Assembly (NCBI RefSeq): GCF_002355595.1
Contig: NZ_AP017422.1
Location: 6,762,823 to 6,826,822 of the forward strand
Direction of reading: 5' to 3'
Source of the DNA: Filimonas lacunae
Lineage (GTDB): Bacteria; Bacteroidota; Bacteroidia; Chitinophagales; Chitinophagaceae
Length of the DNA stretch: 64,000 nt
The notes beneath the pieces are model-generated. The model worked only from the letters and a program-made list of their open reading frames with translations. It made no database searches and was not told the DNA's origin. Both the position numbers and the translations under genes were made by a program. This document shows positions 1-64,000 of this stretch, one piece after another (position 1 is the first letter of the stretch; every line of letters begins with the position of its first letter).

Positions 1-1761
1 GCCTATGGCATAAGGAAAGCTCATCACCGTTTTGGCGGTGGGGTTATAAGCACCTGATAACACATGTGCAATGGCATTACCGCTTTCTGTGCCTAATATC
101 CAGCTATACACAATGGCATCTACCAAACCTTCTGTGGCGGTTAATACCAGTGGCCGGCCGGAGGATACAACTGCAACTACTTTTTTACCGGTGGCTTTTA
201 AGGCTTTCAATAAAGCAATTTGATTGGCGGGGATTTCAGGCGCGGCCAGGGAACGGTCTTCACCGGCCATTTTACCACTCAGGCCAATGTTTACCACTAC
301 TACATCAGCAGCCTGTGCATTGGTTACTGCTTCATTCACCAGTGCTTCATTGGCACTACCATCGGCCTGGTAGCCTGCGGCATAGCTTACTTTATCCGCA
401 CCCCATGCTTTTTCCAAACCTTCGCGTAAGGATACTGCCTGTTTGTAATCACCTTGTGCAATCCAGAAGTCAAACATATCCTCTTTGCTGCTGGCGTATA
501 AACCTACCAGGGCTATTTTGCTGCTGGTTTGCAGCGGCAGCGCCTGGTTATTGTTCTTAAGCAATACAATGCTGCCTTCGGCTGCACGTAGCGCTTCCTG
601 TCTGTGTGCTGTGGTGAATAAAGTAGATTGTTCACGGCCATCTATATTGTATTTATACGGCGTATCGAACAGGCCCAGGGTAAACTTGATACTTAAAATG
701 CGGGCAACGGTTTCGTCCAGTTCCCTTTCGGTAATCTTGCCTTGCTTTACCAGTTCGGGGATATGGGCAAAGGTGACTTTCGATTCCATGTCAATCATGC
801 TACCTGCTTTAAATGCTTTTAAGGCAGCGTCTTCTTCATTCTCAGCATATCCCCAGGTGATCATTTCGCCAAACGATGCCCAGTCACTTACCAGGAAACC
901 TTTAAAACCCCATTGTTTTTTCAGCACATCGGTTACCAGGTATTTGCTGGCGCTTACCGGCACGTTTTCAAAAATATTAAAGCCGTTCATTACACTGGCG
1001 GCCCCCGCATCTACTGCGGCTTTATAAGGTGGAAGGTATTTGTTCCATAAAGCCACACGGCTTACATCGGTGTAGTTATACTCACGGCCCGATTCTACCA
1101 CGCCATAACCGGCAAAGTGCTTAACACAGGCCAATATATGCTCGTTATCCAAACCTGCCTGTAACCCTTTTACCCGGGCGGCAGATACTAAGCTCCCATA
1201 CCAGGGATCTTCCCCTATGCCTTCCATTACACGGCCCCAGCGTGGATCGTTGCTGATATCGCACATAGGTGCAAACGTCCAGGTAATACCTGCGGAAGAA
1301 GCTTCTTTAGCGGCCACGCCTGCGTTGGCGGTTATCTGGTTCAGGTTCCAGCTACAGGCTTCGGCCAATGGTATCGGGAAAATTGTTTTATAGCCATGTA
1401 TCACATCATAACCAAACAACAGGGGAATACCCAGCCTGCTTTGTTCTACAGCAATGGTTTGCACAGCTTTGGTTTCGGCAGAACCTATTACGTTTAACAT
1501 AGACCCCACTTTGCCTTCACGCACCATCTGCATTTTGGCCTGCTGACCAGCATCGTTTAAAGCAGGGCCTGTAAATGCGCCGCCATTCAACTGGTTCAGC
1601 TGACCTGCTTTTTCGGTAACGGTCATGCGTTTGAGCAAATCTGCTACACGGGTAGCTACAGGAAGGTTTTTATTTTTATAGGCCGGAAGCGGCTCTTTGG
1701 TTTGTGCCATACCCAGCCCTGCCATAGCAGTAGCCAGGATAAATAATGCTGTTTTTTTCAT
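1..1761 (-). CDS. bglX: GH3 beta-glucosidase (partial, C-terminus off the left edge)
   Basis: Glycoside hydrolase family 3 enzyme that removes terminal beta-linked glucose (or a related sugar) from oligosaccharides, probably in the periplasm. The visible 587 residues start with a signal peptide (about 1-19, ending GLGMAQ). The N-terminal TIM barrel carries GYDVIHGYKTIFP and a KHFAGYG motif. The nucleophile Asp is expected in VSDW at Asp293. The start of the second domain follows and the frame is still open at base 1 (SFPYAIG). BglX-type enzymes are about 750 residues, so roughly the last fifth is missing. The start lies 16 bases after the stop of the epimerase gene, so it is the last visible gene of the mannan operon. 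Its likely job is to trim glucose from glucomannan fragments. Specificity is inferred from context. Confidence 0.93.
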   Translation of the reverse strand, partial: MKKTALFILATAMAGLGMAQTKEPLPAYKNKNLPVATRVADLLKRMTVTEKAGQLNQLNGGAFTGPALNDAGQQAKMQMVREGKVGSMLNVIGSAETKAVQTIAVEQSRLGIPLLFGYDVIHGYKTIFPIPLAEACSWNLNQITANAGVAAKEASSAGITWTFAPMCDISNDPRWGRVMEGIGEDPWYGSLVSAARVKGLQAGLDNEHILACVKHFAGYGVVESGREYNYTDVSRVALWNKYLPPYKAAVDAGAASVMNGFNIFENVPVSASKYLVTDVLKKQWGFKGFLVSDWASFGEMITWGYAENEEDAALKAFKAGSMIDMESKVTFAHIPELVKQGKITERELDETVARILSIKFTLGLFDTPYKYNIDGREQSTLFTTAHRQEALRAAEGSIVLLKNNNQALPLQTSSKIALVGLYASSKEDMFDFWIAQGDYKQAVSLREGLEKAWGADKVSYAAGYQADGSANEALVNEAVTNAQAADVVVVNIGLSGKMAGEDRSLAAPEIPANQIALLKALKATGKKVVAVVSSGRPLVLTATEGLVDAIVYSWILGTESGNAIAHVLSGAYNPTAKTVMSFPYAIG

Positions 1762-1777
1762 ATAGCCGTTTTTATAG

Positions 1778-2998
1778 TTAGTTCTCCAATGTACTATTAT
1801 GCGATAAGCTTTCGTTGATACGCCGGATCAGCTCTATACAGGCCCGGCCATTGTGATAAGGACATTTCCAGAAACCTGCTTTATCTTCCCCATTCATGAT
1901 ACTGTAATCTTCTTTCACCCCCCAAAACCACTCGCCCCCTTCTTTATCTAAGATATGATTACGGGTAAACTCCCAGGTTTGTACAGATTGCTCCAGGTAT
2001 TTAGCATTGCCGGTAAGCTGCCAGGCATTGAAAAAGCCTACCATGGCTTCGGCCTGCGGCCACCAGTGTTTTTCGTGCATCCAGTGGTTAGTAGCTTTAT
2101 CATATTCATACCACAATCCACCATCTTCATCCAGTCCTTCCGCAGCAGCATCGGTAATGCTTACCGACCAGGCTTTCACTTCTTCCAGCAACGCGTTATC
2201 GCCAATGACTTCCGCCGCTTCCAGTATTAACCAGGCCGCTTCTATATCATGACCATAGGAAACAATTTCTGATTTGGGTTGCCATTCGTCGTTAAAAAAC
2301 AACAATAAATGGTAGTCTTCCGCAGTAATATACTGCAAAAAAATACGGATTAATTCGGCAATACGCTGCTTTAATACATCATTCTGCCAAATTCGGTACA
2401 GCGTGGTGAACGCTTCCAGCACATGCAGATTGGTATTCATGGATTTACGCTCGTTTGCATCTTTTTCGCTCAGGCGTAAATCAGCTATCGGATTCCATTC
2501 ACGGGTAAGCGCTTCAATATATCCTCCATATACCGTATCGTAACTAAATTGTACAATAGCTTTATACAAAGCAATGGCTTGTTCCTGCACGGCTTTATCG
2601 GGCCGGCATTGGTAATAGGCGCTTATTCCATACACCACAAAGGCCTGGGCATATACCTGCTTTTTAGTATCCAGCGGCGCGCCCTTATAATCAACACTCC
2701 AGTATACACCACCATATTCTTTATCAAAAAAATGATGCAACAGGTATTGATAAGCACGGTCGGCCATTTCCAGGTACGACTCGTAACCAGTGGTATGATA
2801 CGCTTCGGAAAAGGTCCAGAGGATACGGGCATTTAATACTACCCCTTTAGGGGCGTGTATATGCTGATAATTGGCATTATCAATTTTTCCGTAGAACCCA
2901 CCATACACAATGTCCTGTGTATGGTTGATCCAATAAGAAAGTATATTCGTCAGCTCATGCTGCATTTGTTGCCGGTAGGCTGTTAACAATTGCCTCAT
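1778..2998 (-). CDS. AGE-family cellobiose/mannobiose 2-epimerase
   Basis: A 406-residue member of the N-acylglucosamine 2-epimerase family, which has an (alpha/alpha)6 barrel. No signal peptide is seen, so it should act in the cytoplasm. The family fingerprints are GGFYGKIDN near the N-terminus, the WTFSEAY helix, [11 protein letters not shown] and [15 protein letters not shown], which hold the catalytic histidines. The start codon overlaps the stop of the phosphorylase gene by four bases (ATGA), so the two are translationally coupled. In Bacteroides fragilis and Rhodothermus an enzyme of this type turns beta-1,4-mannobiose into mannosyl-glucose, the substrate of the adjacent GH130 phosphorylase. 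The coupling here makes that role very likely. A plain N-acylglucosamine epimerase is the weaker alternative. Confidence 0.9.
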
Positions 2999-4191
2999 AC
3001 TGCGCTGGCTTCTTTTAACTGGTGGATGTAGGGAGCGTTCTGATGTATTAAGTTATTCAACGTTTGCACGGATGTGGCCGAACGTAAACCATCTTCCTTG
3101 GTATGGATCACATAATCTACCAGTTTATCAATGGTGGAAGTAGCTACGTGCATGCGGGTATCGGAAGAAGCGTAGTAGATAAATACTTTGCCATCTTCAT
3201 CGGCTATCCAGCCATTGCTGAACAATACGTTGGAAACATCCCCCACTCTTTCTATCCCTTCCGGTGCCATAAAATGGCCTGCAGGCTTATGAGTAACTTT
3301 GGTGATATCGTCCAGGCTGGTCATAAACAGGTACAATACATAACGTAACCCTGCAGCGCAGTTGCGCACGCCATGTGCCAGGTGCAACCAACCTTTATCG
3401 GTTTTAATAGGTGCAGGCCCTAAGCCGTTTTTGGCTTCATACACTGTGTGATAAGCCCTGCCATCTATCACTATTTCTTCCTTTACTACCGCGTTGGTAA
3501 TATCATCGGCCAGGCCAAAGCCTATGCCACCACCGCTGCCGGTGTTGATAAATCCATCCTGCGGACGGGTATAAAAGGCATACTTACCATTTACAAATTC
3601 CGGATGCAACACCACGTTGCGTTGTTGTGGCGAAGGTGTTTTTAAATCGGGCAGGCGCTCCCAGGTTTTCAAATCCCTGGTGCGGGCAATACCGCACTGT
3701 GCAGTAGCGGCAGATAAATCAGTAGCCGGCGCAGTTTTATCGCGACGCTCGGTACAGAACACTCCATATATCCAGCCATCTTCGTGCTGCACCACACGCA
3801 TATCATACACATTGGTATCGGGATCGGAGGTTTCGGGCATCACAATCGGGCGATCCCAGAAACGGAAACCATCTATACCATTATCGCTTTCTGCTACTGC
3901 AAAAAACGATTTACGATCCACGCCTTCTACCCTGGCCACCATCAGGTATTTGTTATTCAGCTTAATGGCTCCTGCGTTAAAAGCGCCATTAATACCAAAC
4001 CTTTCTAACAGGTAAGGGTTGGTTTGGGGATTTAAATCATATTTCCAGAAAACAGGCGCATGCTGCGCTGTTAACACGGGATGTTCATATCTGTCGTATA
4101 TGCCATTACCTATCGCTTCCCGACTGTTGGGTTTGTTTACCAGCTCGGTATAAGCCTGCTGAAGCGCCGCTAATCTTTTTTCAAAATTCAT
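2995..4191 (-). CDS. GH130 4-O-beta-D-mannosyl-D-glucose phosphorylase
   Basis: Cytoplasmic inverting phosphorylase of 398 residues that splits mannosyl-glucose with phosphate into mannose-1-phosphate and glucose. The five-bladed propeller motifs of GH130 are present: [27 protein letters not shown], and TNVYDMRVV, where Asp130 fits the catalytic acid. The motif [17 protein letters not shown] comes later. Length and the position of the Asp match the Bacteroides fragilis enzyme of subfamily GH130_1. It lies 36 bases after the symporter stop and overlaps the following epimerase gene by four bases. Together they give the known epimerise-then-phosphorolyse route for mannobiose. A mannan-oligosaccharide phosphorylase of subfamily 2 is less likely given this gene order. 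Confidence 0.92.
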
Positions 4192-4227
4192 ATACTATCT
4201 GCTTTGTTATATTAATGTATGTAGTGG

Positions 4228-6057
4228 TTAATCTTCCAGTTTATTCCACCAGGTTCGTTTTAAAATAAGAATGATGATTACAAGAATAACTACGGTTATC
4301 AGCAACGGCAGTTGCAACCACAACACCACATACATTGGCAGTATGGTTAAACAACATTGTGCTATAATACCCAGCACTACATTAAACATGTCCAGTTTAA
4401 AGCGCCTGTTAGGCTGGAAGCCGGGGTTTTCGGCTACTACCAGCGCATGCACGGGTTTCCAGAAACCCCAGGGTTTTACAGTTTTATAGAATGATTTTAA
4501 AGTAGCTTCTTCTGCAGGGGGAGCCATATAAGTGCCTACGATTGCGCCGGCCAGTGATATTACAAACAGCAGTGGCCAGTAATACAAAGCCAACCCGGTA
4601 AACACAAAAGGAAACACCAGCGCGGCGGCAATGCCACACATCATGCCCCAGAAAAAGCCACTGGCGTTAAAGCGCCACCAGTACCATTTTAATACGTTGG
4701 CCGCAATGTAGCCGCCATATAAAGCGCCTACTATCCACTGTAACACACTGTTTACATCTTTGGCAAAAAAGCCCAGCACCACACCAATAGCCACTACCAC
4801 AATACCTACCAGGTAGTTGAGCCTGATCACTTTTTTAGTGGATGCATTCGGGTTTACATACTTGAGATAAATATCATTGACAATGTAGGCCTGCGCTGCA
4901 TTTAAAGTGCCGGAGAAGGTGCCCATAAAAGCACCCAGCAAACCGGTTAACACCAACCCCATAATACCTACCGGTAAAAAGCTGTTGATAGCAGCCGGTA
5001 ATATGCGTTCAAAGTCGGTGCCGGTGGCTGTTTTTACATCCAGCTGGTTATAGTATAACAAAGCCAGCACGGTTAAGCCTATTACCATAGCGTAGCGGAT
5101 AGGCAGCAGGATGATAGACACAAAGCCCGTCATTTTACTGGCTTCCCTGGGCGACCGGGTGCTTAACACCTTTTGCATATCGTAGTTAGGTGCAGGCCCT
5201 GCCAGGCTGGCGAAAACACCTTTAAACAACATCATCATAAAAAAGAAACCAAACACGCCAAAACCATCTTCTTCAATTTTCTTACTGGCATCGGGCACAA
5301 TCTTACTCCAGTCGAGATTCAGGTGCCAGTTAAAGAAAGGACTGTTCCAGCCCTCTGGCACCGCCAGCGGTGCATTAGCCTTGTGCAGGTGCAGCATGGC
5401 AATAATGGCTATGGAAATACAAGCCACTGTCATAATCACATACTTGATTACATCGCCTAACACAATGCTGTGCATGCCCCCTAATATGGAATAGAACATG
5501 GCAAATAAGGTAAACACAATGCCATAGAAATGCGGTACGTATTCGGGCGGGATGGTAAAAGGCACATAAGGCTGTACCTCACTCCACGGAACAAATATTT
5601 CAATAAACTTACCCAGGCCCACAAAGCCATAGGCCAGGAAGCCGAAGCAGCTTAACAAGGCAAAAGCCACTACAATCGCATGCGAGCTTTTAATGCCTTT
5701 ACCCACCCGGCCAAAGCGGGTGGCCAGCCATTCGGCACCGGTGTTGGCATTAGAGCGACGCAGCCATTTGCTTAAAAACATCATCATAAACACCTGGTTA
5801 AACACCGGCCACAGCCAGGGAATCCAGATACTTTTCATACCATATACAAAGCACAAAGCCACCATCCACATGGTGCCGCTGATATCAAACATATCACTGG
5901 CATCGCTCAACCCCAGCATATACCAGGGCAACGACTTACCGCCCAGCAGGTAACTTTCGTTACTTTCCCTTGCTCTTTTTCTCAATGCCCAGCCAATCAC
6001 TATCATGGTTATTAAATAACCCAGTATGATAGCTATGTCCAATAAGTGCAATTTCAT
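4228..6057 (-). CDS. Sodium:solute symporter (SSS family), likely mannobiose importer
   Basis: Inner-membrane transporter of 609 residues with about 13-14 hydrophobic helices spread along its length. SSS-family signatures include the ILGYLITMIVIGW first helix, the ESYLLGGKSLPWYMLG segment, the SILGGMHSIVLGDVIK motif and GAFMGTFSGTLNAAQAYIVND. Family members couple solute uptake to sodium. Placed between the mannanase and the phosphorylase/epimerase pair, it most likely brings mannobiose or short manno-oligosaccharides into the cytoplasm, as proposed for the equivalent gene in the Bacteroides fragilis mannan cluster. The start Met is 33 bases after the mannanase stop. The substrate is inferred from neighbours only. 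Confidence 0.88.
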   Translation of the reverse strand: MKLHLLDIAIILGYLITMIVIGWALRKRARESNESYLLGGKSLPWYMLGLSDASDMFDISGTMWMVALCFVYGMKSIWIPWLWPVFNQVFMMMFLSKWLRRSNANTGAEWLATRFGRVGKGIKSSHAIVVAFALLSCFGFLAYGFVGLGKFIEIFVPWSEVQPYVPFTIPPEYVPHFYGIVFTLFAMFYSILGGMHSIVLGDVIKYVIMTVACISIAIIAMLHLHKANAPLAVPEGWNSPFFNWHLNLDWSKIVPDASKKIEEDGFGVFGFFFMMMLFKGVFASLAGPAPNYDMQKVLSTRSPREASKMTGFVSIILLPIRYAMVIGLTVLALLYYNQLDVKTATGTDFERILPAAINSFLPVGIMGLVLTGLLGAFMGTFSGTLNAAQAYIVNDIYLKYVNPNASTKKVIRLNYLVGIVVVAIGVVLGFFAKDVNSVLQWIVGALYGGYIAANVLKWYWWRFNASGFFWGMMCGIAAALVFPFVFTGLALYYWPLLFVISLAGAIVGTYMAPPAEEATLKSFYKTVKPWGFWKPVHALVVAENPGFQPNRRFKLDMFNVVLGIIAQCCLTILPMYVVLWLQLPLLITVVILVIIILILKRTWWNKLED

Positions 6058-6090
6058 GTTCTGTTGTATTTCTGTTGAAGCCGGGTTTAT

Positions 6091-8442
6091 TTACTGGTAT
6101 AACTTTTCTTTGGCCACATCCTTCTCAAACAGGGAATTGCTATAGCCATACATTTTAATAAAATCTGCGGCCGAAGCATCCTGCTTACGGGGTACATAAT
6201 AATGCCATTTGCCGTTGGGTTGCTGGCCATGATTGCGCCAGAACATAATATAGCTCAGTGCATAGCCTTCCCTGGCCTTCCACACCGTTTCGGTAAACCA
6301 TTTGTCGTAAGGAATAGCTTCATAACCTGTTTCGGCAAAAGCGGGTATTTTACCTCTTTCTTTAGACAGTTTATCTATAATGCCAAAACGCAATTGTTGT
6401 TGTTTAAAAAAGCTGCTATCTGTACGCGGATCGGCATACTGGTAGCTGTCAAAGCTTAACACATCGGCATAGGCGTCGCCGGGATATCTTTCTAAAAAGC
6501 CCGCTTCGCTGGTAAAGTCGTTGCTGTTAAATACATACAATAAGTTGTGCAGGCCTTTTACATCCCGCATATATTGTACGGTATAACGCCAGATGGCTTT
6601 TAACTCATCCGCGGTGCAATAAGGCTTACCCCACCAGAACCAGTTGCCTTCCAGCTCGTGAAAAGGACGAAACAACACAGGAACAGGCTCGCCATTAGCG
6701 CCTTTTAAAGAACCCAGAAAAGCCGCCACTTTATCTAACCAGGTATTGAACAATGCATGCTTAGCGCCACCGGGTAAGATCTGTGCCACCGAGCCTGCTG
6801 TGGTATCCCAAGCCGATGCGCCGTTCACCGGGTTATCGGCATGCCAGCTGATGGTAATAACACCGCCACGCTGGTACCCCTGCTGTATATATGCACGCAT
6901 TTTATCAAAAGGCACGCCGTCGATATTAGCAGGCAGATCGTGTTCTATATTACCCAGCTCCCAGCCATACAACGCAGGGTAATCGCCGGTGAGTTCTTTT
7001 ACATCGCTTTTACCCGCTACATATTTCCAGCCTACGCCATAGGCCAGATCGTCCTGGTGGCCGATCATGGTGCCTTTAGCCAGCAGACGGTGCAGGTTGT
7101 TGTATAAGTTCACGGTTTTAGAAGTAGCCTGCACATCTACCGGCAATTGCTTTGTTCCCTTACCCAGCGTAAAGGCAGTGATCACTTTCCAGGTGCTGCT
7201 ATCGCCATCAAACACACCGTTCAGCCCCTGCTCTTCCATGGGTGGATCGCCGGAAAAGTCATCTCCGTTTTTCCAGTACACCTGCCCCGGTATGGGACGG
7301 GCTGTTCCGCTGAATGCCCAGAAATTAACACCTGCTAAATAGCCTTGTGTTTGTGCCTGCTGTTGCCAGAGTGAGAATATATTGTAGAAGTAATGATCGC
7401 GTAAAGAAGTAGAAGCCTGCAGGCTAAAGGAATGACCATTGCGTGGAATACCAAACTCTTCTACCACCAACGGCTTTTGTAACTGACGGGCAACTTCCAG
7501 GTGCTTCTGTATATAAGCAATTGCCCTGGTTTCTACCGCGGGCATATCTGCTTCTAACGTGGCTTCGTGCAACCAGCCCCAGTTTTTAGGCCAGATATGG
7601 ATGGTGAGATAATCCACATTCTTATCCGTATGAATAGCTTTGTACAGGTTCATATCTTCTGTACCCATTTCTCCTTCATGCCCTAATGTGATAAGATGGT
7701 TTTGATCTTTTGACCGGATAAAAGCTGCTGTAGCGCTGATCCATTGCTGGTAAGCGCTGGCCGCCGCCGGGCGCATAGGGCGCGGCTCGTTGGCCAGCTC
7801 CCAGGCCATAATAGCCGCATCGTTGGTATAAGCACGTTTAGTAACGGAGTTTACACGGGCAAGTACGTAACCTACCTGCTTCAGGTAAGCCGCTTTGCAG
7901 GCATCGCAGGAATAAAAACGGGCTGTTTCGTCACGCAGTTCATCCCAGCTCATCTTCTTTCTAAAAGTGGCATCGTCAATAATACGGTTCCATTGCAGGT
8001 ATTGCAAAAAGCCGCCGCTCCACTCCCAGTTGTTACTGAGAAAAAGCACCGCCTTCATATTTCTTTTGCCCATTTCGGCCAGCACTATGTCCAGCCCCCG
8101 CATGGCTTCTTCGCTAAAAACCCCTTGTTGTGGTTGCAGTGGCGGCGATACACGTTGTACACCATTTACCTGGCCCTCCCCTTCGGCACCAGCCAGCAAA
8201 CGAAGATTGGTTACCCCTTTTTGCTGTAAAAAGTCCAGTTCTTTACGCAAGCGTTCGATACCATGCTTTTTATCTTTCAGCAAACCCAGGTAACCACCGT
8301 ACCAATAGTTAGCACCTATATAATAATAAGGCTTACCATGGAGTGTAAACTTACCGCCCTGCTGCTTTACAAAAGGCAGTGGCGCAGCCGCCACGCCTTT
8401 TGATAAACAAACAGCTAACATTATTACAATCAATTTTCTCAT
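6091..8442 (-). CDS. Bimodular endo-beta-mannanase, GH5 plus GH26
   Basis: Secreted 783-residue enzyme with a signal peptide (1 to about 20) and two catalytic barrels. Residues about 25-430 look like a GH5 (subfamily 7-like) mannanase. WELANEP carries the acid/base Glu219, and LVVEEFG carries the nucleophile Glu329. Residues about 440-780 are a GH26 mannanase. It starts at YNNLHRLLAKGTMIGHQDD, has the acid/base Glu596 in RPFHELEGNWFWWG, and has the nucleophile Glu704 in AFAETGYE. Both active sites look intact. The signal peptide has no lipobox, so it is probably periplasmic or secreted rather than a lipoprotein. It sits 21 bases after the TIG lipoprotein gene. It should cut beta-1,4-mannan, glucomannan or galactomannan and deliver mannobiose to the downstream pathway. 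Confidence 0.92.
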   Translation of the reverse strand: MRKLIVIMLAVCLSKGVAAAPLPFVKQQGGKFTLHGKPYYYIGANYWYGGYLGLLKDKKHGIERLRKELDFLQQKGVTNLRLLAGAEGEGQVNGVQRVSPPLQPQQGVFSEEAMRGLDIVLAEMGKRNMKAVLFLSNNWEWSGGFLQYLQWNRIIDDATFRKKMSWDELRDETARFYSCDACKAAYLKQVGYVLARVNSVTKRAYTNDAAIMAWELANEPRPMRPAAASAYQQWISATAAFIRSKDQNHLITLGHEGEMGTEDMNLYKAIHTDKNVDYLTIHIWPKNWGWLHEATLEADMPAVETRAIAYIQKHLEVARQLQKPLVVEEFGIPRNGHSFSLQASTSLRDHYFYNIFSLWQQQAQTQGYLAGVNFWAFSGTARPIPGQVYWKNGDDFSGDPPMEEQGLNGVFDGDSSTWKVITAFTLGKGTKQLPVDVQATSKTVNLYNNLHRLLAKGTMIGHQDDLAYGVGWKYVAGKSDVKELTGDYPALYGWELGNIEHDLPANIDGVPFDKMRAYIQQGYQRGGVITISWHADNPVNGASAWDTTAGSVAQILPGGAKHALFNTWLDKVAAFLGSLKGANGEPVPVLFRPFHELEGNWFWWGKPYCTADELKAIWRYTVQYMRDVKGLHNLLYVFNSNDFTSEAGFLERYPGDAYADVLSFDSYQYADPRTDSSFFKQQQLRFGIIDKLSKERGKIPAFAETGYEAIPYDKWFTETVWKAREGYALSYIMFWRNHGQQPNGKWHYYVPRKQDASAADFIKMYGYSNSLFEKDVAKEKLYQ

Positions 8443-8463
8443 GGGGTATACTGCTCAGGTGCT

Positions 8464-9537
8464 TTATTTTACCAAAATAACATCGTCAAAGTACAGGGTT
8501 TCATCCTGGCTATCCGGCCCCTTTACCCACCAGCCCAGCTGGTTAAACGGTGTGCCTTTATTCCAGAGATCCAGCGAGGTGAGAGATATTTTAAAATATG
8601 TCCACACCTTGGCAGGTACCAGTATGGGGGCCGATACATCAGCGTTACCATAACCACCTGCACGCTTATCGCCGGTGATATAAAAGGTAAGATCTTCTGA
8701 CCCGCCTTTTACCCAAAAAGATAAATATTTATAATCTGCATTGTAGGCAATGCCCTTTGTCCAGCTGGCAAAACCATCTGCACTCCAGTTGCCTTTGTTA
8801 TAACCTGCCTGAAAACTCATGGTACCCGATTTGGCAACAGTAGTAGAAATACCAGCCGGCCCCCAGCTACCGTTTTGAACATCATCACCATACCCTTCTG
8901 CAAAAATGACAAAGACATATGCCATATTCACAAACTCCTGCGTAGTAGTAATAGTACCCGCACCGTTAGTGATATATAAAGCAGAACGGGTTTTAGTAGT
9001 AGCGGGCATTTTAATAGTTAACGTGGTAGCTGTTTTAGATACAATGGTAACTGTTGCAGTGGCATCTTCTACCAATGTTACCTCCGTTACATCTGCCAGG
9101 TTTTTACCGGTTAGAGTAATGACATCTCCGGCCACAAAGTTGTAATTGCTTACATCAGATATTACCGCAAAACCCAGCACTTTAAAGGGCACACTAAACT
9201 GTTTGCCCAGGCCGTTGGTGAACACAATGTTTTGCGATGCCGGGTAAGCATCGAGCGGTACGCGGAAAAGAACAGCATTATCTGTATTGAATGCAGGGTT
9301 TAACTCTGCATTTACCTGTCCGCTGTCGAACACAATAGTACGGATATCGCCCAGGCCACTACCGGTTAAGGTGATCATGGCATTGGCAGGCGCTTCACCG
9401 GGATCGATAGTGCCGGGAGCAGGATTTGCAGACGCACTGGTTAACCTGTAATCCTTGTCTTTTTTACAGGAACCCAGCACCAGGCAGGCCATTAATGCCC
9501 CGCCGGCGATGTTACGTATAGTGATAAGCGATTTCAT
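8464..9537 (-). CDS. TIG/IPT-domain surface glycan-binding lipoprotein
   Basis: A 357-residue lipoprotein in the position normally held by SusE/SusF or SGBP-B proteins, directly after susD. The N-terminus has a lipobox (LVLGSCKKDKD, Cys24) followed by acidic and small residues. Residues about 35-200 show two TIG/IPT immunoglobulin-like repeats (ITLTGSGLGDIRTIVFD; ITLTGKNLADVTEVTLVED). Residues about 205-357 look like a beta-sandwich, with aromatic residues in FASWTKGIAY, YLSFWVKGG and NQLGWWVKG that could bind sugar. It probably binds mannan at the cell surface and passes it to the SusC/D complex. Binding specificity cannot be read from sequence. Confidence 0.85.
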   Translation of the reverse strand: MKSLITIRNIAGGALMACLVLGSCKKDKDYRLTSASANPAPGTIDPGEAPANAMITLTGSGLGDIRTIVFDSGQVNAELNPAFNTDNAVLFRVPLDAYPASQNIVFTNGLGKQFSVPFKVLGFAVISDVSNYNFVAGDVITLTGKNLADVTEVTLVEDATATVTIVSKTATTLTIKMPATTKTRSALYITNGAGTITTTQEFVNMAYVFVIFAEGYGDDVQNGSWGPAGISTTVAKSGTMSFQAGYNKGNWSADGFASWTKGIAYNADYKYLSFWVKGGSEDLTFYITGDKRAGGYGNADVSAPILVPAKVWTYFKISLTSLDLWNKGTPFNQLGWWVKGPDSQDETLYFDDVILVK

Positions 9538-9555
9538 ATAATAAGTTTGAAAGGA

Positions 9556-11142
9556 TTAATAATAAGATACAACCTCACCCAGCAAGGCCGGGTTTTCGAT
9601 GGTTTCGGCCTGGGGCACCGGCAAAAACAATTGCGAAGCAGAAGAAAGCACCACTTTCAATGAATTCACCGATCCATCGTAATTGAGGTTACCTCTTTCC
9701 TGCGCAGCAATGATCTGCTTGGCTTTATCAAAGCCCTGGCGCTGAATATCAAAATAATAATCACCCTCAAACGCAAACTCTACCTTGCGTTCGTGTAAAA
9801 TATCGTCGTTGGTAAAGGTGCTAACTGCCGCCATGCCTGCACGTGTATGTACTGCATTAAAAGCGTTCAGTGCCATTACATCTATGCTTCCGCTTTGCAA
9901 AGAAGCTTCTGCATAAATCAACAGCACATCGGCATAACGCAGGATATAAGTGCCCATGCTGGTGAACAGGCCGGTTACCGGCTCAGAGCCACCTGCGGGA
10001 CCAATTACATATTTCAGAATATTAGAACGGGTATCGTTAAACACATGGGTAAGATCATCCACTTTACCGGTGGTATCGTAGGTAAAGCCGTTAGGGAATT
10101 TCTCGTTCTTCCAGTCGTCCCGGTGAAAGCCTTGTTGCATAACGCTCCAGCCACGACGTTTATCGTTGGTGGCATAGCCGGTAGCAGGGTTTAATAAATC
10201 GAGGGAAGGCCTTACTGCAGAATAACCATCCGCATTGGTGGGGCCTGGCTTTAACAACGCCTGTGGCGCTACATACTCCTGGTACAGGTTGCCACCGTTA
10301 TAACCCATAGAAGCCAGCCACTGTAAAGAGAATAAAGATTCTTTATTGTTGTTGGCAGATGCAGAGGTGAACATTTTACCGTAATCGTCATACAGCCCTA
10401 CTTTATCGGAATGCGCCGTGGAATAGTCAATCACCTCTTTGGCTTTTGCCTTGGCATTGGTATAGTCTTTACTATACAAATACACCTTAGCCATCATGCC
10501 TTTAGCAGAAATACTTGTTACGCGACCTTTATCCGCCACTTCCGGCAAATTAGCTTCGGCATACTTTAAATCTTCCAGGGCAAACCTCAATACATCCTTT
10601 TGAAAGTAACGGGGCACCAGGTATTTACCAGGCTCGGTTAACGCTACGGGATCACTTACAATAGGTGCATCACCAAAAGCACGTGCGATATAGAAATAAG
10701 CAAAGCCCCTGATAAAACGTGCTTCTGCAATGCCTTGCACCAGGTAGGGCTGACTGCCCACCTTCGCTATTTTTTGCTCAAACACATTGATTAACACGGC
10801 GGCACTACCAGCTGCCTTGTAGCAACTTCTCCAGGTGGCGCCTACCGGGCCATCGGTACTTAATATATTAAAGTTGTAAAACGTTTTATAGTTATCATCG
10901 CCACGGGTAAGTGCCGTGCCGGCCATAATATCCCCTACCGATATAAACGCTTTATCAAACCAACGCCCCCATACCGCATTATACAAAACACCGGTGGCGC
11001 CGTTTACTTCTGATGCATTATTATAATAGTTATCTACCGTTACACTGGTAGTAGTGGTGGTGTCTAAAAAACTTTTTTTGCAGGAAGCACCGGCTATCAC
11101 CACCAACACCAGGCAACTGTATATATATGTTAACTTCTTCAT
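9556..11142 (-). CDS. SusD/RagB-family nutrient-binding lipoprotein
   Basis: Outer-membrane lipoprotein of 528 residues that caps the SusC pore and binds oligosaccharide. The lipobox is VIAGASCKKSFLD with Cys21. Typical SusD features follow: an N-terminal region with NYYNNASEVNGATGVLYNA, TPR-like helices with AEARFIRGFAYFYIARAFGD, and the C-terminal YADVLLIYAEASLQSG and HERKVEFAFEGDYYFDIQR motifs. The length is standard. It lies 18 bases downstream of the susC stop. Given the enzymes that follow, its ligand is expected to be a beta-mannan oligosaccharide. Confidence 0.95.
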   Translation of the reverse strand: MKKLTYIYSCLVLVVIAGASCKKSFLDTTTTTSVTVDNYYNNASEVNGATGVLYNAVWGRWFDKAFISVGDIMAGTALTRGDDNYKTFYNFNILSTDGPVGATWRSCYKAAGSAAVLINVFEQKIAKVGSQPYLVQGIAEARFIRGFAYFYIARAFGDAPIVSDPVALTEPGKYLVPRYFQKDVLRFALEDLKYAEANLPEVADKGRVTSISAKGMMAKVYLYSKDYTNAKAKAKEVIDYSTAHSDKVGLYDDYGKMFTSASANNNKESLFSLQWLASMGYNGGNLYQEYVAPQALLKPGPTNADGYSAVRPSLDLLNPATGYATNDKRRGWSVMQQGFHRDDWKNEKFPNGFTYDTTGKVDDLTHVFNDTRSNILKYVIGPAGGSEPVTGLFTSMGTYILRYADVLLIYAEASLQSGSIDVMALNAFNAVHTRAGMAAVSTFTNDDILHERKVEFAFEGDYYFDIQRQGFDKAKQIIAAQERGNLNYDGSVNSLKVVLSSASQLFLPVPQAETIENPALLGEVVSYY

Positions 11143-11160
11143 TGTTTTGGCATTTAATCG

Positions 11161-14100
11161 TTAAAACTCAATGTTGGCTCCTATGGTTACTGTACGCGGA
11201 ACAGGATAGCGGCCCTGATCAATGTTGGTTAACAGCACATTGCCGTTAAACGAACCCATATCGGGATTGTAACCAGAGTAACCGGTAAACGTGTACAGGT
11301 TTTGTGCACTTACATACAGCCTTGCAGAAGAAATTTTTGCTTTTTTCAGCAGATCGGCTGGCAGGTTATAACCAAACGCAACAGTTTGAATACGTAAGTA
11401 GCTGCCATTTTCTATATACCTGTCAGATACCCTTACATTGTAGTTGTTCCATTTGTTGAAGCGTGGCATGTTGCTGCTGGTGTTGGCAGGCGTATACCTG
11501 TCAAACACAGTAGTTAACTGGTTATTCCACTCATTACTCAACCTTTCGGTAACCATGCGGGTGGCATTATAGATTTTTGCACCGTAGCTGCCATACAGGA
11601 AAACAGACAAATCGAATTGCTTGTACTGGAATGTGTTGTTAAGCCCACCGGTAAACTTAGGGTTAGGGTTGCCAATAGGTTGTACATCTTTATCGGTAAT
11701 AGCCTTATCGCCATCCAGATCTTTATAACGCTGATCGCCCAGCCATAACTGCTGTGGTCCAATCGCCAGACCCCAGTTCATGCCATTGTTCAACTCAGCA
11801 TCCGACTTAAACAGGCCATCTGTTACATAACCATAAAACTCCCCTACCGGGCGGTTTTGCTGGCTCACGGTAATAACAGGGTCTTTACCGGAATAATCCA
11901 CACGCAACAGACCACTCAGCTTCGCATCTTTTGTATTGAGTTCGTTCAGGATGTTTTTATAATGGCTGAAGGTTAAGGTGGTTTTCCAGTTAAAATCTTT
12001 ATTGGTGATGTTATAAGTGGTGAAGGCCACATCAATACCTGTGTTGGTCATTTTGCCGCTGTTGGCCAATGGCGTCCATATATCATCCCAGTTATCAGAA
12101 TTAGTTTGCTCGCCCAGGCCGGAGAAATCGGCCAGTTGCGTAGCCAGTAACATTTTAGTAGTGATCTTTTTATATACATCTACTGTTACATCCAGCTTTT
12201 TATTAAACAGGGAGGCATCCACACCTGCGTTATAGGTTTTTACAGATTCCCAGCCCAGCTTAGGGTTGCCTATGTTACGCGGGAAGCCTGCTGCACCAAA
12301 AGGACTGGTACGGCTTAGATCAATATTGGTTTGGTACTGATTGGCAGCTACGTTTTGATTACCTACCACACCATACCCGGCACGTATTTTTAAAGAATTC
12401 AATCCTTTAATATCATTGGCAAAAGATTCATTGGTTACCGTCCACGCAGCAGATACAGATGGGAAATAACCAATACGGTTTTCCGGACCAAATGCCGAAG
12501 AACCATCGCGCCTGATAGTAGCACTGACAGAGTACCTGTTATCATACGTATAACTTGCCCTGGCAAAATAACTTTCCATGCGCCAGTCGCCTTCACCGGC
12601 ACTAATGCTTTCACCGGAGTTGTTACCCTGGGCACCCACTGCCAGGGAGGGCAGATTCTGCTGCAGGTTTTGACGGTAAGCACCTATATAATTGTAGTGC
12701 GAGCTTTGTGCTTCGTGCCCTAATGTAGCAGAGATCCAATGCTTGCCAAATCCATTGTTATAATTGAAGTAAGTTTTCAGGGTCCAGTAAAGACTGTTAT
12801 TCCTGTTCTCACTTAATTTGGAAGGTCCAATAATCCGGGTGCTGTCATAACTTCCATCGTTTTGCTTTTGTATATTATATAGCAAAGGCTGAAATGCTTT
12901 GCCTTCCGCTAAGGAGAAATTATAGTCCACCTCCGTACGGAAAGTAAGCCCCTTCATAATATTCATATCTGCATACAGCGCACCAAAAGCTTTGGTTTCT
13001 ATCTGCCTTACATTACGCAGCAGCGCCATAGCTACCGGGTTGTTATCAGTACCGATAGGATTGCCGGCAACCCTTACCTGGCCCGCCCATTGCCCATCGG
13101 GAGATAAAATAACCGATGCAGGGCTATTGTATAATACCACGCTGGTAACTGCATCAAAAGCATCTGATAAGCCTACCCGCTGGTTACTGCGCGAAAGGTT
13201 AGCGCTGATACCCGCTTTTAACCAGCTTTTCACCTGCTGGTCTACACTCATGCGCAACGCATATCTTTTAAAATCAGTACCTATTAAGATGCCCGTTTGC
13301 TCAAAATAGTTGCCGGAGAAATAGTACGTGGTTTTATTCTGACCACCTGAAATGGCCAGCTGGTGGTTTTGTGTAATACCTCTTTGAAAAATAGCATCCT
13401 GCCAGTCAGTACCATTACCCAATACATTCACATTTTTAAACTCAGCGGCAGTATCGGCCAGCGTTTCACCGGCAGCCCTTAATTCAGGCACCAGGGAGTT
13501 TTGATACATGGCGTACTGACGCAAATTCATCACGGGCAATTTTTTAGGCAAATCGGCTGTACCATAGTAACTATTAAAAGCCACTTTACTTTCACCTGCC
13601 TTTCCTTTCTTGGTAGTAATCTGCACTACCCCATTCGCGCCCAGCGAGCCATAAATAGCCTGTGCCGAAGCATCTTTCAAAATGTCTATCTTCTCAATAT
13701 CGGCAGGGTTTAAAGTAGCCAGCACACTTTGTCCCGTTTGGCCGGCACTTCCGCCCAACACATCCTGGGCCGTGCTGCTACTGGTTCCTCCAATAAAATT
13801 CACCCCATCAATTACATACAACGGATCGTTACCATTTACACTGGTAATACCACGCACGCGCACCGATACACCACCACCCGGCTGCCCGGAGTTGGATGAC
13901 ACCGTTACACCTGCCACTTTACCCTGTATGGCCTGATCAACACCCGCTACCGGCAGGTTTTTAATATCTTTTTCTGATACAGAAGAGATAGAAGAAGTAA
14001 CGTTGGTTCGTTTAGCCGTACCATACCCGATTACTACCACATCTTCCAGTTTTACTTCGGCCCCGGTGAGCACAATGGACAACACAGACTGCCCCTTTAT

Positions 14101-14361
14101 CTGCACCTCTACAGGTTTTAACCCTACATAAGTAACTATCAGTACTTTGGATGTATCGGGAACCGCAATGCGGAAAATACCATTCTCATCCGAAATCACT
14201 GATTTGCGGCCGGGTACGTTGATGGTAGCCGTAGGTAACGGCGTGCCTTTTTCATCCTTAACAGTTCCGGTAATGATTTTTTCCTGTGCATAGGAGGCTT
14301 GAACGACACAGGTTACGCACAAAAAAAGCGTAAGCAGTTTGCACCTGATTTCTTTTCTCAT
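11161..14361 (-). CDS. SusC/RagA-family TonB-linked outer-membrane transporter
   Basis: TonB-dependent glycan importer of 1066 residues and first gene of the mannan operon. Domains in order are a signal peptide (about 1-25, ending ASYAQ), a carboxypeptidase-regulatory-like domain (about 28-105, TGTVKDEKGTPLPTATINVP), the SusC linker EDVVVIGYGTAKR, a plug domain (about 115-235, with VRVRGITSVNGNDPLYVIDG) and a long 22-strand barrel. The barrel ends in an aromatic residue (TIGANIEF), as outer-membrane barrels do. An exact TACTTTTG -7 box lies just upstream on the same strand. The divergent AraC gene shares the 233-base intergenic region and is the probable regulator. Confidence 0.96.
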   Translation of the reverse strand: MRKEIRCKLLTLFLCVTCVVQASYAQEKIITGTVKDEKGTPLPTATINVPGRKSVISDENGIFRIAVPDTSKVLIVTYVGLKPVEVQIKGQSVLSIVLTGAEVKLEDVVVIGYGTAKRTNVTSSISSVSEKDIKNLPVAGVDQAIQGKVAGVTVSSNSGQPGGGVSVRVRGITSVNGNDPLYVIDGVNFIGGTSSSTAQDVLGGSAGQTGQSVLATLNPADIEKIDILKDASAQAIYGSLGANGVVQITTKKGKAGESKVAFNSYYGTADLPKKLPVMNLRQYAMYQNSLVPELRAAGETLADTAAEFKNVNVLGNGTDWQDAIFQRGITQNHQLAISGGQNKTTYYFSGNYFEQTGILIGTDFKRYALRMSVDQQVKSWLKAGISANLSRSNQRVGLSDAFDAVTSVVLYNSPASVILSPDGQWAGQVRVAGNPIGTDNNPVAMALLRNVRQIETKAFGALYADMNIMKGLTFRTEVDYNFSLAEGKAFQPLLYNIQKQNDGSYDSTRIIGPSKLSENRNNSLYWTLKTYFNYNNGFGKHWISATLGHEAQSSHYNYIGAYRQNLQQNLPSLAVGAQGNNSGESISAGEGDWRMESYFARASYTYDNRYSVSATIRRDGSSAFGPENRIGYFPSVSAAWTVTNESFANDIKGLNSLKIRAGYGVVGNQNVAANQYQTNIDLSRTSPFGAAGFPRNIGNPKLGWESVKTYNAGVDASLFNKKLDVTVDVYKKITTKMLLATQLADFSGLGEQTNSDNWDDIWTPLANSGKMTNTGIDVAFTTYNITNKDFNWKTTLTFSHYKNILNELNTKDAKLSGLLRVDYSGKDPVITVSQQNRPVGEFYGYVTDGLFKSDAELNNGMNWGLAIGPQQLWLGDQRYKDLDGDKAITDKDVQPIGNPNPKFTGGLNNTFQYKQFDLSVFLYGSYGAKIYNATRMVTERLSNEWNNQLTTVFDRYTPANTSSNMPRFNKWNNYNVRVSDRYIENGSYLRIQTVAFGYNLPADLLKKAKISSARLYVSAQNLYTFTGYSGYNPDMGSFNGNVLLTNIDQGRYPVPRTVTIGANIEF

Positions 14362-14380
14362 ATTGGCAATTTCGTTTCAC

Positions 14381-14388
14381 CAAAAGTA
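14381..14388 (-). promoter_or_regulatory. Candidate -7 box for the mannan operon
   Basis: TACTTTTG on the minus strand is an exact match to the Bacteroidota TAnnTTTG -7 element, 20 bases upstream of the susC start codon. No good TTTG -33 element is visible at the usual distance, so an activator, plausibly the adjacent AraC protein, may be needed. That dependence is inference. Confidence 0.5.
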
Positions 14389-14551
14389 GACACATTACCA
14401 TCTCATTGATAATACTTTTTTATCCGTTTTTTATATTTTTTAGTTCCCTCTTATCACAGTTTGCTCTAAAACACCCTTTTTAAGCGCAGAAAACCACCAC
14501 CACCACCATTCACTTTGTAAAAAATATTGATACTTTATTTACCGCTTGTTA

Positions 14552-14559
14552 TAACTTTA
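14552..14559 (+). promoter_or_regulatory. Possible -7 box for the AraC regulator gene
   Basis: TAACTTTA matches seven of eight positions of TAnnTTTG. It is 35 bases before the AraC start codon and would leave a short leader. No clear -33 box is visible. This is weak evidence in an AT-rich region. Confidence 0.3.
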
Positions 14560-14594
14560 TAACACTATTGCAAGCCATTTTATAATAAGCAGGC

Positions 14595-15479
14595 ATGAAA
14601 AACAAGCTGTTAAGAGAAATTACCCCACTTACGCCTAACGATTGTTTCACGGTTTTTTCGCGTGAGAAAACGGAATTTGACTTCCCGCTCCACTATCATG
14701 AGGAGTTTGAACTCAATTTTATTGAAAATGCGAAAGACGCCAAACGTGTTATTGGCGATCATATGGAAGAGATTAGCGACCTGGAGCTGGTGCTGGTGGG
14801 CCCTAACCTGCAACACGGTTGGTTTACACATAAATGCACCTCGCCCTGCATTAAGGAAATTACCATTCAGTTTCACCGCGATTTGTTTGATGAAAAGTTT
14901 TTGCACCGCAACCAGATGAGCTTTATACGCACCATGCTGGAACGTTCGGTAAAAGGGGTGTTGTTTTCGCGCGATACCATCCAGGCCATTATGCCACGCC
15001 TGAAAGAACTTCCACAAAAACATGGGTTTGATTCTGTGCTGGAGCTGATGTCTATTCTGCACGACTTATCTGCTTCCCGGAATATACGCACCCTCAGTGA
15101 TGTTACTTTTCGCAATATGGAAAGCTATACCTACAATAGCCGGCGGGTAGAGAAGGTAATGCACTACCTCAATAACAATTTTGACAAAAACGTTACCCTG
15201 GGTGAAGCTGCCAAAATTTCGGCTATGACGGAAGTGGCCTTTAGCCGTTTTTTTAAAGCCCGCACCGGCAAAACCTTTGTAGATACCTTAAACGAGGTAA
15301 GGCTGGGCCATGCATCGCGTATGTTGATTGATACCACACAAAGCGTGAATGAAGTGGCTTACAAATGTGGCTTTAACAACATCAGCAACTTTAACCGGAT
15401 ATTTAAAAAGAAGAAAGATTGTACACCTAAAGAATTCCGGCAGGCTTATGCTTCTTCCGGCACACGCACTTTTATTTAA
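14595..15479 (+). CDS. AraC-family transcriptional regulator (likely controls the mannan operon)
   Basis: A 294-residue regulator. Residues about 20-80 are a cupin-like sensor domain (FPLHYHEEFELNFIENA, then LVLVGPNLQHGW). Residues about 185-285 are the double helix-turn-helix DNA-binding domain, with NVTLGEAAKISAMTEVAFSR as the first HTH and SVNEVAYKCGFNNISNFNRI as the second, ending in the usual KKKDCTPKEFRQ. It is transcribed away from susC across 233 bases, an arrangement typical of local control. Most Bacteroidota mannan loci use hybrid two-component or AraC regulators, so mannobiose or a derived sugar is a plausible effector, but nothing in the sequence shows it. Confidence 0.92.
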   Translation: MKNKLLREITPLTPNDCFTVFSREKTEFDFPLHYHEEFELNFIENAKDAKRVIGDHMEEISDLELVLVGPNLQHGWFTHKCTSPCIKEITIQFHRDLFDEKFLHRNQMSFIRTMLERSVKGVLFSRDTIQAIMPRLKELPQKHGFDSVLELMSILHDLSASRNIRTLSDVTFRNMESYTYNSRRVEKVMHYLNNNFDKNVTLGEAAKISAMTEVAFSRFFKARTGKTFVDTLNEVRLGHASRMLIDTTQSVNEVAYKCGFNNISNFNRIFKKKKDCTPKEFRQAYASSGTRTFI

Positions 15480-15945
15480 TGTTGCACTTTTAAATTATGA
15501 ATAGGAAGCCTTACGTGTAGGTTTTTGATTGTAAGCCAATAACTTAGTAATAAATAAAATTATACGTATAATTGTTAAAATTCAAAGATTTACACACCTG
15601 GGACTTTTTTTTCTCACTTTTTTTGATTTTAAAGCCCATTTTAATTGTGTTGAATGTAAAGTCGTGTTAACTTTACATCATCAACATTAGAAATAACATA
15701 GATCATTCTATATATCGTATTTAAGATGGTGTTTTTCATAGGTTAGCAACGGCCTGCCTTGTCTAAGGCTCAGGCCTATTTTTTTTATAGGAACTTATGT
15801 TTACACTGTTAATACCTTCCTGACTAAGCTATTTACCTTTCCCATTTGCCTTTTTTAATCATCAAAAGATTTCTTTTCCTATCATTTTATTAGCTGCAGG
15901 CGAGGTATATACCAGGCATCCTTCTGGCAAATAAAGAAATACTGC
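15480..15945. other. Intergenic region with hairpins, no gene seen
   Basis: This AT-rich stretch follows the AraC gene and contains no credible open reading frame. Two structured elements stand out. One is an 8-bp perfect inverted repeat, TGTAAAGT at 15655-15662 and ACTTTACA at 15670-15677, with a 7-base spacer. The other is the strong terminator-like hairpin at 15751-15786. The hairpin is about 270 bases after the AraC stop, so the region is either a long 3' untranslated tail or an independent small RNA. Confidence 0.5.
15751..15786 (+). terminator. Rho-independent terminator hairpin
   Basis: GGCCTG at 15751-15756 pairs with CAGGCC at 15771-15776, and the nested CCTT/AAGG pair extends the stem around a four-base loop. 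A run of eight T follows at 15779-15786. It would end transcription coming from the AraC gene or from an unrecognised small RNA. Confidence 0.75.
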
Positions 15946-15953
15946 TAATTTTG
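15946..15953 (+). promoter_or_regulatory. Candidate promoter for the DUF3820 gene
   Basis: TAATTTTG is an exact TAnnTTTG -7 box. TCTG at 15923-15926 sits 19 bases upstream as a near match to the TTTG -33 box. The predicted start of transcription is about 25 bases before the DUF3820 start codon. Confidence 0.55.
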
Positions 15954-15983
15954 GCAGCTTAGCACAGGTAAAAAGAGAAATTT

Positions 15984-16229
15984 ATGATGCAGGAAGAAGA
16001 GTTGCCAGGCCTTAACCCACAAATATTACAGGACCTGGTAGAAGCTAAAATGCCATTTGGCAAGTATAAAGACACCGTGCTTTGCAATATTCCTGTCTCA
16101 TACCTGGAATGGATGAAACGCAACGGCGGCTTTCCCAAAGGAAAGCTAGGCATGCAACTGGCTACCCTGTTTGAGATAAAAACCAACGGGCTGGAAGACT
16201 TACTAAAGCCGCTGAAAAGAAGATATTAA
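15984..16229 (+). CDS. DUF3820 family small protein
   Basis: A small cytoplasmic protein of 81 residues. The DUF3820 signature covers most of it: MPFGKYKDTVLCNIPVSYL, then EWMKRNGGFPKGKLGMQLA. The family is widespread in Bacteroidota and Proteobacteria and has been called a putative quorum-sensing-regulated virulence factor, but its biochemical role is unknown. Two consecutive ATG codons (15984 and 15987) could serve as the start. It has its own promoter candidate and terminator, so it is probably a single-gene unit. Confidence 0.85.
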   Translation: MMQEEELPGLNPQILQDLVEAKMPFGKYKDTVLCNIPVSYLEWMKRNGGFPKGKLGMQLATLFEIKTNGLEDLLKPLKRRY

Positions 16230-16238
16230 AATAAAAAC

Positions 16239-16262
16239 GGCCTGCAGTTGCAGGCCATTTTT
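16239..16262. terminator. Bidirectional terminator between convergent genes
   Basis: GGCCTGC at 16239-16245 pairs with GCAGGCC at 16250-16256 around a four-base loop. T residues follow on the plus strand, and an A-rich stretch precedes the stem, which becomes a U-tract on the minus strand. It can therefore end both the DUF3820 gene and the B12 operon. Confidence 0.8.
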
Positions 16263-16296
16263 GTAAAAAGGGTGTTTTCTCGTGTAGAACCGCGTT

Positions 16297-17181
16297 CTAC
16301 TGGATATGTAAGTCAGCAGCGCCCAAAATTTCAGTGGATACTTCGCCTACAACAGCATTACCTGCACCGTTTTGCCCGGTATACACCTTTACAAAATCAA
16401 TTTGCGTAAGGCTTACACTGGCACCATTGCCGTTCACTGCCTGCGAAATATCAAAGCTATTGTACTTATTAGTGGTATAGTTATCACCCGAACTCCAGCT
16501 ATCTGCATAGCCCCTGGTAAAGGAAAGGTTCGTATACGACCCGGAAGTGTTGACAAGTGTATTTCTTAACAACGTGCCCGTAAAGCTCACCGAATCCTGA
16601 CCTGTTATAAACAGCGGATAATAGTTGGCCTGTGAATGATAGATATTCACCAGTACCGAATCAGTTTTGCCCCGGCTATCGCGCCACAATACGTTTGCCC
16701 GCTTTTTCGGGTTGTAATAGGTGATGGTATAATGTTTAATAGTAGCATCACTGGTATATTCACTGCCTGCCAGTTCGTACCACTCGTCGTCGGGCAAACC
16801 GTTACTATTTACATCGCGACTTACCATTACAATACCCGGCTCGGACCATTCTGTAGCAGGTGGCGGCAATGGATTGCCATAAATGGCAATGTCAGCACCA
16901 TCACTATTTTGCACCGCATGATCAAAGCCAAATACAATATACCCGCCATAAGCGCCTAATGACACTGTACCGCTGATACCACCAATTAAAGTAGCAGGAG
17001 CTTTATCAATGCCCCAGGTGCTGTCGTTGATAAGCTGCCCCGGTGCAGGCACGTAAGCATATACTTTACTGATATAACGACTGCGCCCCACTGTTTCATC
17101 CTTATCTTTTTTACAAGAAACCGCTACAACGCCTGCGCACACAGCCAGCAGGTATATCTTTTTTGGTAAGCCCCAATTCAT
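16297..17181 (-). CDS. Surface lipoprotein with EF-hand-like loop, B12-operon partner
   Basis: A 294-residue lipoprotein with lipobox VAVSCKKDKD (Cys23). It has no catalytic motif I recognise. The central segment DVNSNGLPDDEWYELAGSEY (residues 123-142) reads like a calcium-binding EF-hand-type loop, followed by a beta-rich C-terminal half. Proteins of this kind are usually annotated as cell surface or PKD-type proteins, and my recollection is that they often lie beside BtuB and YncE-like propellers in Bacteroidota. It starts 18 bases after the propeller gene stop and is the last gene of the riboswitch-controlled operon. It may help bind or hand over corrinoids at the outer membrane. That role is inferred from position only. 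Confidence 0.8.
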   Translation of the reverse strand: MNWGLPKKIYLLAVCAGVVAVSCKKDKDETVGRSRYISKVYAYVPAPGQLINDSTWGIDKAPATLIGGISGTVSLGAYGGYIVFGFDHAVQNSDGADIAIYGNPLPPPATEWSEPGIVMVSRDVNSNGLPDDEWYELAGSEYTSDATIKHYTITYYNPKKRANVLWRDSRGKTDSVLVNIYHSQANYYPLFITGQDSVSFTGTLLRNTLVNTSGSYTNLSFTRGYADSWSSGDNYTTNKYNSFDISQAVNGNGASVSLTQIDFVKVYTGQNGAGNAVVGEVSTEILGAADLHIQ

Positions 17182-17199
17182 GATGCTTTATTTATATGC

Positions 17200-18264
17200 T
17201 TATAAATTTAAAAACACACAGTTTTGTGGTGCTTTGCTGGTAGCAAACTGAAACTTCAGTTTACCTGCAGAGGAGAATACATATACCAGATCTTTACCGG
17301 CAGCGTAACCAGCATTGGCAACATATACATCTCCATTGGATGGATTTACAGTAGCAGCATAAATGTTGCTAGGGGTAGTGCCATCAGTAATAAAGCTGGT
17401 GCCTTCGCCAGTTGTTACATTGTAGCTTTTTATGAACGAACCAGTGCCATCATAGCCTGTTGCATATACAGCATCCGCACCTGCTGTAAACCAGCTGATA
17501 TTGGCATCTATAGTTTTTGCCACCACATCAGTAGCGCTACTGATAACAGATACAGAAGCTGCGATATCATCATAATTACCGGCTGAAGCCACAAACACAA
17601 ATCCGCTGCCTGCTGCAACTTTAATAGGACTAAAACCTACACTGATTTGACCTGTTTTTTTAAAGGTGGCAATGTCAATTACCGAAACAGAAGAATTATT
17701 GGTAGAAGGCAGTGTATAGTTATCTGAATTAGCAACATACAGCTTGTTGCCGGATGCAGCAATACCTTCCAGTACACCATCTGTTTGCACAGTAGCATCT
17801 ATTTGTAAAGAAGAAGTATCTATACGGCAAACCATACCATTATAGCAGGAAACATAAGCTTTGTTGCCATTGAATGCTACAAAACGGGGCTGATAAGCCC
17901 TGGTACCAGAAGCGAAAGATATTTTAGATAACAGTTTGCAGGTTGCCACATCTATTACCAGCACATAAGAATCGCTTAAAGTAGCAGTGTCTTTACCGCT
18001 TACGGTGCAATACATTTTACCGCCATACTGTTTTAAATCATTAGCGCCGTTACCCAGTTTGGTGCCGTTTACTGTTTTATAATAGTTCCAGTCAACGGTT
18101 TGCGTGCTTGCATTATAAAAGGCGATAGCACTGCTATCTGTTTCAGAAAAGTTCCCTTCTGTTAACACATATACACCACTAACGGCTGGTGCAGCATCAT
18201 CTTTTTTAGAACAAGAGAAGAACACAGCAGCTAACATGGGTACTGCGAAAAGTAGCTTTTTCAT
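17200..18264 (-). CDS. YncE-like beta-propeller lipoprotein, BtuG-like (second copy)
   Basis: A 354-residue lipoprotein with lipobox AAVFFSCSKKDD (Cys18). A start at 18264 is preferred because it gives a clean signal peptide and leaves 20 bases after the upstream stop. A longer reading would overlap the upstream gene and spoil the signal. The body is a seven-bladed propeller with repeated VIDIAT-type strands (SYVLVIDVATCKLLSKI, VSVIDIATFKKTGQI, VSVISSATDVVAKTI) and LYVANSDNY. The related BtuG of Bacteroides thetaiotaomicron is a surface propeller that binds cobamides very tightly and docks on BtuB. The riboswitch and receptor upstream support a corrinoid-binding role here. It is clearly related to, but diverged from, the preceding gene. 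Confidence 0.83.
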   Translation of the reverse strand: MKKLLFAVPMLAAVFFSCSKKDDAAPAVSGVYVLTEGNFSETDSSAIAFYNASTQTVDWNYYKTVNGTKLGNGANDLKQYGGKMYCTVSGKDTATLSDSYVLVIDVATCKLLSKISFASGTRAYQPRFVAFNGNKAYVSCYNGMVCRIDTSSLQIDATVQTDGVLEGIAASGNKLYVANSDNYTLPSTNNSSVSVIDIATFKKTGQISVGFSPIKVAAGSGFVFVASAGNYDDIAASVSVISSATDVVAKTIDANISWFTAGADAVYATGYDGTGSFIKSYNVTTGEGTSFITDGTTPSNIYAATVNPSNGDVYVANAGYAAGKDLVYVFSSAGKLKFQFATSKAPQNCVFLNL

Positions 18265-18284
18265 TTTTGCTTTTTTTACTTTTT

Positions 18285-19424
18285 CTATTTGGTTATAAAG
18301 GCTATATGTGCGGGTATGTCTCCGGCCGTTACCGACCATTTCTTTTTACCCGTTTTATCAAAACAATACAAAGTGCCCGAGCTTACATAATCTTTGGCAT
18401 CTGTTACAAATATGTCGCGGTTAACAGGGTTTACCGCAATGCCATAAGGCACTTTAATAGACGCTGCCGTTCCATCCGTAATAAAGCTTTTGCTTATAAT
18501 GGTTTCTGTTTGCACATTCACCAACGCATAGCTGATGGTGTTGGAATTTGTGTTGGCATTCCATTCTGTACTTAACACATAAGCCGAATCGCCTTGTATA
18601 CAAAGATTACTGGCGCCCAGGGCAAAAGAATCTTTTACGGCATCGGTTTGTGTGTTCACTACAAACAGCCTGGACGATACACCGTAATAACTGCCACGTG
18701 AGGTAACATAGATATCGCCATGCCTATCCGCTTTTAAACGATGCAGGTTAATAGCCACATCAATGCGTTTGGTTTCGGTAAAGCTGGCGAGGTCTACTAC
18801 CGACACGGTACGATCGTAATTAGCAGGCGTGTAGCCACCGGAATTGGCTACATATAATTTACCGTTCACCACCGCCATTTCTTCTGGCTGGCGGCCCACA
18901 TTCACTTGGCGGGTTATTTGCAAAGTAGCGGTGTCAATTTCAGCCACAAAACCTGCACCTGCATTAGCATTGCCTGCCGTGCTGGCATAAGAGCTTACAT
19001 ACGCCTTGCCATTGTAAAAGGTGATATACCGACAGTTTTGTATGGCAATTACTCCCACACGTTTGGCCGTGGTTACATCCATCACTTCCACCTTATCGCT
19101 GAGGTTAATAACGGCGTATAGTTTGCCGCCATATACCTGTATATCATTTCCCACATCCCCCAGCTCTTTGGTGGCAGTGGGGTTTATTTGCGGGTAAATA
19201 TTGCGATAGTAAACGCCGGTGTTATAATTAAACCTGTCCAGCGATGCTTTGTTCAAACCCATGTCACCTTCATTCAACAGGTAAAAGCCATTGCCTGTTG
19301 CTACATCCGGCGATTGCACACTTATCTCTTCCTGTGTAGCCACGGGCGTGTCTTTACGACAAGCCGTTGCCAGCAGCACAATGGCTGCCATCAGTTTCGG
19401 GGCTATCTGTTTCATTCGCTTCAT
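18285..19424 (-). CDS. YncE-like beta-propeller lipoprotein, BtuG-like (first copy)
   Basis: A 379-residue lipoprotein with lipobox LLATACRKD (Cys22). Propeller blades are marked by VEVMDVTTAKRVGVIAI, GFVAEIDTATLQITRQVNVG, GKLYVANSGGY and VSVVDLASFTETKRIDV, ending with PVNRDIFVTDAKDY. This is the YncE/DUF5074 type of surface propeller. It is directly downstream of the BtuB-like receptor, with a 12-base gap, as BtuG is next to BtuB in Bacteroides. The expected role is capture of vitamin B12 or other cobamides at the cell surface and delivery to the receptor. Two consecutive copies in one operon suggest different ligands or a two-lid complex. Ligand binding is inferred from family and context. 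Confidence 0.86.
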   Translation of the reverse strand: MKRMKQIAPKLMAAIVLLATACRKDTPVATQEEISVQSPDVATGNGFYLLNEGDMGLNKASLDRFNYNTGVYYRNIYPQINPTATKELGDVGNDIQVYGGKLYAVINLSDKVEVMDVTTAKRVGVIAIQNCRYITFYNGKAYVSSYASTAGNANAGAGFVAEIDTATLQITRQVNVGRQPEEMAVVNGKLYVANSGGYTPANYDRTVSVVDLASFTETKRIDVAINLHRLKADRHGDIYVTSRGSYYGVSSRLFVVNTQTDAVKDSFALGASNLCIQGDSAYVLSTEWNANTNSNTISYALVNVQTETIISKSFITDGTAASIKVPYGIAVNPVNRDIFVTDAKDYVSSGTLYCFDKTGKKKWSVTAGDIPAHIAFITK

Positions 19425-19436
19425 GTGTTGTTATCA

Positions 19437-21443
19437 TTAATAATGCACACTCAAAGAGATGCGATAAAAACGTCCCGGCATAGGGAAGTTTCTAACTACA
19501 TCATAATACTGGTTACATACATTGTTTACTTCCAGCATCAGCCTACCTGTATACTTTTTATACCGGAAGCTTTTGCCTGCTGATACATCATGTGTATACC
19601 AGGGTTGCAGGTAGTTGGCAGCAGTATTCTCTTTTTGGAAATACCGCCCACCTGTGTATAAAAAGCTATAGTTGAGCATCCAGGTTTTATAAGTAATGCC
19701 AGCTATGGCAGAACCACTGTTCTCAGGTGTATAGATGATCTGATTTTTATAGTAAGGATCGGCAGGGTCGCTTACATCCTGAGCCTGTTGCCAGGTATAG
19801 CTGGCACGGGTAGTGAGCTCCCAATGCTGCGCAGGTTTATATACGCCCTGCATACTTACATCCAGCCCCTTAATCTGTACCTTATCCAGGTTCATGATAG
19901 TCCAGCGAAACAGCCTTCCGCTGGGGCTGGCAATAATTTTATCTTTCACCCGGTTGTAATAAGCATCCACCTGTGTAGTCAATAATAGTTTGTTAGCGGC
20001 CAGGTATTTTGCGTAGGTAATGCCCAGGTTGTATTGTTTGGCAAACTCCGGCTTTAAGCTGGTGTTACCCACTTCGGTATAATAGAGATCGTTAAAAGTG
20101 GGCATGCGAAAGATGTTTTTATAAAACGCCCGCACATGAAACGCAGGAGAAGCAAATGGCTGCCACGAAGCAGAGACAGCCGGCGTTAACTCCTGCCTGT
20201 TGCCCGCAGGTACGCCCGTACGCACATTTTCATTTACAAACGTAGCCAGTGCGCTGCCTTGTATGTCTATTCGTGCAAAATGCAATTGGCTGGCTAAGGA
20301 AGCCAATGTGGTATAACGTGTAGGATAAGCGAAATTATACAGGTTAGCATTCATGCTATTCCGCTGAAAGTCGCCGGATAAAGCCACATCCCAGAAGGAG
20401 GTTAATTGATAGTGATTGGCAGCAGAAAAATAGAATTCATTTTGCCGGTAGTAATTATTCAGGTAACCGCTGGTGGTTACAATTTCCTGGTCGTTGTAAT
20501 GGGTGTAGTCATAAGCATATTTGGCATTCAGCATCAGGCTGTATTTGCCGGTGATATTCTTTTTCCACGAACCTTGTGCAAAAAAGCTTTTATCCCACAG
20601 GCGCTGCCCGTGTTCAAACTTATTGGCTACTACTGCCCCGGGAAGGCCGCGTGCCGAGGTATAATAATAGGCTTTTACTTTCCATTCGCTGCTGTCTTTA
20701 CCCGTGCCATCCAACCCCGCTTCCAAACGCCAGGAGTTTACATCGGCATTGTAGCGGGTGGCGGTGGTATCATATCCCCCTTCCATCGCATACCGGAACG
20801 GATAGCGCCCATTGGCATTGGTCCACTCACCACTAAAAGAAGCACTGGTGCGATGAGAAAGCTTTTGTTGCCATAACACCGAAGGATTTACCAGGCCAAA
20901 CGAACCGGTTTTATATTTCGCGCTCAGATGTATGGTTTCGTTGGCGGCAAATACCGGTTTACGCGATTGCAGGTAAATAGCATTGCCCGATGCAAATGCC
21001 TTAGCTGGCTGAAACACCGCATCTTTTTGTCCGCTATACAGCGAAATCTCTTCTATATTATCCAGCGAAAAACGTCCAAGGTCTATCTGGCCGTTCTGAG
21101 CATTGCCTAACTGAACCCCATCGTAAAAAACACCCGTATGGTTACTACCCATGCTGCGCACGTTGATGGTTTTAAGCCCCCCCACACCGCCATAGTCTTT
21201 TAACTGTATACCCGAGAAAAAGCGAACAGCGTCTGCCACAGATAAACTATTGAGCCGTTGCAGGGTTTCGCCCGACAGGGTTTGTGCAGGCGTGAGTGAA
21301 GTAGTGGGCAGTTTGCGAATAGCATTTACCCGCACCTCGGCCAGTGTATCTTTTGCATGCATTACCTGCTGCGCCAACAGGCTTCGGAATGGAAGCATGC
21401 CCGCGCTGAGTAAAAGCCACTTAACAGGTACTATTCTTTTCAT
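19437..21443 (-). CDS. btuB: TonB-dependent vitamin B12 receptor BtuB
   Basis: Outer-membrane receptor of 668 residues. It has a signal peptide (about 1-25), a short TonB-box-like segment DTLAEVRVNAIRK, a plug domain (about 45-160, including GVGGLKTINVRSMG and YSGQKD) and a barrel ending FYRISLSVHY. It lacks the N-terminal carboxypeptidase-like domain of SusC proteins and has the size of BtuB. The cobalamin riboswitch in its leader is the decisive clue: the gene should be switched off when intracellular B12 is high. It heads an operon with two BtuG-like lipoproteins and a third surface lipoprotein. No periplasmic or inner-membrane BtuFCD genes are present in the window. Confidence 0.93.
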   Translation of the reverse strand: MKRIVPVKWLLLSAGMLPFRSLLAQQVMHAKDTLAEVRVNAIRKLPTTSLTPAQTLSGETLQRLNSLSVADAVRFFSGIQLKDYGGVGGLKTINVRSMGSNHTGVFYDGVQLGNAQNGQIDLGRFSLDNIEEISLYSGQKDAVFQPAKAFASGNAIYLQSRKPVFAANETIHLSAKYKTGSFGLVNPSVLWQQKLSHRTSASFSGEWTNANGRYPFRYAMEGGYDTTATRYNADVNSWRLEAGLDGTGKDSSEWKVKAYYYTSARGLPGAVVANKFEHGQRLWDKSFFAQGSWKKNITGKYSLMLNAKYAYDYTHYNDQEIVTTSGYLNNYYRQNEFYFSAANHYQLTSFWDVALSGDFQRNSMNANLYNFAYPTRYTTLASLASQLHFARIDIQGSALATFVNENVRTGVPAGNRQELTPAVSASWQPFASPAFHVRAFYKNIFRMPTFNDLYYTEVGNTSLKPEFAKQYNLGITYAKYLAANKLLLTTQVDAYYNRVKDKIIASPSGRLFRWTIMNLDKVQIKGLDVSMQGVYKPAQHWELTTRASYTWQQAQDVSDPADPYYKNQIIYTPENSGSAIAGITYKTWMLNYSFLYTGGRYFQKENTAANYLQPWYTHDVSAGKSFRYKKYTGRLMLEVNNVCNQYYDVVRNFPMPGRFYRISLSVHY

Positions 21444-21639
21444 AATTATTTTACTACAGGCACGACAGCAAAATATCAGGCCGTATAGGTAAATGATAGT
21501 TCATGCTTGTATCGTTCCTTTCGGAAAAACGGAATACGGTTTACCGTTGCAGCAGCAACAGCTAACAGGAATAAAAAATAAAAAATTGCTTTTTGACCTT
21601 TCTATCCAGCTTCAATCCCCGAAAGCGATGAATATCTAT
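21444..21639 (-). promoter_or_regulatory. Leader between riboswitch and btuB, candidate expression platform
   Basis: About 195 bases of untranslated leader. CTGCAACGG (minus strand, 21552-21544) is perfectly complementary to CCGTTGCAG at the 3' edge of the riboswitch (21648-21640). Nearby, GTTGC-TGCT-GCAAC can form a competing local hairpin, and an AT-rich U-run lies at about 21562-21580. These parts could switch between two folds, but the mechanism is inference. Confidence 0.45.
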
Positions 21640-21833
21640 CTGCAACGGGCAGGTCTTCTGACTTGTTTGCTGTTGTATCACCTTCCCATAGCCTTAGTGG
21701 CTACAGTGGTATTGTGGAATAAACAGCGGCAATAATGAGTTGCCTGGAAACTTACAGCTGCGGGACAGTTCCGGATTTACACCGGATTCCCTTTTAATAC
21801 ATACCTTCCGAACAGGAAGAAATGTAACCTGAT
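21640..21833 (-). ncRNA. Cobalamin riboswitch
   Basis: Read on the minus strand, all main consensus blocks are present in order. A P1-type arm CAGGT (21831-21827) comes first. GGGAATCCGGTG then AAATCCGGAACTG, followed by TCCCGCAGCTGTAA, spans 21791-21752. AGCCACT (21702-21696) and GGGAAGG precede the B12 box, AAGTCAGAAGACCTGCC, at 21664-21648. ACCTG in that box can pair with CAGGT. It lies in the leader of the BtuB-like receptor operon. The class binds adenosylcobalamin or other cobalamins and lowers expression when B12 is plentiful. The exact ends are approximate. Confidence 0.95.
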
Positions 21834-21839
21834 GCGGAG

Positions 21840-21847
21840 CAAAGGTA
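21840..21847 (-). promoter_or_regulatory. Promoter -7 box for the B12 operon
   Basis: TACCTTTG on the minus strand exactly fits TAnnTTTG. It would start transcription at about 21834, directly at the 5' edge of the riboswitch. A -33 element is not obvious. Confidence 0.6.
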
Positions 21848-22037
21848 ATATTTTAACAAAGCGAATACAGGTGAAAATCAACTAAATGTTAACGTTTGGG
21901 CAGTGTTTACCTTTAAAAAAAACTATAAAATAACCTTCAAAAGCTTAAATAAGTCGCAATTAGGCAATAAATTTACCAGAATCGACATTATAGTCACGGT
22001 ATCACCAATTAATAACCCCCAATCAAAAAAGTGAGCT

Positions 22038-22865
22038 TTGATGAAAAGAGTAATGATTATTGCAGCGGTATGTTTTAGTGCTTTTACATCTATTGCGTTT
22101 AGCTACACCAGTAAAGAGAGGTTTACAGACGACAAAAAGAAATTTGCTTCCCTGCTGGGCGATAAAACCGCCAGCGCGCAAGGCCAGAGAATGGCAGACT
22201 CTATTTACAGCGGTTTACACCTGGATTCACTGGGTCTTTCACACGACGCATTTTTTGAAGCTTACAAAGGCTATCAGTTCATGTTAAACAAAAACATGCT
22301 GAAGAAACCAGAATTATTAACCATTTGTGATTTAAGCCAGAGCAGCACCCACAAAAGATTGTATGTATTAAACCTGAAAACAGGAGAAGTGCTGTTTAAT
22401 ACTTATGTTTCGCATGGTAAAAATTCAGGTAGCGAGTTTGCCACCACCTTTTCTAACCTGAACAGCTCGCACAAAAGCTCGTTGGGCTTTATGGTAACCG
22501 GCGAAACTTACAGTGGTAAAGCAGGTTTTAGCATGCGTCTGGATGGTATTGAAAAAGGCATTAACAACAATGTGCGTATGCGTGATGTAGTAATGCACGG
22601 CAGTTGGTATGTAAACTCCAACAGGGCAGATGAAGGTCAGGCAATGGGCAGAAGCTACGGTTGCCCGGCGGTTCCTTATGCAGAACACAAGGATATTATC
22701 AATGCTATTAAAGATGGCAGCTGTTTCTATATTTATCACACAGACAGCTGGTATCATCACAGTTCTCAGGTATTGAACGCCGATTTCAGCTGGCCAGCTT
22801 TACAGCCTGCCCTGGCTGAAAACGCACCAGCAGCTCCCGTAACCACAGTAGCAGCAAAAAGCTAA
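22038..22865 (+). CDS. Murein L,D-transpeptidase catalytic-domain family protein
   Basis: Exported 275-residue protein with a signal peptide (about 1-22). Residues about 90-240 form the catalytic domain. MHGSWYVNSNRADEGQ supplies the conserved His, and SYGCPAVPY supplies the catalytic Cys of the HxxS...GCPA type seen in L,D-transpeptidase (YkuD-like) enzymes. Such enzymes cross-link peptidoglycan or attach proteins to it in the periplasm. The C-terminal tail is Ala/Pro-rich. The gene diverges from the B12 operon and has its own terminator. The exact reaction is not known for this subfamily. Confidence 0.9.
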   Translation: MMKRVMIIAAVCFSAFTSIAFSYTSKERFTDDKKKFASLLGDKTASAQGQRMADSIYSGLHLDSLGLSHDAFFEAYKGYQFMLNKNMLKKPELLTICDLSQSSTHKRLYVLNLKTGEVLFNTYVSHGKNSGSEFATTFSNLNSSHKSSLGFMVTGETYSGKAGFSMRLDGIEKGINNNVRMRDVVMHGSWYVNSNRADEGQAMGRSYGCPAVPYAEHKDIINAIKDGSCFYIYHTDSWYHHSSQVLNADFSWPALQPALAENAPAAPVTTVAAKS

Positions 22866-22888
22866 TTATAACCAGTTTCATAATTCAC

Positions 22889-22918
22889 AGGCCAACCTTA
22901 GGGTTGGCCTTATTTTTT
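22889..22918 (+). terminator. Terminator of the L,D-transpeptidase gene
   Basis: AGGCCAACC at 22889-22897 pairs perfectly with GGTTGGCCT at 22902-22910 around a four-base loop. A T-rich run follows. Confidence 0.85.
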
Positions 22919-23159
22919 GCCATAGAAATCCTGCATTTTTTAGCAAAAACCAAAACCAGTTCGTTTTACATAAGCAAAAAACAACAAGTGTAGTTTGCCT
23001 ATACCCGCACTGAACTCACCCTTATCTCACCCTATACCCGTAAAATAGAATACTTTACTAACCGCCATAGCAAAAAACACATTTTCACCCTACTTATTAC
23101 AGCATTAAAACATATGATTTAACTGCCATATCCTGCCTCTCTAAATGGATGTGTTAATA
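22919..23159. other. Intergenic stretch between two terminators, no gene seen
   Basis: About 240 bases lie between the terminators of two converging genes, with no credible reading frame. It holds two exact copies of CCTATACCCG, at 22998-23007 and 23031-23040, 33 bases apart. I see no exact -7 box. Confidence 0.4.
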
Positions 23160-23200
23160 AATTAAAAAGCCGGCTGCTAAAAACAACCGGCTTTTTAATT
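23160..23200. terminator. Long-stem terminator of the rpoN/PAP2 unit
   Basis: A 14-bp perfect stem (23160-23173 with 23187-23200, core AAAAAGCCGG/CCGGCTTTTT) has U-tracts in either direction. On the minus strand it lies 17 bases after the PAP2-like gene. Confidence 0.85.
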
Positions 23201-23216
23201 TATTGCTTATCAGCAC

Positions 23217-23900
23217 CTACCACAAAAACGAAACAAAATAGCCTATCAGTTGGCAGGCTGCGCCAACAAAAAAGCCTAAATACACTTCGCGGGTAGAATG
23301 ATCATTAAGTATTAAACGTGCAGAACAAACAGCACCAGCCACAATCATCACAATCGACACATCTGCGCCCAGGTGGGTTTTGTAGTAGAAACAGGTGAGT
23401 AACACACCGGTAAGCACACCAGCTACTCCCATAGCATGCATGCTTATTTTTTCAAAGTTGTTAAAGGAAAGTCCACCTACGGTAGTTAAAAAGATACCCA
23501 GGAAGAAGAACTTTAAAACAGCAGGCTGATCTTTAAAGTTTTTACTCAGGTACCACATCCACCAGTAAAAGATCATGATAATGATATAGGGAACAATGCG
23601 GTCTTTCTGGGTTTTAAGCCTGATGCCGGAAATGAATTTCAATCTCCACATTAGAAACACCGCTATACCTGGTAAAAAAGCAGTGGTTACAAATACCCCT
23701 ATCAACCTCAGTTGCAACATTTTACCTTCCAGTCCCGGAAATTCAACCGGAAAACGCTGTATCAGCCAGTAATAAAAGAAAGTTGGCAAAAAAAGGGGAT
23801 GCGCTACATAACTTAATAAAGTAGCTACCCATTTCACGGGTTTCGGGGCTACATAAGGCGCTTCCGATTCATTCTCAACACTCATCGTCAATGGTTCCAT
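23217..23900 (-). CDS. PAP2-like integral membrane protein
   Basis: A 227-residue protein with about five or six hydrophobic helices after a cytoplasmic N-terminus of about 20 residues. The C-terminal half (KISMHAMGVAGVLTG, then LNDHSTREVYLGFFVG) resembles the conserved motifs of PAP2-type lipid phosphatases, although the catalytic residues are only partly recognisable. It could dephosphorylate an isoprenoid or phospholipid, or be an inactive relative. It begins six bases after the rpoN stop, so it is co-transcribed with it. A start at Met6 is also possible. Confidence 0.7.
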   Translation of the reverse strand: MEPLTMSVENESEAPYVAPKPVKWVATLLSYVAHPLFLPTFFYYWLIQRFPVEFPGLEGKMLQLRLIGVFVTTAFLPGIAVFLMWRLKFISGIRLKTQKDRIVPYIIIMIFYWWMWYLSKNFKDQPAVLKFFFLGIFLTTVGGLSFNNFEKISMHAMGVAGVLTGVLLTCFYYKTHLGADVSIVMIVAGAVCSARLILNDHSTREVYLGFFVGAACQLIGYFVSFLW

Positions 23901-23906
23901 ATAATA

Positions 23907-25391
23907 TTAAAGCTCTTTACGTAGCCTGGCCACGGGTATGTTCAGCTGCTCCCGGTATTTGGCAACTGTGCGGCGGGCAATATTGTATCCTTTTTCCTGT
24001 AGTAATTCGGTCAGGCGTTCGTCGCTCAACGGCTTACGCTTTTCTTCGCCTTCAATTAAGTCGCTCAGAATTTTCTTTACCTCACGGGTGCTTACTTCTT
24101 CACCGCTTTCGGTACTTAACGATTCGCTAAAGAAGAATTTAAGACGGTAGGTACCAAACTCGGTTTGCACAAACTTGCTGTTGGCCACCCGGCTAACGGT
24201 AGAAATATCCAAACCGGTTACCTCGGCAATGTCTTTCAGAATCATGGGACGCAGCGAAGTTTCATCACCTGTAAGGAAAAACTCGCGCTGGTAGTTCATA
24301 ATGGCGTCCATTGTGCTAAGCAGGGTGTGTTGCCTTTGCTTAATCATATCAATGAACCATTTGGCAGAATCTATTTTCTGCTTAATGAACATTACCGCTT
24401 CTTTCTGGCGCTTGTCTTTTTTAGCTCCTTTATCGTATTCCTTCAACATATCCCGATAACCTTCGCTGATGCGCAGGTCAGGCGCGTTTTTGGCGTTGAG
24501 GGTCAATTCCAGCTTTCCACCTGAATTGAGTATAAAAAAGTCGGGAACAACATAGCTTTCGGCCTTATTAATTTCACCCACGTTGCCACCTGGCTTGGGG
24601 TTTAATTTAATAATGGCGTTGATAACTTCGCGCAACTGATCGTCGTTGAGGTTCAGGCCGCGCTGTATTTTTTCGTAGTGCTTTTTAGTAAATTCTTCAA
24701 AGTACTTGTCCAGTACCTGAATAGCCAGGTTCACATCTTTACCGGCCACCAATTGTCTGCGCAGTTGCAACAATAAACATTCCCTTAAATCCCTGGCACA
24801 AACACCCGGAGGGTCAAATTGTTGAATCTGGTGAATTATTTCCTCAATTTCCTCATCTGAGGCGTCCACATTCTGGCGAAAAGCCAGATCGTCTACAATA
24901 GAAGAGATTTCGCGGCGCAGGTAGCCATCGTCATCCAGACTACCTACCACCTGCTCGGCTATTTTAAAACTCTTTTCGTCCAGCGATAACATGCCCAGCT
25001 GATCCAGCAGCACATCGTGAAAACTGCTCTCTATTTTAAAAGGCAGTGTTTTTTTCTCATCAGAATCCGGATAGTTGTCGTCGCGCAGCTTGTAATCAGC
25101 CACGTCGTCATCGCCATCCGATACATATTCGCTGATATCTATATTCTCGTACTCGTCCTCGCTGCCATCCATCTCATATTCATCCTCACCGCTTTCAAAC
25201 TCGTCCTGTTGTTCTTCGAAGTTGTCGTCATGACTTTCTTCGGTTACCTCCAGGGCAGGGTTCTCTTCCAGCTCTTCTTTAATGCGTTCTTCGAGGTTGG
25301 CAGTAGGTACCTGCAGCAGCTTCATTAACTGAATTTGCTGTGGAGATAGCTTCTGAAGTAATTTCTGTTGTAAAGATTGACTAAGTGACAT
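23907..25391 (-). CDS. rpoN: RNA polymerase sigma-54 factor RpoN
   Basis: A 494-residue alternative sigma factor. Region I is the Gln/Leu-rich N-terminus (MSLSQSLQQKLLQKLSPQQI), which contacts enhancer-binding activators. Residues about 45-110 form a very acidic stretch rich in Asp and Glu. The core-binding domain and helix-turn-helix (LKDIAEVTGLDISTVSRVAN) follow. The RpoN box IARRTVAKYREQL is at about 471-484 and reads the -24 promoter element. The length is typical. I see no sigma-54 activator gene in the window. Confidence 0.98.
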   Translation of the reverse strand: MSLSQSLQQKLLQKLSPQQIQLMKLLQVPTANLEERIKEELEENPALEVTEESHDDNFEEQQDEFESGEDEYEMDGSEDEYENIDISEYVSDGDDDVADYKLRDDNYPDSDEKKTLPFKIESSFHDVLLDQLGMLSLDEKSFKIAEQVVGSLDDDGYLRREISSIVDDLAFRQNVDASDEEIEEIIHQIQQFDPPGVCARDLRECLLLQLRRQLVAGKDVNLAIQVLDKYFEEFTKKHYEKIQRGLNLNDDQLREVINAIIKLNPKPGGNVGEINKAESYVVPDFFILNSGGKLELTLNAKNAPDLRISEGYRDMLKEYDKGAKKDKRQKEAVMFIKQKIDSAKWFIDMIKQRQHTLLSTMDAIMNYQREFFLTGDETSLRPMILKDIAEVTGLDISTVSRVANSKFVQTEFGTYRLKFFFSESLSTESGEEVSTREVKKILSDLIEGEEKRKPLSDERLTELLQEKGYNIARRTVAKYREQLNIPVARLRKEL

Positions 25392-25472
25392 TCGTTTTCA
25401 ATATTCCTCTAGGAAATCGTCCGTACAAAAGTTATTGTTTCGCGGTAAATTTACATACTATAAGCCAATCGG

Positions 25473-25766
25473 ATGACGAAAACTCTCATATTACTGATGA
25501 TAGCCCTGGTGGGTAACAAGACAGTTACAGCGCAAACACCCTCCGATTCCACCTCAAAAGTGCCTGGCAGGGTTATTTTATCGCCCGCAGTATCCTTTCG
25601 TCCATTTTCTCCGTTTACCAATTACAATCTTCCGGCCAATTTTTACAGCACCCATCTTCCTTTTTTCTGCGATAAGGAATTAAAGATGGAAAAGCTGTCT
25701 GGCATCCCCTTCCGTTTTCGCCTGGGATCGGTGGATTATGTAAACAAACTGGAAGGAAAACATTAA
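25473..25766 (+). CDS. Small secreted protein of unknown function
   Basis: A 97-residue protein with a convincing signal peptide (about 1-20, MTKTLILLMIALVGNKTVTA). It has no domain I recognise. The mature part is rich in Pro, Phe and Ser (SFRPFSPFTNYNLPANFY) and contains a single Cys in FFCDKELKMEKL. It is divergent from rpoN with an 81-base gap. Signal peptide and codon pattern favour a real gene over a chance frame. Confidence 0.65.
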   Translation: MTKTLILLMIALVGNKTVTAQTPSDSTSKVPGRVILSPAVSFRPFSPFTNYNLPANFYSTHLPFFCDKELKMEKLSGIPFRFRLGSVDYVNKLEGKH

Positions 25767-25825
25767 GGTGCCGGAAGGGTTACCCCTTCGCTTAAAGAAC
25801 GGCGGGTGGCCCATGCCTGCATGCG

Positions 25826-26446
25826 TTAAGACATAGCGTATACTATAATATTGACCCCGAATTTGGTATTGTCTTCTGCCAGGAAACGTTTGTTGCGAAA
25901 ATCGTAATCCCACTCGCAACCATAATCCTTATTGCTGTACAGCACCCCTATGCGGCCATTTACCATAATGGCTTTCAGGTAATCGTGTACCAGGTCGTCG
26001 CCCCAGCCATTGAGCTCAAACAAAGTATTGGGCGGGCCTTTTTCAAAAGAGAAAAAAGAATGGTACAGCTCGTGCGTGTTGGGGATCTTTTTTAAAGCGC
26101 TGCTGCCAAACAAAGCAGTCATCTGCGCTTCAAACGATTTGGCAAACAGGCCGTCAATATCATGATTGCAGTCATCTACAAACACAAAGCCGCCGTTTTG
26201 CACATACTTTTTAAAATTAGCGCTTTCCTGTGCATCAAACTGCACCAGCTTATGACCGCTCAGGTAACAAAAAGGTGCATCGAACAAATCGTTGGAAGAA
26301 AGGTCTATCACCTTCTCCTGTAACTCAACGGGAATAGTGGTGTACTCTATCAGCGAATTGAGCAGGTTGGCGGGCATACGCTGATCGGTATCCCAATCGC
26401 CAGACCTGTACCGTAACCGGGTGAAAGTAAATTTAGCCGCTCTCAT
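25826..26446 (-). CDS. DUF4159 domain protein
   Basis: A 206-residue protein matching the DUF4159 pattern: FTFTRLRYRSGDWDTDQRMP at the N-terminus, then LSGHKLVQFDAQE, GGFVFVDDCNHDIDGLF and FELNGWGDDLVHDYLKAIM. The fold is related to glutamine-amidotransferase-like domains. In many Bacteroidota it is encoded with MoxR, DUF58 and BatA-type genes. Here it diverges from that cluster, which supports a shared but unknown role. No signal peptide is seen. Confidence 0.85.
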   Translation of the reverse strand: MRAAKFTFTRLRYRSGDWDTDQRMPANLLNSLIEYTTIPVELQEKVIDLSSNDLFDAPFCYLSGHKLVQFDAQESANFKKYVQNGGFVFVDDCNHDIDGLFAKSFEAQMTALFGSSALKKIPNTHELYHSFFSFEKGPPNTLFELNGWGDDLVHDYLKAIMVNGRIGVLYSNKDYGCEWDYDFRNKRFLAEDNTKFGVNIIVYAMS

Positions 26447-26559
26447 GATATATTGCAGATTACCGATTTTCTAATGCCGCTGGTGTAATTTTCTAACATT
26501 GATAATTTTAAAGGTATAATTTCCTCTTCCGGAAAAGAAATTTTACCGGTCAACTTCGA

Positions 26560-27600
26560 TTGCTTTCCCGCATATTCATAGAGAAACTAAAACTACAGGC
26601 ATTGGAAATAACAGCAACTACCGTAACGCAATTGCAGGAGAAGCTATCTGGGCTGAAAAAAGAAATTCAAAAAGTAATTGTAGGCCAGGACATCATACTC
26701 GATGAAATACTGGTAGCCTTACTGGCTGGCGGTCACTGTCTGCTGGAAGGAGTGCCGGGGCTGGCCAAAACCCTGATGGTACGCACGCTGTCGCAGGCGC
26801 TGCACCTTCCTTTCCGGCGTATACAATTTACGCCCGACCTGATGCCCACGGATATTATTGGAACAGAAATACTGGAAGAAGACCACGCCACCGGCAAACG
26901 CTTTTTCAAGTTTAACAAAGGTCCCCTGTTTTCGAACATTGTGCTGGCCGATGAAATAAACCGTACTCCGCCCAAAACGCAATCGGCCCTGCTGGAAGCC
27001 ATGCAGGAATTTGAAATTACCTATGGCGGGCAAACCTATCCGTTAGACAGACCCTTTTTTATACTGGCTACACAAAACCCTATTGAGCAGGCTGGCACCT
27101 ACCCTTTACCGGAAGCACAGCTGGACCGTTTTCTATTATATATTAAAATAGGATACCCCACCGCCGAAGAAGAAGCCAACATATTACGCAGTACCACCGG
27201 CAGTAAAAAAGCAGTGGTAAATCCGGTAGTGAACGGAGAAGATATCCGGCAGCTGCAATCACTGGTAAGAGATGTGGCCATTAACGATGAATTGATTTTA
27301 TTGGTATCGGAACTGATACGCGCCACACGCCCCGACACCACCACGGTAGCCTATGTAAAAGAATGGGTTCGGTGGGGGGCAGGCCCGCGCGCCGGGCAGG
27401 CATTGATTTTAACCGCCAAAGCACGTGCGCTGTACAAAGGCCGGTATGCCGTTACTATGGAAGATATACAGGCGATGGCCTACCCCGTACTGCGCCACCG
27501 CGTGTTGCTGAATTTTAAAGCAGAAGCCGAGCGCATTAGCACGGATGATGTTACCCGCGAACTGCTGCAAACAATTACCCGCACCAAAGGTGTTATTTAA
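26560..27600 (+). CDS. MoxR-family AAA+ ATPase
   Basis: Cytoplasmic chaperone-like ATPase of about 346 residues. Walker A is GVPGLAKT (64-71), Walker B is VLADEINR (Asp131/Glu132), and the sensor I region is FFILATQNPIEQAGTYPLPE. MoxR ATPases act with von Willebrand (vWA) proteins to mature or assemble other proteins. The next genes encode exactly such partners. No ATG is available at the N-terminus: the frame begins at a TTG (26560), and another TTG at 26602, six bases after an AGG, is an alternative. The true start is therefore uncertain by 14 codons. Confidence 0.93.
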   Translation: MLSRIFIEKLKLQALEITATTVTQLQEKLSGLKKEIQKVIVGQDIILDEILVALLAGGHCLLEGVPGLAKTLMVRTLSQALHLPFRRIQFTPDLMPTDIIGTEILEEDHATGKRFFKFNKGPLFSNIVLADEINRTPPKTQSALLEAMQEFEITYGGQTYPLDRPFFILATQNPIEQAGTYPLPEAQLDRFLLYIKIGYPTAEEEANILRSTTGSKKAVVNPVVNGEDIRQLQSLVRDVAINDELILLVSELIRATRPDTTTVAYVKEWVRWGAGPRAGQALILTAKARALYKGRYAVTMEDIQAMAYPVLRHRVLLNFKAEAERISTDDVTRELLQTITRTKGVI

Positions 27601-27623
27601 TTCACGGAGTTAAATAGTAGTAT

Positions 27624-28511
27624 ATGTCGCGCCTGTTAGATCCAGCCGTATTAATGGCTATTAAAGATTTACCCCTGGCCGCTAAAACCACCATTGATGG
27701 TTTTATGTCGGGGCTGAACAAAAGCAATGTAAAAGGTCCCGGCCTGGAGTTTAGCCAATACCGCAGCTACCAGCCCGGCGATGATCTGCGATGGCTGGAC
27801 TGGAAAATGTATGCCCGCAGCGACCGTTACTACATTCGCGAATCGGAAACCGAAACCAGCATATCTGTTCGCTTTTTAATAGACGCCAGCGGATCTATGG
27901 CCCATAAAGACGGCGCTTTCAGCAAAATGGATTATGCCCGCTACCTGGCTGCATCGCTGGGATGGCTGGCTGCTTTACAGGGCGATGCCATTGGTTTATA
28001 TGCTTTTCAAAACCAGCAATTATATATGCTGCCCTCACGTAAAGACCCGCAGCATATGAACCGCTTTTTTTATCAGCTGGAACAATTGCAGCCCGAAGGA
28101 CACTTTACCACACCCATAGCTTACAATAACATATTCACCAACAGCCAGCAAAAAGAGCTGTTGATTTTTATATCTGACTTGTACCAGCCAAAGAACGAAA
28201 TATCCCCTTTACTGGAAGCGCTGGCCGCTTTCCGCCACGAGGTGATTGTATTGCATTTGATGGCGCGCAATGAGCTGGACATGGATTATGCAGGCTACAC
28301 CACACTGCAGGACCTGGAAACACAGCAAACCATACCCATCAGCAGCCCGCAGTACCGGCAGGAATACCAGCAAAAGCTACAAGCCTGGCTACAGACACAA
28401 CGCAAGCAATTGCTGGAGAAAAATATCTCGTACCGGATGATGACCATGAACGAACCGATAGACAAAGCATTAAACGACTTTTTACAACAACGCAAAAAAA
28501 GCATTCTATAA
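27624..28511 (+). CDS. DUF58 domain protein with vWA-like fold
   Basis: A 295-residue cytoplasmic protein. The DUF58 signature GPGLEFSQYRSYQPGDDLRW is at about 38-57, and the metal-site motif DASGSM at residues 87-92 marks a vWA domain. It is 23 bases after the MoxR gene, its usual partner. Family members are thought to be MoxR clients or adaptors that pass ATPase activity to membrane-bound Bat-type proteins. No membrane helix is present. Confidence 0.92.
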   Translation: MSRLLDPAVLMAIKDLPLAAKTTIDGFMSGLNKSNVKGPGLEFSQYRSYQPGDDLRWLDWKMYARSDRYYIRESETETSISVRFLIDASGSMAHKDGAFSKMDYARYLAASLGWLAALQGDAIGLYAFQNQQLYMLPSRKDPQHMNRFFYQLEQLQPEGHFTTPIAYNNIFTNSQQKELLIFISDLYQPKNEISPLLEALAAFRHEVIVLHLMARNELDMDYAGYTTLQDLETQQTIPISSPQYRQEYQQKLQAWLQTQRKQLLEKNISYRMMTMNEPIDKALNDFLQQRKKSIL

Positions 28512-28514
28512 ACC

Positions 28515-29996
28515 TTGCTGCAACTGTTACATCCCATATGGCTACTGGCAGGCACTGCGATAATAATACCCATCGTACTGCATTTGTGGAATACCCGGCA
28601 AGGCAAAATATTACCGGTAGGTAGCCTGTTGTTTCTGCAACAGCAAGCGCCGCAACCCGCCATTAACCTGAAACTGACACAGTTGCTGCTATTATTGCTA
28701 CGTTGCCTGCTACTGTTGTTACTGGCATTATTGCTGGCACAACCCGTGTGGCAACCTAAAGCATCTGCTACCAGCCGCACCCCCGGATGGATATTGGTAG
28801 ACAAAGCAGATGGCCTCAACACGTACACCTATTGCCAGCCCGCTATTGATTCTTTACTGCGGGCAGGTTACCAGCTGCATTACCTGCAACCCGGTTTTGA
28901 AAAAACAGATACCAGCCGCTTGCGTAACGATACCAGCACCCACAACACACCTGTATCCTACTGGAGTTTACTACCGGCATTGCAGCAGCAAGCCCCGGCC
29001 AACATTGATTTATATTTATTTACCAATAACCGCCTTCGTCATTTTTATGGCAACCGTGCCGTTACGCACCGCCCCATACACTGGCAAACCTATACACCAA
29101 CAGACAACGTAAATTCTTTTATTGATAAAGCCTGGCTTACTGCCGATAAAAAAATATACCTCCAGTTGGCGCACACACACAGTAATGGCACTACTTATAC
29201 TTACCGGGAAATAGCCCCCGATTCTACACAGCACGACAGCATTTCTTTAGGGCAGCACAACGGACAATGGCAGGTAGCCTTACCACCACAGCCACCTGTA
29301 AACGTAGACACCAGCGTTATGCTCATAGGTGTGCTGGCCAGTGAGGATGCTCCTTATATGCAGGCAGCCTTAACAGCCATTCGCAACTATACGCACCTGA
29401 ACATGCAGGTGGTTACCTTACAAAACAATGCACCCGCACCTGTCAAACTTCAATGGCTGATATGGCTATCTGCACAACAGGTGCCTGCCACATACCAGGC
29501 TGATTATGTGCTGCAATACGACACCGGCAAAACAGTAGCTACCCATAGCGCTATTCTCACCGGCCACATTACAGAACCTCTATTTTTACAACAACGCACC
29601 CAGGTAGCCACCTCACCCGGTTTGCGAACCCTGTGGCGCGATGGATTTGGTGAGCCCTTATTATATAGTGCCAGCAATGCCCCACAGGTATATCGTTTTG
29701 CCAGCCGCTTTAACCCGGCCTGGAACAATCTTACCTGGAGCAGCAGTTTTCCACAAATGCTATTGCAGGTGTTACATCCGGCAACTGTGGACATTCATTT
29801 GCAGAGGGATAACAGAAGCATGGATACTATCCAATTGCAACCATCCCTGCAAACCGGTACATCCACCCTTGCAGGCAGCGCGCAGGAAAACACGCCATTA
29901 ACGCCTGCCTGCTGGTTACTGGCAGTAGCGGTGTTTGCATTGGAACGTTTTTTTACACATGCCATTAAAAAAGGAGGACAACCACATGCAGCCTGA
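28515..29996 (+). CDS. BatA-type N-terminal domain membrane protein
   Basis: A 493-residue protein. The N-terminus LLHPIWLLAGTAIIIPIVLH with LHLWNTRQGKILPVGSLLFL is a standard BatA N-terminal signature (helices about 7-25 and 58-78). A large periplasmic domain and a C-terminal helix (WLLAVAVFALERFF) follow. The start is TTG at 28515, three bases after the DUF58 stop. It is preferred because the conserved N-terminus begins there and no ATG is near. No vWA metal-site motif is seen, so this is a truncated or diverged Bat protein. Confidence 0.85.
   Translation: MLQLLHPIWLLAGTAIIIPIVLHLWNTRQGKILPVGSLLFLQQQAPQPAINLKLTQLLLLLLRCLLLLLLALLLAQPVWQPKASATSRTPGWILVDKADGLNTYTYCQPAIDSLLRAGYQLHYLQPGFEKTDTSRLRNDTSTHNTPVSYWSLLPALQQQAPANIDLYLFTNNRLRHFYGNRAVTHRPIHWQTYTPTDNVNSFIDKAWLTADKKIYLQLAHTHSNGTTYTYREIAPDSTQHDSISLGQHNGQWQVALPPQPPVNVDTSVMLIGVLASEDAPYMQAALTAIRNYTHLNMQVVTLQNNAPAPVKLQWLIWLSAQQVPATYQADYVLQYDTGKTVATHSAILTGHITEPLFLQQRTQVATSPGLRTLWRDGFGEPLLYSASNAPQVYRFASRFNPAWNNLTWSSSFPQMLLQVLHPATVDIHLQRDNRSMDTIQLQPSLQTGTSTLAGSAQENTPLTPACWLLAVAVFALERFFTHAIKKGGQPHAA
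29971..29977 (+). promoter_or_regulatory. Strong ribosome binding site fixing the start at 29986
   Basis: AAGGAGG lies eight bases before the ATG at 29986, inside the end of the preceding gene. It selects this start over an in-frame TTG at 29935. Confidence 0.8.
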
Positions 29997-32163
29997 TACT
30001 CCTGCTATACGTATACAAAAATGGCAACGCCGGTGGAAACAACAGGCGTGGTTGCATAACTGTATGCTGGCAACAGGCGGCGCCTTATTAACAGGCACTT
30101 TGCTGCATGTGCTTTTCCAGGCAAGCTGGTGGTGGTTCATTCCTTTATTTATAGCCTGCCTGTTATTGTCGCTGCTGGTATATCCGCAATGGCGTTTACA
30201 ACAGTCCGATGTAATTCAATACCTCAACCGGCACCTGCCTGCACTGGAAGAAAGTGCGCACCTGCTAGTAAAACCAACCGGCACATTACACACACTGGAA
30301 CAATTGCAATGGCAACGCATACAACAGGTACTGTTGCAACAAAAGCCGGTTTCTCCATTAGCATTACTGCTGAAAAAGGCAGTAGCCTATCTTACCGGCC
30401 TGGCCATACTCAGCCTGGCAGTGCTGGTATGGGCGGGAAAACATCCGCAGCCCCTGCCAAAACCAGCTATCACCGTACACCCCACCCCTGCCCCACCAAC
30501 AGAAAAGCTATTACCAGGTATAGATAAAGCCATTATACAAATTGAACCACCCGAATACACACAAAAGATCATCCGCTCACAGGCACAGTTAAACGTGCAG
30601 GTAGAAGAGGGCGCCTACCTTACCTGGCATGTGCATACCAGCCTGCCGGTAAAACGGCTACAGTTGTTATTTAACGATTCCACCACTTTATCACTGGACC
30701 CTATCGACAGCAGCAGGCAACAATGGCAGGCCAGCACCACCATTCGCAAAGCCGGCTTTTACCAGGTGCAGCTGGATGAGCATTTATCGGAATACTATAA
30801 AATAGAAACGATCAAGGATAAAGCACCGGTGATCACCATGCAATCACCCGCCCTGCATACGGTTATCGACTTTGGTATGCCACAACAGGTACCCGTGCAG
30901 GTTCATGTATCAGACGACTACGGCATTCAAAACAGTACCATTGTAGCCACCATTGCCAGTGGCAACGGCGAAGCAGTGAAGTTTAAAGAACACCAGCTGA
31001 GCTTTCACAACGACTTTACCACCAAAGACACCGGCTATCAGCTGCAACAAACCATCGACCTGCATGCGATGCAAATGGTACCCGGAGATGAATTGTATTT
31101 TTATATCAAGGCCACCGACACCCATCAGCAGGAAAGCCGCTCAGACATGTATATCATCACCCTGCCTGATACCGCCCAACTAATGAATCTTGACGGAATG
31201 GTAAGCAGTGTAGCCGTAAAACCGGAATACTTTAGAAGCCAGCGGCAAATTATTATTGAAACAGAATTATTGTTACGCTCGCAGCAAGCCATTTCACAAC
31301 AGGACTTTACTAAAAAAAGTGAAGACCTTGGCGTGGATCAAAAATTGTTACGCCTGCGTTATGGTAAGTTTTTAGGCGAAGAATCGGAAACACATATTGG
31401 TGACGACCGGATAGAAGATGGCGACGAACATCACGACAACGACCACCACCACGAAGCCGGTAACGATGCCAAAGACTTTAATAACGCCGACAAAATAATA
31501 GATGCCTTTTCGCACAAACATGATATAGCCGAAGACGCTACCTTCTTTGATCCTGAAACCAAAAAGCAACTGAAAGCAGTGCTGGCAGAAATGTGGAATG
31601 CAGAATTAAAACTGCGCACGCATTTGCCACAGGAAGCGCTTCCATTTGAATACAAAGCCCTGCGTTTACTAAAAGACCTGCAACAGAAATCACGCTCTTA
31701 TGTAGGTAAAACCAGCGCTAAAATTCCACCACTGAAACCGGAGAAACGGCTTACCGGCGAGCTGGATAAGATTGGTTCCCCCTCTACCCAAAAACAAGCC
31801 AGTGAACCGGCTGATAAAAATAATTTGCTACGCAGCGCTATTGGCACATTGGAGCAACTGAAAGCACAGGGCACACTTTCGGGCAGTGGCATAGAAATAA
31901 TACAACAAGCCACGCAACACTTAGGAGCCGCCGCATCTGCACAACCTTCCGCTTATTTAACAGCATACGAAGCAACACAGCGTATAGTAAAAGCGCTTCG
32001 CCAGCAACAGAAAGTATCATCGGCTGATATTGCTACTACCGAAAAAGCAATACGCAAACTATTGCCTGCGCCCGGCGCCATGCCTTCTGCCCCGGCTACC
32101 AATGGTATACCTGGCCTGTCGCAACAATATTTTCAACAGCTGAAAACCCAACAACGTCCATGA
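29986..32163 (+). CDS. DUF4175-like membrane-anchored protein
   Basis: A 725-residue protein starting at the ATG behind a strong ribosome binding site. The start overlaps the BatA-like gene by 11 bases. Two membrane segments lie near the N-terminus (about 30-70), with another at about 125-147 (VAYLTGLAILSLAVLVW). A long periplasmic region follows, resembling DUF4175 proteins found in MoxR/Bat clusters. About residues 465-495 are rich in His and Asp (DGDEHHDNDHHHEAGND), which may bind metal or simply be a linker. The C-terminal part is helical and Gln/Lys-rich. The stop overlaps the next start (ATGA). Function is unknown. Confidence 0.75.
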   Translation: MQPDTPAIRIQKWQRRWKQQAWLHNCMLATGGALLTGTLLHVLFQASWWWFIPLFIACLLLSLLVYPQWRLQQSDVIQYLNRHLPALEESAHLLVKPTGTLHTLEQLQWQRIQQVLLQQKPVSPLALLLKKAVAYLTGLAILSLAVLVWAGKHPQPLPKPAITVHPTPAPPTEKLLPGIDKAIIQIEPPEYTQKIIRSQAQLNVQVEEGAYLTWHVHTSLPVKRLQLLFNDSTTLSLDPIDSSRQQWQASTTIRKAGFYQVQLDEHLSEYYKIETIKDKAPVITMQSPALHTVIDFGMPQQVPVQVHVSDDYGIQNSTIVATIASGNGEAVKFKEHQLSFHNDFTTKDTGYQLQQTIDLHAMQMVPGDELYFYIKATDTHQQESRSDMYIITLPDTAQLMNLDGMVSSVAVKPEYFRSQRQIIIETELLLRSQQAISQQDFTKKSEDLGVDQKLLRLRYGKFLGEESETHIGDDRIEDGDEHHDNDHHHEAGNDAKDFNNADKIIDAFSHKHDIAEDATFFDPETKKQLKAVLAEMWNAELKLRTHLPQEALPFEYKALRLLKDLQQKSRSYVGKTSAKIPPLKPEKRLTGELDKIGSPSTQKQASEPADKNNLLRSAIGTLEQLKAQGTLSGSGIEIIQQATQHLGAAASAQPSAYLTAYEATQRIVKALRQQQKVSSADIATTEKAIRKLLPAPGAMPSAPATNGIPGLSQQYFQQLKTQQRP

Positions 32164-33953
32164 CAGCAAACTGGAATAGTATAGTGATAAGCATATCCCT
32201 GCTGCTGGCTGTGTGGCTGTTGTGGAAAGAATACCGGCGACCTGCCAGAATGTGGTTAGCAGCACGGTTGCTGGCTACCCTGCTGAGTGTTATAGCAATA
32301 GCCTTATTAGCTATTCCCCTTTCATTTACCAGTAAACACTATCAGCCCCATCACGAAGTGATATTGTTAACTGCCGGTTATAACAAGGATAGCGTTCAGG
32401 CATTACAACGGCAAGCTGCTGCACCGCTTCCTGTATATACCCTGGAAAGTTATAGCGCACAATCCTTTACACAACCACCATTAGTGCATGTGGCAGGTTA
32501 CGGGCTTAGTAGCGCACAATGGCAGCAACTACCCGCTCCCGCACAGTTGCAATTGCACACTACCGCCCCCTCAGGCATCACCGCAGTTCACTGGCCATCG
32601 CCGTTAATGCAAGGGCAACCTTTACAGGTACAGGGTAACTATATTAATAACAACAAGCAGCCTGTTCAACTGCAATTGTACGGCGAGCATACTTTACTGG
32701 ATAGCTGCACACTTGCTGCCAACAGTCAGCATTCCTTTACTTTAACAACTATCCCCCTACACAGCGGCAGGGCCGTTTATACTTTATATGAAGTAGCAGG
32801 CGATGACACCCTCAGCCGCAATGCAGTACCTGTAGAAACCACAGTGCCTGCCAGTTTTGGTGTGCTGGTGCTGGCATCTTCACCGGGCTTTGAAAACAGG
32901 TTTTTGATAGATTGGTTATCCAATAACGGCTATGCAGTAGCAGCCCGCACCACTATCAGCAAAAATAAATTCCAGTATTTCTATGCCAACCGGCAAAAGA
33001 GCAACCTGGATCAGTTAAACGCTTCCCTGTTAGCGCAGTTTGCCGTATTGCTATGCGATGCCACCACACTTAACACGCTGAGCAGCAGCGAACAGGCCGC
33101 CATTCGTGAACAGGTGGCCACCAAAGGCATGGGCATTGTGTTAACGGCCGACAGCATGCGGTTGCCCGGCCTTTACAACAACAGCGGCCTACGCGCCACC
33201 ATGCCTTCTACCGCATTACAGGCTACATCCGTAAATATTCCCGGCAACAGTCATGTAACCACTTTTCCGCCTGCGCCATTATTATATATTCAGCCACATA
33301 CCACCATACAGCCTGTTATCCGCGATGCACAACAGCACCTGCTGGCAGCAACAGCATTATATGGCATGGGGCACCTGGTAGCACATACCTTCACCAACAG
33401 CTACAGCCTGCAACTGGCTGGTAACAAAGAGGCTTATGCTGCTTTATGGACTACGTTGCTGCAACAGGCAGTATGCCCCTCATTGGCGGGCGAACAGTGG
33501 CAAACCCAAACCGACATCCCTATTGTAAACGAACCAATTGACATACAACTTATTACCACCGACACCTCCCTGCCCAAAGGACAGATCAATGAAAGTTTTG
33601 TATCGATGAAACAAGATGCTTTACTGCCTTTTCAATGGCAGGGGCGTTATTGGCCCACCCACGCCGGTTGGCAGGCAGGCGTAACCACTACCGGCAATAC
33701 CTGGTGGTGGTATGCCTACGATGCCCTGCAATGGCAGGGAATACAGGCAACCCGGCGTATACATGACACACAGCAGTTTGCTAAAACGCTGGCCCAGGCC
33801 AACAATACCGGCATTATACAGGCAAGTATTATCACCGTTTCACCATTATATGCCTGGTTGGTATTAATACTATGCCTGGGCTTTTTATGGTGGGAAAGTA
33901 AACACGGTATACAAGCCGAAAAAAACGGTGACCGCAGCAAAAGCCAGTTATAA
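32160..33953 (+). CDS. Membrane protein of the MoxR/Bat cluster, function unknown
   Basis: A 597-residue protein. Two N-terminal helices (about 8-26 and 34-55) precede a large domain that is probably periplasmic, and a C-terminal helix (YAWLVLILCLGFLWW) ends it. The segment FGVLVLASSPGFENRFLIDW, then QFAVLLCDATTLNTLSSSEQ, resembles the glutamine-amidotransferase-like fold often found in this cluster. I do not see a catalytic triad. The start overlaps the previous stop by four bases. It is likely a structural partner of the BatA- and DUF4175-like proteins. Confidence 0.72.
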   Translation: MTANWNSIVISISLLLAVWLLWKEYRRPARMWLAARLLATLLSVIAIALLAIPLSFTSKHYQPHHEVILLTAGYNKDSVQALQRQAAAPLPVYTLESYSAQSFTQPPLVHVAGYGLSSAQWQQLPAPAQLQLHTTAPSGITAVHWPSPLMQGQPLQVQGNYINNNKQPVQLQLYGEHTLLDSCTLAANSQHSFTLTTIPLHSGRAVYTLYEVAGDDTLSRNAVPVETTVPASFGVLVLASSPGFENRFLIDWLSNNGYAVAARTTISKNKFQYFYANRQKSNLDQLNASLLAQFAVLLCDATTLNTLSSSEQAAIREQVATKGMGIVLTADSMRLPGLYNNSGLRATMPSTALQATSVNIPGNSHVTTFPPAPLLYIQPHTTIQPVIRDAQQHLLAATALYGMGHLVAHTFTNSYSLQLAGNKEAYAALWTTLLQQAVCPSLAGEQWQTQTDIPIVNEPIDIQLITTDTSLPKGQINESFVSMKQDALLPFQWQGRYWPTHAGWQAGVTTTGNTWWWYAYDALQWQGIQATRRIHDTQQFAKTLAQANNTGIIQASIITVSPLYAWLVLILCLGFLWWESKHGIQAEKNGDRSKSQL

Positions 33954-34020
33954 AATTGCGTAGATTGCTAACTACACAACACACATGAGAGCGGTGTGAT
34001 ATTATTCACCAAAAACTAAC

Positions 34021-34027
34021 AAGGAGG
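34021..34027 (+). promoter_or_regulatory. Ribosome binding site for a TTG-started tldD
   Basis: AAGGAGG is seven bases before TTG at 34035. It supports the TTG as a true start codon, since no ATG is present at the conserved N-terminus. Confidence 0.8.
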
Positions 34028-34034
34028 TAGAACC

Positions 34035-35672
34035 TTGAAACGAAAAGACTTTCTCCAACTTTCCGCTATGGGTTTGGGGGCATTGCTACTGCCCAAATCT
34101 ATGTTACTCGGCAACCCCATCAGTGCAGAAGAAGCTTTGTATGAAGGCCTTGATGTAAGCACAAAAAAGCTGCTGGCCGATGTAGCCTTACAAGCTGCTA
34201 CATCCAAAGGCGCTACGTATGCCGATATTCGCATTGGCCGTTACCTGAATCAGTTTGTTACCACACGGGAAAACAAAGTGCAGGGCATTGCCAACACCGA
34301 ATCGATGGGCGTAGGCATTCGTGTTATTGCCAATGGCAGCTGGGGCTTTGCAGCCACCAACAGCTTCAGCAAAGAAGACATAGCCCGAACAGCAGAAAAA
34401 GCAGTGGCTGTTGCCAAAGCCAACGCTAAAATCATTACTGAGCCGGTGCAACTGGCCCCGCAAAAAGGCTATGGCGAAGTAAACTGGAAAACGCCTATTG
34501 AGAAAAATGCTTTTGAGGTGCCTGTAAAAGACAAGGTAGACTTGCTGTTGAAAGTAAACAGCATTGCCATGCAGGGCGGCGCCAACTTTGTAAACTCCGC
34601 TATACTGGCTGTAAACGAACAAAAGTATTTTGCTTCTACGGATGGATCTTACATAGACCAGGATGTACATCGCATCTTCCCCACCTTTACCGTTACTAAA
34701 ATAGACCGCGCTTCTAATAAGTTTCAAACGCGCAAATCGTTAAGTGCCCCCACCGGCATGGGCTACGAATATCTGACGCCTTTAGCCGACACACATATAC
34801 CCGGTATTGTTACCCGCTATAAAGGCCGGTATGATATACTGGATGATATAAAAAATGCCACAGCCGATGTGGACCAGAAGCTAAAATCCAAAACTGTAGA
34901 ACCGGGCAAATACGATCTGGTACTGGACCCCTCGCATTTATGGTTAACCATTCACGAATCGGTAGCACACCCTACAGAGCTGGACCGCGTGTTAGGGTAC
35001 GAAGCCAACTATGCCGGCACCAGCTTTCTCACATTGGACAAATGGCGCTCGGGCAATTTCAAGTTTGGCAGCAACCTGGTAAATATTGTTGCCGACAAAT
35101 TGCAACCCGGCTCGCTAGGTGCTGTAGGCTATGATGATGAAGGGGTGAAATGCAAAGAATGGGATTTAATTAAAAACGGCACGCTGGTAAACTACCAGGC
35201 CATACGCGACCAGGCACACATTATTGGCTTAAAAGAATCACAGGGTTGCTGCTATGCACAAACCTGGGCCGATGTGCAGTTTCAACGTATGCCTAACGTA
35301 TCGCTTCGCCCCGGCCAAACGCCGTTAAGTGTAAGCGATATGATTAAAAATGTAGAAAAAGGCATTTACATTATTGGTGACGGTTCTTTTTCTATTGACC
35401 AGCAACGTTATAATTTCCAGTTTGGCGGACAAACCTTTTACGAAATTAAAAACGGGCAGATAGTAGGCATGTTAAACGACGTGGCCTACCAGGCCAACAC
35501 ACAGGAGTTCTGGAACTCGTGCAGTGCAATTGCCGATGCCAGCGACTACCGCCTGGGCGGCGCTTTCAACGATGGCAAGGGACAACCTTCGCAATCGAAT
35601 GCCGTTTCGCATGGCAGCGCCACCACACGTTTTAATGGAGTAAATGTTATTAACACCGCAAGAAAAATCTGA
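34035..35672 (+). CDS. tldD: TldD-like metallopeptidase, copy 1
   Basis: A 545-residue TldD-family protein starting with TTG. In other bacteria TldD with TldE forms a heterodimeric zinc protease that trims unfolded or modified peptides. The N-terminus KRKDFLQLSAMGLGALLLP looks like a Tat-type export signal, with Lys replacing the second Arg. The zinc motif HESVAHPTELD puts the ligands at His307 and His312 with Glu308. The position usually Gly (HExVGH in E. coli and in copy 2) is Ala here. SQGCCYA (Cys405/406) could supply a thiol ligand. The gene sits 81 bases after the MoxR/Bat cluster and ten bases before its TldE partner. Confidence 0.92.
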   Translation: MKRKDFLQLSAMGLGALLLPKSMLLGNPISAEEALYEGLDVSTKKLLADVALQAATSKGATYADIRIGRYLNQFVTTRENKVQGIANTESMGVGIRVIANGSWGFAATNSFSKEDIARTAEKAVAVAKANAKIITEPVQLAPQKGYGEVNWKTPIEKNAFEVPVKDKVDLLLKVNSIAMQGGANFVNSAILAVNEQKYFASTDGSYIDQDVHRIFPTFTVTKIDRASNKFQTRKSLSAPTGMGYEYLTPLADTHIPGIVTRYKGRYDILDDIKNATADVDQKLKSKTVEPGKYDLVLDPSHLWLTIHESVAHPTELDRVLGYEANYAGTSFLTLDKWRSGNFKFGSNLVNIVADKLQPGSLGAVGYDDEGVKCKEWDLIKNGTLVNYQAIRDQAHIIGLKESQGCCYAQTWADVQFQRMPNVSLRPGQTPLSVSDMIKNVEKGIYIIGDGSFSIDQQRYNFQFGGQTFYEIKNGQIVGMLNDVAYQANTQEFWNSCSAIADASDYRLGGAFNDGKGQPSQSNAVSHGSATTRFNGVNVINTARKI

Positions 35673-35682
35673 CAACATTATC

Positions 35683-37017
35683 ATGGCAATACTTACTAAA
35701 GAACAAGCACAGGCGCTGTTAAAAAAAGTGCTGAGCTATTCTAAAGCAGACGAATGCGAAGCAAGCCTGAACGGCTCGGAAGGCGGCAACATCCGCTATG
35801 CCCGCAACGCCGTTTCTACCGCCGGCGACATCAGCAATCTTACCTTATCGGTAAGCGCCACTTTTGGTAAAAAAACAGGCACCGCCACTATTAACGAATT
35901 TTCAGATACCGCTTTACAACGCGTTGTAAAGCGTGCCGAAGAACTGGCACAGCTGGCTCCCGAAAACCCGGAATACGTGCCACTGCTGGGCCCGCAAACT
36001 TACCAGGAAAGCATTAACTACATTCCGGCTACCGCCGCCATCACTCCCGACACACGCGCCGAAGCAGTAGCCAAAAGCATACAGGTGTCAAAAGAAGCCA
36101 ACCTGCAGGCCGCCGGTTATATAGAAAATACCACCAGCTGCTACGCACTGATGAACTCAAAAGGCTTGTTTGCTTACAATAAAGACACAGATGTAGTATT
36201 CACCATCACCACCCGCAACGAAGCAGGTACCGGCTCGGGCTATGCAGCCCGTGGCTTTAACGACATCAGCAAGCTAGATACTTATAGTGCTACTAAAATA
36301 TCCGCTTCCAAAGCCAACGGCTCGGTAAACGCCAAAGCCATTGAGCCCGGCAAATACACCGTTATACTGGAGCCCGTAGCCGCCGCTTATATGCTGGAAA
36401 ACATGTTTCGTGGATTGGATGCACGCAACGCCGATGAAGGCCGCAGCTTTATGAGCAAGCCCGGTGGCGGCAACCGCCTGGGTGAACAACTGATGGATGA
36501 AAAGGTAAACCTCTACTCCGATCCGTTTAACCCCGAGTTGCCTTCCGCAACCTGGAGTCGCGATGGCCAGCCATTGCAACGTATAAACTGGATAGAGAAC
36601 GGCGTGGTAAAAAACCTGGCTTACAACCGTTACTGGGCACAACAGAAAAAAGTGCAGCCTGTGCCTTTTCCTTCTAATATGATTATGACCGGCGGCACCG
36701 CTTCGCTGGATGAACTGATTAAGAATACAGAAAAAGGCATACTGGTATCGCGCCTGTGGTATATACGTATGGTGGACCCGCAATCGTTATTACTTACCGG
36801 CCTTACACGTGACGGAACGTTCTATATTGAAAATGGTAAAATTCAGTTTCCCATTAAAAACATGCGCTTTAACGAAAGCCCGGTTATCATGCTGAACAAC
36901 GTAGAAGCATTGGGCAAACCGGAAAGAACTATCAGCATAGAATCGTATCGCAGCTATCTGATACCACCCATGAAAATCAGGGACTTCACCTTTACCTCCT
37001 TATCAGACGCTATTTAA
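35683..37017 (+). CDS. pmbA: TldE/PmbA-like protein, copy 1
   Basis: A 444-residue partner of TldD copy 1. The start at 35683 (ATGGCAATACTTACTAAAG) is chosen because copy 2 begins at the equivalent residue and has the same length. A longer reading from 35644 has no support. It lacks the HExxxH zinc motif, as TldE proteins do. Conserved segments include GGNIRYARNAVST, EPGKYTVILEP, ADEGRSFMSK and the C-terminal MKIRDFTFTSLSDAI. No signal peptide is seen, although its partner has a Tat-like one. Confidence 0.92.
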   Translation: MAILTKEQAQALLKKVLSYSKADECEASLNGSEGGNIRYARNAVSTAGDISNLTLSVSATFGKKTGTATINEFSDTALQRVVKRAEELAQLAPENPEYVPLLGPQTYQESINYIPATAAITPDTRAEAVAKSIQVSKEANLQAAGYIENTTSCYALMNSKGLFAYNKDTDVVFTITTRNEAGTGSGYAARGFNDISKLDTYSATKISASKANGSVNAKAIEPGKYTVILEPVAAAYMLENMFRGLDARNADEGRSFMSKPGGGNRLGEQLMDEKVNLYSDPFNPELPSATWSRDGQPLQRINWIENGVVKNLAYNRYWAQQKKVQPVPFPSNMIMTGGTASLDELIKNTEKGILVSRLWYIRMVDPQSLLLTGLTRDGTFYIENGKIQFPIKNMRFNESPVIMLNNVEALGKPERTISIESYRSYLIPPMKIRDFTFTSLSDAI

Positions 37018-37024
37018 ATAAACA

Positions 37025-37063
37025 GGGAAGCATCTCCATCAAAGAGATGCTTCCCCCGTTTTT
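37025..37063 (+). terminator. Terminator after the first tldD/tldE pair
   Basis: GGGAAGCATCTC at 37025-37036 pairs perfectly with GAGATGCTTCCC at 37044-37055 around a seven-base loop. Five T follow at 37059-37063. It separates the MoxR/Bat/TldDE unit from the convergent hydrolase gene. Confidence 0.88.
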
Positions 37064-37106
37064 ATACCCCTTGCCAGATATCCCCTCCCAATCTAAAGCC
37101 GTATAC

Positions 37107-37949
37107 TTATGCAGGTCTGTTCAGGAACAGATTCATATAGCCTGCTATCAATTCCGGTTCCTGGTGCTGTGGTCCGTGACCTGACCCGTGTACAATAATA
37201 TGCTGTATAGAAGGTGCAGTGCGTAACAACGAGAACCAGTTTTCAACCGGAAAACTGATATCATGATCGCCGGAAATAACCAGCACAGGGGCCTGCAGCG
37301 AAGCATACTGCGCGCGAAAGCCTGCTTTATCTTCCCGCATCATGGCAGCACCTTTTGAATAGTATTGATATGTTTCCATGCCTACAGGTATTTTACCACG
37401 AACCAACCTTTGCGCTATTCTTTCATGGGAAGCGTTTGCTGCGGCCAGGCTTTTTCCCTGCGCAGGTTCAAAGAATAATACATACTCATCTTCCAGCGTG
37501 TTCACCGGTTTAAAAGCATATTCCAGGAAAGTAGTGTCCAGCGGAATTTCATTCTGGCCCACAGGGTTGGTGCCAATCAGCACTGCTTTGATTATTTGCT
37601 GCGGGTGCAAAAACAACGCAGCCTGTGCCGCCAAACCTCCATACGACCAACCCGCCACACTGAATGTGTTTACACCCAGATGGCTCATTAGTGACACCCC
37701 GGTGTTGGCTACCACCGTCATATCCTCAGGAAGCATACCGGCAGAGTCGCCAATGCCCGGATAATCAAAAAGAACAACCGTATTGCTCCCGGCCAGTGTA
37801 TCAATAAACAAGGGGTCCCAGGTGTCCAGCACCCCTCTGAAACGGTTATACATAAGCAGGTAAGGCCCCTGCCCCAAAACACGATAAGCGATCTGGTTAC
37901 CATTGATGGGGGCAAATTGAGTTTCAGCTGTTAAGGCGGAGATTTCCAT
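37107..37949 (-). CDS. Alpha/beta-fold hydrolase
   Basis: Cytoplasmic 280-residue hydrolase. The nucleophile elbow AGWSYGG puts the catalytic Ser at 102. The acid is Asp228 or Asp230 (VISGDHD), and the His is His258 (GSGHGPQHQ). Oxyanion and strand motifs (LLMYNRFRGVLDTW; VVLFDYPGIGDS) are standard. No signal peptide is present. It lies between the two tldD/tldE pairs in reverse orientation, so it is not part of their operons. The substrate is unknown; esterase, lipase-like and peptidase-like roles are all possible. Confidence 0.88.
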   Translation of the reverse strand: MEISALTAETQFAPINGNQIAYRVLGQGPYLLMYNRFRGVLDTWDPLFIDTLAGSNTVVLFDYPGIGDSAGMLPEDMTVVANTGVSLMSHLGVNTFSVAGWSYGGLAAQAALFLHPQQIIKAVLIGTNPVGQNEIPLDTTFLEYAFKPVNTLEDEYVLFFEPAQGKSLAAANASHERIAQRLVRGKIPVGMETYQYYSKGAAMMREDKAGFRAQYASLQAPVLVISGDHDISFPVENWFSLLRTAPSIQHIIVHGSGHGPQHQEPELIAGYMNLFLNRPA

Positions 37950-38272
37950 ATACTTATCAATTAGTTACAAATACAATCCTGAATCAGAAAGCAGCAGTGC
38001 TCCCTGTTTTGAACAGGTATCTAAAACTAGCAAAAGCGCCTGTGACCACACCATCGCGCATGCATGTAGTTCATGTATATATCTATTATTCTTATGTAAG
38101 TATTAATGGATGTCAGCAGCCTGCACTGTTAACTGACCTGACAGCACACTTCCCAATCTTCTTCCTTTTGTTTAACCGTTCATCCTAAATGCACACACCC
38201 GGTAAGTAGAAAAAGGTAAATTCCCTATCGTTATTTCTTCCTCTATTCATCACCTCAAACACCAGAACTATC
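37950..38272. other. Intergenic region between divergent hydrolase and tldD copy 2
   Basis: This 323-base gap should hold the promoters of both flanking genes. I find no exact TAnnTTTG box, no strong hairpin and no credible small gene. Confidence 0.4.
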
Positions 38273-39907
38273 GTGAAAAGAAGAGACTTTTTGTACATGA
38301 CAGGTATGGGACTGGGCGCAACGTTATTGCCGGGTATTCCTTCTTTTGGCAAAGATGTTCCGCTGGATAGCCCGTGGACCACTGTTGATGTAGCCATTAA
38401 AAAACAAATGGCCGATGTGGTACTCAACCAGGCCAGAAGCAAGGGCGCCACCTATGCCGATGTGCGCATTGGCCGCTATTTAAACCAGTTTGTAGTAACA
38501 CGGGAAAACAAAGTACAGAACATTACCAATACCGAATCGTACGGCATTGGTATACGTGTTATTGCCAATGGCAGCTGGGGTTTTGCCGCTACCGATAAAC
38601 TGGATACAGACAGCATTGCCAAGGCAGCGCAACTGGCTGTGGAGATTGCCAAAGAAAATTCGCGACTGTTAAAAGAACCGGTAATACTGGCCCCGCAAAA
38701 AGGCTATGGCGAAGTAAGCTGGAAAGCCCCTATTGAAAAGAACGCCTTTGAGGTGCCTATTAAAGACAAGGTAGATTTGCTGTTATCTGTGAACGATGCC
38801 GCTATGAAAGGAGGAGCTAATTATGTAAACTCTATCCTCTTCCTGGTGAACGAACAAAAGTACTTTGCTTCAACAGACGGCTCTTACATCGACCAGGACA
38901 TTCATCGCATATGGCCTACGTTTACCATTACCAAAATAGACGATACTACCGGCAAGTTTGAAACCCGTAACGCGTTAAGCGCACCTATGGGCATGGGCTA
39001 TGAATACCTGTTGCCACGGGAGTCGGACAAAATAAAAGGCGTTACCACTTTATATAAGCAACGCTACGATATGCTGGAAGATGCACGTAACGGCGCATCG
39101 GAAGTGATACAAAAAATGAAAGCCAAATCGGTTGAAGCGGGTAAGTATGATTTAATATTAGACCCATCGCACCTGTGGCTTACCATACATGAATCGGTAG
39201 GCCACCCTACCGAGCTGGATCGTGTGCTGGGCTACGAAGCCAACTTTGCCGGCACCAGCTTTTTAACGCTGGATAAATGGCAAAGCAAAAACTTCAACTT
39301 TGGCAGCAAACTGGTAAACATCATGGCCGACAAAAAACAGCCCGGCTCGTTAGGCGCTGTAGGCTATGATGATGAAGGTGTTGCAACCAAAGAATGGCCT
39401 TTAATAAAAGATGGCATACTCACCAGTTACCAGGCCATACGCGACCAGGCGCATATACTGGGCCTGCCGGCTTCACAAGGTTGTTGCTATGCCGATAACT
39501 GGAGTAGTGTACAGTTTCAACGTATGCCCAACGTATCGCTACAGCCAGGCGCCACCAGCCAGTCGCCTGCCGACCTTATTAAAAATGTAGAAAAAGGTAT
39601 TTATATTATAGGAGACAGCTCTTACTCTATCGATCAGCAGCGTTATAATTTCCAGTTCAGCGGCCAACTGTATTTTGAAATTAAGAACGGCAAAATTGCG
39701 GGCATGCTAAAAGATGTGGCCTACCAAAGCAATACACAGGAGTTCTGGAATTCGTGCAGCGCTATAGCAGGGAAAGAAGATTACCGCCTTGGCGGTTCTT
39801 TCTTTGATGGTAAAGGTCAGCCCAGCCAATCTAGTGCTGTATCGCACGGATCGTCCACAGCACGCTTTAATGGAGTAAACGTAATTAACACAGCCAGAAA
39901 AATATAA
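38273..39907 (+). CDS. tldD: TldD-like metallopeptidase, copy 2
   Basis: A 544-residue TldD-family protein with a GTG start, closely similar to copy 1 along its whole length. The N-terminus KRRDFLYMTGMGLGATLLPG has a proper twin-arginine pattern, so this copy is more clearly Tat-exported. The zinc motif is canonical: HESVGHPTELD, with His306, Glu307 and His311. The Cys pair in SQGCCYA is conserved. It ends two bases before its tldE partner. The pair is best explained by duplication of a tldD-tldE unit. Substrates are unknown. Confidence 0.93.
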   Translation: MKRRDFLYMTGMGLGATLLPGIPSFGKDVPLDSPWTTVDVAIKKQMADVVLNQARSKGATYADVRIGRYLNQFVVTRENKVQNITNTESYGIGIRVIANGSWGFAATDKLDTDSIAKAAQLAVEIAKENSRLLKEPVILAPQKGYGEVSWKAPIEKNAFEVPIKDKVDLLLSVNDAAMKGGANYVNSILFLVNEQKYFASTDGSYIDQDIHRIWPTFTITKIDDTTGKFETRNALSAPMGMGYEYLLPRESDKIKGVTTLYKQRYDMLEDARNGASEVIQKMKAKSVEAGKYDLILDPSHLWLTIHESVGHPTELDRVLGYEANFAGTSFLTLDKWQSKNFNFGSKLVNIMADKKQPGSLGAVGYDDEGVATKEWPLIKDGILTSYQAIRDQAHILGLPASQGCCYADNWSSVQFQRMPNVSLQPGATSQSPADLIKNVEKGIYIIGDSSYSIDQQRYNFQFSGQLYFEIKNGKIAGMLKDVAYQSNTQEFWNSCSAIAGKEDYRLGGSFFDGKGQPSQSSAVSHGSSTARFNGVNVINTARKI

Positions 39908-39909
39908 TT

Positions 39910-41244
39910 ATGCCTATACTTAGCAAAGAAGAAGCACAGGCATTACTGAAAAAAGTGATTGCCTTTTCCAAAGCAGATGCCATAGAAGTGAACCTGTATG
40001 GGTCGGATGGCGGCAACATACGCTACGCACGTAACGCCGTATCTACCAGCGGTGGCATCAGCACTACCGGCCTGGTGGTACAATCGTCCTATGGCAAAAA
40101 AGTGGGTACTGCCACTATTAATGAATTTGATGACGCATCGCTGGAAAAAGCCGTTCGCCGTTCAGAAGAACTGGCCCACCTGGCGCCTGAAAATCCCGAA
40201 TTCATGCCCAACCTGGGGCCGCAGCAATACCAGGAATCGAAAATGTATGTGCCAGCAACAGCCGCCATTAACCCCAAACTACGTGCAGATGCCGTAGCCA
40301 AAAGCCTGGAGGTGGCCACACAAAACAACCTGGTAGCAGCCGGCTTCTGGGAAAACGCCACCCGCTTTTCGGCTATGATGAACAGCAACGGCCTGTTTGC
40401 CTACAACACCGGCACCGATGTTAGCTTTAACGTAACCCTGCGCACACAGGATGGTAAAGGTTCGGGTTATGCCTCTAAAGGATATAACGATATCAATAAG
40501 CTGGATGTAGCAGCCGCCACCCGCATAGCCGCACAAAAAGCAGCCAACTCGTCCAGCGCCAAAGCACTGGAACCCGGCAAGTATACCGTGATACTGGAAC
40601 CAGCCGCCGCCATTGTGTTACTGGAAAATATATTCTTTAACATGGACGCGCGCAGCGCCGATGAAGGCCGCAGCTTTTTAAGCAAAGCAGGCGGCAAAAC
40701 CAAATTGGGAGAAAAGCTGGTTGATGAACGCGTAAACATTTACTCCGATCCATTAAACCCCGATATGCCTACCAGCACATGGAGTGGTGATGGACGCCCA
40801 CAGGAAAAAATAAAATGGATAGAGAACGGGGCTATCAAAAACCTGTATTACAGCCGTTACTGGGCCAAGGAAAAAAATGCCAAATCAGTACCGTTTCCGG
40901 ACAGCATTATTGTAGAAGGCGGCAGCGCTTCTCTGGAAGACCTGATTAAAGGCACCGAGAAAGGCATACTGGTTACCCGTTTGTGGTACATACGCGAGGT
41001 AGATCCACAAACATTACTCTACACCGGCCTTACACGTGACGGGACTTTTTACATAGAAAACGGCCAGATCAAATACCCGATTAAAAACTTCCGCTTCAAC
41101 GAAAGCCCTATCATTATGCTCAACAACCTGGAAGAACTAGGCAAGCCTGAGCGTACGGTTAGCGGCGAATCGGGCATACAGGCATTAATACCACCGATGA
41201 AAGTGAGAGATTTTACATTCACCTCTTTATCAGACGCCGTATAG
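39910..41244 (+). CDS. pmbA: TldE/PmbA-like protein, copy 2
   Basis: A 444-residue non-catalytic partner of TldD copy 2, colinear with copy 1 and very similar (GGNIRYARNAVST, EPGKYTVILEP, ADEGRSFLSK, KVRDFTFTSLSDAV). No HExxxH motif and no signal peptide are seen. The ATG is two bases after the tldD stop, indicating tight co-translation. Confidence 0.93.
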   Translation: MPILSKEEAQALLKKVIAFSKADAIEVNLYGSDGGNIRYARNAVSTSGGISTTGLVVQSSYGKKVGTATINEFDDASLEKAVRRSEELAHLAPENPEFMPNLGPQQYQESKMYVPATAAINPKLRADAVAKSLEVATQNNLVAAGFWENATRFSAMMNSNGLFAYNTGTDVSFNVTLRTQDGKGSGYASKGYNDINKLDVAAATRIAAQKAANSSSAKALEPGKYTVILEPAAAIVLLENIFFNMDARSADEGRSFLSKAGGKTKLGEKLVDERVNIYSDPLNPDMPTSTWSGDGRPQEKIKWIENGAIKNLYYSRYWAKEKNAKSVPFPDSIIVEGGSASLEDLIKGTEKGILVTRLWYIREVDPQTLLYTGLTRDGTFYIENGQIKYPIKNFRFNESPIIMLNNLEELGKPERTVSGESGIQALIPPMKVRDFTFTSLSDAV

Positions 41245-41276
41245 GCAGAATGCTTTTACAACAAAGTTCCTTATAC

Positions 41277-41314
41277 AAAACAGGGTGTATCAGATCAGTG
41301 ATACACCCTGTTTT
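41277..41314. terminator. Bidirectional terminator between tldE copy 2 and the asparaginase gene
   Basis: A 16-bp perfect stem joins 41277-41292 to 41299-41314 (core ACAGGGTGTATCA) around a six-base loop, with T-runs in both directions. Confidence 0.9.
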
Positions 41315-41334
41315 ACTATTACATCTTATCCCGG

Positions 41335-42351
41335 TTATATAAAGTATTTGGATGCCACCATTTCGTTTTTATTCTCACCAGTGCATACCGCATAGGTAAA
41401 GCCTTTTTGAATAGCAAATGCACCATATTCGCCTGCTTTATTAATAGCAAGAAAGCCTACCTGTATATCCTTTACATTGCCTTTATTTCTTTTTACAATA
41501 CGCTCTACAGCTAGCTTACAGGCTTTTTCGGGACTATAGCCCTGGCGCATCAGTTCTACCACCAGGTGTGTGCCACACACCTTAATCACTTCTTCGCCCA
41601 AACCGGAAGAGGTAGCAGCCCCTACTTCATTATCTACAAACAAGCCAGCACCAATAATAGGCGAATCGCCCAGGCGACCACGCATTTTAAAGCCCATACC
41701 ACTGGTGGTACAGCTACCCCCAAAATTGCCTGCAGCATCCAAAGCCACCATGCCAATGGTATCGTGGTTTAAATCGCCATTGCTTAAACGTGCAGGAGCA
41801 AAAGGACCGTGGCCAGTATTTTCAATATTGACAACAGGCTTGTATTCTGATTTTTTCAACCATTCTTTGTAAGAAGCTTCTGCATCGGCAGAAAGCTTAT
41901 CGGCTTCCAACGGAAAACCTTCCGCAACAGCAAAGCGCTGTGCGCCTTCTCCTACCAGCATTACGTGCGGCGTTTTTTCCATCACCCTTCTGGCTACAGA
42001 AATAGGATGTTTTATTCTTTCCAGGAAAGCCACACTGCCACAGTTGCCGTGTTCATCCATAATAGAAGCATCCAGTGTTACATGGCCATCACGGTCGGGA
42101 TTAGCCCCCAAGCCTACGCAGCAGTTGATGGAATCTTCTGTTACTCTTACGCCGGCTTCTACCGCATCCAAAGCACGGCCACCTTTTCCTAAAATTTCCC
42201 ACGCCGCCTTATTGGCTGCAATGCCCTCATTCCAGGTGGATATAACAATAGGCTTATTTCCCGCAGGTTGTTTACGGGATGCCATCGATAAAAAAGGAAG
42301 AGAAGAAACACCCAGTGTTCCCATCTTCAAAAAATGCCTTCGATGTAACAT
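41335..42351 (-). CDS. Tat-exported glycosylasparaginase/isoaspartyl peptidase (Ntn hydrolase)
   Basis: A 338-residue N-terminal-nucleophile hydrolase of the N4-(beta-N-acetylglucosaminyl)-L-asparaginase family. The N-terminus HRRHFLKMGTLGVSSLPFL is a twin-arginine signal. The precursor cleaves itself before the catalytic Thr198 in NHDTIGMVALD. GSCTTSGMGFKMRGRLGDSP and GAGLFVDNEVGAATSSGLGE are the other active-site loops. It releases aspartate from GlcNAc-Asn linkages or related amides, probably in the periplasm. It lies 37 bases after the cvfB stop and may be co-transcribed. Confidence 0.93.
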   Translation of the reverse strand: MLHRRHFLKMGTLGVSSLPFLSMASRKQPAGNKPIVISTWNEGIAANKAAWEILGKGGRALDAVEAGVRVTEDSINCCVGLGANPDRDGHVTLDASIMDEHGNCGSVAFLERIKHPISVARRVMEKTPHVMLVGEGAQRFAVAEGFPLEADKLSADAEASYKEWLKKSEYKPVVNIENTGHGPFAPARLSNGDLNHDTIGMVALDAAGNFGGSCTTSGMGFKMRGRLGDSPIIGAGLFVDNEVGAATSSGLGEEVIKVCGTHLVVELMRQGYSPEKACKLAVERIVKRNKGNVKDIQVGFLAINKAGEYGAFAIQKGFTYAVCTGENKNEMVASKYFI

Positions 42352-42388
42352 GTGTAGTTTTGGAATTTATATGAGTATGGATATGGAA

Positions 42389-43219
42389 CTATTCTTCTAA
42401 CTTAATGCCGGTTTGGGTAAAGCTGATCTTCTTTTGCTTGTACAAAGCACCGGTGGTCATTTTAAATGTTTTCTTGCTCATCCCAAACACGCGGTAAATA
42501 TCTTCGGGATCAGACTTATCATGATAAGGCAAATAGCCATCGTTTTTCTTCAACAGGTTTAACACCTTTTCCGTTTCGCTTTCTACACGATCGTAACCAC
42601 GAACGCCCGCTTTTACATCTATTTTGTTGTCCTCCCGTATTTTCTTAATAAAACCAGACAGTTTATCTCCCGGCTTTAAATCTTCATACACCTCATCAAA
42701 ATACAGTACGCCTGTATGTACATTGTTGATAATGACCACATAGCCAATATCACTTCTGCGATACACTACCAGGTCTACGGGGTCGTTCTCTTTTACCGTA
42801 AGATCATCGTTACTAAGCAGACGGTCAATTTTTTCTGTGGCCGCCACCCGGCCGGTTTGTGCATCAATGTATAATGATACCAGGTATTTACCCCCTTCCC
42901 GCATAAAGCTTATCTGCTGGGATTTAGCCACAAACAGATCCTTCATCAGGCCCCAATCTAAAAAAGCGCCTTGCGGAGTAACTGCTACCACTTTCATCAT
43001 AGCCATATCTCCCACCACGGCTATCGGCTTTTGAGTAGTAGCAATTAACCGGTTATCAGAATCGTGGTACAAAAACACTTCCAACTCGTCTCCTACTTTG
43101 GCGCCAGGGGGCACAAAACGTTTGGGCAGCAGGATGCCTTTATCGCCATCATCTAAAAAAACACCTATTTCAGACTGACGAACCACTTTTAACGTGTTGA
43201 ATTTTCCTACCTCGATCAT
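42389..43219 (-). CDS. cvfB: S1-like RNA-binding protein CvfB
   Basis: A 276-residue protein of the CvfB family, with S1-like modules in tandem and a C-terminal winged helix. Matching segments are the N-terminal IGVFLDDGDKGILLPKRFVP, PQGAFLDWGLMKDLFVAKSQ, and the C-terminal DKSDPEDIYRVFGMSKKTFK. The start at 43219 (MIEVGKFNTLKVV) fits the family start. A longer frame from 43261 would run through a promoter-like TACCTTTA. Family members bind RNA and affect virulence or translation in Firmicutes; the role in Bacteroidota is not established. Confidence 0.9.
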   Translation of the reverse strand: MIEVGKFNTLKVVRQSEIGVFLDDGDKGILLPKRFVPPGAKVGDELEVFLYHDSDNRLIATTQKPIAVVGDMAMMKVVAVTPQGAFLDWGLMKDLFVAKSQQISFMREGGKYLVSLYIDAQTGRVAATEKIDRLLSNDDLTVKENDPVDLVVYRRSDIGYVVIINNVHTGVLYFDEVYEDLKPGDKLSGFIKKIREDNKIDVKAGVRGYDRVESETEKVLNLLKKNDGYLPYHDKSDPEDIYRVFGMSKKTFKMTTGALYKQKKISFTQTGIKLEE

Positions 43220-43282
43220 AATTCCGGATTTTGGTAAAGGTAAAGAATAGTGTTGGGGCATAATGGAATATGCTAAAAAGAG

Positions 43283-43310
43283 AAAGAGCCGCTACGGGGA
43301 GCGGCTCTTT
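43283..43310 (-). terminator. Terminator of the ankyrin gene
   Basis: AAAGAGCCGCT at 43283-43293 pairs perfectly with AGCGGCTCTTT at 43300-43310. On the minus strand a U-rich run follows the stem. Confidence 0.85.
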
Positions 43311-43419
43311 CCACATTAGGATAATTGGAATATAAAAAACGGGGACTTTATAGTCGACAGCAATTGCTTGCCATCTTCAATAAAAAGTTTAAACACCTAT
43401 GTTGATACCTTACTGTTTA

Positions 43420-43890
43420 TTAACGCTGCTTAGCGTAGTTTTCTTTTACGCCGCTGCCGCCTTTTTCCATAAACAATTTAGCGATGGTGATTTTTTCAAA
43501 GTCTTCTGCTATACTAAAGGCTGTTTCGCCTACTTCATTTCTGATTGAGATGCGTGCACCTGCTGCTAACAACAGGTTTACCATTTCTTCGTTACCTCGT
43601 AGGGTTGCTTCCATTAAAGCCGTGTTACCCATTTCGTTCTGAACATCCACTTTAGCACCGTGGGCCAGTAACATTTTTGCTGAAGCAAAGCTACCGCTTT
43701 TAGCCGCTTCCATCAATAGTGTGTTTCCACTATAATCTGCCGTATTAACCTTCAAACCATGGCGTAAACACATGGCCACAGTAGTTGAGTCGTTCAATTT
43801 AACTGCATCGAAAATGCCTAATTGTTTTTGACCAAATGCTGAAGCGCTTACCGCGATTGTGAACAGAGTAGCTAATACTGTAGTTTTCAT
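43420..43890 (-). CDS. Small secreted ankyrin-repeat protein
   Basis: A 156-residue protein with a signal peptide (about 1-20, ending ASAFGQ) and about three ankyrin repeats: GNTLLMEAAKSGSFASAKML, GNTALMEATLRGNEEMVNLL, and VGETAFSIAEDFEKITIAKL. Ankyrin repeats mediate protein binding, and periplasmic ones are common in Bacteroidota. It is flanked by its own terminator and by a 324-base upstream gap, so it is likely transcribed alone. Confidence 0.88.
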   Translation of the reverse strand: MKTTVLATLFTIAVSASAFGQKQLGIFDAVKLNDSTTVAMCLRHGLKVNTADYSGNTLLMEAAKSGSFASAKMLLAHGAKVDVQNEMGNTALMEATLRGNEEMVNLLLAAGARISIRNEVGETAFSIAEDFEKITIAKLFMEKGGSGVKENYAKQR

Positions 43891-44214
43891 GATAATCTAT
43901 TTTTTCTTGATTAACAGACACTTAGTTTTCGTTCAGCGTCTGTTCATTTTGTTCAGAGTACGTTTATTGTGCATAGTTACGACTTTATGTGGCTTTTAGA
44001 CTCCCCTCAAACGCTGGAGAAGGCTCTGGAAGCGACTTTCAGATAAGTAACTTTTTGCATAAGTAATATGTACCCAACTGTACAGTAATAGCTTATGTTC
44101 ATTTTTCCGGTTGGCTTAAATGATCCTAAAGGATTCTTAAAAAGCCTTCAAAAAGCTGCTAAAAAGTTTTAGTGAAACAAAAATCGGATAAATCAGCCAG
44201 AAAAAGTGTGATTT
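43891..44214. other. Intergenic region upstream of the ankyrin gene
   Basis: There is no credible gene. AAAAAG occurs three times at exact 11-base intervals (44139, 44150, 44161), which would phase A-tracts on one face of the helix. A short hairpin TCCTAAAGGA lies near 44125. GTTCA recurs several times at about 43930-43960. No exact -7 box is seen. Confidence 0.4.
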
Positions 44215-44610
44215 CTAGCTTAATTTCAGAAAGTCTTGCACCATGGCAACATATTCATCATAAGAACTGGGTTTTACCACTATGGAAGCAGCCCCAAGTT
44301 TTTCGCATTCGCCTATAAACGAAGCATCATTATAAGTGGAGTAGATAATAACGTTGATGTTTTTGTAGCGGTGGGTGTTTTTCAGGTATTCCAATGCTTG
44401 CTTACCATTCATCTTAGGCATGTTATGATCCAGGATAATGAGGTTAGGTAAATGCCCGTCTTCTGTAATGCTTTCCAGGAAGCTGATTACTTCCAGACCG
44501 TTTTCTACCACACTCAGCGTTGCCTTGCTATCACCCAGCAAATCAAACACTTCGGTAAATATCAAACGGTCATCACCATCATCATCCGCTAAAAGAATTT
44601 TCCTTATCAT
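44215..44610 (-). CDS. Stand-alone response regulator receiver
   Basis: A 131-residue single-domain receiver. The acidic pocket is ADDDGDD at about 8-14, the phosphorylated Asp is Asp61 in LIILDHNMPKMNG, and the conserved Lys is in VVKPSS. There is no output domain. Its start codon overlaps the stop of the large kinase gene (ATGA), so it is the third gene of the phytochrome operon and the likely phosphate acceptor. Such receivers are of the Rcp1 type that commonly accompany bacterial phytochromes. Confidence 0.95.
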   Translation of the reverse strand: MIRKILLADDDGDDRLIFTEVFDLLGDSKATLSVVENGLEVISFLESITEDGHLPNLIILDHNMPKMNGKQALEYLKNTHRYKNINVIIYSTYNDASFIGECEKLGAASIVVKPSSYDEYVAMVQDFLKLS

Positions 44611-47600
44611 ACTAATGCCTCACTATACTGCTTAACAGGTAATAATAACATAAAGGTAGCGCCTTCGCCCTCCTTACTATGGGCAGAGATGAGTCCGCCA
44701 TGCTTATCAATAATCTTTTTGGTTATGGCAAGACCTATGCCACTTCCTTCAAACTTGTCTTTTGAATGCAGTCGCTGAAATAAGGTAAAGATGCTGTTTT
44801 TAAACTGATCATCAAACCCTATTCCATTATCGCTTATGGTAATAATGCAATATTCACCATCTGTAGCAGGTTCACTATCAAATGATTTATCCCGCACCAG
44901 CTTATTTTCTATCCTAATAACAGGCTGTACATCAGGTCTTATAAACTTCAATGAATTGCTTATCAGGTTTTGAAACACCTGCCTTACCTGCCCGGGTATC
45001 ACCTCTATTACCGGCATCCTGCTTACATGAATACTGGCTTTCTTTTCAGAAATCGGAATTTCCAGGTCGTCCAGTATATCTTCTACAACAACGTTTAAGT
45101 CGGTAGGTTCAAACGAATAATTATTGGCTGATAAACGGGAGAAGTTCAACACATCCGTAATCAGGCTACGCATACGGTTAGAGGCGTTCAATATCCTGCT
45201 CAGGTAGCTTTGCGCTCCCTCATCCAAATGTTCCGAATACTTATCCTTGATCATTTTACTGAACATATGAATTTTGCGCAATGGCTCCTGTAAATCGTGC
45301 GAAGCCACAGAAGCAAATTGCTGCAAATCATTGTTACTCGCTTCCAGCTCTCCGTTTATCGTTTTCAACTCAGCAGTACGTTGCGCCACTTTCATTTCCA
45401 GCACTTCGTTCACCACCTTTTGCTCATGAATATCCGTATTGATAATCAACCAGTCAATAATGTTCCCATGGTCATCTTTACGCACCCTTGCCTGCAAAAG
45501 ATTCCAATGATACGCCCCATCAGCACGCATTAACCGCACCTCCATCTGAAAGCCTGTTTTTGAATCAGTGGCCTGTTCCCAGGTTTTGTTCAGCAACACC
45601 AGGTCTTCCGGATGCAGGCTTTGCTGCCATTTGCCCCTTACTGCTTCTGATGCTTTTATACCCGTATATATTTCAAACTGATTGTTTACAAAATCCACCT
45701 GCCTGTCTACCCCTGCCATCCATATTGCCAGTGGCACTGATTCTGTTAAAAATTTACGTTGTGCAATGTTGCTGGCCACTTCACGTTCGGCATTCTTTAA
45801 AGCAGTAACATCTACCATAGAACCCAGCATACGGTAAGGCGTATTAAACTCATCATGTAATACATAGGCCCTGTCCAGTATAAAGGCATAGGAACCATCC
45901 GACTTCAGGAAACGGTATTCGGCTGTCCATTGGCTTTGATGGCTGTTGATAACAGCATAAATACTCTTTTGCACTTTATCACGCTCATCCGGGTGAATTT
46001 TACTTAACCAGAATTCGCGATCGTAATTACTACGCTCGTAACCGAACATATTAAAGAAAGGATCATTCCACCAAACCGTATTATTTACAAAATCCCAATC
46101 CCAGATAGCATCGTTAGTTGCCTGTGATACCAGCCTGAAACGCTCTTCGCTTTTAGACAGCTCGCGTGTTCTTTCACCCACCATCTGCTCTAGCTGTGTG
46201 TTCAGCACTTTCAGGTTTTCTTTAACCGAAATAAGCTCGTTAAAGTTTTTACGCAGTTTTTGCTCGGCAGTTTTTTTAGCAGTAACATCGGTGTAAGTAG
46301 CCACAAAGCCATCTTTCATTTTCACCGCAGTAAGCTCATACCACCTATTCCCTTCTTCCACAAAAATGTCTTCATTCAGCAATACATCCTGCTGTACCAC
46401 TTTCAGGTACTTATCAAACAACTGCCCTTGCACAAACAAGCCTCCTTCTTTTTTAAGCGACTTACCCAAAAAGGTTTCCTGATCGCGCTGTAAAAAGCGG
46501 GCAGTTGTTTGATTGGCTGTTTGAAAAGTGAAATCAATGATATGATGATCGGCATCGCGCACCGGTCTAAACGCTACTATAGCACTGTGACTGGTATTAA
46601 AAATGCCCCTGATGATGTTATTTAAATCAGTAATAGCGGTAATATCCACAAAGGCAATTACAATACCGCCTTTTACCCGGTCTTGCTTCAGATAAGGCAG
46701 AATACGAATAAGCAGGTTTTTACCATTCAGCAACTGTACTTCTTTCTCCAGCATAACGCCGGTTTTCAATACAGTATAAATGTCATCTGCCAGGTTTTCG
46801 TAACGTATGTTGGTAGAGATATGACTGATAGGGCGGCCAATATCCGTTTCAATGAAGTTGATCATTTTCACGGAAGCCGGGTTAAACTTACGGATACGTA
46901 ACTCTTCATCCAGAAACACCTGTCCGATATCCGAACTGCGGAAGTAGTTGGTGAGGTCGTCATTCAACTCTATCAGTTCTTTTATTTTCAATTGATGCTC
47001 TGTATTAAGCGTATGCAACTCTTCGTTTAACGATTGCAACTCTTCATTACTACTTTGCAGCTCTTCGTTTGCCGACAACAGCTCTTCGTTACTACTCTGC
47101 AATTCTTCATTCGTAGTTTCCAGACCTTCCACCGCCATTTGCAGGCTATGCTTTGTTTCCTGTAATTCGGCCTCCAGCTCAGCCACATATTCCTGTTCTT
47201 TCCATTCTACCTCGGGCACCACATGCGCTTTACCTGTGGCCAGCTGGGCATCATCTACCAGGGCGTCGCCAAGTATTACCAGTGTATGCAGCTTGCCGGC
47301 CACTACAGCAGGCGGCTTTACAATTAAACTGGCAGCATGCCACTGATCTTTTTTACGATAACGTATGTGTTTTAAAACAACCTTCTGCTCGGTTTTCCAC
47401 GAATTTTTAATAGCGCCGCCTAATACAATAGACAAGTCCTGCGGCAGCATTTTAAGCAGGTTTAATTTCAGATTCTTTTTAGGCAAGGATAAAAACTGCT
47501 CATAACTACCCCACGACTCCCGTATCTCGCATTGCTGATCTATATAAAAAGCGGCGTATCCTAAATCTTCTGACAAGGCTTGCTGAAAATCATCTTCCAG

Positions 47601-49121
47601 CCTGTTCTTGTTCTTTTGTGCACCGCGGCCATCTTCTTTATTTCTTTGAGCCTGCTTTACGCCACCATCCAACGAGTAAGCAAACAAGCCGGACGAATGC
47701 TTTACACTACCCACACGCTGAAATATTTTCCACTTCCCGCTTATTTCATGCAGGGCATCTTTTACAGACGTGGGCGTTTCGCTACTACCTAAAAACAAAA
47801 TACCATCCTGCTGCAAGCCAAATACCAGCACCGATAACACTTTTTGCTGCAGCACCGGGCTCATGTAAATAAGCATGTTACGGCAACTTACCAGGTCGTT
47901 TTTTATAAAAGGTGGATCTTTAATAATGTTGTGCCGGGCAAACACAATCTGCTTACGTATGCGCGGTATAATGGTATACCCCGTAGCATCTTTGACAAAA
48001 TAAGTATCCAGCAAATTGCGGGGTATACTTTTTTCAATAGCAAAAGGATAATGCCCACGTGAAGCCACCTCAATGCTTCCATCATCAATATCGGTGGCAA
48101 ATATTTTCACTTCATTGCGCATCTGCAGCTTTTCCAGGCACACATCAAACAAAATGGCCATGGAATAAGCTTCTTCACCTGAACTGCATGCCGATACCCA
48201 TACTTTAATAATCTCGCCCGCTTCTTTACGCTTCAGGATGGCCGGGATAACACTATCCTGCAATAACTCAAAAGCCGGTTCATCCCGGAAAAAGCGGGTA
48301 ACGCCTATTAAAAAATCCTTCCCCAGACGAATACACTCTTCAGGGTGCGCACGCAGGTAATCGACATAAGCCCCCAACTCCCGAATATCATAATGAGCCA
48401 TGCGGCGCGAAATGCGCCTGATAATGGTGGGAGTTTTATAGTAATGAAAATCAAAGCCCCCGGTTTGATGAATGAGGGTAAATACCTCTTCCAGCAACCC
48501 ATCGTTTTCGTGTGAGCTTTCTGGTATAAAAAGTGGCCTGTGATGAATAAAACTAAACAACTCATCAGGCATATCCGAGGGCGGCAATACGTAGTCGGCA
48601 TTACCCGAAGCAATAGCGCTGTTAGGCATTCCATCAAACTTGGCCGTAGCCGGGTCCTGCACCATTACTATGCCGCCTTTCTCTTTAATAATCTCTATTC
48701 CTTTGGTGCCATCTGTTCCGGTACCCGATAAAATGATAGCAATCGCATTTTCCTGTTTTTCTTCTGCCAGTGTAGACAGGAAAATATCAATGGCCGTGTT
48801 GGGCACCAAATCCACCTTCTTATCAGCCAGCAACAACTTATTCCGCCTAATGGTCATCAGCTTCTTATTCGGAATCACATACACGCAATTCTTTTCAATG
48901 ACCCGTTCATGCTCCGCTTCAAACACTTTCATTTGTGTATGCCGCGAAACCAATTCTACCAATAAGCTTTTATGATCGGGAGATAAATGCTGTATGATAA
49001 CAAAGGAAAGGTTATTGGTTTCGGGCATATGGTCGAAGAATTCATGAATAGCCTCCAAACCACCGGCAGATGCACCAATAGCTATAATAAAATGATCACT
49101 TGTTTTCGCTTTCCTCTCCAC
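44607..49121 (-). CDS. CheB-CheR-PAS hybrid sensor histidine kinase
   Basis: A very large 1504-residue signalling protein beginning with GTG. The CheB methylesterase domain comes first, with Ser18 (IGASAGG), His45 (FVIIQHLSPDH) and Asp137 (LSGTGTDGTKG). A CheR methyltransferase (about 200-470, WVSACSSGEEAYSMAILF) follows. Next is a coiled coil made of repeated NEELQS heptads (about 650-740), then several PAS/PAC domains. The kinase has the phospho-accepting His1275 (SHDLQEPLRKIHMF), DNGIGFDD and GSGIGLAITKKI. It starts ten bases after the phytochrome gene and overlaps the receiver gene. It probably receives the light signal from the phytochrome. Confidence 0.94.
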   Translation of the reverse strand: MERKAKTSDHFIIAIGASAGGLEAIHEFFDHMPETNNLSFVIIQHLSPDHKSLLVELVSRHTQMKVFEAEHERVIEKNCVYVIPNKKLMTIRRNKLLLADKKVDLVPNTAIDIFLSTLAEEKQENAIAIILSGTGTDGTKGIEIIKEKGGIVMVQDPATAKFDGMPNSAIASGNADYVLPPSDMPDELFSFIHHRPLFIPESSHENDGLLEEVFTLIHQTGGFDFHYYKTPTIIRRISRRMAHYDIRELGAYVDYLRAHPEECIRLGKDFLIGVTRFFRDEPAFELLQDSVIPAILKRKEAGEIIKVWVSACSSGEEAYSMAILFDVCLEKLQMRNEVKIFATDIDDGSIEVASRGHYPFAIEKSIPRNLLDTYFVKDATGYTIIPRIRKQIVFARHNIIKDPPFIKNDLVSCRNMLIYMSPVLQQKVLSVLVFGLQQDGILFLGSSETPTSVKDALHEISGKWKIFQRVGSVKHSSGLFAYSLDGGVKQAQRNKEDGRGAQKNKNRLEDDFQQALSEDLGYAAFYIDQQCEIRESWGSYEQFLSLPKKNLKLNLLKMLPQDLSIVLGGAIKNSWKTEQKVVLKHIRYRKKDQWHAASLIVKPPAVVAGKLHTLVILGDALVDDAQLATGKAHVVPEVEWKEQEYVAELEAELQETKHSLQMAVEGLETTNEELQSSNEELLSANEELQSSNEELQSLNEELHTLNTEHQLKIKELIELNDDLTNYFRSSDIGQVFLDEELRIRKFNPASVKMINFIETDIGRPISHISTNIRYENLADDIYTVLKTGVMLEKEVQLLNGKNLLIRILPYLKQDRVKGGIVIAFVDITAITDLNNIIRGIFNTSHSAIVAFRPVRDADHHIIDFTFQTANQTTARFLQRDQETFLGKSLKKEGGLFVQGQLFDKYLKVVQQDVLLNEDIFVEEGNRWYELTAVKMKDGFVATYTDVTAKKTAEQKLRKNFNELISVKENLKVLNTQLEQMVGERTRELSKSEERFRLVSQATNDAIWDWDFVNNTVWWNDPFFNMFGYERSNYDREFWLSKIHPDERDKVQKSIYAVINSHQSQWTAEYRFLKSDGSYAFILDRAYVLHDEFNTPYRMLGSMVDVTALKNAEREVASNIAQRKFLTESVPLAIWMAGVDRQVDFVNNQFEIYTGIKASEAVRGKWQQSLHPEDLVLLNKTWEQATDSKTGFQMEVRLMRADGAYHWNLLQARVRKDDHGNIIDWLIINTDIHEQKVVNEVLEMKVAQRTAELKTINGELEASNNDLQQFASVASHDLQEPLRKIHMFSKMIKDKYSEHLDEGAQSYLSRILNASNRMRSLITDVLNFSRLSANNYSFEPTDLNVVVEDILDDLEIPISEKKASIHVSRMPVIEVIPGQVRQVFQNLISNSLKFIRPDVQPVIRIENKLVRDKSFDSEPATDGEYCIITISDNGIGFDDQFKNSIFTLFQRLHSKDKFEGSGIGLAITKKIIDKHGGLISAHSKEGEGATFMLLLPVKQYSEALV

Positions 49122-49131
49122 TAATTACTAT

Positions 49132-50652
49132 TTAATTACCACCATACCTGGTAGTGTATTCATAAATAAAACTGCGAATGCTTTCTGCCACCTGCACTTC
49201 TTCGTGCTTCCAGGGCAACGAAGTATTGCGCACTGTTTGCTTCCATAAACGGAAAGAATGCCGGGGATGATAGTTTTTAGCATCCGGCTCAAAGCGGATG
49301 GCATCGTCCGGATTACCTCCCCAGTTAATAGTACGTACCACCTCTGGCCTGAATACAACCAGATATTCTTCTTTCACATTATCCACCGGAATTACCAGTA
49401 CGCCACTGGCTATATTTGTATACTCAACAGCATGTTCATACACATCAGATAAATGATGGTGGTAAAACACCTGTTGCAACTTTTTAGCATTTAACCACAA
49501 CCCAAGGTCTTCCAGGTGTTCTTTATCAGGCACCTTGCCTTTAACCACAGCATGCCCCTCTTTCAAAAACACGGCCCCTTCGGCATTAAACAGGGACAGC
49601 AGATTATCCCCACTGTCTTCAAATCCTTTGACAATGCTTCCGGAAGTATAAATCTGTTCTACCAATTGCGTTCTGCGCTCGCTTATAGTCGCTGCCACAT
49701 TCATTTGCTCGCGGTTTTGCAGCGAGGCTATTTTTGCAGAGATCACATTCGACAACAACTCAAACACCGAACATTCCTGGTAGCTCATAGGCTTGGCCGT
49801 GCGGTGATGACAGGCTATTAAGCCCCACAAGCTTTCGTTGTGTATAATGCGGGTGCTCATAGAAGCCACCACCTGCATATTTTTCAAATACTCTACATGT
49901 ACCGCAGCCACTCCCCTGATATTACAATCTGATAAATCAACAAATGAATTGGTAAGCGGGTTGATAACCGGGTACAGCTTTACAGGAACATAATCGCGGT
50001 CGGGAATAAAACGATAAGGCGTTCTCAGGTACAATGCACGCGCCTGCTTAGGAATATCCGAAGCCGGAAAGGTAAAGCCCATATAGGACTCCATCCCTTC
50101 CTCCCGCTCTTCTGCCACTACAGTTCCGTTCCAGTTTTCATCAAAGTAGTAAATCATTACTTTATCAAAACCAGACAGTTTTTTCAATTCCCTGGCAGCT
50201 GTTGTACACACATCTTCTATGCTTCTGCATTGATCAATTGCCGCCATGGAATATTTTACATCCTGATATACATCTACAAAGGAGATGTCGCCGTCGCTCT
50301 TATGATCCAGCAATTCCAGTTCTACCAGCAGGTATTTCTCTTTGGAATGCACCAGAGCCAATAACTTACGGCCTTTAATAACCAGTGATACCGGAATTTT
50401 TTCCTGAATATTACCTTCCAGCTTTTTATTCAATATATCAATAGAAACTGCGTCCAGGAAATTATATAAAGGTTGCTGCAGCAACTGATCAACAGGCTGC
50501 TCAAATATTTCATCTGCATTTTCACTCGCCTGAACAATAGTCAGTGCTTGTTTATCCAGCACCAGCAATACTCCGTAAGGTTGCACCAGGTTAATGTAAT
50601 GGATAGGCAAACTGCCGCAAAACTCAGAATCGTAGTTTTTATCATTGCTCAT
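49132..50652 (-). CDS. Bacteriophytochrome photosensory module (PAS-GAF-PHY, no kinase)
   Basis: A 506-residue light sensor. The chromophore Cys is Cys12 in EFCGSLPIHYINLVQPYG, the biliverdin-attachment position of bacteriophytochromes. The GAF domain has PASDIP (196-201, Asp199) and conserved histidines (His251, His281). The PHY domain has the tongue motifs WGGNP and PRHSF. All expected photosensory elements are therefore present. The protein ends after the PHY domain, so it has no histidine kinase. The downstream CheB-CheR-kinase and receiver are the probable outputs. No heme oxygenase gene for biliverdin synthesis is in the window. Confidence 0.94.
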   Translation of the reverse strand: MSNDKNYDSEFCGSLPIHYINLVQPYGVLLVLDKQALTIVQASENADEIFEQPVDQLLQQPLYNFLDAVSIDILNKKLEGNIQEKIPVSLVIKGRKLLALVHSKEKYLLVELELLDHKSDGDISFVDVYQDVKYSMAAIDQCRSIEDVCTTAARELKKLSGFDKVMIYYFDENWNGTVVAEEREEGMESYMGFTFPASDIPKQARALYLRTPYRFIPDRDYVPVKLYPVINPLTNSFVDLSDCNIRGVAAVHVEYLKNMQVVASMSTRIIHNESLWGLIACHHRTAKPMSYQECSVFELLSNVISAKIASLQNREQMNVAATISERRTQLVEQIYTSGSIVKGFEDSGDNLLSLFNAEGAVFLKEGHAVVKGKVPDKEHLEDLGLWLNAKKLQQVFYHHHLSDVYEHAVEYTNIASGVLVIPVDNVKEEYLVVFRPEVVRTINWGGNPDDAIRFEPDAKNYHPRHSFRLWKQTVRNTSLPWKHEEVQVAESIRSFIYEYTTRYGGN

Positions 50653-51062
50653 ATTCCTCTATCCTATTTTTTAAAGGTGGTAAATAAAGTGCATTTTGCA
50701 TGCCAGTATTCCTCCTGTTCTATGGCGGAAAAAAGCATGCGTGCGACCATCTTTTCTGTGTCCGGTACTACCCGGCTATGCCGCCCGGAATACGACAGCC
50801 TTATAGTATATATCAGCTCGTTCATTAACATACAATCTGGTTGGTTTGGGAGATAGAATCAGGTTGTTTTTTGCTAGCGGGTATTGCTAAACTACATTGA
50901 TTGCCATGCAATAACAAATTTTACATAATCAATTTGTAAGACACCAGCCTCATTGCTCAAATGGGGTAATTTTCTCTACACCTAACCTGGCTACCACCCG
51001 CTTACCCCCGCTTCGCAGGTATAGCGGAATGCTTTTTTAAGGCATTCCTTTAAAACATCCTT
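50653..51062. other. Intergenic region between phytochrome operon and DUF892 gene
   Basis: This 410-base divergent region has no credible gene and no exact -7 box. TAATTTTC near 50969 is a seven-of-eight match reading toward DUF892. Just before the DUF892 start, GGAATGC at 51026-51032 pairs with GCATTCC at 51042-51048 in what would be the leader RNA. Confidence 0.4.
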
Positions 51063-51608
51063 ATGAAAACAACATCCCCATCTAAAAAGCCTGCATTAGA
51101 CAACAGCAAGCTCAATAACTTTTTTATAGACAGCTTACAGGACATTTATTATGCCGAGAAGCACCTGGCAGAAGCATTGGAAACACTGGAAGAAAAGGCC
51201 ACCACCGAAAGCCTGAAAGCTACTTTTGCCGAACACCGCGCCGTTACCAAAGGGCAAATTAACCGGTTGGAAAGAGTGTTTGAGCTAATGACAGAACAGC
51301 CTCAAACGAAAACCTGCCATGCTATTAAAGGCATTATCAAGGAAGCAGAAGCCATTATCAAAGAAACCGACAGTGATACTATTACCCGGGACGCAGCTCT
51401 TATTATGGCAGCCCAAAAGGCCGAACACTACGAAATTGCCACGTATGGAACACTGGTACATTTAGCAAGGGCCCTGGAACAAAATAAGGTAGCCGACCTG
51501 TTACAGGAAACACTGATGGAAGAAAAAGCAGCAGACACTGCCCTTTCTGATATAGCAGAAAGCTTTATAAATGAAATGGCTAGCGAAGAAGCAGAAGAAA
51601 ATGAATAA
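51063..51608 (+). CDS. DUF892 (YciE/YciF-like) ferritin-like protein
   Basis: A cytoplasmic helical protein of 181 residues. The DUF892 start FIDSLQDIYYAEKHLAEALE and later Glu/His pairs (AEHRAVTKGQINRLE; AAQKAEHYEIATYGTLV) resemble the di-iron four-helix fold of the YciE/YciF family. Members are stress-induced, often under general stress control. The exact function is unknown. It is transcribed alone. Confidence 0.92.
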   Translation: MKTTSPSKKPALDNSKLNNFFIDSLQDIYYAEKHLAEALETLEEKATTESLKATFAEHRAVTKGQINRLERVFELMTEQPQTKTCHAIKGIIKEAEAIIKETDSDTITRDAALIMAAQKAEHYEIATYGTLVHLARALEQNKVADLLQETLMEEKAADTALSDIAESFINEMASEEAEENE

Positions 51609-52031
51609 GCGTTAGTTTTTCGGCAGTAAAAACAACCAATTTTTCCCGTGTTCACGTAGTAATCAGGCAGTTAACAAACTCCTGATAAATAGGCAAGCTA
51701 AAAAAGTTGAAAAAATATTTACACATTATTAAAAATACAAATGTTTTCAAAAACACTTTATTTCCATTTTTTTCAAAAAGAAAAAACATTTACTCCATTC
51801 ATTTGTAGTAAATGGATTGAAAAAAAATGTTTTTAAAGCCAAAATGAAACATTAAATAATTTTTCATATGACATATTTTGCCCCATTTGTGAGCATATTG
51901 TTAATTACCGTTTTAGGTGTAGGAGGTTAGCGTTTAGGGTTGTAGCTTTGTGTAAGAAATTTAAAAATCAGCTATATTCTATATAGATAAAATATTCGAA
52001 GATTTTCTCATAAGCAGTTAGTTTTGGTTGC

Positions 52032-52053
52032 GGCCCCTGTTTCAACAGGGGCC
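52032..52053. terminator. Strong GC hairpin, possible terminator
   Basis: GGCCCCTGT at 52032-52040 pairs perfectly with ACAGGGGCC at 52045-52053 around a four-base loop. The following AATTTATTA is only a weak U-tract. It stands out in an AT-rich region and may mark the 3' end of a small transcript. Confidence 0.5.
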
Positions 52054-52178
52054 AATTTATTACAATAATATCAATCTACCAACCATTATTTAGTTTTAGC
52101 AGATATTTTTCCTCATTTCACCTACCCCCTATATTAAGGTAATCACCACCTTAAATACACACATTCAAATAGTTATAA

Positions 52179-52206
52179 TAAAAACCACCGCTTGGTTAAA
52201 CGGTGG
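52179..52206 (-). terminator. Probable terminator of the EamA/PhzF unit
   Basis: CCACCG at 52185-52190 pairs with CGGTGG at 52201-52206. On the minus strand a U-rich tail (TTTTATTAT) follows. It lies about 170 bases after the phzF-like stop. Confidence 0.55.
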
Positions 52207-52378
52207 CTAATAAATCTGCACAGAGTTGAATAAGGGAACGGATTGAGACTTTCTTCACATATAGCAGTGCAAAGAAAGAGTAGTACCTTATACCGGACAA
52301 TACCTATAAAAGGGTATTTCAATGTTCACTCATTAATAATTCCGGACTAGCCAGGAACAATACTGTAATCTACCAGCC

Positions 52379-53176
52379 CTATAGTAGCAAATGGCCTTTT
52401 ATAACCGTAACCGCCTGTCCGGCCATTAATACCCGGTCGCCAGCCAATTGCAGCTTTAACTCACCACCCCGCTTTGAACACTGGTAGGCATGAAACGCGT
52501 GTTTTTTCCATTGTGCAGCATAATAAGGCACAAGACCACAATGAGAAGAGCCCGTTACCGGATCTTCATTTATCCCATGGGAAGGCACAAAAGACCGGGA
52601 CACAAAATCGTAAGGCATGTTGCTGTTTCCAGGGCTTGTTACTACCACAGGATCGTAATGCTTCAATACCTGGAAATCAGGCTCAGCCGCCAGCACCTCT
52701 TCCGGCGAAGCTACCTCTACCAGGTAACGGTCTTTGGCAAACACACTGTTTACCGGTTTTACTCCTAATGCCTGCAAAGCCTTTTCCGGCAAAGCCACCT
52801 GGTTCGTTGTCAATACTGCGGGAAAGTTCAATTCTATCCAGTCGCCCTTTTTCTCCGCAGTCAATAACCCGCTGAGGGAATGAAACAACGCTTTCTTATC
52901 TGTAGCCAGCAAACCTTCTTCCCACAGCACATGCGCGGTGGCCAGCGTAGCATGGCCGCATAAATTAATTTCTACGGTTGGCGTAAACCAGCGCAGGCTA
53001 AAATCATCTGCCAAACGGCTTACAAAAGCAGTTTCCGCCAGGTTATTCTCCGCAGCAATGCTCTGCATCAGCTCTGCACTTATTTCTTCTTCCAGCACAC
53101 ATACCGCAGCCGGGTTGCCTTTAAAACGCTGATTGGTAAAAGCATCCACCTGCAGCATCATTATCTTCTTATTCAT
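52379..53176 (-). CDS. PhzF-family isomerase/epimerase
   Basis: A 265-residue cytoplasmic enzyme of the phenazine-biosynthesis-like family. The catalytic Glu is Glu48 in NNLAETAFVSRL. Other conserved parts are DAFTNQRFKGNPAAVCVL, EINLCGHATLATAHVLWEE and the C-terminal GINEDPVTGSSHCGLVPYYA. Members shift double bonds or racemise small hydroxy or amino acids; the substrate here is unknown. No phenazine genes are nearby, so phenazine synthesis is not implied. Its start overlaps the EamA transporter gene by eight bases. Confidence 0.92.
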   Translation of the reverse strand: MNKKIMMLQVDAFTNQRFKGNPAAVCVLEEEISAELMQSIAAENNLAETAFVSRLADDFSLRWFTPTVEINLCGHATLATAHVLWEEGLLATDKKALFHSLSGLLTAEKKGDWIELNFPAVLTTNQVALPEKALQALGVKPVNSVFAKDRYLVEVASPEEVLAAEPDFQVLKHYDPVVVTSPGNSNMPYDFVSRSFVPSHGINEDPVTGSSHCGLVPYYAAQWKKHAFHAYQCSKRGGELKLQLAGDRVLMAGQAVTVIKGHLLL

Positions 53177-54113
53177 ACGATGGTTGTTTTATAGTGTAAT
53201 CGGAAGGGGACTTAACGGCGGTCGGCTGCCTGTATCCTGCATTTACGAGGAATACGCCGGAAAGAGTTAATACAAAAGCTATCAACGTGAAATAAGTAAT
53301 AGGCTCGTGCAATACAATATAACCGAGCAATATGGCTACCAGCGGATTGATATACGCGTATAAGGTAACCACACCTATGGGAAGCTTAGACAATGCATAA
53401 TGAAAGCATACAAAGGCAGTAATGGAGCCAAACACGATTAAATAGCTGATAGCAGCCACGCTTTGCAAAGGCACATGATGTATGGCACTCCAGTTTTCGG
53501 TAACACTGCTCAATAACAGCAACCCCGCGCCACCTGCTACCAGTTGCATGGCCACATTCAAATACACATTCGCAGAAGGTTGCTGCCTTCGTTTGGAATA
53601 AAAGGAACCCAATGCCCAGAACAGGCACGACACCAGGCAAATGATAATACCACCCACATACCTGCTATCGCCCAGGTAGGCCAGGTTATCGCGAAAAATA
53701 ACCAGCAAGCCACTAATACCCAGCAGCAAGCCCAGCACAATTTTATAATTCAGTTTGTCTTCCTTGCGGTTGAATAAATTAATCACTACTATATACACCG
53801 GCATCATAGCACAAATGAGTGCGGCCAGCCCACTGGGAATATATTGTACTGCCCAGCCTACAATACCATTACCCAACATTACCATAAAAATGCCCGGCAA
53901 TATCTGCTGTGCAAATGCCTTCCAGCCTGGCCATTTACTTCCTTTTAATAAGCAAAAACCGCCTAATAACAGGCCCGCCACAAAATGCCGGGTACCCATA
54001 AATAATAAGGGCGGAAAGCCTTTTACGCCCATTTTGGCGGTTAAAAAGGTGGTACCCCAGATAATGCATATTGCCAGCAAAGCCAGGTAAGCTTTTCTGT
54101 GTTCTCCTTTCAT
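53169..54113 (-). CDS. EamA/DMT-family transporter
   Basis: A 314-residue inner-membrane protein with about ten helices in two EamA repeats: LLAICIIWGTTFLTAKMGVK in the first, LGSFYSKRRQQPSANVYLN starting the second. Family members export amino acids or metabolites. It is divergent from a MocR regulator across about 100 bases and overlaps the phzF-like gene, so all three probably deal with one amino-acid- or amine-like compound. The substrate is unknown. Confidence 0.92.
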   Translation of the reverse strand: MKGEHRKAYLALLAICIIWGTTFLTAKMGVKGFPPLLFMGTRHFVAGLLLGGFCLLKGSKWPGWKAFAQQILPGIFMVMLGNGIVGWAVQYIPSGLAALICAMMPVYIVVINLFNRKEDKLNYKIVLGLLLGISGLLVIFRDNLAYLGDSRYVGGIIICLVSCLFWALGSFYSKRRQQPSANVYLNVAMQLVAGGAGLLLLSSVTENWSAIHHVPLQSVAAISYLIVFGSITAFVCFHYALSKLPIGVVTLYAYINPLVAILLGYIVLHEPITYFTLIAFVLTLSGVFLVNAGYRQPTAVKSPSDYTIKQPSYE

Positions 54114-54211
54114 ATCATACTGGATTTACATAAACAATAACCAAAATAAAAGATTATTTACAGGCAAAAACAGATGCAGATTTGTTATTTTAGAGCATAA
54201 CAGATTTTACA

Positions 54212-55651
54212 ATGGCCACTCCAATCACTGTTCAGGAAGACTTTTTATACCTGCGTATTGCAGACAGATTACAGGTTCAGATTGAGCAGCAGGTATTAAA
54301 AACCGGCGACAGGCTGCCCTCTGTACGTGCCTTAAGCAAAGAGCAGGGCATTAGCATTACCACTGCATTTCAGGCATATAGTGAGCTGGAAATTAAAGGA
54401 CTGATTGAAGCACGTCCTAAATCGGGCTACTATGTGCGGTTCACCCCATCGCAGTTTCCGCGGCTGATGGCAAAACAGCATAAAGAGCGTCCTAAGAAAG
54501 TAAGCGTGGAATCTATTACTTCGTTGATATACCAGAAAATGCGGCAGGAAGGCGTTACCAAATTTTCACTGGCCGTGCCTTCTATTGACCTGTTGCCTGA
54601 AGCCAAGCTGAACAAATCGATGATGGAAGCCATTCGCAAAAGTCCTACCAGCTGCCTGGAATATGAAGACACACAAGGCAATCCCAGCCTGCGCAGCCAG
54701 CTGGCCCGTTACACGTTCAACTGGGGCGGCCAGCATACTGCCGATGATATTGTTACCACACAGGGCTGTATGGAAGCATTGGGCTTTTGCTTAAAAGCAG
54801 TGACCGACCCCGGCGACACAGTAGCCATAGAAACCCCTACCTACTTTGGCATTTTTAATGTGCTGCAAAGCCTGGGTTTAAAAGCGCTGGAAGTACCAGT
54901 TGACCCTACTACCGGGCTGGATATTGAATACCTGGAAAAAGCACTGGACACGGTGAAAATAAAAGCCTGTTTGTTTGTAACCAGCTTCAACAACCCCACT
55001 GGCTGCGACATGCCTGTTGAACGTAAAAAACAACTGGTAACCCTGTTAAGCGACAGGGATATTCCCCTGATCGAAGATGATATTTATGGCGAAATGTACT
55101 TTGGCAAAACACGTCCGCTGCCCTGTAAGGCTTTTGACACCAAAGGCATTGTATTGCTCTGCTCTTCTATCTCCAAAACATTAGCACCTGGTTATAGGGT
55201 GGGCTGGTGCATACCCGGTAAATTCCTGGATAAGGTGATACATTTAAAGCTCATGCATATTGTATCTTCTGCCACCCCTACACAGGCAGCTATTGCACAC
55301 TTCCTGGAAACAGGCCGTTACGATTTACACATGCGCAATCTTCGCAAAGCGCTGCACACCCAATGTCTTTTATATACACAGGCAATAGCCCGTTTTTTCC
55401 CTCCCGACACGAAAGTATCGCGCCCGGCAGGCGGCTTTGTGTTGTGGATAGAAATGAATGAAGCGGTGAATACCATGGAGCTTTTTCACGAAGCACTGGA
55501 CCATGGCATCAGCATTGCACCAGGTCAACTGTTCAATGCCGATGGAAGGTTTAACCACCACATCCGCATCAGCTTCGGCAGCACTTATAATACCACTATT
55601 GAAAAAAGCCTTCAAACGCTGGGGCGACTGGTGAAGAATAAACAGGCTTAA
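54212..55651 (+). CDS. MocR-type (GntR plus aminotransferase) regulator
   Basis: A 479-residue regulator. Residues about 15-80 are a GntR winged helix (GDRLPSVRALSKEQGISITT). Residues about 110-475 are a class I aminotransferase-like domain that binds PLP, with the Schiff-base Lys at 322 in SISKTLAPGYRVGW. The domain also has the DDIYGEMYF and SFNNPTGCDMP motifs. Such proteins sense PLP or amino-acid adducts. It diverges from the EamA/phzF-like pair and probably regulates it. Confidence 0.93.
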   Translation: MATPITVQEDFLYLRIADRLQVQIEQQVLKTGDRLPSVRALSKEQGISITTAFQAYSELEIKGLIEARPKSGYYVRFTPSQFPRLMAKQHKERPKKVSVESITSLIYQKMRQEGVTKFSLAVPSIDLLPEAKLNKSMMEAIRKSPTSCLEYEDTQGNPSLRSQLARYTFNWGGQHTADDIVTTQGCMEALGFCLKAVTDPGDTVAIETPTYFGIFNVLQSLGLKALEVPVDPTTGLDIEYLEKALDTVKIKACLFVTSFNNPTGCDMPVERKKQLVTLLSDRDIPLIEDDIYGEMYFGKTRPLPCKAFDTKGIVLLCSSISKTLAPGYRVGWCIPGKFLDKVIHLKLMHIVSSATPTQAAIAHFLETGRYDLHMRNLRKALHTQCLLYTQAIARFFPPDTKVSRPAGGFVLWIEMNEAVNTMELFHEALDHGISIAPGQLFNADGRFNHHIRISFGSTYNTTIEKSLQTLGRLVKNKQA

Positions 55652-55693
55652 ACAAAAACGGCTGCCATCTCATCGATGACAGCCGTTTTTGTT
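55651..55693. terminator. Bidirectional terminator, MocR gene and protease gene
   Basis: AACAAAAACGGCTG at 55651-55664 pairs perfectly with CAGCCGTTTTTGTT at 55680-55693, giving a U-tract on either strand. It separates convergent genes. Confidence 0.9.
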
Positions 55694-55707
55694 TGTCTTC
55701 CTTTTTG

Positions 55708-56883
55708 TTAAGGAAGGGAAGTTACCGGATCATGCTCCAATATGTATTTTAAATGTGCTGATAACACTCCATAATTAAAATTTTCTTTTACCGCATAGCC
55801 ACTGTAGTGGATGGCTACAATTCTGCCTTTTTTATCAAACACCGGGCTTCCGCTGCTACCGGGTAAAGATGGAACAGAATACAACACACGATACTGATCA
55901 CTTTCCTGGGTCACTTCTCCTTTAGAAAGTTGCACTTTGATGCCATCGGAAGTGGTAGCTATTTCTGCACCATAATTAAAGCCGATCAAATACAAAGGCG
56001 TTGTTACTTTCAATGTATCCAGCTGTTGCATGGTAGTTCCATAATGCTCATTGTCGTTATCCTTTGTGAGGTCGGTGATATCGCCCACACCAGCAGGAAT
56101 TTCTTTGCTATCCATTTGAATGACCGCCAGATCCACTTTCTTATTCTGGGTTAAGGCAAAGATGTGACAGGGGTATTCGTTATTGTCTTTTGTAGAAGCA
56201 TCCAGTTGTACGGTTAGTGATGCAGTTACAATATCGATAGTAAAGCTTTGGGAGGTAAGGGCTTCCATGCTGTTGTTAGCGCCCAGCAACGAATCTATTT
56301 TATTATGAAAGAAGGTGGTAGTGGTGTCAGCAGGTCCGTTTACATCTTCTTCACCTTCTCCTTCGCCATCATTGCCAATATCTATAGGTGATAAGCTGGA
56401 AGCTGGAATAGCCTGTAAATACGTGGAATCTTCCGGGTGTTTTTGCTTTAACATAGCAGCCTGCCAGGAGATATCGTATTTCAGTTCCCGCTGGGTTTCT
56501 TCCAGCGCGGCTTTCACATTCTGTTGAAAGTCAACATTCTCCAACAATTTATGTACGCCGGACACCACATGAAAGTTGGTAGCAATAATGCCCTTTTTCC
56601 CTATAAAAAATCCGGTACCATATACCTCTTCTGCATTCTTTTTCGCTTCTTCTTCATCTGTAGTAATATCAGAGAAACCGCTTTCCGACATACGTGTATA
56701 GTACATCTTAACGCCGTTGTCAAAAGTTACTTTGAAATAACTTTTGTTTTTGATAAGCACCACTTGTTTCCTGAATTTTTCAAACAAATCGGAAGAAGAA
56801 AGTTCTTCCAGCGGAACCTTTGATTTGTTATTATTACATGCTGCCAATAGCAGCAGTACCAATAAGCGGAAATGTAATTTCAT
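55708..56883 (-). CDS. Trypsin-like serine protease lipoprotein
   Basis: A 391-residue lipoprotein. The start at 56883 gives signal MKLHFRLLVLLLLAAC with lipobox Cys16; a longer frame is unlikely. The chymotrypsin-like triad is visible: His105 (IIATNFHVVSG), Asp251 (KKVDLAVIQMD) and Ser344 (LPGSSGSPVFDKKGRI). Between His and Asp there is an unusual acidic insert at about 170-190 (DGEGEGEEDVNGPAD). It probably acts in the periplasm or at the inner face of the outer membrane. No PDZ domain is present, unlike DegP. The substrate is unknown. Confidence 0.88.
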   Translation of the reverse strand: MKLHFRLLVLLLLAACNNNKSKVPLEELSSSDLFEKFRKQVVLIKNKSYFKVTFDNGVKMYYTRMSESGFSDITTDEEEAKKNAEEVYGTGFFIGKKGIIATNFHVVSGVHKLLENVDFQQNVKAALEETQRELKYDISWQAAMLKQKHPEDSTYLQAIPASSLSPIDIGNDGEGEGEEDVNGPADTTTTFFHNKIDSLLGANNSMEALTSQSFTIDIVTASLTVQLDASTKDNNEYPCHIFALTQNKKVDLAVIQMDSKEIPAGVGDITDLTKDNDNEHYGTTMQQLDTLKVTTPLYLIGFNYGAEIATTSDGIKVQLSKGEVTQESDQYRVLYSVPSLPGSSGSPVFDKKGRIVAIHYSGYAVKENFNYGVLSAHLKYILEHDPVTSLP

Positions 56884-56958
56884 ATACAGGTATAGGGATG
56901 TTTTAGAGCAGCAAGTTAGCAAAAATTACAAAAGCAGGTTGACTATCCCTATTCGCAT

Positions 56959-58164
56959 TTACCGGGAAAAACTGCCAGCTTCCACCACCCATGACTGGGT
57001 TTTCCCCTTTTTATCTACCAGGCTGATAATACATTGCTCTCTGGCAAAAAGAGCCAGCGCTGTTTTCTTTAATTCTTCCTTCGATCTTATTTCCCTGATA
57101 TCAACAGGAATAGCGCATTCCCGGTCGTCTCCCGCCAGGTACACTTTAGCCAGGAACGGATACGATACTTCTACCTTTATCTTATCCAGCAAATAAGGCA
57201 ATCTGCCATTTTCAAACACCCAGTTCTCCCTGTTATGTATCGTATAGGCAGGCGGAGAATATAACAGCGCGTCTACCTTTCGGTTATTATATGCATTCCC
57301 TGCACTATCCACCAGTATAGCGTACGTATTGGAGCGCACCATCGAATAATAAGGACTGTTCATAGTACTATCTGCTTTTTCTGCCAACACTACCTGATCT
57401 ACAGTGTAAGGATCAATACCACTCATCACCTTTAACCTGCCGGCCATAGGCAGTCCCCACCCCTTTATAGTATCTTCTTTAATGTGATCAAAGCCGCAGT
57501 ATACAATCACTTTGGCTTCGGGGTGCTGCTGTAATAGCTTGTTTAGATGATTAGCCTCCCCTTCTTCCCTTGCAGCCTGTGTATATAGGGTATCTGTAGA
57601 CTCGTAAGGATACAGATGAAACCCCAGGCTTATCGCTTCCCGTATCATATTGCCAAACTGCGGCTCGCGGCTGTACAACCCCGTAAAGAAAACCGGATGT
57701 TTTTCACGAAAGAAGAACGAATCAACCGCAAAGGTTTCCGCTGCCAGGTAGGTATATCCTTGTTGCCGTAAATTCTTTAGTAAGGAGGTAACAAAAACAC
57801 GATGCCGTGGGTTGTAATGCGCTTCATTAAACATAACAACACGGTTTTGCTTTGCTTTTTCCAGTATATACTGCCTGGCTTCTACCGGATGGTATTGTGT
57901 GGCAAAACGTAAACTATCTGCCGCAGTGATGGTCTTTTTGCTTTGCCGTGGCTTATCGTATTCCATAAGCCCCTCCCGAAATAATCCGATAAAGGAAAGA
58001 TCGGTTGATGCAATGCCGCCGCCCCAATACACAGCAGAATCTTTCTGAATCTGCTGGTATATATCCGAAGAGAATGGATACTGGTAAGATTCTTTTTGCT
58101 GTGCCTGTAATAAAACTGGAGCGCACAGCACTAGCAGGAAAAGGCAGATGGTTTTGGTATACAT
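56959..58164 (-). CDS. Secreted ChaN/EreA-like protein
   Basis: A secreted protein of 401 residues when started at the ATG 58164 (a TTG-started frame from 58173 adds three residues). The signal peptide ends near residue 22 (LLQAQQ). The segment VVMFNEAHYNPRHRVFV, then YLAAETFAVDSFFF, and later VIVYCGFDHI resemble the His/Glu motifs of the ChaN, TraB and erythromycin-esterase-like superfamily. Family members are heme-binding or hydrolytic, so function here is open. An 18-bp perfect palindrome begins inside the start codon and covers the leader. Confidence 0.7.
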   Translation of the reverse strand: MYTKTICLFLLVLCAPVLLQAQQKESYQYPFSSDIYQQIQKDSAVYWGGGIASTDLSFIGLFREGLMEYDKPRQSKKTITAADSLRFATQYHPVEARQYILEKAKQNRVVMFNEAHYNPRHRVFVTSLLKNLRQQGYTYLAAETFAVDSFFFREKHPVFFTGLYSREPQFGNMIREAISLGFHLYPYESTDTLYTQAAREEGEANHLNKLLQQHPEAKVIVYCGFDHIKEDTIKGWGLPMAGRLKVMSGIDPYTVDQVVLAEKADSTMNSPYYSMVRSNTYAILVDSAGNAYNNRKVDALLYSPPAYTIHNRENWVFENGRLPYLLDKIKVEVSYPFLAKVYLAGDDRECAIPVDIREIRSKEELKKTALALFAREQCIISLVDKKGKTQSWVVEAGSFSR

Positions 58165-58209
58165 AATCGACAATACTTATGTATTATAAATATAAGTATT
58201 GTCGATTAT
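58163..58209. repeat. 18-bp perfect inverted repeat over the start of the ChaN/EreA-like gene
   Basis: ATAATCGACAATACTTAT at 58163-58180 is the exact reverse complement of 58192-58209, with an 11-base AT-rich spacer. The left arm includes two bases of the ATG. In RNA it would form an 18-bp hairpin hiding the start codon; in DNA it could be an operator for a dimeric repressor. Confidence 0.85.
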
Positions 58210-58251
58210 AATGCGGTGTTAGTATTTTATGATGCTTTCACTCCATTAAGA

Positions 58252-58794
58252 TTAAGGATGCTGTGCATAAGCAACAATAGAAGCCTTGGCCAGCACTAAA
58301 GAATTAAGATAAAAGCCGACCATAGCAGGGCTTGTATTCGCATTTAAATCCAGCCTGGATTTCAGCGCATACACGGTGAAAAGATACTGGTGTGCAGCAC
58401 CTGCCGGTGGCGCAGGACCGCCATAACCAGCTACACCATAGTCGGTAACACCTTGCACCGCACCAGCAGGCATCAGGTTTTTAGTGATGTTTCCCGCATT
58501 GGCAGGCACACTGCTGGTAGAAGCTGGAATATTAAACACCACCCAATGCCAGAAGCCGCTACCTGTAGGCGCATCTTTATCATACATAGTAATGGCGAAG
58601 TATTGTGTGCCGGCAGGTGCATTTTCCCACGACAGTTGTGGCGATACGTTTTCGCCGGAATAGCCAAAACTATTGAATAACTGTTTGTGGGTGAACTGTC
58701 CGCCCAGGTCGTTACTTTTTAATGTGAACGTTTGTGCCTTGCTCATTGCCTGGAAACCCAGCAATACCAGCAGCAACATTGCTAATTGCTTCAT
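58252..58794 (-). CDS. YbhB/YbcL-family PEBP protein, secreted
   Basis: A 180-residue phosphatidylethanolamine-binding-protein-like protein. The start at 58794 gives a signal peptide (about 1-20, ending AMSKAQ) and lies 19 bases downstream of an exact -7 box. The PEBP ligand site is seen in NVSPQLSWENAPAGTQYFAI, YDKDAPTGSGFWHWVVFNIP and GYGGPAPPAGAAHQYLFTVY. The biological role of bacterial PEBPs is unclear. It is divergent from an AraC gene. Confidence 0.9.
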   Translation of the reverse strand: MKQLAMLLLVLLGFQAMSKAQTFTLKSNDLGGQFTHKQLFNSFGYSGENVSPQLSWENAPAGTQYFAITMYDKDAPTGSGFWHWVVFNIPASTSSVPANAGNITKNLMPAGAVQGVTDYGVAGYGGPAPPAGAAHQYLFTVYALKSRLDLNANTSPAMVGFYLNSLVLAKASIVAYAQHP

Positions 58795-58812
58795 ATATAA
58801 TCGATTTAGGGT

Positions 58813-58820
58813 ACAAAAGT
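58813..58820 (-). promoter_or_regulatory. -7 box of the PEBP gene
   Basis: TACTTTTG on the minus strand is an exact TAnnTTTG match 19 bases upstream of the chosen start. No clear -33 box is visible. Confidence 0.5.
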
Positions 58821-58934
58821 AAAATGGGCTGTTGCAGGCGTTGTTGAGGCAAGCGTTCAAAAACTATCGATAATCGTTCAACCGCCCTATACACTCCTGC
58901 ATTGCCCTACCTTTACACTACATAATCAACACAC

Positions 58935-59810
58935 TTGAACACTTTACGTATCCCACAAGACCTGTTTGCTACATCCTCCTCTATACAAAACGAAGGAGTG
59001 TATGTGATCAATTACCAATCGAAAGCTACTGAAATTGTACGCAGTAAAATTGTACTGCAGCAGCATTTATTCAGCATGCTGGTAGAGGGACATAAAAGTG
59101 TTCATACCGCTCACAAGCACCTGCAGATTAACAATAACCAGTTTTTGCTATTAACATCCGGGCATTACTTAATGACAGAAAAGATGATATCAGATGCCGG
59201 CGCTTACCAAAGCATTCTTTTCTTCTTTACTCAGCAATCGCTTACCGATTTCTTTAGCAAGCATTCTGATGCGGCCAAATGCGTACAGTCTGCTACTGCT
59301 ATACCTGAACAGGTATATGCTTTTGATAAAGATGCTTTTCTCACCAACTTTATACAATCCCTTATTGAAATATCTTCCGGCAATGCCCGCATGCCACAAA
59401 GCTTTTATGAAGTGAAACTGCAAGAGCTGCTTTTATATATGTGCCACCAATACCCGCAACAAATGCAAAGCGTATATGCACTGGCCAGCCGGTCGGAAGC
59501 AGAAACAGAAATTAAACAGCTGGCCGAAAATCATATTGAAAGCAATATAACGGTGGAGGAGCTGGCGTTTTTATGCAACATGAGCCTGAGTACCTTTAAA
59601 AGAAAGTTCCTGAAGATTTACGGCATACCTCCCAGCAAATGGTTTTTACAAAAGAGATTGGAGCATGCAGCTTCTTTATTAAAAATGGGCAATATGAAAC
59701 CGGCAGAGGTATACTATAAGGTAGGTTATGAAAATCATTCCAGCTTTACCCATTCTTTTAAGCAGGTGTTTGGTATTACGCCCAGTGAATATGCCAGTCA
59801 AACGTTATAA
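58935..59810 (+). CDS. AraC-family transcriptional regulator
   Basis: A 291-residue regulator that appears to start at TTG 58935. No in-frame ATG occurs until about residue 48, and the N-terminus (LRIPQDLF) looks like family members. The N-terminal half is a sensor domain without a recognisable ligand motif. The C-terminal double helix-turn-helix is clear, with NITVEELAFLCNMSLSTFKR as the first and KPAEVYYKVGYENHSSFTHS as the second, ending FGITPSEYASQTL. It diverges from the PEBP gene and may control it. Confidence 0.88.
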   Translation: MNTLRIPQDLFATSSSIQNEGVYVINYQSKATEIVRSKIVLQQHLFSMLVEGHKSVHTAHKHLQINNNQFLLLTSGHYLMTEKMISDAGAYQSILFFFTQQSLTDFFSKHSDAAKCVQSATAIPEQVYAFDKDAFLTNFIQSLIEISSGNARMPQSFYEVKLQELLLYMCHQYPQQMQSVYALASRSEAETEIKQLAENHIESNITVEELAFLCNMSLSTFKRKFLKIYGIPPSKWFLQKRLEHAASLLKMGNMKPAEVYYKVGYENHSSFTHSFKQVFGITPSEYASQTL

Positions 59811-59826
59811 ACAAACAGCAGCCTTA

Positions 59827-60459
59827 TCATCCATCCGTAAAAGGGATCAGTTTTTTTACCAGGGCCAGTTTTACTAACTCCGCCGTGTTTTTAGCATTCA
59901 ATTTTACCAGTAAGTTTTTGCGATAAGTATCTACCGTACCGGAGCTTAAAAATAATTTTTCACCAATTTCATTATTGGTGAGTCCGTTAGCTATTAATTC
60001 CAACACCTCCTTTTCTCTGCGGGTGAGTGTTGGTAATTTATTCTTTTTACTCGCGCGCAATACATCGGCCACTGTTTTATGCAGGTAGGTTTTCCCGGCG
60101 TGCGCTGCCTTTATTGCTGCCAGCAACTCTTCGCGGGTGGCATTTTTTATAATGTAGCCCAAGGCTCCGTTTTCCAGCATCTTTTCAATAAAACTGAGTT
60201 GATTAAAGGTGCTTAATCCTATAATGGCTACCGCCGGGTATAGCGCCTTTACTTCCCGGCACAGATCAATGCCACTGATGCCCGGCAGGTTAATATCCAT
60301 CAGTATTACATCTGGCAAATCCTGTTTCAGAAAAGCCAGGCACGACGATGCGTTGGTAGCATGTCCGCGCAATTCAATATTCTTTTCATTACGCAAAAGG
60401 CTTTGTATGCCTTCAATAACCATGTAATGATCATCTACTATAAACAGGCTAATGCTCAT
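59827..60459 (-). CDS. LuxR/NarL-type response regulator
   Basis: A 210-residue regulator. The receiver has phospho-acceptor Asp55 (VILMDINLPG). The C-terminal LuxR-type helix-turn-helix (about 145-205) has LTRREKEVLELIANGLTNNE followed by IGEKLFLSSGTVDTYRKNLL. Its start overlaps the stop of the kinase gene by four bases, so the two form a matched two-component pair. Its probable targets include the direct-repeat promoter region beside the kinase gene, which is inference. Confidence 0.95.
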   Translation of the reverse strand: MSISLFIVDDHYMVIEGIQSLLRNEKNIELRGHATNASSCLAFLKQDLPDVILMDINLPGISGIDLCREVKALYPAVAIIGLSTFNQLSFIEKMLENGALGYIIKNATREELLAAIKAAHAGKTYLHKTVADVLRASKKNKLPTLTRREKEVLELIANGLTNNEIGEKLFLSSGTVDTYRKNLLVKLNAKNTAELVKLALVKKLIPFTDG

Positions 60460-62417
60460 ACTACATCATTTATTTCAATGTTTACAGAAGTACCTTTGCC
60501 GGGTGTGGAATGAAGGTCCATAGTGCCACGTAAAAAAGTAATCCGGTTTCTGATACCCGCCAGCCCTATGCCTTTGCTTTTAGCTAATAAGGCAGTATCA
60601 AATCCAGCACCATCATCTTCCACAGTAATAGACACGCGGCTATCGGCATGTATCACCTGTATCATCAACACTGTTGCACCCGCATGCTTCAAGGCATTAC
60701 CTGTTAGTTCCTGTATAATACGATATACGGCAATAGCCACGGTTTGTTTCAGTGGCGCTGTTTCCAGGTTATACGATTGATAGTTTACCTGTAAAGCACC
60801 TGTGCTATTAATATCACTGGCAAAATCTCGTAACGCATCATCCAAACCAAATTTCACCAGCGCTTCGGGCATCATGTTATGCGCCACACGTCGCATTTCG
60901 TTAATAGAACTGTCCAGCATATCCAGGCTACGTGCAAAAGCAAGCTGGTTTTCGTTGGTCATTACCAGGTTTTCCCGCATGCCATTCAACGAGTATTTAA
61001 TGCCCGATAACATGCCACCTAAGCCATCATGCAAATCTTTGGCTAAGCGGGTACGCTCCTGCTCTTCTCCTTGTAAAATAGCTTCCGTAGCTACCAGCTG
61101 GTTTTCGGTTTCCAGCTCATTAATACGTTGCTGTTGCAGCTTTTGCTTGTTGCGATAGGCCAGGTACAGTAATGCCCCTATCAACAACAATAGTATGGCA
61201 GTGATAGTAAGCGCTGTGTTGAGTGTGTTCTTTTGCCGCATAGCCAACTGATGCACCTGTTTTTCCGCTTCCAGTTGTTGTATATGACTTTCTTTGCGGG
61301 CCAGTTCGTATTTCTTTTCCAGGTCCAGCATTCTTTTTTCCATGGTTTCGTTCAGCAGACTATCACCCAGCAAGGTACTTTGGGCACCATATGCTTCGCC
61401 CGCTTTAATATCCTGACTGGCAAAAGACAGGTTCGCTAAAAAAGTAAATGTTTTTTGTCTTTCCGGCCGCAGGTTGTATCGGTAACTCATGCGCAAAGCG
61501 CTATCACCATATAATCGCGCCTGTTCATATTGCCTGTTACTTAACCAGTAGCATCCTATACCCCGCAAAGCAATCAGCTCACTGGCATAAGAACCCAGTT
61601 GCCGCGCCAGCGGTAACGCTTTGTTACAATAGTAAAACAGCTGCTGATATTTACCTTGCTGTAGCAGCAAATCGCCCAGGTTCAGATATTGCGTTAAGGC
61701 AACATAGGTGTTATTGGTTTTCTCGGCCAGTGCCAATGCTTCCTGGTACACCTGTTCGGCTTTATCAAAACGGTGAACAGCCGAGTAATTGAGTCCCAGG
61801 TTACTAAGGGCCGATTCCAGCCATTCGGTTTGTTCCGTTTTACGGGAACCTTCAACTGCCTTTATACCATAGGCAATGCCTTTTTCATATTGATGCATTT
61901 GAAAATAAAGCAGTTGCAGCATATCATTCCCCTGGGCTTCTGTAGCTTCATCGCCCAGTTTTTGAAATATGTTCTTGCCTTCTTCATAATACTGTTGCGC
62001 CGGCTCATAGTCGCCTTTTTCGCGATAAGCATTGCCGGTATTAAACAGCATCTTGGCCAGGTATAACGAATCTTTGATCTTTCGTGAAATAGCTACCGCT
62101 TCCAGGTTTAACAGGATAGAAGAATCAAAGTTGGCATCCATATTATTCAGGATATAAGTATAATTAGCGATGTATTTAATAATACCCAACGGATAATTCA
62201 GCTTGCGGCTGAGTTCGCCTGCCATACGGTAATACTGCTTTGCCTTTTCTGTTTCCCTATCTTCATACGCACGGCCCACCTGTATATACAGCATCACCTT
62301 ATTGGTATCTTCCGGTGCTACAGATAACAGTTTCAACAAACTATCGGTTTGCTGCGCCCTGGCGGGAGCCCATGCTATATGAAACAGCAAAAACATCCCT
62401 ATCAGCCTTTTTGCCAT
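60456..62417 (-). CDS. TPR-containing sensor histidine kinase (HisKA_3 type)
   Basis: A 653-residue membrane kinase. A signal sequence (about 1-22) is followed by TPR repeats in the periplasm (about 70-340; for example NLGLNYSAVHRFDKAEQVYQ). A single membrane helix lies at about 397-420. The cytoplasmic HisKA_3 domain has the phospho-accepting His463 in RTRLAKDLHDGLGG, and the ATPase domain has VEDDGAGFD and GIGLAGIRNRITFL. The upstream 156-base region carries two 15-bp direct repeats and a divergent TPR gene. The input signal is unknown. Confidence 0.95.
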   Translation of the reverse strand: MAKRLIGMFLLFHIAWAPARAQQTDSLLKLLSVAPEDTNKVMLYIQVGRAYEDRETEKAKQYYRMAGELSRKLNYPLGIIKYIANYTYILNNMDANFDSSILLNLEAVAISRKIKDSLYLAKMLFNTGNAYREKGDYEPAQQYYEEGKNIFQKLGDEATEAQGNDMLQLLYFQMHQYEKGIAYGIKAVEGSRKTEQTEWLESALSNLGLNYSAVHRFDKAEQVYQEALALAEKTNNTYVALTQYLNLGDLLLQQGKYQQLFYYCNKALPLARQLGSYASELIALRGIGCYWLSNRQYEQARLYGDSALRMSYRYNLRPERQKTFTFLANLSFASQDIKAGEAYGAQSTLLGDSLLNETMEKRMLDLEKKYELARKESHIQQLEAEKQVHQLAMRQKNTLNTALTITAILLLLIGALLYLAYRNKQKLQQQRINELETENQLVATEAILQGEEQERTRLAKDLHDGLGGMLSGIKYSLNGMRENLVMTNENQLAFARSLDMLDSSINEMRRVAHNMMPEALVKFGLDDALRDFASDINSTGALQVNYQSYNLETAPLKQTVAIAVYRIIQELTGNALKHAGATVLMIQVIHADSRVSITVEDDGAGFDTALLAKSKGIGLAGIRNRITFLRGTMDLHSTPGKGTSVNIEINDVV

Positions 62418-62468
62418 AGTAATGAATCAATTATCAGGTAAAAGAAGTAAAACCTCCCCGCATCCCCT

Positions 62469-62517
62469 ATACCCTTTTTCGGGTAATCTTTCCCCTTTTA
62501 AAATACCCTTTTTCGGG
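62469..62517. repeat. Pair of 15-bp direct repeats in the kinase/TPR divergent promoter
   Basis: ATACCCTTTTTCGGG occurs exactly at 62469-62483 and again at 62503-62517, 34 bases apart. Each contains an ACCC-N6-GGG near-dyad. The pair sits between the divergent kinase and TPR genes and is a good candidate response-regulator binding site. Confidence 0.8.
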
Positions 62518-62573
62518 GATTAAATCGCCTTTTTACGGCCTCGAAATTTGTAGGGCAATAACACAACTTCTTT

Positions 62574-64000
62574 ATGAAACACTATATCGCCATCCTCTGT
62601 CTCTTGTTTTGCCAACTGGCACAGGCACAGCCCAACAAAGGCAATACGCGGAAAGCACCCACTAAAAAAGATGTAGACGAAACCCTGAAACAGGTGCAAC
62701 AAATGATGGATGAGTTAAGCCCCGAAGACAGGCGTATGCTGGACAGCCTGGGCGTAAAACCCTCTTCCTTTAAAAACCTGACTAAACTGAACGATCAGCA
62801 ACTGGCCCAGGGCTGGGAAGAAGCCAATCGCATAGTACCCAAGCGGGATGCATCCCGCATCGATGCCATTCCACCCGCTTTCAGCAATGCAGGCACTGCC
62901 GCTTATATCACTTCTGTTCAAAATAAAACCCTGCCGCAACTGAAACCTGCTGTTGTTACTATGGGCAAGAAAATATATGCCACCCTACAGGAACAAGGCA
63001 GCAATGCACGCAAAACAGGAAACGCTGCTGCTGCCTTATGGATAATGGGTAAAACACAACTGGCCTTTTATATCATGGGTAAAGCCTGCGAGCAGGATGC
63101 CACCAACACGGACAACCTCAGCAACTATGCCGCCATGTTAAGTATGACAGGTGCGCCACAGCTGGCTATCCCTCTACTCAATAATCTAAACACCCGCTTT
63201 CCACGCAACAGTACCTTACTCAACAACCTGGGACAAGCCTGGTTTGCTTTAGGCGACATCAATAAAGCTGAAAAGTATATCGACAGCACCATACGCATAG
63301 CCACTTTTCATACACAGGCCAATTACACCAAATGCCTGATAGAACAAAGCAGGGGTAACAATCCAGGCGCTATAGCCGCAGGTAAAAAGTCTATCAGGCA
63401 AGGATTTAGTACAGATAAGGAAGACCGGTTACGTGAATTAGGTTATCAGATGAACATCAACGATGTTACCGTTCCGCCTATGTACCAAAATGATCCGCTG
63501 CAATTGGGTGGCTTTACACATCCCGCTTTCCCGAAGTCGGTAAAAGCCTGCGTGGTAGCCCAGGCGGAATGGACTGCTTTTGTTACCGAAATAGACAAGA
63601 ACCTTCAACAGCTGCAAAAAGAACTGGCTACAGCGAATGAAAATGGCAAAACAGCTATGCAAAACAGGATACAGCAAAGTGTAGCCGCCACACAGGCTTC
63701 TTTGCAATCGGGCCTGCCGCCAACACCCGTGCAACTATCACCCATGTATGCATCCCGTGCAGAAATGCGACTTGGAAAAACTCAGGAAGATTACGAACGG
63801 AAGCTAAAGGAGTATGCAGAAAAGCTCACTGCTTTTACTGAGGGACGTGGCAAACAATTGCAAGACGCTTACAACACCGAAATGAAAAAACTACAGGAGG
63901 AAGACAAAAAGCAAACAGGAGAAGGAAAGCCCAACAAAGATTATTGCCCGTTGTACCGCGAAGCTTCTGACAAATTTTTAAATGGCTATAACACGGTATG
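62574..64000 (+). CDS. Secreted TPR-like protein (partial, runs off the right edge)
   Basis: An open frame of at least 475 residues, without a stop before the window end. It starts with a signal peptide (MKHYIAILCLLFCQLAQAQ). A region beginning KKDVDETLKQVQQMMDELSP precedes TPR-like helices at about 165-265 (NLSNYAAMLSMTGAPQLAIP; LGQAWFALGDINKAEKYIDS). Further on it is Lys/Glu/Gln-rich and probably coiled coil (EDYERKLKEYAEKLTAFTEG). It is divergent from the TPR kinase and shares the repeat-bearing promoter region, so it may be a target of that system. Function is unknown. Confidence 0.82.
   Translation, partial: MKHYIAILCLLFCQLAQAQPNKGNTRKAPTKKDVDETLKQVQQMMDELSPEDRRMLDSLGVKPSSFKNLTKLNDQQLAQGWEEANRIVPKRDASRIDAIPPAFSNAGTAAYITSVQNKTLPQLKPAVVTMGKKIYATLQEQGSNARKTGNAAAALWIMGKTQLAFYIMGKACEQDATNTDNLSNYAAMLSMTGAPQLAIPLLNNLNTRFPRNSTLLNNLGQAWFALGDINKAEKYIDSTIRIATFHTQANYTKCLIEQSRGNNPGAIAAGKKSIRQGFSTDKEDRLRELGYQMNINDVTVPPMYQNDPLQLGGFTHPAFPKSVKACVVAQAEWTAFVTEIDKNLQQLQKELATANENGKTAMQNRIQQSVAATQASLQSGLPPTPVQLSPMYASRAEMRLGKTQEDYERKLKEYAEKLTAFTEGRGKQLQDAYNTEMKKLQEEDKKQTGEGKPNKDYCPLYREASDKFLNGYNTV

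Follow-up and report, generated by a model that had tools for sequence, protein, structure and literature searches.

In the described systems closest to the locus studied here, BtuG is a hinged lid on the receptor BtuB, whose loop EL8 dislodges B12; the BtuBG complex is monomeric, the BtuG2 lid capping the BtuB2 barrel with an interface of 3463 Å2, and BtuH is a surface binder with no stable association with BtuBG in the parts of that account available (PMC10404256). BtuH is itself a known B12-binding protein, according to the accessible sections of its description (PMC8941943), and a survey of gut strains, as far as its available text goes, counted 106 BtuG homologues in 106 of 109 btuB operons (PMC6143338). 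The usual description gives each BtuB receptor a single BtuG as its lid; at the present locus a single receptor is accompanied by two BtuGs that appear to belong to different deep lineages.

The window (the whole stretch of 64,000 nucleotides of Filimonas lacunae DNA that was analysed) contains a vitamin B12 uptake operon of the known Bacteroidota type, with a receptor, a lid protein and a capture protein, plus one unusual extra, a second and strongly diverged BtuG-like protein designated propeller B. The features of the operon are as follows.

21631..21847, minus strand: cobalamin riboswitch aptamer (RF00174) in the operon leader; cmscan 107.3 bits, E 6.9e-26
19437..21443, minus strand: BtuB1-type TonB-dependent cobalamin receptor, 668 aa; phmmer match to BtuB1 (8blw_A), 1.5e-162
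18285..19424, minus strand: propeller A, putative BtuG lid lipoprotein, 379 aa, Cys22; BtuG1 propeller, 8ptf 1.3e-46 and 8blw 2e-46
17200..18264, minus strand: propeller B, second, diverged BtuG-like lipoprotein, 354 aa, Cys18; BtuG1 (8blw), 2.2e-40
16297..17181, minus strand: BtuH-type cobalamin-binding lipoprotein without extra N-terminal domain, 294 aa, Cys23; BtuG1 H-domain 4.5e-51, BtuH2 (7biz) 5.3e-48
16233..16262, minus strand: intrinsic terminator-like hairpin and T run; 13-pair stem with 6 G-C pairs, TTTTT tail

The genes follow the riboswitch in the order BtuB, propeller A, propeller B and a short lipoprotein (BtuH), all on the minus strand, and the gaps between them of only 12 nt (BtuB/A), 20 nt (A/B) and 18 nt (B/BtuH) suggest a single transcript, which would be repressed by B12. 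The riboswitch match is full length (model positions 1–189; gathering score 31.5), and RF00174 was also found at all ten related BtuB loci scanned. A search of the minus strand between the aptamer and btuB for an expression platform gave no terminator-like site, and the leader fold had a z of -1.38; the hairpin 3' of the last gene is terminator-like as a consensus match only. Each of the three small proteins carries a hydrophobic signal, then a cysteine and then a stretch rich in K and D (CRKDTP, CSKKDD and CKKDKDE). The span of 16297..21833 given to the operon in a first-pass annotation covers its genes and stops 14 nt before the 5' end of the riboswitch. Beside the end of the operon lies a small ORF (15984–16229) that is convergent with it and belongs to the QSregVF_b family (PF12843, 103.5 bits).

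The match of the receptor to BtuB1 of Bacteroides thetaiotaomicron spans residues 44–668, with the Pfam Plug (53.8 bits) and TonB_dep_Rec barrel (120 bits) both over their cut-offs; under the NCBIfam equivalog TIGR01779 it scores 96.1 bits against a curated cut-off of 599.7 and so falls outside that model. The EL8 aromatic residue is kept, W514 aligning with BtuB3 Y538, BtuB2 F523 and a Trp of BtuB1; in a check of the BtuB3 numbering on 8p98, Y538 and L531 agreed with the paper and Ser524 did not (I in that index). Propeller A, 12 nt 3' of btuB and with its lipobox at Cys22, matches BtuG1 over residues 46–365, falls in clade I of the propeller tree and retains 50/50 positions conserved in both BtuG clades, being itself among the 58 clade I rows that helped to define those positions. 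It is a predicted surface lid lipoprotein, the fold of both propellers being taken from homology alone. Because A keeps all 50 positions and the receptor keeps its EL8 aromatic, the BtuB–A pair is expected to operate by the standard pedal-bin mechanism. Two BtuB-type receptors are encoded in the genome, and the operon of each also carries a clade I BtuG.

The short lipoprotein had been put forward in the first-pass annotation as a new accessory factor, a status removed by its matches to the BtuG1 H-domain and to BtuH2, which make it a homologue of the known BtuH. The BtuH contacts named in the accessible part of PMC8941943 were placed on the 7biz chain, where all eight letters agree at one offset. 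The polar contacts Gln333, Asn399 and His476 are kept as Q49, N103 and H182, while Trp511 is changed to Tyr, Tyr510 to Ser (S215), Trp577 to Val (V277), Leu578 to Val and Phe401 to Leu. Among 109 BtuH homologues (window included) the three polar contacts are found in 108, 108 and 103 respectively and the other contacts are variable; as Trp577 is W in only 84/109 and Tyr510 is Y in only 71/109, with T at position 510 in the BtuG1 H-domain, these two residues do not define BtuH overall. The same protein had been described as an EF-hand-like surface lipoprotein: it is instead a BtuH, and the EF-hand-like look probably comes from the stretch DVNSNGLPDDEW, which aligns with DENGNGLPDDEW of the BtuG1 H-domain and DINGNGLPDDEW of BtuH2. 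We infer that this stretch is a calcium site of BtuH; the pattern occurs in a strict form in 18/109 homologues and in a looser form in 52/109.

The mechanical ORF of propeller B begins at 18339; we set the start at the ATG at 18264, 20 nt after the stop of A, because the lipobox and Cys18 come after that ATG. Propeller B is homologous to BtuG1 over its full length (residues 53–367 of the long ORF). It also scores 58.9 bits against DUF5074 (PF16819), over the gathering cut-off of 27.2, and in the comparison of loci it scored 62 bits, under the 100-bit line that we used as our own threshold for the strong DUF5074 subfamily. It retains 36/50 of the positions conserved in both BtuG clades, with 42/50 retained in its orthologue at locus L131 and 38/50 in the second propeller of locus L082. 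The single lid of L158 likewise retains 36/50 (0.72), and 17/53 conserved positions are changed in propeller B and in the single lid of L223 alike; since these single lids, each with its own BtuB, are equally altered, the residue loss in B is not by itself proof of a lost lid function. More specific changes were found at two places. At alignment column 266, where NSGG has its first glycine, G is present in 93/93 ordinary lids and in BtuG1, and BtuG2 has a gap; both B orthologues have D there and the second propeller of L082 has P. The asparagine of the VN..S motif, kept in 90/93 ordinary lids, is replaced by S or T or falls in a gap in these three second propellers, and residues are inserted beside it in both B proteins (window and L131). 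A common signature of the independent second lids was considered and rejected: the overlap had a P of 0.11, the columns were picked post hoc and the L082 copy has an insertion at column 266. At the BtuG2 ligand site, which the first-pass annotation had singled out for comparison, the outcome was divided, the Tyr316 equivalent being kept in B and the Tyr335 equivalent lost; the L131 orthologue keeps the latter. This comparison covered Tyr316 and Tyr335, the alignment being too gapped at Trp194 and Trp272.

Between the window and L131, B is the most diverged of the four proteins, with 42% identity by comparison with 66% for A, 57% for BtuB and 58% for BtuH. The codon usage of propeller B also differs from that of its three operon mates (CAI 0.637 versus 0.48–0.50; GC3 0.31 versus 0.44–0.50). 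High expression was rejected as the cause because the signs are mixed, T at fourfold sites being 0.43 in B, 0.19 in A and 0.55 in ribosomal genes, and the twofold NNC fraction being 0.27, 0.30 and 0.55 respectively; an AT-rich or foreign composition fits at least as well, and the codon usage is perhaps the trace of a separate acquisition.

Tandem duplication of A was considered as the origin of propeller B and was rejected, as an AU test excluded B from A's sub-clade (p-AU 0.000474). A quick tree of 99 rows placed A in the large clade I and paired B only with the L131 copy (support 100), and in a careful 44-row tree A and B lay on opposite sides of a branch with 100/100 support, B being with clade II and BtuG1 and sister only to the L131 copy at 5064–6185 (100/99). 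Placement of B on the BtuG1 side is not firm, as a tree with B held with all of clade I passes the AU test (p 0.249). Given the rejection of B inside A's sub-clade, propeller B is by these phylogenies an old separate lineage and did not arise as a copy of the adjacent gene; the one further member found belongs to a different genus of the family. The second propeller of L082 lies in clade I beside its own neighbour's kin (100/99 for four rows). As B does not group in this way, the trees suggest that two-BtuG operons had at least two origins, by different routes. Propeller B is also optional: both other genomes of the genus examined have one A-type match each and no B, and adjacent pairs are rare.

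To place the arrangement we scored 162 loci. These were the window itself, the best 80 of 590 loci retrieved from named genomes with its BtuB, the other BtuB operon of the window's genome, and 80 regions taken from genome searches. Since the choice followed resemblance to either BtuB or propeller B of the window, and some genomes are represented more than once, the locus frequencies are not phylum frequencies. BtuB, BtuG and BtuH are consecutive in 100/162 loci of this sample, with its best 80 of 590; the order is common there and only propeller B is unusual. Removal of exact BtuB repeats left 155 loci with BtuB, 148 of them also with a full-scoring BtuG on the same strand, and in this set, drawn as it is in part from the best 80 of 590, two full-scoring BtuGs were present in 4/148 loci, one of which (L058) has two BtuBs; one receptor with two full-scoring BtuGs was therefore found in 3/148 non-redundant loci, namely the window, L131 and L082. 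In the same set, again including the best 80 of 590, 63/148 loci have a further, strong DUF5074 propeller encoded on the operon's strand in the stretch retrieved. Searches with propeller B gave matches in 59/394 family, 56/396 order and 59/395 phylum genomes, these draws overlapping; an adjacent pair of BtuG-like matches was present, among the matches listed, in 2/394 family genomes, that of the window and G006, with at most five candidates scored per genome, so that weak second propellers may be missed.

These counts, together with the RF00174 match and the BtuB1 and BtuG1 homologies, bear out the first-pass reading of the locus: a B12 uptake operon led by a riboswitch, in which a single receptor is accompanied by two BtuG-like propellers that differ markedly from each other, an arrangement rare in the sample. 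The further suggestion made there, that the two propellers bind different corrinoids, may hold, A having the full BtuG signature and B a partly lost one. The rule of one BtuG per BtuB stands for BtuG proper in gut strains, in the available text of PMC6143338, and does not extend to propellers in general since 63/148 loci add a DUF5074 propeller. The literature searched contained no account of a BtuB that has two BtuGs, most subscription papers, all bioRxiv preprints and the supplements being outside its coverage.

We propose that when B12 is scarce the riboswitch permits expression of the operon and that BtuH and propeller A would capture corrinoids at the cell surface. Propeller A would be the hinged lid of BtuB and, on its closing, the EL8 loop (W514) would dislodge the vitamin into the barrel, from where TonB-driven import would follow. 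Propeller B, encoded between btuG and btuH, would be an extra BtuG-like surface lipoprotein that stays off the core complex and, like BtuH, captures corrinoids and hands them off. The most likely function of propeller B is corrinoid binding, in an accessory or alternative capacity; the BtuH-like accessory role is supported by the lost glycine at column 266, the altered VN..S motif, its optional presence and its greater divergence than its neighbours. Counted against this role is that B keeps many conserved positions, including the Tyr316 equivalent, so that a lid role is possible. We hold the whole account, with B in a BtuH-like accessory role and not as a second simultaneous lid, at even confidence.

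If B were instead an alternative lid, A and B would compete for the one BtuB and give two transporters with differing corrinoid preference. Propeller B is a full-length relative of BtuG with no receptor of its own, both BtuB-type receptors of the genome being operon-paired with a clade I BtuG, and the trees point to two or more origins of two-BtuG operons along different routes; B nevertheless lacks the glycine kept in every ordinary lid compared, residues are inserted at its VN..S motif, and we consider this reading possible but doubtful. The same loss of conserved residues, with the greater divergence of B from its neighbours, could alternatively mean that B no longer binds corrinoid and has another role at the surface or in vesicles, or is a decaying copy. 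There are precedents in the accessible part of PMC12751083, where of the similar pair BtuK1 and BtuK2 only BtuK1 bound cobalamin, and where BtuL promotes vesicle release without cobalamin binding. The intact reading frame, lipobox and export signal of B, its presence in two genera at an identical operon position and its retained Tyr316 equivalent speak against such a loss, which we regard as unlikely. A complex with both propellers on BtuB simultaneously, as the first-pass annotation had entertained, draws on gene order only; as a single BtuG in the available account (PMC10404256) spans the top of a monomeric BtuB and buries a large interface with it, and A alone has the needed features, this is very improbable.

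More broadly, second BtuGs may constitute a functional class of their own with two or more origins, made up of lid-derived propellers whose ligand pocket has been reshaped and which are retained beside a normal BtuB–BtuG pair, either to capture other cobamides or to swap onto the same receptor and so change its specificity; we offer this only tentatively. The operon offers a natural test of whether lids can be exchanged, of which part, lid or barrel, determines the preference for cobamides, and of how a lid could become a free capture protein.

Elsewhere in the genome there are five other cobalamin riboswitches besides that of the operon. One precedes the second BtuB–BtuG operon, which has BtuH-like and DUF4465 (BtuJ family) genes. 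Another (about L096:7842–8028) precedes prpB-prpC-prpD of the methylcitrate cycle (L096:4130–7656, minus strand), a B12-independent way to burn propionate; others precede the B12-independent isozymes MetE and the small and large subunits of class I ribonucleotide reductase (L097:4910–7318 and L097:8509–11944, minus strand), and a DUF5074 propeller of this genome also lies behind a cobalamin riboswitch (G000:C1:4176035–4177027; L095/L263). The genes behind these riboswitches either serve B12 uptake or stand in for B12-dependent functions, which is the pattern expected of a B12 scavenger. In 98 family genomes there were nine strong DUF5074 (PF16819) matches (≥198 bits), six of them with a cobalamin riboswitch within 1.5 kb and the remaining three in BtuB operons (L150, L140 and L159); none of the 11 weaker DUF5074 loci scanned had one, another 10 weaker loci being outside the scan. 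Strong DUF5074 lipoproteins (L258–L266 are among the loci concerned) are propellers of a kind other than BtuG and appear to belong to the B12 regulon, and the linkage of PF16819 to DUF4465 B12 genes was already noted in the available part of PMC13398666.

The split BtuB–BtuG–BtuH system, studied in gut Bacteroides, is seen here in a large-genome bacterium of another family. Locus 1 of B. thetaiotaomicron, BtuB1–BtuG1(BtuGH) (PDB 8BLW), likewise has a receptor, a BtuG propeller and a BtuH domain under a cobalamin riboswitch, but there G and H are fused in one protein, whereas in the window they are separate genes with the second propeller between them; BtuG1 also lies outside clade I and propeller A inside it. 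Fusions like BtuG1 were seen at L242:5878–7848 and L248:5044–7128, and their positions in different parts of the propeller tree suggest more than one fusion event. By comparison with BtuH1 and BtuH2 (PDB 7BIZ), the BtuH of the window aligns over the whole B12-binding domain and shares Gln333, Asn399 and His476; it differs from BtuH2 in having Val for Trp577 and Ser for Tyr510, and is without PKD domains, as reported for BtuH1 in the accessible sections of PMC8941943. The BtuB–BtuG–BtuH operons L128, L133 and L134 of the same family have the order and riboswitch class of the window (BtuB identity 59, 55 and 54%) but one full-scoring BtuG where the window has two; L128 and L133 additionally carry a DUF5074 propeller. 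L082, from an uncultured Bacteroidaceae, has BtuB-G-G-H behind a riboswitch and then two DUF5074 propellers, its second BtuG being apparently of independent origin. At L131 (G006; same family, genus probably Chitinophaga), BtuB-A-B-H follows a riboswitch as in the window, and its B, at 42–46% identity, is the only orthologue of the window's propeller B that was found; this locus differs from the window in a DUF5074 propeller upstream of BtuB, making three propellers, and in a longer BtuH of 387 aa.
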